NCBI GenBank assembly: GCA_030747505.1
Contig: JASLKQ010000033.1
Coordinates: 1-33,196 of the forward strand
DNA: 33,196 nt
Reading direction: 5' to 3'
Source of the DNA: Verrucomicrobiota bacterium
GTDB lineage: Bacteria > Verrucomicrobiota > Verrucomicrobiia > Limisphaerales > UBA1100
The first letter of the stretch is position 1. Each line of letters starts with the position of its first letter. The translations under genes and the position numbers were made by a program. Positions 1 to 33,196 of this stretch are shown here, piece after piece. The notes beneath the pieces were generated by a model that saw only the letters and a program-made list of their open reading frames with translations, was not told the DNA's origin and searched no databases.

Positions 1-283
1 CACTCCGCCAATTCAAATTGATCCGGTGCGGATAACGGCCGGTCAAAAGCCCATAACGGGTGGGCACGCAAAAGGAGGCGGGCGCATGGGCGTCGGTAAA
101 ACGCATCCCCTCCCGGGCCAACCGGTCGATGCTGGGTGTGGGGTTGATTGATTTGGGATTGTAACAGCGTGCATCGCCATAACCCATGTCATCAGCCAGG
201 ATCAGGACAATATTGGGCAGCGAATCTTTCGCTTGAACAGAAATCCCTCCCAACAGGAAAAGCCCTATTAAAAACCGGTGCAT
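1..283 (-). CDS. Sulfatase, N-terminal part (cut by window edge)
   Basis: This is the first 94 codons of an exported sulfatase of the formylglycine-dependent (type I, alkaline phosphatase fold) family, which removes sulfate esters. The ATG at 283-281 begins a hydrophobic signal peptide ending near residue 18 (SVQA-KD). It is followed by PNIVLILADDMGYGD, whose Asp pair (about 31-32) binds the metal, and by FCVPTRYGLLTGRYP, the C-x-P-x-R signature in which Cys72 becomes formylglycine. The gene lies 42 nt after the DHDPS-family gene on the same strand, so it may be the third gene of the dehydratase-aldolase operon. The sequence stops at the window edge, so the substrate subfamily cannot be judged. 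The family assignment is firm. Confidence 0.9.
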   Translation of the reverse strand, partial: MHRFLIGLFLLGGISVQAKDSLPNIVLILADDMGYGDARCYNPKSINPTPSIDRLAREGMRFTDAHAPASFCVPTRYGLLTGRYPHRINLNWRS

Positions 284-325
284 GAGGCAATTGAACCACC
301 GAGCACCCCACGAAGCAAGAGAGAG

Positions 326-1237
326 CTAGTTTTGTGTGAGCAATTCCCGGACCGCGGCAGCAATCTTCAGGCGATCCACTTCATCCACTTCATCCATTAA
401 AGGCAGAATCGGACCCGTTTCGGCGATACCCGCCTCAGCAACGGCTGAATGCAGGACACGAATCGGATTGATGTTATTTCTAAGATCCTCCAACGGTTTA
501 AAGGTTTTGCGAATGAATTCGGCCGCCTCAATGTCTTCGGCCTTCAAGGCCAGCAACATCCCCATAGAAAGACTCGGTGCCACACACACGCAGCCACTGG
601 TAAAACTCTGCACGCCAAAACTGTTTATGTGGATGATTGCCGGCTGCTCGCCAATACCGCTAACGATGATTGACCGATCCACGCAATCAACCAGTTTGGC
701 CAGATAATCATCCCGCCCAGGATCCTCACGCACGATGGCGTACTTGATCCAGTTTACAACGCCATCCTCAACCAGCGACTTTGCATCCTGCGGCTCCAGG
801 TATCCTTCGAATTTTATATAGAGCACAATGGGCTTACCATAAGCCTCAGCAATCTTACGAATACCAGTCGCACAACCCGATGGGGTCGCAATATCACGGG
901 CGGGCAAAACCATAGCGGTCGGGAAATCAAAATCACGCAGGATAGCAGCCTGATCCAATGAAGTTCCGTAAGCTGGCCCAACCGAAGGCACCACGGTGGC
1001 ATCAACCCCGGAATGTTCCTGCAGTATAGCCAGTGTCTCGGCATACTCACCCAAGGCAATATGGTAAAACATGGCATTGCCTCCATAGAGCAAGGTGCTC
1101 ACGCCTCCGGCCTCCAGGTGCCGCATAATTTTGGCATTTTCTACAGGACACACCTTCAGAGCCGCATCGCGGGCCAAGGGGGGCACCGCAATCACTGAAT
1201 TGGCCAAAACCTGTGGAGTGATGGGGCCGTTGTTCAT
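326..1237 (-). CDS. Dihydrodipicolinate synthase family aldolase
   Basis: A 303-residue member of the DHDPS/N-acetylneuraminate lyase family, class I aldolases that form a Schiff base between a lysine and a 2-keto acid such as pyruvate or a 2-keto-3-deoxy sugar acid. The expected catalytic Tyr is in VLYIK (Tyr140) and the Schiff-base Lys in NWIKYA (Lys165). The glycine-rich GGVSTLLYGG segment (44-53) sits where the family has its G-(T/S)-T-G-E region, but is divergent. The ATG directly follows the TAA of the IlvD/Edd dehydratase gene with no spacer (TAAATG), which suggests translational coupling. Because it is paired with that dehydratase, cleavage (or dehydration) of a 2-keto-3-deoxy-aldonate is more likely than lysine biosynthesis. 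The exact sugar cannot be read from sequence. Confidence 0.85.
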   Translation of the reverse strand: MNNGPITPQVLANSVIAVPPLARDAALKVCPVENAKIMRHLEAGGVSTLLYGGNAMFYHIALGEYAETLAILQEHSGVDATVVPSVGPAYGTSLDQAAILRDFDFPTAMVLPARDIATPSGCATGIRKIAEAYGKPIVLYIKFEGYLEPQDAKSLVEDGVVNWIKYAIVREDPGRDDYLAKLVDCVDRSIIVSGIGEQPAIIHINSFGVQSFTSGCVCVAPSLSMGMLLALKAEDIEAAEFIRKTFKPLEDLRNNINPIRVLHSAVAEAGIAETGPILPLMDEVDEVDRLKIAAAVRELLTQN

Positions 1238-2980
1238 TTAATAAATGGGAGGCTCAGGGGTAGCCGAGCCGTGTTGAAGAAAGTCAAAATCACACCCTTC
1301 ATGAGCCTGTGTCACGTGGTTGATATAGAGCTGACCGTAACCGCGTGCATACTTGGGCTCAGGTTTCTGCCAAGCTGCACGGCGCTTTTCCAAATCCTCA
1401 TCACTTACGTGCAGCTGAATTTTACGGTTGGGTACATCCAGCTCAACCTCATCGCCAGTCTGCACAAAAGCCAAGGGACCGCCCACGTGACTTTCTGGTG
1501 AAAGATGGAGCACGCACATGCCGTAACTGGTGCCACTCATGCGGGAATCGGAAAGTCGCACCATATCACGCACCCCCTCTTTAAGGAGTTTATCTGGAAT
1601 GGGCAACATTCCCCATTCAGGGAACCCCGGACCACCTTCAGGTCCCGCACTTCGCAATACCAAGACAGTGTCCTTGGTGATTTCCAAGTCTGGATCATTC
1701 AACCTAGCTTTAAGGTCGGGATAACTATCAAAGACCAGTGCCCGCCCACGGTGGGTGAAAAGTTCCTGGGAGGCAGCCGAGGGTTTCACCACGCAACCAT
1801 CAGGGGCAAGATTTCCACGAAGGACAAATGTTCCGCCTTCGGCCTGCACAGGATTATCAGGCGTGCGGATCACCTCTTCATCAATCACCTTGGCCCCAGA
1901 AATATTCTCAGCAATTGTTTGACCTGTTATGGTTGCACAATCGCCATGCAACTTGTCTCCCAACTGAGCCATCAATGCCCGCAGTCCACCGGCATTGTAA
2001 AAATCCTCCATCAAATATTCTTCGCCATTGGGCCGGACATTGGCGAGCACCGGGGTCGCGCGACTGATACGGTCGAAATCCTCCAAAGAAACCTCAAAGC
2101 CCGCCCGACGAGCCACGGCAATAATGTGAATGATCGCATTGGTCGAACCGCCCACGGCCATATCCACGGTGATAGCATTCTCGAATGATTCCCGGGAAAG
2201 CAAATCCGAGGGCTTCAGATTTTCCCAAGCCAAATCCACCGCCCGACGACCGCAGGCGGTGGACATCCGGAAATGTTCACTAACCACTGCGGGAATACTG
2301 GAGGCACCGGGCAAGGTAAATCCAAGTGCCTCAGCAATCGCACTCATGGTTGAAGCGGTGCCCATCGTCATGCAATGACCCGGCGAACGACCAATGGCAT
2401 CCTCAAATTTCGCCCAATCCTCATCACAAAGATTTCCCGCACACCGTTCGGCCCAGAAATCCCACACCGAACTGCCACTACCCAAGGTCTCCTTACCCCA
2501 ACGGGCGGTGAGCATCGGTCCACAGGGTAGATAGATAACCGGAATATCCGCGGAAACAGCCCCCATCAAGAGCGCCGGAGCTGTCTTGTCACATCCTCCC
2601 ATCAGCACTGCCGCATCAATGGGATGGGAACGCAACACCTCCTCGGTTTCCATCGAGAGCAGGTTCCGGTAAAGCATCGTGGTGGGCTTCATTAGCATCT
2701 CACCCAGTGACATCACCGGAACTTCAACAGGAAAGCCACCTGCCTGCCAGACACCCTCCTTAACCTTCACCGCCCGCTCACGCAGATGTGAGTGACAGGT
2801 ATTAAGATCACTCCAGGTATTAAGAATACCAACCACCGGCTTGTCACAGAAATCCTCATCGGCCCAGCCCATCCCCTTGAGTCGGGAGCGATGCCCGAAT
2901 GACCGCAAATCATCGGGCCCAAACCACCGTGCACTGCGCAAGGTCTTGGGATCGCGTTTGATTGAGGTATTCTCACTCAT
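1238..2980 (-). CDS. IlvD/Edd family sugar-acid dehydratase (L-arabinonate dehydratase-like)
   Basis: A 580-residue dehydratase of the IlvD/Edd family, which uses an Fe-S cluster and Mg to turn an aldonate into a 2-keto-3-deoxy-aldonate. Three cysteines at the expected spacing can bind the cluster: NTCHSH (Cys62), MGGCDKT (Cys130) and GHCMTMGTAST (Cys203). Lys132, just after the second Cys, is the family's carboxylated Mg-binding lysine, and the C-terminal SDSRMSGTSYG segment carries the catalytic Ser. Length and the RWFGPDDLRSFGHRSR opening resemble the aldonate branch (arabinonate/xylonate dehydratases) more than IlvD of branched-chain synthesis. The ATG at 2980 is preferred; a TTG at 3004 would add eight residues without homology. 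It is first in an operon with the DHDPS-family gene and divergent from the SMP-30 lactonase gene. Confidence 0.88.
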   Translation of the reverse strand: MSENTSIKRDPKTLRSARWFGPDDLRSFGHRSRLKGMGWADEDFCDKPVVGILNTWSDLNTCHSHLRERAVKVKEGVWQAGGFPVEVPVMSLGEMLMKPTTMLYRNLLSMETEEVLRSHPIDAAVLMGGCDKTAPALLMGAVSADIPVIYLPCGPMLTARWGKETLGSGSSVWDFWAERCAGNLCDEDWAKFEDAIGRSPGHCMTMGTASTMSAIAEALGFTLPGASSIPAVVSEHFRMSTACGRRAVDLAWENLKPSDLLSRESFENAITVDMAVGGSTNAIIHIIAVARRAGFEVSLEDFDRISRATPVLANVRPNGEEYLMEDFYNAGGLRALMAQLGDKLHGDCATITGQTIAENISGAKVIDEEVIRTPDNPVQAEGGTFVLRGNLAPDGCVVKPSAASQELFTHRGRALVFDSYPDLKARLNDPDLEITKDTVLVLRSAGPEGGPGFPEWGMLPIPDKLLKEGVRDMVRLSDSRMSGTSYGMCVLHLSPESHVGGPLAFVQTGDEVELDVPNRKIQLHVSDEDLEKRRAAWQKPEPKYARGYGQLYINHVTQAHEGCDFDFLQHGSATPEPPIY

Positions 2981-3023
2981 GGAGAGAAACCCTTGTAGCA
3001 ACAAACTGCCGTATCGGCGAGAT

Positions 3024-3040
3024 GATTTGATCTGGCCAGA
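3024..3040. promoter_or_regulatory. Candidate operator in divergent dehydratase/lactonase promoter
   Basis: The 87-bp gap between the two divergent start codons (2980 and 3068) contains the perfect 10-bp palindrome TCTGGCCAGA (3031-3040), overlapping GATTTGATCTGG (3024-3035). Related 12-mers occur at 6461-6472 and 17542-17553 in two other divergent gaps next to sugar-metabolism genes. A shared regulator is an inference; no regulator gene is present in the window. Confidence 0.3.
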
Positions 3041-3067
3041 ACGGAGCCCATCGCCTATCGCTTTTGT

Positions 3068-3955
3068 GTGAGCACAATCCTGGCAGAGGCAGAGTTAGTC
3101 ATTGAATCCAATTCGCCTCTTGGGGAGGGCCCGATTTGGGATACCAAAACTAAGGTGCTCTGGTGGGTAGATATCCTTGAAGGCCTGGTGTGCCGCCACG
3201 ATCCAGCTGATCAATCCAATCAATCCTGGCCTGTGGGGCAAATGATCGGAACAATCGTCACAGCAAAGGATGGCCGATTGGTGATAGCGGCTGAGAAGGG
3301 TTTTCATTGGTTTGATCCTCAAACCGGAAACACCGAACTCATCGTCGATCCTGAGCCGGACAAACCTCAGAACCGTTTTAATGACGGCAAGTGCGATCCC
3401 GCCGGACGACTCTGGGCTGGCACCATGCCCATTAGTGAAGAAGGCACTAGCGGCACTTTGTATTGTCTGCATCCCGATGGCAAAGCCGAAACAAAACAAG
3501 CAGGATACGCCATTCCCAATGGCATCGTGTGGAATGATGAAGCTACAATCATGTATCACATCGACAGCCCAACGCGGCGGGTCGATGCGTGGGATTATGA
3601 CAACTCCACCGGCTCCATCAGTAATCGTCGCGCGGCTTATCATGTCCAACAGGAAGGCGCTTTTCCTGATGGCATGGCAATGGATGTAGAAGGGAAAATT
3701 TGGCTCGCGCTATGGGGCGGCTGGGCGGTGATCCGGTTTGATCCGGTTAACGGGGAAGAACTCGCACGCATCCCGGTTCCTGCAAGCCGCACCAGTGCCT
3801 GCGCTTTTGGCGGCCCGAATCTGGATACTCTCTTCATTACCACCGCCAAAAAAGATATTACGCCAAAAAATCTGGAGAAGGAACCTCTGGCCGGGTGTGT
3901 CTTCAAGTCAAACCCGGGCGTATGCGGCCAGCCTCCTGTGTCTTTTGCCGGCTGA
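3068..3955 (+). CDS. SMP-30/gluconolactonase family lactonase
   Basis: A 295-residue six-bladed propeller of the SMP-30/gluconolactonase/LRE family, metal-dependent lactonases that open aldonolactones to the free acids. The expected metal ligands are present: Glu20 in SPLGEGP, Asn105 in NRFNDGKCDPAGRLWAGTM, Asn151 in IPNGIVW and Asp201 in FPDGMAMD. There is no signal peptide, so it should act in the cytoplasm. The start is a GTG at 3068. It is divergent from the IlvD/Edd dehydratase gene and 48 nt upstream of uxaC. The context suits the step before the dehydratase: sugar lactone to sugar acid. Confidence 0.9.
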   Translation: MSTILAEAELVIESNSPLGEGPIWDTKTKVLWWVDILEGLVCRHDPADQSNQSWPVGQMIGTIVTAKDGRLVIAAEKGFHWFDPQTGNTELIVDPEPDKPQNRFNDGKCDPAGRLWAGTMPISEEGTSGTLYCLHPDGKAETKQAGYAIPNGIVWNDEATIMYHIDSPTRRVDAWDYDNSTGSISNRRAAYHVQQEGAFPDGMAMDVEGKIWLALWGGWAVIRFDPVNGEELARIPVPASRTSACAFGGPNLDTLFITTAKKDITPKNLEKEPLAGCVFKSNPGVCGQPPVSFAG

Positions 3956-4003
3956 ATTATTGAATCGCGTTTTAGGAAATTCTAGGTTAAGAAAAGACCT
4001 TCC

Positions 4004-5419
4004 ATGGCATTTATCCACGACGATTTTTTATTGAGTAATGACTCGGCACAACAGCTCTATCATGAGTATGCCATCAACGAGCCCATCCTCGATTATCATA
4101 ACCATCTGCCTCCTGATGAGATCGCCAATAACCGTCAATTTGCCAACCTGGGTGAAGTCTGGCTTGAAGGCGACCACTATAAATGGCGGGCCATGCGTGC
4201 CAATGGTGAGGCTGAAGCGGTTATCACCGGTAAAGCCGAAGCAAAAGAAAAATACCTCGCCTGGGCTCGAACCATACCACACACACTGGGTAATCCCCTC
4301 TATCACTGGACTCATCTTGAATTGGCGCGGTACTTTGGCATCACCGACCTGTTAAACCCGGAAACTGCCGAAACAATCTGGGAACAATCCTGCGAACGCC
4401 TTGCAGAGCCTGCCTTATCGGTACACGGTATCCTCAACCAGTTTGATGTGCGCGGCTTATGTACCACTGATGACCCTACCGACAGCCTTGCCCGGCATGA
4501 AGCTATTGCTGCACTAGATATCCGTACCAAGGTTTACCCCACCTTCCGGCCCGACAAGGCGTGGGGCGTTGATAAGCCTGAGGATTTCAGTCTCTGGGCC
4601 GACAAACTGGCCAGCGCAAGTAACGTTGCCACTGATTCATTAGCCGGCTTCCTGGATGGACTTGAAAAACGCGTGGAAGATTTTCATACCATTGGATCAC
4701 GCCTGAGTGATCACAGTTTTCCCTATTGCTTTGACGCTTTCCCAAGCGCCACCGAGGCAGCACGCATTTTCGACAAAGCCCGGGTGGGCCGCGCTGCCAC
4801 GTATGAGGAGCAAAGGCAATTTGGCGCATACATCATGGAACACCTGAGCAAACTTTACACCGCCAAAGGCTGGGCCATGCAGTTGCACATCGGCCCGCAA
4901 CGCAATAACAACACCCGCCTGTTTGAAACCATTGGCCCGGATATTGGATGTGACTCCATCGGTGATTGGCCACAATCTGCCTCACTGGCGAGTTTCCTGG
5001 ATCGGCTCGAACAAGATTCGGCCCTACCCAAGACCATCCTCTACAACAATAACCCGATGGATAACTTCACCTTTGCAACCATGATCGGAAATTTCCAGGG
5101 GGGCACTCCCGGCAAGATGCAGTTTGGTAGTGGCTGGTGGCATGCCGACCAGAAGGAAGGGATGGAATGGCAGATAAAAGCTTTGGCCAATACAGGCCTG
5201 CTGTCGCGTTTCATCGGCATGCTCACCGATTCACGCTCGTTCCTGAGTTTTCCCCGCCACGAATATTTTCGCCGCACACTCTGTAATCTCATGGGCGAAT
5301 GGATGCAGACTGGTTTTATCCCTGATGATAAGGAGCTCGCCGGGAACATGGTGAAGCGTATCTGTTACCAGAATGCAGCTGATTATCTGGAACTGACCCT
5401 GACAGGCACCCCGGATTGA
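4004..5419 (+). CDS. uxaC: Uronate (glucuronate/galacturonate) isomerase
   Basis: A 471-residue protein matching the full length of UxaC, an amidohydrolase-fold, metal-dependent isomerase converting D-glucuronate to D-fructuronate and D-galacturonate to D-tagaturonate. Recognised motifs are LDYHNHLPP (His32 and His34, metal ligands), GWAMQLHIGPQRN in the centre, and LTDSRSFLSFPRHEYFRR near the C-terminus. The first residues (HDDFLLSNDSAQQLYHEYA) are also typical. The ATG at 4004 follows the lactonase gene by 48 nt on the same strand, so the two are probably co-transcribed. Its stop TGA directly abuts the stop of the convergent NHL-repeat gene. No uxuA, uxaA or uxaB homologue is seen nearby, so the next steps must be done by other families or elsewhere. 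Confidence 0.95.
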   Translation: MAFIHDDFLLSNDSAQQLYHEYAINEPILDYHNHLPPDEIANNRQFANLGEVWLEGDHYKWRAMRANGEAEAVITGKAEAKEKYLAWARTIPHTLGNPLYHWTHLELARYFGITDLLNPETAETIWEQSCERLAEPALSVHGILNQFDVRGLCTTDDPTDSLARHEAIAALDIRTKVYPTFRPDKAWGVDKPEDFSLWADKLASASNVATDSLAGFLDGLEKRVEDFHTIGSRLSDHSFPYCFDAFPSATEAARIFDKARVGRAATYEEQRQFGAYIMEHLSKLYTAKGWAMQLHIGPQRNNNTRLFETIGPDIGCDSIGDWPQSASLASFLDRLEQDSALPKTILYNNNPMDNFTFATMIGNFQGGTPGKMQFGSGWWHADQKEGMEWQIKALANTGLLSRFIGMLTDSRSFLSFPRHEYFRRTLCNLMGEWMQTGFIPDDKELAGNMVKRICYQNAADYLELTLTGTPD

Positions 5420-6454
5420 TTAATCAACCCGAAGGATCCGGTCGTGCCCCGTGTCCACGACATATAGCTTTCCCTTTTCCCAGGTCACCCCATGCGGAAA
5501 ATCGAGCTTCACTTTTCCATGCCCCAGGACTGTTGAAACCTGTCCTGTACTAGGATCATATTTGCGAATCAAGTCATTGGCCTCATCAGCTATATAGACA
5601 TTATCCTCATCATCCACGCAAATATGCTTGGGCGCACCAAGCATAGCTTTTCTTCCAGGCCCATCCTTCTTACCCCTTTTACCCGTTCCCACCACGGTAT
5701 ATATCCTGCCATTGGACTGCACCACCCGTAGCGCGTGCCCTCCCCGTTCAAGCACATAAATATTACCCTTTGAGTCGGGCGCCACCGCGCGGGGATCTGA
5801 TAGCGGTGCTTCTGTAGCCTTCATTCCATCCTCAGGCACACCCTTCTTGCCGTTTCCGGCAATCGTGCTGACGTTGCCGGTTTTCAGGTCCGCCACGCGA
5901 ATGCGTTTATTGCCAATATCGGCAATGTAAATCTTGTCATGCGTGGCGTTCATCGTGATACACATGATAAAGGTAAACATTGCCTTCCTTGCCGGCCCAC
6001 CATCACCTCCAAAACCCTTTTTGCCGGTACCGACCACGGTGTTAATGCGCCCAGTCTTGGCATCGATCTTTCGAATACAGAAATTCCATGAGTCAGAAAT
6101 GTACACGTCGCCCGAAGGCGTTACGGCTACATTGTGCATGCCATTGAAGGTGGCATATTTCATGGGACCCCCGTCGCCCTTGTAGCTCTTGGTCCCGTCA
6201 CCGGCCATCTTGGCATATTTACCCTTGGCATCCAATAGATGCACCCGACCCCCGCCCAGTTCCACGATCCACATGTTACCCTTGGCATCAAAATCCACCC
6301 CAAAAGGCTGTTTCAATAAATTGGGTTGAGCAGTCCTTACGTCTCCTTCGCTGGGCAGCCAGTTGCCAAGGATAAGGGAGACTCTGGGTTCAGCAGCAGT
6401 AATGGATTGGAAAAGGAAAACACACAATAGGCCTACGGAAATTCTGGAATTCAT
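5420..6454 (-). CDS. Exported NHL-repeat beta-propeller protein
   Basis: A 344-residue exported protein built of NHL repeats that fold as a beta-propeller. The ATG at 6454 is chosen because it begins a clear signal peptide (MNSRISVGLLCVFLFQSITA, cleavage near TAA-EP); longer starts only add polar residues before it. Repeats follow the pattern L-x-x-P-x-G-(V/I)-x-x-D-x-x-G-N-(I/V)-Y-(I/V)-A-D, for example DDEDNVYIADEANDLIRKYD and PSGDVYISDSWNFCIRKID, separated by INTVVGTGKKGFGGDGGPA-like linkers typical of secreted NHL proteins. No catalytic residues are recognisable, so it may be a binding or scaffold protein. It is convergent with uxaC with no gap and divergent from the SDR gene by 85 bp. 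Confidence 0.85.
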   Translation of the reverse strand: MNSRISVGLLCVFLFQSITAAEPRVSLILGNWLPSEGDVRTAQPNLLKQPFGVDFDAKGNMWIVELGGGRVHLLDAKGKYAKMAGDGTKSYKGDGGPMKYATFNGMHNVAVTPSGDVYISDSWNFCIRKIDAKTGRINTVVGTGKKGFGGDGGPARKAMFTFIMCITMNATHDKIYIADIGNKRIRVADLKTGNVSTIAGNGKKGVPEDGMKATEAPLSDPRAVAPDSKGNIYVLERGGHALRVVQSNGRIYTVVGTGKRGKKDGPGRKAMLGAPKHICVDDEDNVYIADEANDLIRKYDPSTGQVSTVLGHGKVKLDFPHGVTWEKGKLYVVDTGHDRILRVD

Positions 6455-6460
6455 GGACGG

Positions 6461-6472
6461 CCAGATCATTTC
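6461..6472 (-). promoter_or_regulatory. Candidate shared regulatory motif
   Basis: On the minus strand this reads GAAATGATCTGG, in the 85-bp gap between the NHL-repeat and SDR genes. It matches the motif at 3024-3035 in 10 of 12 bases and shares the contiguous 10-mer GGCCAGATCA with it on the other strand. It lies only 7 nt from the NHL gene start, so it could also be chance. Confidence 0.25.
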
Positions 6473-6539
6473 AAAGGCAACCAAACTTGGCAATCAGCAG
6501 TTGTACTACAGAAGCAGCACCGGTAACCTCCCTGCCACC

Positions 6540-7265
6540 ATGAATTTAGCAGGACAAAATGCCTTGGTAGTCGGCGGTGGCACCGGCATGGGCGAAGCCA
6601 TCGCTCTGGGTTTAGCCGCCGAGGGCGCGAAAGTAGCTGTAGCGGGCCGGCGCCAGGAGAAACTCGATGCAGTCGCCGCACAAGCCGAGGGAATCCTGAC
6701 TCAAACAGCTGATGTCGGAAACCGCGACAGTGTCGCAACCTTGTTCGAGTGGGCAGCCAAAACCTTTGATGACCGACTTGATCTACTGGTGAATTGTGCC
6801 GGTATTAATGTGCCCAAGCGTTCCATGAGCGAGCTCTCCCCAGAGGACTGGGACAAGGTAATGAATATCAACGCCACAGGCGCTTTTAACTGCATGCACT
6901 ATGGACTGCCTCTGATGCGACCGCACAAGAATGGCTTGGTCATCAACATCTCATCGACCAGTGGCAAGCGTGCTGCCCCTTTGGGGGGGGTATCCTACAA
7001 CGCCAGTAAATTTGCCATGGCCGCGCTGGGCACCAGCGCCAGTGAAGACGAACGGGAAAACGGCATCCGTGTGACCACCATTTTTCCCGGTGAAGTGAAT
7101 ACCCCGATTCTGGATGACCGCCCCGTACCTCCGGGTCCAGAGCATCGGGCAAAGATCCTCAAGTCCAAGGACATCGGCGATATTGTGGTCGCAATCGCCA
7201 AACTGCCAGCACTGGCCCACGTACCTGAACTGGTAATCAAACCTATCGGCCAATCCTATATTTAA
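6540..7265 (+). CDS. Short-chain dehydrogenase/reductase (SDR)
   Basis: A 241-residue classical SDR that oxidises or reduces an alcohol/ketone with NAD(P). From the ATG at 6540 it shows the nucleotide-binding VVGGGTGMGEAIA, the NCAG structural motif (LVNCAGINVP), the catalytic Ser in NISSTSG, and YNASK with catalytic Tyr and Lys. The open frame extends upstream to 6363, but the added 59 residues show no SDR character and overlap the divergent NHL gene, so 6540 is preferred. Its position near uxaC suggests, but does not prove, reduction of fructuronate or tagaturonate, or oxidation of a sugar to a lactone. The C-terminus (PELVIKPIGQSY) is typical of the family. Confidence 0.9.
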   Translation: MNLAGQNALVVGGGTGMGEAIALGLAAEGAKVAVAGRRQEKLDAVAAQAEGILTQTADVGNRDSVATLFEWAAKTFDDRLDLLVNCAGINVPKRSMSELSPEDWDKVMNINATGAFNCMHYGLPLMRPHKNGLVINISSTSGKRAAPLGGVSYNASKFAMAALGTSASEDERENGIRVTTIFPGEVNTPILDDRPVPPGPEHRAKILKSKDIGDIVVAIAKLPALAHVPELVIKPIGQSYI

Positions 7266-7361
7266 TTCAAGAGAGCCGGATTCACCGATAACCGGATCAC
7301 CATCATCATCAGACAGTCACTGAGCTTTACAAAACCGACCAACAAGCTGAACTTCTCCGGA

Positions 7362-8006
7362 ATGAAACAACACACCCTTATCTTGGTTTCCATATGTGTT
7401 TTTACCTTTCTGGCAAAAGCCGAGCCTCCCAAAGGCTTCAGCGCACTATTCAACGGAAAGAATCTCGATGGCTGGAACGCCAAACCAAACGGTTGGGCTG
7501 TGGAGAATGGGATTCTGACGCGCAAGCCCAAGAGTGGCTATATCTGGACCGAGAAAGCCTACGGAGATTTTATTTTGGACGTGGAAGTAAAAGTATCCAA
7601 GCGCTGTAATAGCGGCATCTTTTTTCGTACTGACCCAAAAAACGCCGTGCAAGGTGGATTTGAAATTCAGGTAATGGATACCACCGGAAAAAAGAAGCTC
7701 GGCAAGCATGACAACGGTGCGTTTTATGATGCACTTGCTCCCAGCGCCAACCCAGCCAAGCCTCTGGGTGAATGGAACCGATTCGTGATTGCCTGCAACG
7801 GCCCCAATATCAGTGTCAGCATCAACGGCACCGAGGTGGTGAAAGCCGATTTGGATAAATGGACCACCGGCAATAAAAACCCGGATGGCTCACGTAACAA
7901 ATTCAAAACTGCACTCAAAGACTTACCTCGCAAGGGCCATATCGGGTTTCAGGATCATGGCCAAGATGTATGGTACCGAAACATCTATCTTAAAAGTTTA
8001 AACTAA
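7362..8006 (+). CDS. Exported DUF1080 (3-keto-disaccharide hydrolase domain) protein
   Basis: A 214-residue exported protein of the DUF1080 family, a concanavalin-like fold abundant in Planctomycetota and Verrucomicrobiota; some members have been linked to hydrolysis of 3-keto-glycosides. A signal peptide covers residues 1-20 (cleavage AKA-EPP). The family hallmarks are GFSALFNGKNLDGWN near the start, the GDFILDVEVKVSKRCNSGIFFR core and the C-terminal GHIGFQDHGQDVWYRNIYLK. It sits between the SDR gene and the rhomboid gene on the same strand, with 96 nt upstream. A terminator-like hairpin follows at 8064-8091. Confidence 0.9.
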   Translation: MKQHTLILVSICVFTFLAKAEPPKGFSALFNGKNLDGWNAKPNGWAVENGILTRKPKSGYIWTEKAYGDFILDVEVKVSKRCNSGIFFRTDPKNAVQGGFEIQVMDTTGKKKLGKHDNGAFYDALAPSANPAKPLGEWNRFVIACNGPNISVSINGTEVVKADLDKWTTGNKNPDGSRNKFKTALKDLPRKGHIGFQDHGQDVWYRNIYLKSLN

Positions 8007-8063
8007 AGCGTCGGCCTTCGAAAAAGACTGACTTTACTCGGGCTTACATGTAACCATCCTCCC

Positions 8064-8091
8064 AAGCGCGTCATAAGGCGCGCTTTCTTTT
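8064..8091 (+). terminator. Terminator-like hairpin directly before rhomboid start
   Basis: A perfect 7-bp stem (AAGCGCG at 8064-8070 with CGCGCTT at 8079-8085), an 8-nt loop and then TCTTTT (8086-8091). It has the form of an intrinsic terminator for the DUF1080 gene. The rhomboid ATG starts at the very next base, so it may instead control rhomboid translation; the only Shine-Dalgarno-like bases (AAGG, 8075-8078) lie in its loop. Confidence 0.6.
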
Positions 8092-8994
8092 ATGCGCTCC
8101 ATTGGGGAAATCGACAACGAAGATCAAGCCAAACGATTTGGTGACTATCTCTTGGTCAGTGGCATCCCCTGCGATATCGAGGATGAGGAGGATGGGACAT
8201 GGTCAATATGGGTGCATGATGATGACCAAATAGAGAAAGCAGAGGCTGAATTATCACAATTTAATCAGGAACCGGAAGACCCTCGTTACAAAAAAGCAAA
8301 GACCAAGGCAGAGAATATCCGCCTTGAGGAAGCCAAGGCAGATGAACTAGCAGCTAAACGTCAGATTGACGTACGAACACAGGTATTCGGACAGGAGACC
8401 GGAGCAACCCCCTATCTTACATATTTTATGATCGGACTGTGCGTGCTGGCTGCCTTTTTCACGAAAGTTGGAACTGCTCCAGAAGCAAATGCTCAATGGA
8501 CAATTACCGAATACGTTACGGATGGTTCTATGATCCGGTGGTTACCCGGTTTGCCGGAGATAAAATCCGGCCACCTTTGGAGAGTTATCACCCCCATATT
8601 CCTTCACTTTGGCTTTATGCATATCATCTTCAATCTTTACTGGCTGCATTACTTGGGAGGTGGACTGGAGGGTCGTTTGGGCATGTTCAAATTCGCCCTC
8701 TTCATTTTATTCACTGCGGCGCTAAGCAACATCGGGCAGTACATCGTGGAAGGCAGCCCCAGCTTTGGCGGCATGTCCGGCGTGAATTATGCCCTCTTTG
8801 GGTATATCTGGATCCGAGGAGACCGCGACCCGAGTTTCGGCATTCAATTAGACCGTAGCACTATTACACTGCTGTTGATTTGGTTTGCTATTTGTTTCAC
8901 CGGCCTCGTCGGCAACATCGCCAACACCGCACACACAGTGGGACTGGTCGCAGGCGCAGCATGGGGCTGGTTTGCGGCTCATCAAAACCGTTAA
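8092..8994 (+). CDS. Rhomboid-family intramembrane serine protease
   Basis: A 300-residue rhomboid protease that would cleave membrane proteins within or near their transmembrane segments. Residues 1-60 resemble the GlpG-type cytoplasmic domain (MRSIGEIDNEDQAKRFGDYL, IWVHDDDQIEKA), followed by a charged linker (about 65-95). About six membrane segments follow from residue 107. The catalytic Ser is in FGGMSGVNYALFG (Ser229), the catalytic His in NIANTAHTVGLVAG (His281), and His177/Asn181 in HIIFNLYW match the conserved oxyanion-side residues. The N-terminal domain begins at this ATG, which supports the start although it lies immediately after a hairpin. Confidence 0.93.
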   Translation: MRSIGEIDNEDQAKRFGDYLLVSGIPCDIEDEEDGTWSIWVHDDDQIEKAEAELSQFNQEPEDPRYKKAKTKAENIRLEEAKADELAAKRQIDVRTQVFGQETGATPYLTYFMIGLCVLAAFFTKVGTAPEANAQWTITEYVTDGSMIRWLPGLPEIKSGHLWRVITPIFLHFGFMHIIFNLYWLHYLGGGLEGRLGMFKFALFILFTAALSNIGQYIVEGSPSFGGMSGVNYALFGYIWIRGDRDPSFGIQLDRSTITLLLIWFAICFTGLVGNIANTAHTVGLVAGAAWGWFAAHQNR

Positions 8995-9005
8995 CACAAG
9001 GCCCG

Positions 9006-9743
9006 TTAATCTGCTTTACTAAACGTATATCGTTTCCCTTTCACCTCCACATTAGGTGGACGCTTTGTTTTCTCAAACCAATCATAACCTCGCTTGAGAT
9101 TCTTCCATTCTGCAAGCCACTTGGATTTAGCGTGACGTTTCATGTTTGCCTCAGTCATTCGGAAGGGAAAACAATGCACCCTGAAAAACCGTTGCCCATT
9201 CATTAGGGCCGCATCGCAAAGCGAATAAATCTCCTCAATGCGAGGGTCCGTCATGGCATAACATCCAATACTTACGCAATTGCCATGTACCATTAAAGCA
9301 CTCCCAGTACGCCCATGAGCCCGGTCATATGTGTTCGGGTAACCCAGATTAAAGGATAAATGAAACCGACTATAGGGATTCATGCGGGTGCGCGGCACAA
9401 AATAAAACCCTTCCGGAGCCTGCCCATCTCCCTCCTTTAACTTGGGCCCAAGGCCACCTGAGAACTTGCAGATAGGCCAGGTCTTGAAGTGCTTGAACAC
9501 TTTTCCGTTATCAACCCACAATTCGAGCTGTTTCTCTTCCTTGAAGATACGGATGAAAACCGGAGCCCCCCAGCGAAGACCTTTTGCACGCAGGGCAGCC
9601 TCAAGCGGTGGTCGAACACGTTTTGCCGCTGCCTCGGAACGATCTGAACGTGGCGCATTTCTCCACGCGAACAACCCCGATACCCCAACGATAAATATTC
9701 CAATGGCCAGCACGAACTGAAACCGATTGAACCTCCTAAACAC
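9006..9743 (-). CDS. YafK-like L,D-transpeptidase-fold protein
   Basis: A 245-residue membrane-anchored or exported protein with a YkuD (L,D-transpeptidase) fold, closest in style to the YafK/DpaA group, which acts on peptidoglycan-protein links. Residues 9-26 form one hydrophobic segment (signal anchor). The catalytic signature HG-x3-S-x-G-C appears as MVHGNCVSIGCYAMTD with His153, Ser158 and Cys161. GDGQAPEGFYFVP and FHLSFNLGYPN are also YafK-like. The start is a GTG at 9743 with no clear Shine-Dalgarno site; AGGAGG occurs inside codons 3-4, but no start codon lies at useful distance after it. It is convergent with the rhomboid gene (11-bp gap). Confidence 0.85.
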   Translation of the reverse strand: MFRRFNRFQFVLAIGIFIVGVSGLFAWRNAPRSDRSEAAAKRVRPPLEAALRAKGLRWGAPVFIRIFKEEKQLELWVDNGKVFKHFKTWPICKFSGGLGPKLKEGDGQAPEGFYFVPRTRMNPYSRFHLSFNLGYPNTYDRAHGRTGSALMVHGNCVSIGCYAMTDPRIEEIYSLCDAALMNGQRFFRVHCFPFRMTEANMKRHAKSKWLAEWKNLKRGYDWFEKTKRPPNVEVKGKRYTFSKAD

Positions 9744-9817
9744 AAAAAAGATAATAGAAGCCTGAAGGTGCGCGAACCATCGCAGGTTATCGACAAGCGC
9801 AAAACGGTCAGTGCGTT

Positions 9818-10924
9818 TTACCGGGATGAGGAAACCGTTTCGTCCTTCAGCTTTTTCCCTTGCCCTCGCAAATGCCGACCCAAAAACAAGCGCACCTGAT
9901 TCTCTCCCACAGCCTGTGGAGCGTTATGCCCTCCTTCCTTAACTGTAATCAGCGTGGACTCAACGCCAGCCTTCATTAATGCCGCGTGATAAATCTGTGA
10001 TTGATGGAATGGCACCAAAGGATCAGCTGTACCGTGCACGTGCAGATGCGGAGCATCGTCCCCTGAAACATGCCTCAACGGTGAAGCCTGCCTTGTTTTC
10101 TCCTTTGCCGCCTGAATCGGTGCCCCAACCAGCAGGCTTTCCGGCGAATCAGGTGCATTATGCTTCATTTTGCCCGGATGATCGTCCATTTGAAGCAGGG
10201 CACTGGGACCATAGTAGTTAACCACGGCACTCACGCGACTGGATTGACCGGGATACTGGCCCAATTTGCCTTCCAATTCCTTTACTCCTCCAGTTGAACC
10301 CAGCATGGAAACCAAATGGCCACCCGCAGAAGACCCCCAGACAGCAATCTTGCCCGGATTCATTCCATGTTTTTTCGCATTACCCCGCAGCCAGCGAATA
10401 GCCGCCTTGCAATCGTGAATTTGTGCCGGCCAAATTGCCTCGCCCGTGAGCCGATAGCCGATACTCACCCCCACGTACTGACCGGTTTGAACCAGACCCG
10501 AAACACGATTTACCCCACTACTCTTGTTGCCATTACGCCAGCCTCCGCCATGTATGAATGCAATTACCGGCAACGGTTCCTTGCCAGCACGCTTAACCGG
10601 TAATATCAAATCGAGCATTTGTCTCGGATTTTTAGTTCCTGCGTAGGGAATATCGCGCAGTACCGTCACTCCCTTGGGCTGGCGAGGCTGATCCTTGCGC
10701 GGACGTTTCAAGAAACGCACGTGCTCTTCGATGGAAATGGCACCATCCTTGTTGGTGTCCACCTTGGCAAAATTGCGCCGGGCATTTTGAGGCAATTCAG
10801 CTGGCGACAATTTGCCGTCCTTGTTTTTATCCCACTGCTTAAAAAGCGCCTCCGGTGACCGCTGTTGGGCATTGACCCATGGTACGAATGCCACCCATAA
10901 AGTGAGATAAATAATTTTCTTCAT
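9818..10924 (-). CDS. Exported EF-hand alpha/beta hydrolase (esterase)
   Basis: A 368-residue exported esterase-like enzyme. After a signal peptide (about 1-19, VNA-QQ) come two EF-hand calcium loops, DKNKDGKLSPAE (32-43) and DTNKDGAISIEE (56-67), then an alpha/beta hydrolase domain of the BD-FAE/acetyl-esterase type. It has the oxyanion HGGGW (125-129), the nucleophile in GSSAGG (Ser199), and the acid and base in HGTADPLVP (Asp301) and EGGHNAP (His333). EF-hands fused to secreted hydrolases are common in Planctomycetota and Verrucomicrobiota. It is the last gene of a four-gene operon and overlaps the preceding esterase by 4 bp (ATGA). An ester-linked group on a polysaccharide is a likely target, by inference from the neighbouring sulfatase and deacetylase. 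Confidence 0.9.
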   Translation of the reverse strand: MKKIIYLTLWVAFVPWVNAQQRSPEALFKQWDKNKDGKLSPAELPQNARRNFAKVDTNKDGAISIEEHVRFLKRPRKDQPRQPKGVTVLRDIPYAGTKNPRQMLDLILPVKRAGKEPLPVIAFIHGGGWRNGNKSSGVNRVSGLVQTGQYVGVSIGYRLTGEAIWPAQIHDCKAAIRWLRGNAKKHGMNPGKIAVWGSSAGGHLVSMLGSTGGVKELEGKLGQYPGQSSRVSAVVNYYGPSALLQMDDHPGKMKHNAPDSPESLLVGAPIQAAKEKTRQASPLRHVSGDDAPHLHVHGTADPLVPFHQSQIYHAALMKAGVESTLITVKEGGHNAPQAVGENQVRLFLGRHLRGQGKKLKDETVSSSR

Positions 10925-11781
10925 TTCGAATTCTTCTTTTTAGTCCCTGCACCTTTCAACCATCCGAGAGACACAAGAAATTTGTCCATCTTGGCAATTG
11001 TATCGGGGTAATGATCGCCCTTTTTGCCCTTGTTAAAAAAACCGTGGGTTGCATCCTTGTATAGGTGCAGTTTACTCTGGCCTCCAACCGCTTTCATGCG
11101 GCGATCATATTCCTGGCCGGTATCAACTGGGATGAGTTTATCCTTCGTACCGAGAAAAACAATTGTGGGAGGAGCACCCTTGGAAATATTGTGCATCGGG
11201 GAAATCTCCTTCCATCGCGGCTTCACCCGGTCATGGCCAAAACCTTTTGAACTGTTATCATAAACCGGATTAAAGAGAACCAGCGCATCAGGCTTGCTGC
11301 TAATTTTCAAATTCTCACCCTTTTCCTCCAACCCCGGGCAATTGCCTGTTGCTGCGGCTACATGACCTCCGGCTGAGCCGCCACCGGCTGCAACACGCTT
11401 GGCATCTACTCCGAGTTTGCCTGCGTTCTCTCGCACCCAACGAATGGCTGATTTGCCATCTTTGACACACTCAAATGGTGTCGTCTTATTTCGACTTTTA
11501 ACACGGTATTCAGCAGTGATCGCAACCATTCCCTGACTCGCCAAATGATTACAGTGCGGCTCGAATTGTTTGGGCGTTCCTCCATTCCAGCCACCACCAA
11601 AGAAAAACACAATCGCAGGCCTCTGATCGGAGCCCTTGTGTCCTTTGGGATTATACACGTGCAGGAACAGTTTCGTGTCACCCACCTGCTTGTATTGGTG
11701 CACCTTCGCTCCTTCAAGCTTCACCACCTGTGCAGAAGCCACAAAAGGAAGCGTACACAGAATAGATATAATTTGTTTCAT
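10921..11781 (-). CDS. Exported alpha/beta hydrolase (acetylesterase-like)
   Basis: A 286-residue exported alpha/beta hydrolase. A signal peptide (about 1-17, ASA-QV) precedes the hydrolase domain. The oxyanion region reads FFFGGGWNGG, with Phe in place of the usual His of HGGGW. The nucleophile lies in GGGSAGGH (Ser136), the acid in GTKDKLIP (Asp214) and the His in DATHGFFN (His246). The C-terminus is Lys-rich (GTKKKNSK). It is unlike its downstream neighbour in lacking EF-hands, so the two are not recent duplicates. It overlaps the next gene by ATGA and starts 7 nt after the PIG-L gene. Confidence 0.88.
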   Translation of the reverse strand: MKQIISILCTLPFVASAQVVKLEGAKVHQYKQVGDTKLFLHVYNPKGHKGSDQRPAIVFFFGGGWNGGTPKQFEPHCNHLASQGMVAITAEYRVKSRNKTTPFECVKDGKSAIRWVRENAGKLGVDAKRVAAGGGSAGGHVAAATGNCPGLEEKGENLKISSKPDALVLFNPVYDNSSKGFGHDRVKPRWKEISPMHNISKGAPPTIVFLGTKDKLIPVDTGQEYDRRMKAVGGQSKLHLYKDATHGFFNKGKKGDHYPDTIAKMDKFLVSLGWLKGAGTKKKNSK

Positions 11782-11788
11782 TTTAATC

Positions 11789-12682
11789 CTATTTAAAAAA
11801 CGGGAAGAGTTCTTTTAGTTCAGCCTGACTTGGGCGGCGACCATATTCGCATATCTCAAAGGCCTCAGCCGTTTTCACCGCCTTGCCCCGTTCAGGACCA
11901 TACCATTTAATTAGTGAGTCACGAAAACGGTCAGCGATACGCCCATTGCGCCCCGTCCAGCTGGCCTTTAGTATTTCCAACCGTGCCACAGGGTCATTGG
12001 CCTTGCGCTGGATAAGCGTGATGGCCGAACCATTGGCGCCACCCTCGTAAACCTGTGATTCCAGGGCATCCAGTGCTTTCACTTTTTTATCGAAGACATC
12101 ATCGATGGAAATTGCGATATCCGCATGAAAGGGATACGGACGCGTGAATCGGTCAGGAAAATACATGAACACAGGATTGCGCTTGGTCGGCGGCGTGTCA
12201 GGCACATAAAAAGGCACTCCGGCCATGAACGCCGCGTCACGGATAAGCAGTCCGGCGTTTCGATGATCGGGGTGATAGTCATGCGGCCGATGCGTGAAGA
12301 CGAGGTCAGCCTGCCACGCGCGAATAAGCCGCGCGATAATCTTGCGATTCTCCAAAGTGGGCATAATTTCACCGTCATGGATATCCAATACCAGCGATTC
12401 CACCCCCATGCGTCTGGCCGCCTCCTTGGATTCGGCAGTGCGTCGTTTGGCCAATGGCCCCCCGGCCATCTTCCAGTGACCAATGTCGCCATTGGTCACC
12501 GAGACCAGTTTTACCTTATGGCCCAACTGCGCCCACTTGATGGCACAGCCTCCAATCTGAAACTCCGCATCATCCGGATGCGCTCCAAAAGCGATAATAC
12601 GCAGCACCCGCTTGGGGGCGGCAGCCTGCCCGGAAATATCGAGTAACAGGAGACTAGTGAGAGTCAAAACAATGTATTTCAT
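11789..12682 (-). CDS. Exported PIG-L family deacetylase
   Basis: A 297-residue exported protein of the PIG-L/LmbE family, zinc-dependent enzymes that remove acetyl groups from N-acetyl-glucosamine-type substrates. A signal peptide spans about residues 1-21 (GQA-AAP). The zinc motif AHPDDAE (34-40) and the second His motif RPHDYHPDHRNAG (132-144) are intact. It is preceded by a sulfatase gene overlapping by 4 bp (ATGA) and followed by two esterase genes, so it is probably made together with them and acts outside the cytoplasm. The exact substrate is not determinable; an N- or O-acetylated polymer fits the context. Confidence 0.9.
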   Translation of the reverse strand: MKYIVLTLTSLLLLDISGQAAAPKRVLRIIAFGAHPDDAEFQIGGCAIKWAQLGHKVKLVSVTNGDIGHWKMAGGPLAKRRTAESKEAARRMGVESLVLDIHDGEIMPTLENRKIIARLIRAWQADLVFTHRPHDYHPDHRNAGLLIRDAAFMAGVPFYVPDTPPTKRNPVFMYFPDRFTRPYPFHADIAISIDDVFDKKVKALDALESQVYEGGANGSAITLIQRKANDPVARLEILKASWTGRNGRIADRFRDSLIKWYGPERGKAVKTAEAFEICEYGRRPSQAELKELFPFFK

Positions 12683-14367
12683 TTCTTCTTATTTTTGTTT
12701 TTCTTTTTGGATTCCGGCCATGGGACAACATTGGCACGCTTGGCATAGGCCTGCCACATGGCCTGAAGTTTCGAGGTGCGTTCGGGATACTTTTCAGAAA
12801 GATCATTCATCTCGACCCGATCGACGTTCAAATCATAGAGCTCCCAGCTTCCTTGCCGGCCTTTGGCGACCAGCTTCCAATTGCCCACCCGAACCGCACG
12901 ATTGCCTTCGTGCTCCCAATAGATGGCTTCACGATCAAGCGATTTACCCGCAAAGACCGGCGCCAGGCTTCGGCCCTCCATCGGCTTGATGGATTCCCCC
13001 CCCGTCTTCATGGGATACGTTGCTCCCGATACATCAATACAGGTCGCCATCAGATCAATCAGATGACTAGGCTCTCTGCGAAGCTTGTTTTTTGCCGCAA
13101 TCCCATCAGGCCAATGCACGATGAGAGGTGTAGAAACCCCTCCCTCATGCACCCAATGTTTGTATTCGCGAAAAGGGGTGTTGGAAACGTTGGCCCAGTT
13201 ACGACCGTAGCCGATATAGGTGTCCTCCGGCCCCGGCATAACATGGCCGCGTCGCACCGGATAACCATCTCGAGTTTGCTTCGGCACAGAGCCAAAATAG
13301 TGGATCACATCATCACCAATGGGCTCAAAAGTGGGCTTTTCTGGCCGGGGAAAAGGCTTGCTGCCGCGGCCACCATTTTCAGCACAACCCCCATTATCCT
13401 GAAGGAAAAATATCAATGTATTGTCTAATTCACCACGGGCCTTCAGTGCTCGAACCAACCGGCCGATCCCCTGGTCCATTTGATCAACCATGGCCGCATA
13501 CACCTCCATGCAAGCCGATTCCCATTCCTTATCTATTACCTGACTCCAGTCACCAACCGTCGGCGTCATCTTTGTGTCTTTATCGATTAATCCCATTTTC
13601 TTCATTCGTTCCAGTCGTGCCCTACGGACTGAAACATAGCCTTGGTCATATTTCCCATCATACTTGGCAATGTCCCTCGAACGAGCGTGCATCGGCCAGT
13701 GTGCGGCCGTGTATGCCACATACATGAAGAAGGGATTACCCCCCTTGTGCTCCTTAACGAACTTAACGGCATTGTCGCTGATTGCATCAGTAAAATGATA
13801 GGGCTCAGAAGGCTTATAACCCGGATCGTTTTCACGGGTGATGGGCTTGTTTCCGCGAGTCAGCGAATTAGGATCCCAAAGACTTGAGGCGCCATTGATG
13901 ATGCCGTAGTAGCGATCAAACCCTCGTTGCAACGGCCAGTTGAATTTCTCAGCGTCATTCGATGGATTGGTGTGACTGGTAACGTGCCACTTGCCTACAC
14001 AGTAGGTCGAATAACCACCAGGTTTCAATGCCTCGGCGATTGTAACACAGTTGCGGTTCAATTCACCGCGGTAACCATCCAGTCCCCGATCGTTCATCAT
14101 GTGCCCAATGCCGGTCTGATGTGGATATAATCCGGTCAGAAGCGATGCACGGGTCGGGCAGCAGCGGGCGGTGTTGTAAAATTGGGTAAAACGCAGCCCG
14201 TTGGCCGCCAGACCATCAAGGACCGGGGTCTGAATTTCCCCACCGTAGCAGCCAATATCCGAATAGCCCATGTCATCAGACATAATAATCACAATATTGG
14301 GACGCGAAGCATCCTTGGCAAAAGCAGGAGTAACCAGCAGAATAAAAAGTCGAACAAGATATTTCAT
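12679..14367 (-). CDS. Exported arylsulfatase-type sulfatase
   Basis: A 562-residue exported sulfatase. A signal peptide (1-17, AFA-KD) leads into RPNIVIIMSDDMGYSDIGCYGG, whose Asp pair (31-32) binds calcium. The activation motif is RCCPTRASLLTGLYPHQTGIG with Cys69 the formylglycine site. VGKWHV and FFLQDNGG supply further active-site residues. Length and the GYGRNWANVSNTPFREYKHWVHEGG segment place it with arylsulfatase A-type enzymes common in marine Verrucomicrobiota and Planctomycetota. The C-terminus ends in a run of Lys and Asn (KKKNKNKKK). It is the first gene of the four-gene operon running to 9818 and overlaps PIG-L by ATGA. A sulfatase-maturing enzyme is needed but is not in this window. 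Confidence 0.94.
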   Translation of the reverse strand: MKYLVRLFILLVTPAFAKDASRPNIVIIMSDDMGYSDIGCYGGEIQTPVLDGLAANGLRFTQFYNTARCCPTRASLLTGLYPHQTGIGHMMNDRGLDGYRGELNRNCVTIAEALKPGGYSTYCVGKWHVTSHTNPSNDAEKFNWPLQRGFDRYYGIINGASSLWDPNSLTRGNKPITRENDPGYKPSEPYHFTDAISDNAVKFVKEHKGGNPFFMYVAYTAAHWPMHARSRDIAKYDGKYDQGYVSVRRARLERMKKMGLIDKDTKMTPTVGDWSQVIDKEWESACMEVYAAMVDQMDQGIGRLVRALKARGELDNTLIFFLQDNGGCAENGGRGSKPFPRPEKPTFEPIGDDVIHYFGSVPKQTRDGYPVRRGHVMPGPEDTYIGYGRNWANVSNTPFREYKHWVHEGGVSTPLIVHWPDGIAAKNKLRREPSHLIDLMATCIDVSGATYPMKTGGESIKPMEGRSLAPVFAGKSLDREAIYWEHEGNRAVRVGNWKLVAKGRQGSWELYDLNVDRVEMNDLSEKYPERTSKLQAMWQAYAKRANVVPWPESKKKNKNKKK

Positions 14368-14471
14368 TTGGAAGTGCTCAAAGCATCGTAGATTCGGCGA
14401 TTATAGGCAAGGTTTTGAGTTTGTTTGACGTTGACCATACCAGGCCAAAACGTGAGTCTCAGGGCCTATCC

Positions 14472-15377
14472 ATGAAAGCGAAAAAGGTATTACTCTGCAT
14501 ATTAAACCTCGCCCTCGCCTTCTCAATATTCGGAGAAGCAAAAACACTTAAAGTCGGCACCAAACCCGAAAGTGTTTGCCGTGGTTTCGGCGACAAACTC
14601 TACGTCACCATGATCAATGGTGACGAAGAAGGGGATGGCGGCATCAACGTAATTGAAGGCGATAAGGTAAAAACGTTCTGCCGTGGAATGAATTCACCCA
14701 AGGGAATTGCCTTCATCGGAGGCTTCCTTGTAACTGCTGATGAAACCAACGTATGGAAGGTGGATAAGAAGGGCAAAGTAACCAAACTAGCCGAGGCAAA
14801 TGATTTCCCGAATAAGATTGAGTTTCTTAACGATGTAGCCGCCAGTCGCGATAGGAAGAGCGTGTATATCACAGAGATGAGCACTCCCGGGCCCATGTTT
14901 AACCCGGACAAGGAACGCACGCTCTGGCCCATCGGCAGCAAGCAGGACAAGGAACTGCCACGCAAAGGCTGCGTTTATAAGGTGACTCTGGAAGGCAAGG
15001 TAACACTCGCTGTACCTGCCGGCAACGAGCTCATGCGCTTCCCCAACGGCGTAACCGTAACCGGCAAAAAGGATGAGGAATTACTCGTGATGGGTGATTT
15101 CTTTACCGGAAATATTGTCCAGTACGACGGCAAGTCATTTAAAGTACTGGCTAAAGGCATGCGTGGCGCTGACGCTGTCGAGTTTGGGAAGGGTGTGATC
15201 TATGTCTCCAGTTGGCCCCTTGGCAAGGTCTGGAAATATGACCGTAAAAACAAAAAAACAATTGTCCTGTCTGACAAGTTTACCACGGCTGCCGATTTCT
15301 ATTATGACCGAAAGAATAAACAACTGGTTATCCCAGACATGCTCGGCGGCACATTGACCTTTCTGCCAGTTGAATAA
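14472..15377 (+). CDS. Exported SMP-30-like beta-propeller protein
   Basis: A 301-residue exported six-bladed propeller protein related to the SMP-30/gluconolactonase superfamily. The ATG at 14472 is chosen because AGGG (14461-14464) sits 7 nt upstream and a signal peptide follows at once (cleavage near GEA-KT). Propeller strands recur as SPKGIAFIGGFLVTADETNVWKVD, FLNDVAASRDRKSVYITE and RFPNGVTVTG. The metal-binding pattern is less complete than in the cytoplasmic lactonase at 3068, so lactonase activity is doubtful. It is divergent from the sulfatase operon and lies 6 nt upstream of a Gfo/Idh/MocA gene, with which it is probably co-transcribed. Confidence 0.8.
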   Translation: MKAKKVLLCILNLALAFSIFGEAKTLKVGTKPESVCRGFGDKLYVTMINGDEEGDGGINVIEGDKVKTFCRGMNSPKGIAFIGGFLVTADETNVWKVDKKGKVTKLAEANDFPNKIEFLNDVAASRDRKSVYITEMSTPGPMFNPDKERTLWPIGSKQDKELPRKGCVYKVTLEGKVTLAVPAGNELMRFPNGVTVTGKKDEELLVMGDFFTGNIVQYDGKSFKVLAKGMRGADAVEFGKGVIYVSSWPLGKVWKYDRKNKKTIVLSDKFTTAADFYYDRKNKQLVIPDMLGGTLTFLPVE

Positions 15378-15383
15378 CGATCC

Positions 15384-16439
15384 ATGTCAGAGGAAATACC
15401 CATCGCCCTCATCGGGATCGATCATCCGCACGGCATGGGTTGGCGCGAATCGCTAACGCATGTTTCTGATAAACTGGAGATTAGCGCACTGGTTCCTGCT
15501 TTTGATGGGGCAACATCCAGTCTTGAGGAGCGCCATGCAAATCTCCCTCGTTTCGGATCAGTAACCGAGCTCATTAACTCGGGCGGTGACTTATTTGACG
15601 GAGCGCTGGTTTGCCTGCCCAACGACCAGAGTCCCGATGCGGTTATCGCTCTGGCCAATGCCGGAAAACATATCCTGCTGGAAAAACCTGGAGCAGCTAA
15701 TGCGGCAGACGCCCAACGCATGGCTGAAGCCGTCCGAGCCAACCAGGTATCCTTCCAGAACGGCTTCATCTGGCGTTATGACGAACTGGCCAATCGCCTC
15801 CGTGAAATGGTGGCTGATGGACGATTTGGAAAACTTATCAGCGTGGAAATGACCTGGGTCACGAGCAATGTCGACCGGAGAGGATCTGATCATTATCTTT
15901 TTGATGAGGAAAAAAGTGGTGGAGGGTTTTTCAACTGGCTGGCCTGTCATCATCTGGATTTACTCACCTATGTCACCGGTGAATCAGTAGCCGCGGTGAG
16001 TGCTCGGGTTGGAAATTATGGAGAAACCGTTTCAGCCGTTGAGGATGGAGGCAGTGCCATTCTGGACCTATCGGGAGGAGGGTTGGCTACCTTTACCGGA
16101 GGGTATTGGCATCCACGCTGGATGAATGATATCCGATGGACAATTCGGGGCACTGAGCGCTGGGTTCACTGGGACCCGGGCCGACCTAACACCGGAGGCG
16201 TATTGGAAATTCACGGCCCTCAGCCGCAATTCATGGCCATGGAGGAAACCTTTGAACTTCCAATCGACGATACAACCGGCTACGGAGGCAAGGCCATGGT
16301 GGCTCTACTACACGACTGGATCCGTGCTATCGGTGAAGGCGGTGATTGCCGCAACACTCCTGAGAGCACCGTAACGGTACTCGAGACAATCGACAAAATC
16401 TATGAGTCGTCTAAAAACGGCCTCCGGGCAGTGAATTAA
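15384..16439 (+). CDS. Gfo/Idh/MocA family oxidoreductase
   Basis: A 351-residue NAD(P)-dependent oxidoreductase of the Gfo/Idh/MocA family, which act on sugars, inositols and sugar acids. The conserved EKP motif is in HILLEKPGAA (100-102), followed by an alpha/beta C-terminal domain with GGGFFNWLACHHLDLLTYVTG, where the family's conserved Asp/His pair lies. The usual G-x-G-x-x-G of the Rossmann fold is replaced by ALIGIDHPHGMGW at the N-terminus. There is no signal peptide. It follows the exported propeller gene by 6 nt. Its stop overlaps the stop of the convergent gene by 4 bp. Substrate unknown. Confidence 0.88.
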   Translation: MSEEIPIALIGIDHPHGMGWRESLTHVSDKLEISALVPAFDGATSSLEERHANLPRFGSVTELINSGGDLFDGALVCLPNDQSPDAVIALANAGKHILLEKPGAANAADAQRMAEAVRANQVSFQNGFIWRYDELANRLREMVADGRFGKLISVEMTWVTSNVDRRGSDHYLFDEEKSGGGFFNWLACHHLDLLTYVTGESVAAVSARVGNYGETVSAVEDGGSAILDLSGGGLATFTGGYWHPRWMNDIRWTIRGTERWVHWDPGRPNTGGVLEIHGPQPQFMAMEETFELPIDDTTGYGGKAMVALLHDWIRAIGEGGDCRNTPESTVTVLETIDKIYESSKNGLRAVN

Positions 16440-17521
16440 TTCACCTGTTTTTTAAGCCCGGAACGAATCACATCGTGATGCCGGGACATGTAGTAAAAGC
16501 TCTGTTTACTACTGCGCTCCCCCAGACAAAATTGAAACTCAATCCGATAACCGCCCTTTGGCCAGTCTGGCCCCTCCAAGGCGAGTGCATGGACAACGGT
16601 GCTGATACTCTGGCCGGGATTGAGTGTGACCGGTTCAGATGGCCGTAATAACCCTACAGAACCGGGCATCGAGTAGGATTTACTCTGGCACAAAACCACA
16701 AGGCTTTCCTTCCATAAAATACGTTTACCCTGCCGCCTCAGTGCTTCAATAACCAATGGCTTATCTGTTGGATTGCTTATAGAGATCTTATATTCCCCAT
16801 CTCCATCAGGATTAGTCCATTTAATCTCCTTTGCAGGCGGTACTTTTTCAACGGAAAAGGCTACCCCTCCACCGACAAGCAAGGCTGGCCTGCCTGTAAC
16901 ACTACAGAAATGCTTGGCATCAACTTTTTGCGTCTTGGGCCAAGCTCGGCCTTTTTGCCCCACCCAAGGTGAAATCAACTTGCCAGCCATATTCTTCCAA
17001 CCCAGAGGCAATTCACAGGCAAGCCGAATTAAATCTAGTTTCTTTTCATCGGCCTCTTCCAATGCTTCAACCCGAAGGCCTCCACGCACGTTAGACAGGG
17101 CAACGACAATCTTACCTTTAGGATAAACCGGCTTTTGCTGCTGCCGTGCCGAATGATTTGCGGTGAGATTATTGGCCGCCTTTAAATTTCCCCGCAAAAC
17201 ACCCTCTATTTTCATGGTAAGGGTATGATTGTAGATCGGAGGAAATGATCGGGCTGTAGGCCCTTGTTTGATTTCCGTAATCGTGGCAATGGCAACCATC
17301 TGTTTCTCCCCCCACTGAACCGGTTGTGGTTTGGCATTCTGACCAGGGAAACGGCCGGGCAGACGTCCCGGCAAGGGCCTTCTTCCTGGAACCGGACGTG
17401 GGACTGGCTGAACCGCTGGACGCAGCTCAGGCTTAACCTGTACTTTTGGCGGATCCGTAGCCAGAACAGTGAAAGTCAGAGAAACAGCAAAAGCTAATTG
17501 AAACATATATTTTGTTCTCAT
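16436..17521 (-). CDS. Exported protein of unknown function with Pro/Gly/Arg-rich linker
   Basis: A 361-residue protein that I do not recognise. A signal peptide (about 1-21) is followed by a low-complexity segment rich in Pro, Arg and Gly (about 28-65, PVPRPVPGRRPLPGRLPGRF). Then comes a mostly beta-rich region with GEKQMVAIATITEIKQGPTAR and YKISISNPTDKPLVIEAL, the latter resembling an Ig-like or bacterial-surface beta-sandwich. No catalytic motif is evident. It is divergent from the zinc alcohol dehydrogenase gene and convergent with the Gfo/Idh/MocA gene. Coding is supported by the long frame, the signal peptide and the operon-free fit between neighbours. Confidence 0.8.
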   Translation of the reverse strand: MRTKYMFQLAFAVSLTFTVLATDPPKVQVKPELRPAVQPVPRPVPGRRPLPGRLPGRFPGQNAKPQPVQWGEKQMVAIATITEIKQGPTARSFPPIYNHTLTMKIEGVLRGNLKAANNLTANHSARQQQKPVYPKGKIVVALSNVRGGLRVEALEEADEKKLDLIRLACELPLGWKNMAGKLISPWVGQKGRAWPKTQKVDAKHFCSVTGRPALLVGGGVAFSVEKVPPAKEIKWTNPDGDGEYKISISNPTDKPLVIEALRRQGKRILWKESLVVLCQSKSYSMPGSVGLLRPSEPVTLNPGQSISTVVHALALEGPDWPKGGYRIEFQFCLGERSSKQSFYYMSRHHDVIRSGLKKQVN

Positions 17522-17541
17522 ATGATTTTTTACTTCTTCTA

Positions 17542-17553
17542 CCAGACGATTTC
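17542..17553 (-). promoter_or_regulatory. Candidate shared regulatory motif (weaker copy)
   Basis: On the minus strand this reads GAAATCGTCTGG, in the 130-bp gap between the unknown exported protein and the zinc alcohol dehydrogenase. It matches the copy at 6461-6472 in 10 of 12 bases and the copy at 3024-3035 in 8 of 12. The match is suggestive only. Confidence 0.2.
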
Positions 17554-17651
17554 AAATGGTCAACCCTTCCCAATGTCATTTTGCAGGCACTACTTCAAAA
17601 ATTTAAATCCTTTGCTGGCGGGGGGCTGAAAGAATACTCTCTTCGCCCCAC

Positions 17652-18689
17652 ATGAAGGCACTACTGCTAGAGGAATATAGAAAGCTGACTATCACTGACA
17701 TGCCTCAACCAAAAGTAGGCGATCATGACGTATTGGTGCAAATCAAAGCCTGCGGCATTTGCGGGAGCGACATTCACGGCTTTGACGGCTCCAGCGGCAG
17801 ACGCGTTCCACCACTCATCATGGGTCATGAGGCGGCAGGCGTGGTGACCGATACCGGAAGTGCTGTCACTCAGGTGAAGGAAGGCGATCGTGTTACGTTC
17901 GATTCAATGGTATCCTGCGGCAATTGTTATTTTTGTGGACGCAATGAGATGAACCTCTGCGAAAACAGGAGAGTATTGGGTGTCTCCTGCGAAGATTACC
18001 GCCAACACGGTTGTTTTGCGGAGTATGCCGTAGTGCCAGAACATATCATTTACCCGATGCCCGACAACCTTCCCTTTGAGCATGCCGCGATGATTGAGCC
18101 GGTTTCAGTTGCAGTACACGCTGTAAAGCGTACTCCGATCTCAAAAGGCGACACGGCCGCGGTCATTGGAGCGGGAATGATCGGATTACTGGTCGTGCAG
18201 GCACTTAAAGCCGCCGGTTGCTCCAAAGTTATTGCGGTTGATTTAGCCGATGAAAAACTCAAGCTTGCCCAGGAACTGGGCGCAGATTCCGGCATCAACC
18301 CCGAGGCCACCGACGCAGTAAAATCCATTCAAGAGGCCACCGACGGCCGCGGTGCGGACATCACCATGGAAGTTGTCGGTGCCACGGCAACTGTGAAGAG
18401 TGCCGTTGAAAGCACCCGCAAGGGCGGTCATGTAACACTGGTTGGCAACCTGGCTCCTGAAGTGGATTTCCCTTTGCAATCGGTTGTTACCCGTGAAATT
18501 ACCATCTATGGCTCCTGTGCTTCCAACGGCGAATACCCTGAGTGCATAGATCTTCTAGCTCGTGGGATAATCAAGGTGGATTCCCTGATCAGCGCCAAGG
18601 TTCCACTTGAGGAAGGTGCGGACTGGTTTGATCGCTTATACGCAGCCGAGGCGGGCTTGATGAAGGTTATACTACAGCCAAGCAGTTAG
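17652..18689 (+). CDS. Zinc-dependent medium-chain alcohol dehydrogenase
   Basis: A 345-residue medium-chain dehydrogenase of the sorbitol/galactitol-phosphate/threonine dehydrogenase type, using NAD(P) to oxidise a polyol or sugar-acid hydroxyl. Catalytic zinc ligands are Cys37 (ACGICGSDIHG), His59-Glu60 (MGHEAAG) and Glu149 (IEPVSVAVHA). The structural zinc is bound by four cysteines in CGNCYFCGRNEMNLC (89, 92, 95, 103). The Rossmann motif is VIGAGMIGLL (172-180). The ATG at 17652 fits the family start (MKALLL). It converges with the PfkB sugar kinase gene with a 4-bp stop overlap. Substrate is inferred to be a sugar acid or polyol from context only. Confidence 0.92.
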   Translation: MKALLLEEYRKLTITDMPQPKVGDHDVLVQIKACGICGSDIHGFDGSSGRRVPPLIMGHEAAGVVTDTGSAVTQVKEGDRVTFDSMVSCGNCYFCGRNEMNLCENRRVLGVSCEDYRQHGCFAEYAVVPEHIIYPMPDNLPFEHAAMIEPVSVAVHAVKRTPISKGDTAAVIGAGMIGLLVVQALKAAGCSKVIAVDLADEKLKLAQELGADSGINPEATDAVKSIQEATDGRGADITMEVVGATATVKSAVESTRKGGHVTLVGNLAPEVDFPLQSVVTREITIYGSCASNGEYPECIDLLARGIIKVDSLISAKVPLEEGADWFDRLYAAEAGLMKVILQPSS

Positions 18690-19786
18690 CGTTGCACTCG
18701 CGATCCACCCCCACTCATCAGGTGCTCCACCTCTGCCTTGGTGGCCATGGAGGTATCTCCGGGTGTGGTCATCGCCAGTGCCCCATGCGCCGCACCGTAT
18801 TCAACCGCCTGCTGCGGGTCTCCAGTTGAAATAAACCCGTAAATGAGCCCACTGGCAAAACTATCGCCGCCGCCAACACGATCGAAAATCTCCAGATCTG
18901 TACGATTTGTTGCCTCATAGAAATTGCCATCGGCCCAGCATATGGCTCCCCAGTCGTTCACTGTGGCACTTTTTACCGCTCTCAAGGTCGTGGCGGTAAC
19001 CTTGAAATTGGGAAATTCAGCCACTGCAGTATTGATCATGTTCTTGAAGGCATCGATCTCAATCGTGGATATATTTTCATCCACACCTTCCACTTCAAAT
19101 CCGAGGCATGCTGTAAAGTCCTCCTCATTACCGATCATCACATCAACATACTTTGCAATTTCCCGGTTAACTTCCTGAGCCTTGGCCTGACCTCCGATAC
19201 TACTCCACAGACTGGGGCGGTAATTGAGATCATAAGAGACAATCGTTCCGTGTTTCTTGGCCGCCTGCACCGCCTCGATGACCATCTCCGGCGTGGTGTC
19301 AGACAATGCGGCAAAAATACCTCCTGTATGAAACCACCGAACCCCATCCTCTCCAAAAATCTTCTGCCAATCGATATCGCCCTTTTTAAGCTGTGAAGCA
19401 GCCGTGTGGCCCCGGTCGGGCACTCCCTTGGCTCCGCGAATACCAAATCCCCGCTCGGTAAAGTTCAAGCCATTGCGCACTGTCCGGCCAATTCCGTCAT
19501 AGTCCCGCCATTGGATATAATCCACATCCACACCGCCCTGCATGATGAAATCCTCCACCAACCGACCCACCTCGTTATCTGCAAAAGCCGTTACCACACC
19601 GGTATTCATACCAAAACAACGCCGCAAACCACGGGCCACGTTGTATTCACCGCCGCCCTCCCACACATCAAGTCGACGGGCTGTTCGCACGCGCCCCTCT
19701 CCGGGATCGAGCCGCAGCATAATTTCACCCAAGGCCATCATGTCATAGCGACACTGACCAGCAGGCTTGATTTCCATTACAGACAT
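18686..19786 (-). CDS. kdgK: PfkB family kinase, 2-keto-3-deoxygluconate kinase-like
   Basis: A 366-residue ribokinase-fold (PfkB) kinase. It shows the N-terminal sugar-binding WEGGGEYNVARGL (43-54), SYDLNYRPSLW (184-194) typical of KDG kinases, and the PfkB signature FDRVGGGDSFASGLIYG with catalytic Asp308. KdgK phosphorylates 2-keto-3-deoxygluconate to KDPG before aldol cleavage. Other keto-sugar kinases look similar, so the symbol is tentative. The start at 19786 is the longest; Met4 or Met16 are possible alternatives. With uxaC and the dehydratase elsewhere in the window it would complete a route from uronates to KDPG, while the DHDPS-family aldolase offers a non-phosphorylating alternative. 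Confidence 0.8.
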   Translation of the reverse strand: MSVMEIKPAGQCRYDMMALGEIMLRLDPGEGRVRTARRLDVWEGGGEYNVARGLRRCFGMNTGVVTAFADNEVGRLVEDFIMQGGVDVDYIQWRDYDGIGRTVRNGLNFTERGFGIRGAKGVPDRGHTAASQLKKGDIDWQKIFGEDGVRWFHTGGIFAALSDTTPEMVIEAVQAAKKHGTIVSYDLNYRPSLWSSIGGQAKAQEVNREIAKYVDVMIGNEEDFTACLGFEVEGVDENISTIEIDAFKNMINTAVAEFPNFKVTATTLRAVKSATVNDWGAICWADGNFYEATNRTDLEIFDRVGGGDSFASGLIYGFISTGDPQQAVEYGAAHGALAMTTPGDTSMATKAEVEHLMSGGGSRVQR

Positions 19787-19881
19787 AGGAGGCGCAGGGT
19801 GTGCAAAAATACCCCAAAAAACAATCTTTTTTGAACTTGTGCTACTTGACTCGTCCCCAATGAACCTTCCAAGCTCTGCCC

Positions 19882-21102
19882 ATGAGAGATCCGCTCGTAA
19901 TCGTTTTTTGTTTTTTTAATTTCCTCCTGCTGGCCGATGATTGGCCTGAGTTCCGTGGCCCTAATGCACAAGGATATGCCGAAGAAGTAAAACTACCCAC
20001 CGACATAAGCACCAAAAGCCCCCACCTGAGATGGAAGACTCCTGTCCCCGGTTCGGGGTGGAGTTCGCCCGTCATCCTGAAGAGCCGCATCTATCTCACA
20101 AGTGCAATTGAAGAAGGCCAGGCAATAACGTTAAACGCGCTCTGCTTCGATGCCAATAACGGTAAACAACTCTGGAAAACCGCGGTTATCAATGTTGCCA
20201 AGGCCCCGCGTATGCACCGTAAAAACAGCCAGGCCAGCCCGACCCCCATCGTAACAAACGGACGTCTTTACGTACACTTTGGTCATATGGGAACAGCTTG
20301 CCTTGATCTCAATGGCAAAATAATCTGGAAAAATGAAGCTGTTAAATATTCTCCAGTCCATGGAAACGGTGGCACCCCGGCATTGTTGGCTGGCAAACTT
20401 ATTTTCAGTTGTGACGGTGCCAAAAACCCATTCGTAATCGCCTTGAATGCAAGGGATGGCTCGCAGGTGTGGAAAGTCAATCGCAGTGTAAATGCCAAAA
20501 AGAAATTTTCCTTCTGTACTCCCCTCATACTGAAGGGCACAGGAGGCACACAAATATTACTCCCGGGCAGTGACATGATTGGCGCCTATGATCCGAATAA
20601 CGGTAAAGAAATCTGGCGTGTCACCTATGATGGGTACTCTGTAGTGCCTCGTCCGGTGGTTGGACATGGGATGGTGTTTTTCAGCACTGGCTTTGACCGG
20701 GCTAAGGCTATGGCTGTAAAACTGGGAGGCAAAGGGGATGTAACCAAGACACACATAAAATGGGTTCTGCCCAAAGGCGCGCCGCATACTCCAAGCATGA
20801 TTCTCGATGGAGATGAACTTTATATGATTTCTGATGGAGGAATCGCCACCTGCGTGGACGCCAAGAGTGGCAAGGCTGTCTGGAGTGAACGTCTGGGAGG
20901 CAATTGCTCAGCCTCTCCCATTCTGGCAGATGGAAAACTTTATGTAATTAACGAGTCTGGAATGGTCTATGTATTGGATGCTGGAGAAAAATTTAACCTT
21001 CTTTCCAAGAATAATCTGAATGAACGCACCCTTGCCTCGCCAGCCGTAGCTGACGGCGCACTCTTCATACGCACTGATAAGAATCTATTTAAGTTCCAAT
21101 AG
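19882..21102 (+). CDS. Exported PQQ-like beta-propeller protein
   Basis: A 406-residue exported propeller of the PQQ-binding-like/BamB-like repeat family. A short signal peptide (about 1-18) is followed by DDWPEFRGPNAQG, the entry motif common to these proteins in Verrucomicrobiota and Planctomycetota. Tryptophan-docking repeats recur: NNGKQLWKT, LNGKIIWKN, RDGSQVWKV, NNGKEIWRV and KSGKAVWSE, at least five blades. No haem or metal motif is seen, so a redox role with PQQ is not shown. It may be a binding or assembly protein. It is divergent from the kdgK-like gene by 95 bp. Confidence 0.85.
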   Translation: MRDPLVIVFCFFNFLLLADDWPEFRGPNAQGYAEEVKLPTDISTKSPHLRWKTPVPGSGWSSPVILKSRIYLTSAIEEGQAITLNALCFDANNGKQLWKTAVINVAKAPRMHRKNSQASPTPIVTNGRLYVHFGHMGTACLDLNGKIIWKNEAVKYSPVHGNGGTPALLAGKLIFSCDGAKNPFVIALNARDGSQVWKVNRSVNAKKKFSFCTPLILKGTGGTQILLPGSDMIGAYDPNNGKEIWRVTYDGYSVVPRPVVGHGMVFFSTGFDRAKAMAVKLGGKGDVTKTHIKWVLPKGAPHTPSMILDGDELYMISDGGIATCVDAKSGKAVWSERLGGNCSASPILADGKLYVINESGMVYVLDAGEKFNLLSKNNLNERTLASPAVADGALFIRTDKNLFKFQ

Positions 21103-21152
21103 ATAACAAAAATGAACCGGAGGCGTTCAAAACCTCTGCGAGAGGCAGGAGA

Positions 21153-22568
21153 CTAAAGCTCCATACTGCTGTAACTATCGGCAATTCTCTCGATCGCCAG
21201 TACAAACGACGCCGTGCGTAAATCCACAACTGCATCTCGTGCGTTAAAAATATCACGAATATTATTGTAGGCCTCGCGCATGGTATCATCCAAGCCTGAG
21301 CGAACCAGATCCAACTCGTCTGGACCAGAGATCAACTTCTTCTTGGTTGCATCAGAAACTGTTTTACCTGTGGCTTCTTCAATTGCCTCAACTAGCCCCT
21401 TGCTCTGAGCCTCTTCATATCGTCGCTGCATCCTCCCGAACCGAATATGTGACAAATTCTTGATCCACTCGAAATACGACACGGTTACCCCGCCTGCGTT
21501 CAGGTAGGCATCGGGGATAATCACCACACCTTTATTTCGCAGAATTTCATCAGCTCCAAAGGTCACCGGGCCATTGGCAGCTTCGGCTATCAACTTGGTA
21601 TTAATCCTGTCAGCGTTTCCTTGATGAATTTGGCTTTCCAATGCAGCCGGAAGGAGAATATCACACTCCTTCTCCAACACCGAAGGACCATCCTCAACAT
21701 ATTCGGATCCAGGAAAGCCTTTCACCCCACTGTTCTCCATACGGTACGCATGAACCTCTTCGATATTCAGCCCAGCATCGTTTATTATCGCTCCATCGCG
21801 CTCAATAATTGTCGTGATCAGCGCTCCATCTTCTTCTGAAAGGAACTTTGCGGCGTGAAAGCCCACATTACCCAGGCCTTGAACCACAATTCGCTTCCCT
21901 TCAAGTCCTCCTTCCATTCCTGCCCTCTTAACGTCTTCAGGGTGCCGGAAAAATTCCTGTAATCCATATTGAACCCCGCGCCCTGTGGCCTCGGTCCGCC
22001 CACGTATCCCTCCATTATCCACCGGTTTGCCGGTCACACACCCGAGGCCATTTATATCCTGAGGGTTTAGTTGGCGATATTCATCAGCCATCCATGCCAT
22101 TTCACGGCCTCCGGTCCCCATATCCGGGGCCGGTACATTCAAGCCCGGGCTAATCAAGCTGCGTTTATTCAACTCCTGAGTAAATCGGCGTGTAATATGT
22201 TCCAGCTCTTCTGCTGAATAATCCTTTGGCCGAAGACACAATGCCCCCTTGGAACCTCCATAGGGAACATCAACAATGGCACACTTATAACTCATCAAGG
22301 CAGCCAGCGCCTCAACTTCCTGTTGATTTGCAAAATCGGCGTAGCGAATACCCCCCTTAACAGGCAACCGATGCTCACTATGCACCGCACGCCATCCGGA
22401 AAAAACCTTATACTCCCCACGAAGTTTAACGCCGAATTTAACCTGATAAACCGAATTACAGGTACGAATCTGCTCTGATAATCCAATCGGCAAATCGAGT
22501 GTGGCTGCAGCTCGATCAAACATGAGGTCTACATTTTCCCTAAAAGAAGGTTCGTTGGAATTTTGCAT
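21153..22568 (-). CDS. gdhA: Glutamate dehydrogenase
   Basis: A 471-residue Glu/Leu/Phe/Val dehydrogenase that converts glutamate to 2-oxoglutarate and ammonia, or the reverse. Substrate-binding KGGIRYA (71-77) and the catalytic lysine in PYGGSKGAL (Lys107) are intact, as is PAPDMGTGGREMAWM. The NAD(P)-binding domain has VVQGLGNVGFHAAKFL, and TKLIAEAANGPVT is the expected C-terminal signature. The length is slightly above the 410-450 of typical hexameric forms. The ATG at 22568 has no Shine-Dalgarno site. It is divergent from the TPR gene by 102 bp. Coenzyme preference cannot be settled by eye. Confidence 0.94.
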   Translation of the reverse strand: MQNSNEPSFRENVDLMFDRAAATLDLPIGLSEQIRTCNSVYQVKFGVKLRGEYKVFSGWRAVHSEHRLPVKGGIRYADFANQQEVEALAALMSYKCAIVDVPYGGSKGALCLRPKDYSAEELEHITRRFTQELNKRSLISPGLNVPAPDMGTGGREMAWMADEYRQLNPQDINGLGCVTGKPVDNGGIRGRTEATGRGVQYGLQEFFRHPEDVKRAGMEGGLEGKRIVVQGLGNVGFHAAKFLSEEDGALITTIIERDGAIINDAGLNIEEVHAYRMENSGVKGFPGSEYVEDGPSVLEKECDILLPAALESQIHQGNADRINTKLIAEAANGPVTFGADEILRNKGVVIIPDAYLNAGGVTVSYFEWIKNLSHIRFGRMQRRYEEAQSKGLVEAIEEATGKTVSDATKKKLISGPDELDLVRSGLDDTMREAYNNIRDIFNARDAVVDLRTASFVLAIERIADSYSSMEL

Positions 22569-22670
22569 TTTTAATGAAAAAGGAGTATATTGAGGTGAGC
22601 GTGGGCGGGGTGAATATACCCTTGGCTCAATTGGGGGTCTATTACAAAACTACCGTTTTTTTACAGTCGC

Positions 22671-23180
22671 ATGCATATCCTGGATCCAACTGATTTACAT
22701 CGCCTCCGGGCTGCAGAAGGTTGGTTGGATTTGGGTAACCCAGAGGAAGCTCGATGTGAACTCGACCTAATTCCCAGCCCCCAGAAAAACCACCCCAAAG
22801 TCTTGGAGTTGAGATGGAATTTGTTTGCCGCCGAAAAAAACTGGAACGCTTGCGTAAGAACCGCTGAACTACTCGTCAAAGAATCTCCAGAGAAGCCTGA
22901 TGGATGGATTCATCGTTCGTTTGCATTGCACGAAATGAAACAAACCGAGAAAGCGTTCTCTTTACTGGAACCTGCCCGCAAACTGTTTTCCAAGCAATGG
23001 GTCATCCCTTACAATCTGGCCTGTTATCTTACCCAACTGGGAAGAATTGAGGAAGCTGCCAAGGAACTTCACTCAGCCCTGCGGATCGATTCTCGAGCCG
23101 TTAAAACGGCCGCGGCCACTGACCCAGATTTAGAACCGCTGCGCCAAAGCATCGATCAGTTGCGCAATAACGAAGACTAG
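22671..23180 (+). CDS. Small TPR-like protein
   Basis: A 169-residue soluble protein made of tetratricopeptide-like helical pairs, without signal peptide or membrane segment. Repeats show the W/L-x2-L/G-x2-A pattern, as in AAEGWLDLGNPEEARCELD, LRWNLFAAEKNWNACVRTAELL, IHRSFALHEMKQTEKAFSLL and PYNLACYLTQLGRIEEAAKELHSAL. It is expected to be a protein-binding adaptor. No partner is evident apart from its neighbours, the convergent GYF-cytochrome gene (4-bp stop overlap) and the divergent gdhA. Confidence 0.8.
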   Translation: MHILDPTDLHRLRAAEGWLDLGNPEEARCELDLIPSPQKNHPKVLELRWNLFAAEKNWNACVRTAELLVKESPEKPDGWIHRSFALHEMKQTEKAFSLLEPARKLFSKQWVIPYNLACYLTQLGRIEEAAKELHSALRIDSRAVKTAAATDPDLEPLRQSIDQLRNNED

Positions 23181-23863
23181 AACTTAGCCCCATCGGCGAT
23201 CCACTGAATGATCAGTGAAATTTCACTCTTAGAAACCCTCGGACCATTACCTGGGGGCATTTTCGTAGCCGCATCAGGAGCCAAACAGAGCACTAGCGGC
23301 GTGACGGCAAAATTACCCGGCTCATTGGGCGAAATAAATCCCCGCAGCGTAACAGGAGCACTGAAATCCAAATCCGCTTTGGCTTTCTTACTCTCCTTGT
23401 AATGGTGACACTCAAAGCACCGATGTTTTCTGAAAATCGGTTCTACCTTGGAGAAAGTCATTATCCCAGAAGGAGGTTGGGGCGATTCCTCTTGGGACGC
23501 CTGACTCTTGGGCAAGGAGTTCTCTTCGGACCCATTCGCTGCCTCGGATTTGCCACCACCACCACCTAAAGCGAACACCAAACCCACGCCCAAAACCAAT
23601 AAACCGACCACACCGCTGATTATCATTTTCTTTCTCTTGGACGAACTCCTCAACGGCACCTGCTCCACTGATAAATCACCAGGCGAAGGTAGTGTCGGTG
23701 CTGCAAATACTATACCGGGGACCTGTGTTATGGGCACCCAGTCTGACGCCCCTTCATACCAAGCTTGATCAGTGGGCAAAAGGGAACCTTGGGACAGAAA
23801 CAAATTCGCATCCTCCATGGTATATGGACCAAATCGGTCTCCATCACGCAACACATAGATCAT
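23177..23863 (-). CDS. GYF_2-TM-cytochrome c-like protein, copy 2
   Basis: A 228-residue protein with three parts. Residues 1-50 are a GYF_2 domain (VLRDGDRFGPYTMEDANLFL, AWYEGASDWVPITQVPG). After a linker, residues 80-101 form a transmembrane segment preceded by SSSKRKKM, which places the N-terminus in the cytoplasm. The exported part has a haem-binding CFECH (149-153) and a distal KMPPGNG (201-207), as in planctomycete-type cytochrome c (PSCyt1) domains. It is therefore predicted to be a membrane-anchored c-type cytochrome with a cytoplasmic protein-binding head. A paralogue with the same order lies 33 nt upstream, so the pair is probably one operon from tandem duplication. Confidence 0.82.
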   Translation of the reverse strand: MIYVLRDGDRFGPYTMEDANLFLSQGSLLPTDQAWYEGASDWVPITQVPGIVFAAPTLPSPGDLSVEQVPLRSSSKRKKMIISGVVGLLVLGVGLVFALGGGGGKSEAANGSEENSLPKSQASQEESPQPPSGIMTFSKVEPIFRKHRCFECHHYKESKKAKADLDFSAPVTLRGFISPNEPGNFAVTPLVLCLAPDAATKMPPGNGPRVSKSEISLIIQWIADGAKF

Positions 23864-23896
23864 TACACCATAACTCCCTTACAATTAAATTACCTT

Positions 23897-24547
23897 CTAG
23901 AACTTGGCCCCTCCATCAATCCACGCCTTCACTTTAGACAGTTCATCAGAATTGAGTTTGGTCCCATCATCAGGTGGAGGCATAAGTTCATCGGGGTCTG
24001 CAGCGGTTAAACTGTCCATGAAAGCGTCAATTTTATCGGTTACTGTATCAGGCTTATCAAGATCCAATTTGGCCTTTACCTTGCCTCCCTCGCTACTGTG
24101 ACAATCATAACAATTGTGTTCGCTGAATATCTTCTTGATCGTCGGCTCATATAACACCACCTCTTCAACCGGAGGTGTATCTCCATCTGCCTTCTCAGCG
24201 CCTCCTTTACTGTCTTTTAGAAACCCCGGCCAAACAAATAAAAGCACGCCAGCAATAACTGCCACCGCTGAAACTGCCCCCCCAATTATAATGATTTTCT
24301 TTTTCTTTGAGGAACCGGCAGCCGAATCAACACCGGGATCAGCAACACTTTCCTCAACAACAGGCGCAGCCATCGGCATCCCCGGTAACTGCACCCCGGG
24401 CACCTGATCCATGGTGACCCAAGCAGGAGCCCCTTCCCACCAAGCCTGATCAGTGGGCAGCATGGAACCCTGGGCTAAATATGCATTTAAATCTTCCAGG
24501 GTATAGGGGCCAAACTGTTGACCATCTCGCATCACGTGAATCATCAT
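23897..24547 (-). CDS. GYF_2-TM-cytochrome c-like protein, copy 1
   Basis: A 216-residue paralogue of the next gene. GYF_2 domain at about 3-52 (HVMRDGQQFGPYTLEDLNAYL, AWWEGAPAWVTMDQVPG), linker, lysine run KKKK (81-84), transmembrane segment about 85-107, then an acidic linker and a c-type cytochrome module with CYDCH (146-150), KVKAKLDLDKPD and LMPPPDDG (188-195, distal Met). The two copies match most closely in the GYF domain and the C-terminal WI-(A/D)-x-GAKF end and diverge in the linkers, so the duplication is not recent. Two adjacent ATG codons (24547 and 24544) are possible starts. Confidence 0.82.
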   Translation of the reverse strand: MMIHVMRDGQQFGPYTLEDLNAYLAQGSMLPTDQAWWEGAPAWVTMDQVPGVQLPGMPMAAPVVEESVADPGVDSAAGSSKKKKIIIIGGAVSAVAVIAGVLLFVWPGFLKDSKGGAEKADGDTPPVEEVVLYEPTIKKIFSEHNCYDCHSSEGGKVKAKLDLDKPDTVTDKIDAFMDSLTAADPDELMPPPDDGTKLNSDELSKVKAWIDGGAKF

Positions 24548-24598
24548 GGGCAGCAGACAGCTAACACCAAGCAGGACTTAGCAGCAAGACCGTTTCGG

Positions 24599-26428
24599 TT
24601 ACCCGACCGGACTCATCGGGAAAAACCTCAAGATTAAGGGAATAGAAACTCCCACAATCATTATTTCAAGGGGCAAGCCCATGCGCCAGTAATCTCCAAA
24701 CCGATAACCGCCGGGCCCCAGAATCAAGGCATTACACTGATGGCCAATCGGCGTTAAAAAGGCACAGGAAGCCCCCACGGCCACTGCCATGAGAAATGGG
24801 TCTGCACTCACTCCCATTTGGGCTGCAATACCCATCCCTATGGGAGCCATAATGAGTGCCGTTGCTGCATTATTAATGACATCGGATAAACACATGGTCA
24901 CAACCATCAGGATCGCCAAAATGCCCCAACTCGGAAGGCTATCGGTTATATGGTTGGCGTATAGAGCGATTTTATCTGTTAGTCCGGTATCCTGCAAAGC
25001 CTGACTTACGGGAATCATCGCTCCCAAAAGCACGATGACCGGCCAGTCAATTTCCCGGTACAAATCCCGTAAGGGAAGAATGCCTAAAAAGATGTAGGCC
25101 AAAATTGCTCCGACAAAAGAGAGGGTTGTCGGCATGATTTTAAACATACTTAAAGCAATGGCTGCTCCGAATATAATCACGGCTAAACTCACTTTCGAGA
25201 AAACCCCAACCCTTACCTCACGTTCAGCCAAAGGTAACAAATGCAAGTTTGAGGCATGCTCCTCAATGTCTGATTGAATCCCTTGCAACAAAAGCACATC
25301 GCCTACCCGAAACACCACATCACCCAAACGCTTACGAATGGGCTGTCCCTGACGCGCCACCGCCATTAGTACCACTGAATTGGAAGTCCGCGCCCGCAAA
25401 AAAGACCGCGAGCGGCCAAGCAGTTGTGAATTGGGGGTCACCACGACCTCGGTAAAATTTACATCATCTCCGTCAATATTATCGATTCGGGTACGCAACT
25501 CCTTTTCCAGTCGCAACCCCGATTGGTTCATTATCGCCTTTAAATCCACAGGATCCACTTTCACCAGATATCTTCCCCCTTCGCGAACCAGATTGTTCCT
25601 ATTGGGAGTCATCACTTTTCCATCCTTGCGAATGAATCCAAAGATCATCATTTTTTCCCCGGTATCCTTCTCCACCTCCCCAAGTGTTTTCCCAATAAAC
25701 TCACAGTCCTCTGGGACACGTACTTCGGTAATATATTCCTTGAGCTCAAACATCTCATCCTTGCCGGATTCCTTGAGAGATTTTTTTGGTATAAGTCGCC
25801 ACCCAACCACTGCCACAAACAAAACCCCAAGCAGCGCTACCAATCCACCAACCGGCGCGAAAGTAAACATACCGAAAGGCTCCCCCATTTCCTGTGCCCT
25901 GAAAGTGGAAATAATAATGTTGGGAGGAGTCCCAATCATCGTGATCATTCCTCCTAGGATACTCGCAAAAGCCAGCGGCATCAAAATAAGGCCCGGTGAA
26001 CGACCCTGTTCATTGGCAGTCTTCAATGCCACGGGCAATAACAGTGCCAAAGCACCGACGTTATTCATGAATGCAGACAATACCGCCGCCACCACACAAA
26101 GACTGGCAATATGCAGCATTTGATTCTTGGCAAAAGGAGCAAGTCGGCGGGTAATCAAATCAACCACTCCTGAGTTGCGCAGGGCCCTGCTAATTACCAA
26201 AACAGCAGCGACAGTAATTACTGCTGCATGCCCAAATCCATCCAGAGCATGTTCCGGATCAATAAGATTGGACTGATCATATTCTAGTATCTTTTCCAGA
26301 AGGACATCCGCAACGACCAGCGAGAACAACCCAATTAACGCCACCACATCATAGCGCCATTTACCCCAGGCAAAGAGCCCGAAGATCACCACTATCACAC
26401 CCAAAACGATGCCCTGCTCCAATGTCAC
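24599..26428 (-). CDS. SLC13-family permease with two RCK_C (TrkA_C) domains
   Basis: A membrane permease of about 609 residues in the SLC13/CitMHS-type ion transporter group, expected to move an anion such as sulfate, a dicarboxylate or similar across the inner membrane. N-terminal membrane segments include a conserved NNVGALALLLPVA and GTPPNIIIS. The centre holds two RCK_C-like cytoplasmic domains (about residues 205-285 and 300-390 from the GTG). The second half has more helices with INNAATALIMAPI. The GTG at 26428 is preferred, giving MTLEQGIVLG, the usual family opening; a TTG at 26470 would add 14 residues. Sulfate would fit the nearby sulfatases, but substrate is not shown. Confidence 0.85.
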   Translation of the reverse strand: MTLEQGIVLGVIVVIFGLFAWGKWRYDVVALIGLFSLVVADVLLEKILEYDQSNLIDPEHALDGFGHAAVITVAAVLVISRALRNSGVVDLITRRLAPFAKNQMLHIASLCVVAAVLSAFMNNVGALALLLPVALKTANEQGRSPGLILMPLAFASILGGMITMIGTPPNIIISTFRAQEMGEPFGMFTFAPVGGLVALLGVLFVAVVGWRLIPKKSLKESGKDEMFELKEYITEVRVPEDCEFIGKTLGEVEKDTGEKMMIFGFIRKDGKVMTPNRNNLVREGGRYLVKVDPVDLKAIMNQSGLRLEKELRTRIDNIDGDDVNFTEVVVTPNSQLLGRSRSFLRARTSNSVVLMAVARQGQPIRKRLGDVVFRVGDVLLLQGIQSDIEEHASNLHLLPLAEREVRVGVFSKVSLAVIIFGAAIALSMFKIMPTTLSFVGAILAYIFLGILPLRDLYREIDWPVIVLLGAMIPVSQALQDTGLTDKIALYANHITDSLPSWGILAILMVVTMCLSDVINNAATALIMAPIGMGIAAQMGVSADPFLMAVAVGASCAFLTPIGHQCNALILGPGGYRFGDYWRMGLPLEIMIVGVSIPLILRFFPMSPVG

Positions 26429-26864
26429 GCACTTCTTTCTCGCCCAAAGCAGCCACCCTGTGAAGATCAATCAAATGGACTTATTCGCCGTGAAAACAGA
26501 AGTAAAAAAATGGTACCCCGGGCAGGACTCGAACCTACAACCAATTGATTAAGAGTCTGTAAATTTCTTTGCTCACACAGTCACTCACCCTCATTCACAG
26601 GCATAAACTGTAAATCACTCATCCTCCCAAACGGCTCATATAGCTCATATTAGACACACTGACTTGTACGTTTTGAGGAAGGCTATTTGGTAAAAATTCC
26701 TTTGCCCATCACAGGATTTTCTCAAGCACACATGTCACCCGTTCATTCTCCGCATCAATCGCACCCTCATCGACAAACCGCTTGCTGCCTAGCTCGGTCA
26801 GGCGGGTGAGCAGAAGATGAATGCCCCCTTGCCCTGACATGGGCCAATCATTAGTCTCAGTGGC
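26429..26864. other. 436-nt stretch without a supported gene
   Basis: It holds the upstream region of the permease gene, the tRNA-Lys 3' fragment (26511-26557), then AT-rich sequence with GCTCATAT twice (26634-26641 and 26643-26650), and the leader hairpin of the first LRR gene (26829-26847). A short open frame on the minus strand (26709-26906) has no recognisable homology. Confidence 0.6.
26511..26557 (-). repeat. Truncated tRNA-Lys 3' copy (att-like site)
   Basis: These 47 nt match 28058-28104, the 3' part of the tRNA-Lys gene from the anticodon stem to CCA, in the same orientation with one difference (C at 26523 against T at 28070). A further 13 nt beyond the CCA (26495-26507, AACAGAAGTAAAA) also match the other flank (28044-28056). 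Homology ends abruptly inside the anticodon stem, so it cannot fold as a tRNA. This is the pattern of an attachment site made by an element that integrated at a tRNA 3' end. Confidence 0.85.
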
Positions 26865-26900
26865 ATGAAGCAGCTCCTCTTGATATGTGCAGTGGTGGCG
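26829..26900 (+). repeat. LRR leader repeat, copy A (hairpin plus signal-peptide start)
   Basis: A 72-nt segment matching 27285-27356 in 64 of 72 positions. It covers 36 nt before the LRR start codon and the first 12 codons. The first 19 nt (26829-26847) form a hairpin, TTGCCC/GGGCCAA with one bulged base, ending 17 nt before the ATG. Confidence 0.85.
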
Positions 26901-27269
26901 GGGCAATCCGGCTTGGCAGCGGACAAGAAGCCTTTAACCAAGGAAGAATCGGCGAAGGTCATTGAGGCTGCGATTCGCGAAGCTGCCAAGAAACCAAAAG
27001 GCGAACTCACCAAGGCGGATTATAAGAAGGTGACGAGGCTGTCTCTCCTCGACAATCAACTGACCTCCGTGAAGGGTCTAGAAAAGCTCACACAGTTAAA
27101 GCAGCTGAATCTCAGAGCTAATCAGCTGACCGATGTGAAGGGTCTGGAGAAGCTCACACAGTTAGAGGATTTGTGGCTCGATAACAACCCCGACCTCACA
27201 AAGGCACAGATTGATGAACTGAAGAAGGCTTTGCCGAATTGCTTTATCCTCAGCAACCCTCCGAAGTAA
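26865..27269 (+). CDS. Exported leucine-rich-repeat protein, short
   Basis: A 134-residue exported protein with a cleavable signal peptide (about 1-19, GLA-AD; no lipobox cysteine). A charged helical cap follows (LTKEESAKVIEAAIREAAKK), then about three 22-residue leucine-rich repeats of the internalin type (LTDVKGLEKLTQLEDLWLDNN) and a C-terminal cap LTKAQIDELKKALPNC. Such repeats usually bind proteins or glycans. It lies inside the tRNA-Lys-bracketed islet and is followed after 51 nt by a longer relative with a nearly identical signal peptide. Expression may depend on the leader hairpin before its start. Confidence 0.82.
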   Translation: MKQLLLICAVVAGQSGLAADKKPLTKEESAKVIEAAIREAAKKPKGELTKADYKKVTRLSLLDNQLTSVKGLEKLTQLKQLNLRANQLTDVKGLEKLTQLEDLWLDNNPDLTKAQIDELKKALPNCFILSNPPK

Positions 27270-27271
27270 TC

Positions 27272-27303
27272 CTCCCTTCGGGAGTTGCCCTGACACGGGG
27301 CAA
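27272..27303 (+). promoter_or_regulatory. Two adjacent hairpins before the second LRR gene
   Basis: CTCCC-TTC-GGGAG (27272-27284) is followed at once by TTGCCC-TGACACG-GGGCAA (27285-27303). The second stem is the same element as at 26829-26847. No U-run follows, so these are not classic intrinsic terminators. A role in mRNA stability, translation or as a regulator site is possible. Confidence 0.4.
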
Positions 27304-27356
27304 TCGATAGCCTCAATGGCATGAAGCAACTCCTCTTGATATGTGCGGTGGTGGCG
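27285..27356 (+). repeat. LRR leader repeat, copy B
   Basis: Second copy of the 72-nt leader found at 26829-26900 (8 differences). It covers the hairpin, the spacer and the first 12 codons of the second LRR gene. Similarity stops soon after the signal peptide core and returns only in the leucine-rich repeats. Confidence 0.85.
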
Positions 27357-27917
27357 TTGGTAGGGTGCTGGAAGAAGGAAGCACCGAAGGGGGGAATCAG
27401 GGTGAAGGTGCAGCGGTCCACGCCGTATCAAGAACTACCCAAAGCCGCTGTCGGGAAACTCATTACCAACCCCATTGTTGAGGAGGCGATACGCAAGCAA
27501 CTGAAGAAACCTCTGAGCAAACTCACCGAGGCAGATTTGGAGAAGTTGGAGTATCTGAAGCTCTTGGACAATAAACTGACCGATGTAAAAGGTCTGGAGA
27601 ACCTCACTCAGTTAACGTATCTGGATATTCGAAGCAATCAATTGACCTCCGTGAAGGGTCTGGAGAAGCTCACGAAGTTAACGTATCTGAATCTCCGCCA
27701 CAATAAACTGACCGATGTAAAGGGTCTGAAGGATCTTACGCAGTTAGAGAAACTGTATCTCGAATTCAATCAACTGACCGATGTAAAGGGTCTGGAGAAG
27801 CTCACGAAGTTAACGACTCTGAATCTCTACAGCAACCCCGTCCTAACCAAGGCTCAGATTGCTGAACTGCAAAAGGCGTTGCCGAAGTGCAAAATCGTCA
27901 GCAATCCCACGAAGTAA
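27321..27917 (+). CDS. Leucine-rich-repeat lipoprotein
   Basis: A 198-residue predicted lipoprotein. The signal peptide MKQLLLICAVVALVGC ends in a lipobox (LVGC, Cys16), unlike the type I site of its neighbour. A 50-residue linker and a helical cap (IVEEAIRKQLKKPLSKLTEADLEKL) lead into about five 22-residue repeats with consensus L-T-D-V-K-G-L-E-(K/N)-L-T-(Q/K)-L-T-x-L-x-L. The C-terminal cap (LTKAQIAELQKALPKCKIVSNP) is shared with the first protein. The two genes clearly share a common ancestor and differ in repeat number. The protein should sit on the outer surface or periplasmic face, where it would bind a ligand that is not known. Confidence 0.85.
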   Translation: MKQLLLICAVVALVGCWKKEAPKGGIRVKVQRSTPYQELPKAAVGKLITNPIVEEAIRKQLKKPLSKLTEADLEKLEYLKLLDNKLTDVKGLENLTQLTYLDIRSNQLTSVKGLEKLTKLTYLNLRHNKLTDVKGLKDLTQLEKLYLEFNQLTDVKGLEKLTKLTTLNLYSNPVLTKAQIAELQKALPKCKIVSNPTK

Positions 27918-27968
27918 CCGCCCTCATTCCTCCCCGTGAAAGTCCTTGAGGGCCACCTGCCAAGCATT

Positions 27969-27990
27969 AATTTGTCCAAAATTTGTCCAA
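27969..27990 (+). repeat. Tandem 11-bp repeat AATTTGTCCAA
   Basis: Two perfect, directly adjacent copies (27969-27979 and 27980-27990) about 67 bp inside the tRNA 3' end. Short direct repeats close to an att core can be arm-type sites for a tyrosine recombinase; that role is an inference. Confidence 0.5.
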
Positions 27991-28057
27991 GGGGTATTTC
28001 CGAGGGGCAGCGTTCAACCGCAAATCTCAGAATAGCACGGTATAACAGAAGTAAAAG

Positions 28058-28133
<76 letters not shown>

Positions 28134-28186
28134 GACCGCGGCAAGTAATCCAGAACCACTGCATTCGGGTCAATCCTTTTTCTCCC

Positions 28187-31100
28187 TCACTCAAACCCCA
28201 GCACACTCCGTTTTTGAACTCGATATCGCTCATGTTGAAAGACTGCCTCCAGCCATTCTCTCTGCTTGTTTCCCGCCCGGGAACGTGCGTCCCGCAATCT
28301 GTTACTGGCATCGGCCAAGGCTTTGATGGCCCCCGATTGAAGGGACTGCTTTGCCTTGTCGGTGACTCCTGCATCCTTGAGCGCCTGCGTGAGTGTTTTC
28401 TTCTCATTTTCGTTTTTGGTGAGTGCCTCCGCCGCACTCTTTTCCTCGGTTTCTACCCGTTTTAGTTCGATCTCGCGGGCGGTAATAGATGGGCCCCAGC
28501 GTAAATATTCCACAGACAACTCGCCCTTCAACTTGTCCAACTCAATAGCTGTTTCCTGTTTATAGTGCGCAACCAGTTGTTGTGCCTGCAACCAGCCTTC
28601 CAGAAAACCCAGCAGCTTCCCCTGATCCTCATCAAGTGGCTTCTTTAAAGCTGCCTTGGCAGCTTCCGATTGCACGGAAGCCCGGCCTGCGGTTACAAAT
28701 GCTGCCTCGGTCTGCTTGAATATCTGTTCACGACGCTTCCACTCATTTTCCCTATGCTTTACCAGCGCTTCCTCTTGCAAGAGACTGTGTTGCTCACGCT
28801 TCATCGTATTCTCGCTATCCTCAAGATTGCGCGCCGCCTCATATTTCTTGCCGATTCCCACACCATACTCACCAATGCGTCGGTTGTGCTCCCCCAAGGC
28901 CTGATTCAAAGCGTTCAATGCCCGGCCCATTTCGCCCTTCGCCTGACGAGCTTTATTGGATCTACCCGTTCGTTGACGAGTTAGATCCCCGGTAATATTT
29001 TTCAATTCGGTCTGTCTTGACTTTTTAACCGAAAGAAATTTTTCCAGTAACTTGATGTCTCCCTGAGTCTGTTTCCATTCTTCCTCCATCCGACTTGAGG
29101 CAGTCTGGTGGTTCGCGAAGTCATGTAACTTGGACTGGTATTGCCCAATCAAACCATTCAGTTTCTTTCTTAACGTCGTAACAGCAGATAAATCGTGGGC
29201 CATTTGTTCCTGCTCCTCTTTCAAGCGCCCCGCCAAACCCTTGTCTTCAGGTGCTTTTTTGGCCTGAGCAGCCCATTGCTCAAGCCGGGCTTTGGTAGCG
29301 TTTAGCTTCCGAAGAGCCGGCAATTCTTGTTTGTCCACAAATTCATAAAGAGTTCTACGTGCAGCCTCCAGCAAGTCACGCCGCCTGGTATGGTCGCGCA
29401 ATGCATTGGTCTTCTTTTGTTCAGACTGCCGTAATTTACCCTGATAAGAACGCAACTGCCCTTCCCAGTCACGGAGATGGCGGTCAACTGATTGCAAATT
29501 AATAACAGAATCCAATCGATATTGATCGATAGCCGCTTCCTTCCCGACTAACTCATGGTAGAGAGCTGCTTTAACCGAATGTTCAGCACGTAAATTCAGT
29601 ACTTTTTTTTCGGCCGGCTTCAATCGGGTGCGCAGGATACTCGCCTCTTGCGCAACAGCCTGCTCGAATTGCTTTTTCCGGGCATTATACCGAACCAAGG
29701 CAGTGTCTAATCGACGCTTGGCTTCATCACGGCGGCGACGGGCTTCGTCGCGAGCGGGGGTATACTGATTAAATAAATCCCGCGCTCGATTCCTCCTGGT
29801 TTCTGAATACTCAAGCGCCTTACGGTCACGGGAAGCTGTCGCATAAATTTCAACCGGCCTAAAGTCGCCTTTATACAAGGCCCGCACCTTTGTGTAATTC
29901 GAATTACGATCCTTGGCATTTTTATCATACTGTTCCAGCTGTCTTGCGCGATCAGCCTGAAATTTGGAGAAACTTTCGGTGTTCTTTTTTTTCGTTGCCA
30001 GAGAAATTTTATTTTCTGACTCCACCGCCGCTTTGGCCTCAGTTAGTCGGCGCACCTTTGCCTCATGAGCCTCTCTCAACTTAGGGTTAAAATAATGTGT
30101 ATTCACTTTCAGCCAGTTATCAGCCACAGCATAGTTGCTCTGGCTTTTTGCCAAATCAGCCCTCGCTTTCCGCACCGAAACCTCCTGTTGACTCAAACCA
30201 ACCAGAATTGTTTTCACCTCCTTCTGGATGGCAACATGTTCCTTCTCTAGCCGGCGCCATTTTTCGTCCAGCTGAGCAAGATATACTTTCGCCTCAGAGC
30301 GGGCCTTAAAAACACTGTCAAAACCACCCTGTCCGGCAACGATTTGCCGCTTATGTTCTTCGTCCATCGAGGCCCAGGTTGACCACGCCCTCTCGAGAAC
30401 GTTGGGTTCAGTCACATATGATATTTCATGAATCTCCCCAGACTTGAGTCTCAAATCACGAAATGGCGTCTGGTTAGCCACCAGGATTGATCCATCCCAC
30501 TCGAGCTTACGTAGACGAATCTCCGTGCCCAGTTGCGTGCGGACAATCCACCTCTCCCTGGCTCTGGTTGGTTTCTGGAGAAACACTGCGGCAGCTTGGG
30601 AACCTCCCTGATATTTACGTGAGCCAAACAGAAGAGTTTGAAGAGTAATGACATTGTCCCTAATTGAACTAATCTCCCCTTCCTGGAAATCACCTCCAAC
30701 CAGCAACACTCCCTCTCTCCCCACCTTGCCAGAACGAATTCGATCAGCCATCGGCAAGGAAAGTGGATGAAAGAAAATAGCCGAAGCATTGACCGTCGAA
30801 AGGCGAATTCCGGCAGGTTCCCCAACGAAATGCACTCTGCTTCCAGTCAATGATTCGAGCGGGTGCGCTATGTAGCTTCCATTCCATGCCAAGGCTCCAG
30901 CAGCAGGAATGGCCGGGGGTGCCTGGGGAAGCGGCAAGTCTGTCACTGCGCTAAGGGATGTCCATGACAAACCCGGGCCACTCCATTCAAGTTCAAGAAT
31001 CGCATAACTGGCAAGGTTCAGGTATTCCAGCCGGAAAGCGTGTACCCCTTGATCAAGTCGAATGGATTTAGTAGCCCGCCTATAAGAGTGCTCAGCAGGA

Positions 31101-31555
31101 GTTGAAATAATTTCCTTACCCCCTATAAATGCACGCACTCCATCATCCGAGCCCAACCTGAAATGGTAGTTACCAGAACGAGGTATATTGAGTTTGCCTT
31201 CAAAAAGAATTGCTCCGGGAGTATTGCCCAATCTACGAACTGTAAGGTAGTGCCGACGAATATTGTCGATGGAACTGGGATCGAGTGCAGTTTCATCGGG
31301 AAAATCACTATGATTGCCCCGCCAGATTCGTGTCCTGACTTCACTCAAACCCGGGCGAATTGAAGGCCCAGGATTAAGGCGTACACGGATCAAATCCTTC
31401 CATTTAAACGCCTTCCCGGCGACCTGAACCCCTTTTGAATCAATCCTATCAAGATTACCCGATTGCAACCGACCATCTCTGGTCCGAACCGTTGCTGAAT
31501 ATGAAAGAAAAAGATTTGCCGTAACCCAACAAGCAATAACGGCAATCCTGAACAT
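28187..31555 (-). CDS. Giant exported PA14/coiled-coil protein
   Basis: A 1122-residue exported protein. After a signal peptide (about 1-20) there is a small beta module (22-60, VRTRDGRLQSGNLDRIDSKG) and a PA14-like domain at about 75-205 (GAILFEGKLNIPRSGNYHFR, GSDDGVRAFIGGKEI), a carbohydrate-binding fold. Two more beta modules with an LSm-like feel follow at about 282-325 and 335-380. From about 410 to 1110 the sequence is almost continuously charged and helical, with heptad-like Leu/Ala spacing, so a very long coiled coil is predicted. No catalytic motif is seen. It starts 6 nt after the toroid gene and is probably co-transcribed with it. A structural or surface-spanning role is likely. 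Confidence 0.8.
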   Translation of the reverse strand: MFRIAVIACWVTANLFLSYSATVRTRDGRLQSGNLDRIDSKGVQVAGKAFKWKDLIRVRLNPGPSIRPGLSEVRTRIWRGNHSDFPDETALDPSSIDNIRRHYLTVRRLGNTPGAILFEGKLNIPRSGNYHFRLGSDDGVRAFIGGKEIISTPAEHSYRRATKSIRLDQGVHAFRLEYLNLASYAILELEWSGPGLSWTSLSAVTDLPLPQAPPAIPAAGALAWNGSYIAHPLESLTGSRVHFVGEPAGIRLSTVNASAIFFHPLSLPMADRIRSGKVGREGVLLVGGDFQEGEISSIRDNVITLQTLLFGSRKYQGGSQAAAVFLQKPTRARERWIVRTQLGTEIRLRKLEWDGSILVANQTPFRDLRLKSGEIHEISYVTEPNVLERAWSTWASMDEEHKRQIVAGQGGFDSVFKARSEAKVYLAQLDEKWRRLEKEHVAIQKEVKTILVGLSQQEVSVRKARADLAKSQSNYAVADNWLKVNTHYFNPKLREAHEAKVRRLTEAKAAVESENKISLATKKKNTESFSKFQADRARQLEQYDKNAKDRNSNYTKVRALYKGDFRPVEIYATASRDRKALEYSETRRNRARDLFNQYTPARDEARRRRDEAKRRLDTALVRYNARKKQFEQAVAQEASILRTRLKPAEKKVLNLRAEHSVKAALYHELVGKEAAIDQYRLDSVINLQSVDRHLRDWEGQLRSYQGKLRQSEQKKTNALRDHTRRRDLLEAARRTLYEFVDKQELPALRKLNATKARLEQWAAQAKKAPEDKGLAGRLKEEQEQMAHDLSAVTTLRKKLNGLIGQYQSKLHDFANHQTASSRMEEEWKQTQGDIKLLEKFLSVKKSRQTELKNITGDLTRQRTGRSNKARQAKGEMGRALNALNQALGEHNRRIGEYGVGIGKKYEAARNLEDSENTMKREQHSLLQEEALVKHRENEWKRREQIFKQTEAAFVTAGRASVQSEAAKAALKKPLDEDQGKLLGFLEGWLQAQQLVAHYKQETAIELDKLKGELSVEYLRWGPSITAREIELKRVETEEKSAAEALTKNENEKKTLTQALKDAGVTDKAKQSLQSGAIKALADASNRLRDARSRAGNKQREWLEAVFQHERYRVQKRSVLGFE

Positions 31556-31561
31556 GGTAAC

Positions 31562-32602
31562 TCAACGCTGATAGAGAGGCAGGTAATGATAAGGCATTGC
31601 CAGCATGGTGGTGAAAACCGCCGTGGTAAAAATCGGCCCCACTCCACCTCGCCCGGTGGCGTCCCACCGGTAATGCGCCCCTTCCTTTCGGACACTTTTG
31701 GCCACTGTTGAAGAGACGACTTTATACCACTTTTCCCATGTATCTCCCCCAATCATGTATTGGGCCGGAGCCGCATAAAAACTACCGTATACATACCATT
31801 CCTGACCCAGTCGATGATTGGCTACTAGGTACTTTGAGCCTTTAATCACCATGGGATCATCATACAAACCACACACTTGAAGGGAATAAATGGCGGCGGC
31901 TGTACGGGCAAAGCCCGGGGATGAACCGGGTTGATAACTAAAACCCCCACTACTGGAATGATTGCAGGCTTTCACATATTTAACAGCGTTATCAATTGTC
32001 CTTTTAGGTACATCAATACCAGAATTTTTTGCGGCTCTCAAAGCTACTACCTGTAACACGGTTACCGAAATATCCGCGTCCCGCACCACCGGACGGTAGC
32101 GCCATCCTCCCTGGCTATTTTGACTGGCGATAATCAGTTTAATCGCCCGATCCAGCTTGGTGCGAATGACCGGAGATTGCGTCTGCCCATAGAGTTCAGC
32201 CAAGGCAATTGTGGCAATCCCGTGTGCATACATGTACTGACCACTGGCCCGATTACCATAGATACCATCAGGCCCAATTCGGTTCAGAAGATAATCCATC
32301 CCCTTCTTCACCACTTTACCATAGGGCCCTTCCCCTGGAAGGTTGCCTGCCGCCTGAAAGGCAATGAGCGTATAGCCGGTAATTGCATCGGGATGACGTC
32401 GTTCTTCAGAGCTTTCCCCCCACGACCCGTCTGGCTTCTGCTTGGAAGCCAAATATTTCAAAGCTCCCTCAATGTACTTTTCATGGATTTTGGAAACCTT
32501 AACATTATCCCGGGGACGCGGCTTAGCCTTCACCCCAGGGGTCGCTGCAGGCAGCCAAATAATTGAAGCAATAAAAAGACTGAAACAAATAAAACGAATC
32601 AC
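31562..32602 (-). CDS. Exported squalene-cyclase-like alpha/alpha-toroid protein
   Basis: A 346-residue exported protein of the prenyltransferase/squalene-oxidase repeat family. A GTG start at 32602 with AGGA 9-12 nt upstream begins a signal peptide (about 1-20, PAA-TPG). Repeats with the typical Q-x2-D/N-G-x-W/G-G pattern are visible (SKQKPDGSWGE, ASQNSQGGWRY, NHSSSGGFSYQ). The catalytic DxDD of cyclases is not seen, so it is probably not a terpene cyclase but a binding toroid, as is common in Planctomycetota and Verrucomicrobiota. It lies 18 nt downstream of the partial Gln-rich gene and 6 nt upstream of the coiled-coil gene. Confidence 0.85.
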   Translation of the reverse strand: MIRFICFSLFIASIIWLPAATPGVKAKPRPRDNVKVSKIHEKYIEGALKYLASKQKPDGSWGESSEERRHPDAITGYTLIAFQAAGNLPGEGPYGKVVKKGMDYLLNRIGPDGIYGNRASGQYMYAHGIATIALAELYGQTQSPVIRTKLDRAIKLIIASQNSQGGWRYRPVVRDADISVTVLQVVALRAAKNSGIDVPKRTIDNAVKYVKACNHSSSGGFSYQPGSSPGFARTAAAIYSLQVCGLYDDPMVIKGSKYLVANHRLGQEWYVYGSFYAAPAQYMIGGDTWEKWYKVVSSTVAKSVRKEGAHYRWDATGRGGVGPIFTTAVFTTMLAMPYHYLPLYQR

Positions 32603-32620
32603 AACTTTGTCCTAAAAAAA

Positions 32621-33196
32621 TTATTTCTTCGGCCTGTCCGAGAGACGTTTAAGAAACTGTTCGACTAAAGTACTGTACTCCTGCGGCGTCTTGGATTTGG
32701 ACGATTGCAACAAGGCCTCGCGCTCACGCTGCGGAAGGTTTAAACGACTTCCCAAACCATCTGTAGACCCCAATTTGCCATCCTTACCACCAGATCCCTG
32801 CCAGTTACCAATTTTGCCATCACCCTGTTCGCTGGGCTGCCCCTGCCCTGGTTGCTGTCCGGGTTGTTGGCCCGCCTGCTGGCCCGGTTGCTGGCCCGGT
32901 TGCTGGCCCGGTTGCTGACCTTGTTGCGCCATTGAAAGGGCGGCAGCAGCTTGAGCAAGTGCCTGCTGGGCCTGTTGAGACGCCTGCTGCGAAGGCACTG
33001 CGTTATTGGCCATGGCTTGTTCAATTGCTTCAGCTAAATCTCCCACAGCCTGATCAAAAGCCTCCTGTGCATTAGGCGGCAATTGGCCTTCCAAACCTGC
33101 GGCCAAAGGCTCAATCAATTCAGAGGCATCCTCCAAGGGACCCGCTGCCTCTTGGGCAGCCTGTGCGGCCTGTGCGGCCTGTACGGCCTCCAGCAC
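32621..33196 (-). CDS. Gln/Ala-rich protein, C-terminal part (cut by window edge)
   Basis: The last 191 codons of a protein whose frame runs open to the window edge; the GTG at the very edge is probably not its real start. The visible part is Ala/Gln-rich helix (EAVQAAQAAQAAQ, QQASQQAQQALAQAAAAL), then a Pro-Gly-Gln-Gln repeat (91-121), and a basic end with LNLPQREREALLQS and YSTLVEQFLKRL. This end is typical of the large DUF4175-like membrane proteins found beside MoxR/BatA genes in these phyla, but that is an inference. It is the first visible gene of the operon with the toroid and coiled-coil proteins. Confidence 0.7.
   Translation of the reverse strand: MLEAVQAAQAAQAAQEAAGPLEDASELIEPLAAGLEGQLPPNAQEAFDQAVGDLAEAIEQAMANNAVPSQQASQQAQQALAQAAAALSMAQQGQQPGQQPGQQPGQQAGQQPGQQPGQGQPSEQGDGKIGNWQGSGGKDGKLGSTDGLGSRLNLPQREREALLQSSKSKTPQEYSTLVEQFLKRLSDRPKK
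32834..32926 (-). repeat. PGQQ-coding tandem repeat
   Basis: A low-complexity stretch encoding about six copies of Pro-Gly-Gln-Gln within residues 91-121 of the Gln/Ala-rich protein, built on a 12-nt unit (GGTTGCTGGCCC on the + strand). Slippage could change its length between strains. Confidence 0.8.

Follow-up and report, generated by a model that had tools for sequence, protein, structure and literature searches.

A same-strand gene run at a contig end

The analysed window is an entire contig of 33,196 nt (G000:C180) from a Verrucomicrobiota genome. We found three open reading frames on its minus strand with gaps of 18 and 6 nt (Table 1); the recomputed spacings agree with an earlier note on this DNA, made from the sequence alone. 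That note had also proposed one operon. The spacing and the gene order in relatives support co-transcription of the three genes; scanning for promoters and terminators yielded no more matches than shuffled sequences did.

Table 1. Features of the gene run and its downstream boundary
Feature	Position	Strand	Details
Gln/Ala-rich helical protein gene, 3' end	32621..33196	-	191 codons; C-terminal profile 95 bits
Toroid	31562..32602	-	346 aa, predicted secreted, single-domain alpha/alpha; GTG start, AGGA 7 nt upstream
PA14/stalk protein	28187..31555	-	1122 aa, accessory; beta module, PA14, two beta modules, ~700-residue helical stalk
tRNA-Lys(CTT)	28058..28133	-	directly downstream; run boundary, outside the system

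The Gln-rich frame extends without interruption to the final base of the window. It was rejected as a whole gene, and its description as an entire helical Gln/Ala protein had to be abandoned: the frame is a 3' fragment cut by the contig end, and complete relatives from the same family are 994-1425 aa long. The 5' part is probably a 957-codon piece terminating another contig of the same genome (C144), on which MoxR, DUF58, BatA, a second VWA protein and DUF4175 are followed by the Gln-gene codons up to the contig end. The two contig ends have no 15-mer in common, so we infer the join from the relatives. Systems encoding a paralogous toroid (type B) carry a single, long gene resembling DUF4175 (1018 aa in locus L048), which prompted the idea that the Gln protein could be a detached C-terminal half of a DUF4175 protein. 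The Gln C-terminal profile did not match this long type-B gene and gave a weak match in L185 (23 bits).

Upstream genes and their retention in relatives

The earlier note had suggested looking further upstream for MoxR/DUF58/VWA genes of the Bat type, and these were found both in relatives and on contig C144. On C144, MoxR matched AAA_3 (PF07726, 212 bits; L083), and the adjoining DUF58 gene matched PF01882 with 151 bits; a MoxR match was also obtained at another locus, L041. BatA gave matches to PF07584 (66.9 bits) and VWA_2 (56.2 bits), and it carries three transmembrane segments and the MIDAS motif DxSxS in the form DNSYS. DxSxS was found in DUF58, BatA and the second VWA protein, and the transmembrane pattern fits. 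Upstream of the Gln gene lies DUF4175 (PF13779, 40.5 bits, cut-off 27.3). Neither BatD nor TPR proteins (BatC/BatE) had a Pfam match among the genes scanned, and we therefore call the set Bat-like and not a strict bat operon.

The three genes very probably close a Bat-like operon at its 3' end. The best explanation of the data is the order MoxR, DUF58, BatA, second VWA protein, DUF4175, Gln-rich rod, toroid, PA14/stalk. The possibility that the upstream region might be unrelated is contradicted by these genes; the idea of an envelope assembly is supported as well. Marine Verrucomicrobia are the host group of this gene set for a proposed ATP-driven cell-envelope machine. The run is kept on a single contig in twelve relatives; at 12 of 48 type-A toroid loci a same-strand BatA gene precedes the toroid, seven of them in genomes of the same family and five in families f8, f13 and f37. 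Where the operon is split, the Bat core without the toroid remains one unit (20/20 stretches).

The Gln gene adjoins the toroid gene at 35 of 45 assessable loci, in 12 families. In this count L046 and L091, one and the same locus, were entered once; the script had scored L119 "no", which a reading of its gene order changed to "yes"; and the upstream gene was unassessable at contig ends in L038, L090 and L093. At the remaining 10 loci the toroid had no adjoining Gln gene, so tight co-expression of the pair is not obligatory; nine of these ten genomes carry the Gln gene elsewhere. A PA14 gene was found within 50 nt downstream of the toroid at 20/48 loci. The conserved order marks the Gln protein and the toroid as the core, to which the PA14/coiled-coil protein is accessory; its presence is patchy, and it was rejected as a core member. 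The earlier view of three genes forming one set thus holds for the Gln-toroid pair, which is not separated in most relatives, and is partly wrong for the PA14 gene.

Among 196 genomes of the order, the type-A toroid occurs in 43 and DUF4175 in 42, with both in 38 (9.2 expected); one of the 43 (G001) has a cut locus, L009, that lies outside the 48 loci. A control, an unrelated neighbour gene, accompanied the toroid in 15 of 43 genomes (14.7 expected). Toroid and DUF4175 are on separate contigs in 24 of the 38 co-occurring genomes. The genomes belong to a single order and are not independent samples, and the Fisher value therefore overstates the association; a safer count is by family, with 15 families having both genes, two the toroid only and one DUF4175 only. 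The exceptions include G121 (94% complete), where the toroid is present and a DUF4175 match absent, and G014 and G015 (92-93% complete), which have DUF4175 and no toroid match. A DUF4175-like gene lies beside 19 of 22 type-B toroids; the same holds for 4 of the 5 toroids that come from beyond the order.

The PA14/stalk protein and the toroid

The PA14 head, coiled coil of roughly 700 residues and three beta modules described earlier were confirmed by Pfam and by a structural model. PF07691 matched residues 118-195 (45.6 bits, cut-off 24). The model of the full 1122 residues (mean pLDDT 72.8, pTM 0.33) places beta modules at about 20-61, 281-327 and 336-380, PA14 at about 69-200 and a nearly continuous helix of ~700 residues at 412-1119, with pLDDT below 50 for residues 204-278. 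In a sequence comparison with the profile, the nearest solved PA14 was 6qdi (E 2.3e-34), a likeness that need not extend to glycan binding. In several families the alignable part of the homologue starts only near residue 224 and lacks PA14; Pfam gave nothing above cut-off in the beta-module region of homologues.

The toroid is much better conserved. Type-A orthologues across the order are 54-88% identical and the 22 type-B paralogues 30-42%. There is no variation at Y125, H127, R168, Y169, D177, Y223, Y272, Y276 and W313 across 46 orthologues (L038 and L044, a fragment and a sequence with X residues, were left out) and all 22 paralogues. Protein prenyltransferase beta subunits, which work with an alpha subunit, have a zinc site of Asp, Cys and His; of these residue types the toroid has invariant H127 and D177, but no Cys is among the residues common to both groups. 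Alignment A1 was made without L038, L044, L090, L093 and L098. The invariant residues fall near the inner-helix ends, the usual active-site end of toroid enzymes; the putative pocket was positioned from helix order and QW motifs, in a zone chosen after the residues were known. This conservation suggests that the toroid has a real job.

It also bears on the possibility that the Gln rod, toroid and PA14/stalk protein form a passive envelope-spanning or surface scaffold, which MoxR/Bat merely folds or assembles. The long helices of the PA14 protein, the low complexity of the Gln rod and the lack of catalytic motifs of known toroid families would all suit such a structure. However, the PA14/stalk protein is often absent or cut down to its beta-module part, and its identity drops to 21-24% among relatives, far below that of the toroid. 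A plain scaffold is disfavoured because the polar residues of the toroid are invariant even across paralogues, and we consider this explanation unlikely.

The fold of the toroid was assigned by several methods. Pfam gave SQHop_cyclase_C (46.9 bits, cut-off 26.1), and the best VIA match of the AlphaFold model (pLDDT 88.8) was squalene-hopene cyclase 2sqc (Z 28.2, rmsd 2.7, 281 aligned). DxDD was absent from the toroid in all 48 type-A and 22 type-B proteins, bearing out the earlier description of a squalene-cyclase-like toroid without DxDD; a single type-B regex match lies in the Asp-rich N-terminal tail of one frame, outside the toroid. The thioester motif GC[GA]EQ was likewise absent from all 48 and 22, and a thioester (TED/A2M) toroid was rejected. 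Against Protein Data Bank sequences the toroid profile gave partial, repeat-level matches only. The top Foldseek match was the transaldolase AprG, a single-domain toroid of unrelated chemistry, and the matches listed include GH76 mannanases and sugar epimerases. Our literature search found no description of the AprG mechanism. The earlier claim that all parts are non-catalytic therefore stands for the terpene-cyclase acid motif, and is weakened by the AprG match and by the polar and aromatic residues invariant across paralogues.

Such a range of chemistries would also fit a secreted enzyme with a non-terpene chemistry of its own, for which the operon would be a maturation or delivery system. 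H127, R168, D177 and the five invariant Tyr lie near the end where toroid enzymes usually have their active site, but a known catalytic motif is absent and matches of 8-20% identity are evidence of fold only; we regard this reading as distinctly improbable. That three unrelated same-strand genes are neighbours by chance is very hard to maintain, with the Gln-toroid order kept in 12 families and toroid and DUF4175 co-retained even when unlinked, and is refuted for the Gln, toroid and Bat core genes; the refutation does not extend to the PA14 gene, which is not constant. A squalene/terpene cyclase or hopanoid enzyme beside Bat genes by accident was rejected and is scarcely credible: despite the Pfam and VIA matches, the protein has one toroid domain instead of two, no DxDD and a hydrophobic, signal-like N-terminus, and it is linked to DUF4175/Bat genes inside and outside the order.

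Proposed mechanism and known systems

The best reading of the conserved residues and gene order is that the toroid would be the partner of a MoxR/VWA machine in the periplasm, where it would bind a ligand or act as an enzyme. That it works as a core partner and has a genuine binding pocket is likely; that it is a client of the ATPase is possible, though doubtful. The whole mechanism, a Bat-like operon with the toroid as dedicated partner, is put forward tentatively, at slightly less than even confidence. In the cytosol, a MoxR ring and its VWA-like adaptor DUF58 would perform ATP-driven work, which BatA, the second VWA protein and DUF4175 would relay across the inner membrane, the MIDAS-bearing domains of BatA and the second VWA protein lying on the periplasmic side. 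The Gln-rich protein may be a periplasmic rod or tether that holds out the toroid, whose conserved pocket could take a specific ligand or act chemically upon it; the PA14/stalk protein would be an optional anchor of the complex. By analogy to NorQD and its client, the MoxR/VWA machine might load, mature or remodel the toroid. Since MoxR is cytosolic and the toroid apparently secreted, direct NorQD-style contact between ATPase and client is impossible, and the action must cross the membrane. MoxR/VWA precedents for the mechanism are found in PMC13036017 and PMC5700661. It is rather unlikely, though conceivable, that we are dealing with a new MoxR/VWA machine type, with a secreted toroid bearing a previously undescribed active or ligand site as its dedicated client. 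In that case the toroid would have stayed together with DUF4175/Gln-rich rods of the envelope throughout Verrucomicrobiota, and duplication would have given parallel A and B systems in one cell.

Genomes in which the genes have scattered still keep, along with this Bat-type system, an apparently secreted partner that carries invariant residues. The toroid is a concrete, purifiable protein, and its putative ligand could reveal the target of a MoxR/VWA envelope machine; toroids lacking DxDD should not be labelled inert. We found no paper describing a toroid in MoxR/Bat operons in a search of open-access papers.

The Bat operons of Bacteroides, Leptospira and Borrelia that carry MoxR and DUF58 resemble this system in those two genes, which share one run with a double-TM BatA whose VWA domain is of the MIDAS type; here, DUF4175, the Gln-rich rod, the toroid and the PA14/stalk protein replace BatD/TPR, which had no match in the genes scanned. 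The VWA domain of BB0173 faces the periplasm according to PMC5700661, as proposed here, and bat deletion in Leptospira biflexa had no oxidative or growth phenotype according to PMC3557215. AdvA, a protein critical to division in Acinetobacter baumannii, shares an annotated DUF4175 region and TM helices, a likeness by annotation; unlike here, a MoxR/Bat/toroid context is not mentioned in the part of PMC7481262 consulted. Squalene-hopene cyclase and other type II terpene cyclases share the alpha/alpha toroid fold and Q-x3-G-x-W motifs, whereas the present toroid is single-domain, lacks DxDD, is apparently secreted and has its own conserved residues. NorQ/NorD, RavA/ViaA and CbbQ/CbbO likewise pair a MoxR-class AAA+ ATPase with VWA proteins and each serve a dedicated client. 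That client is an enzyme of the cytosol or the membrane, whereas the conserved partner here appears to be secreted.

The window genes in a probable longer run

The three genes lie on one strand, spaced by 18 and 6 nt as the earlier note described. Its toroid and PA14 assignments were confirmed by Pfam; the AlphaFold model of the toroid was good (pLDDT 88.8), and the proposed PA14 head on a ~700-residue helical part with beta modules was seen in the 1122-aa model at moderate confidence. The Gln-rich ORF (Q 19%, A 16%) had been taken for a whole protein. Its frame is open to the last base of the contig, and it is therefore a 3' gene fragment; complete Gln-rich proteins in its own family have 994-1425 aa. 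The window is one entire contig (C180) of a 3.46 Mb genome in 253 contigs.

MoxR, DUF58 and VWA genes, which the earlier note thought might precede the three, were found in five family members (G017, G019, G009, G013, G010). Read as far as contigs extend, the order was MoxR, DUF58, BatA with VWA, a second VWA/GATase-like membrane protein (VWA2), DUF4175, Gln-rich, toroid and PA14 protein, the window genes being the end of this run. A search for DUF4175 in the genome of the window itself pointed to contig C144, which carries MoxR, DUF58, BatA, VWA2-type and DUF4175 genes (Pfam-confirmed except VWA2, recognised by custom profile and DxSxS only) and, running to its end, the first 957 codons of a Gln gene. 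The ends of C144 and C180 had no common 15-mer. Together, 957 and 191 codons give 1148, fewer than in genus g5 relatives (1274-1425), so a repeat-rich piece of the Gln gene is probably missing between them. We infer that the two contigs join.

Features of the window contig and of related loci in the same genome
Feature	Contig	Position	Strand
Gln-rich fragment	C180	32621-33196	-
Toroid (346 aa)	C180	31562-32602	-
PA14 gene	C180	28187-31555	-
Leucine-rich-repeat gene 1	C180	26865-27269	+
Leucine-rich-repeat gene 2	C180	27321-27917	+
GYF_2 protein pair	C180	23177-24547	-
Sulfatase	C180	12679-14367	-
UxaC	C180	4004-5419	
IlvD/Edd	C180	1238-3004	
Complete parallel run (L048)	C216	680-15246	+
972-aa toroid protein (L049)	C207	10068-12986	+
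509-aa beta-module paralogue (L050)	C110	6604-8133	-

Several other genes were observed. The tandem leucine-rich-repeat genes share an identical signal-peptide start and sit between the PA14 gene/tRNA-Lys and a CitMHS transporter gene; in several relatives this transporter gene comes immediately after the PA14 gene. The adjacent GYF_2 proteins carry this domain N-terminally, one also matching Planctomycete cytochrome c (PSCyt1) above cut-off. In L050, the similarity to the PA14 protein is to its beta-module region; the PA14 domain itself has no match there. The sulfatase gene lies amid the sugar-acid genes, and together they perhaps serve use of sulfated or uronic polysaccharides.

Co-occurrence and gene order

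The window's toroid group (type A), delimited by a natural gap in E-values (6e-128 vs 2e-57), was present in 43 of 196 Limisphaerales genomes and DUF4175 (cut-off E 1e-25) in 42. Both occurred in 38, against 9.2 expected, on separate contigs in 24 of these. The control, the window's neighbouring transporter gene, was found in 67 genomes and shared with 15 (14.7 expected). By family, 15 held both, two the toroid only and one DUF4175 only. As the genomes are related, the Fisher value of 2e-30 is too small, and more weight is therefore placed on the comparisons by family and with the control. Several of the genomes that break the pattern are incomplete, which is not a ready explanation for G121, G014 and G015.

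Custom profiles were applied to 48 type-A loci. The Gln gene adjoins the toroid in 35 of the 45 assessable for it (34 scripted, L119 by reading; 12 families), three being unassessable. The ten toroids without this neighbour belong to three families (f26, f38, f53), and nine of the ten genomes hold the Gln gene elsewhere. A PA14-type gene lay at most 50 nt away in 20 of the 48, and farther in 14; no such gene was found in the other 14, of which two extend <300 nt downstream. BatA was upstream within the same stretch in 12/48; the run is split in many families. All 20 stretches fetched around DUF4175 contained the VWA2-DUF4175 pair and none the toroid; the MoxR-to-DUF4175 set of five was complete in 12, and in the remaining eight contig ends cut it short.

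A paralogous toroid (type B), 30-42% identical to type A, is widespread. The type-B loci covered were L048, L049 and 20 others that were fetched; of these 22, 19 adjoin a DUF4175-like gene and L049, L146 and L149 do not. L048 comprises MoxR, DUF58, BatA, VWA, a long DUF4175-like gene, a thioredoxin-like protein and the toroid. Six of 288 genomes across the phylum passed 1e-60, one being the window's own; four of the other five toroids, all outside the order, sit in Bat/DUF4175 neighbourhoods. Within the phylum, these systems thus repeatedly include a toroid partner.

The L048 run also holds two proteins of no known family. The L049 protein is Ser/Ala-rich, with an N-terminal hydrophobic segment and a C-terminal toroid domain; the preceding 307-aa and 138-aa genes, judged by length and sequence, may be ExbB-like and ExbD-like.

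Toroid fold and conserved residues

Helix order and Q-x3-G-x-W motifs define six outer-inner hairpins. DxDD is absent from the toroid, as previously noted, and so is GCGEQ. The top Foldseek match was AprG, labelled transaldolase, and a second look with VIA placed squalene-hopene cyclase first; these matches are evidence on fold, not function. Polar or aromatic residues were kept at at least 95% in the type-A set (46 sequences) and also in the type-B set (22) at Q55, Y125, H127, E136, Q161, W167, R168, Y169, D177, Y223, Y272, Y276, W313 and T327. Excluding those of QW motifs (Q55, Q161, W167), 10 of 11 lie near the N-terminal ends of inner helices (binomial 1e-4), or 10 of 14 with them (0.004), both tests being indicative only since this zone (34% of positions) was chosen after inspection. 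In prenyltransferases and cyclases the active site is located at this end.

A candidate envelope machine

MoxR proteins with VWA partners remodel clients or insert metals (PMC13036017); the BatA-type VWA domain of BB0173 faces the periplasm (PMC5700661). BatA and VWA2 of the window's genome have TM segments and DxSxS, consistent with periplasmic VWA domains. By hydropathy, the toroid and Gln proteins begin with hydrophobic stretches of the kind usual in signal peptides; the N-terminus of the PA14 protein looks similar but falls below threshold. From these precedents, TM segments and N-termini, we propose that the run may encode an ATP-driven inner-membrane machine. A periplasmic rod would be joined to it, and the pocket-bearing toroid would serve it as a dedicated partner or client. 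The toroid's status as client, any ligand and the part played by ATP are what we infer. In its broad class, the operon is an ordinary Bat-like MoxR operon; its unusual part is the apparently secreted toroid, which is strictly kept.
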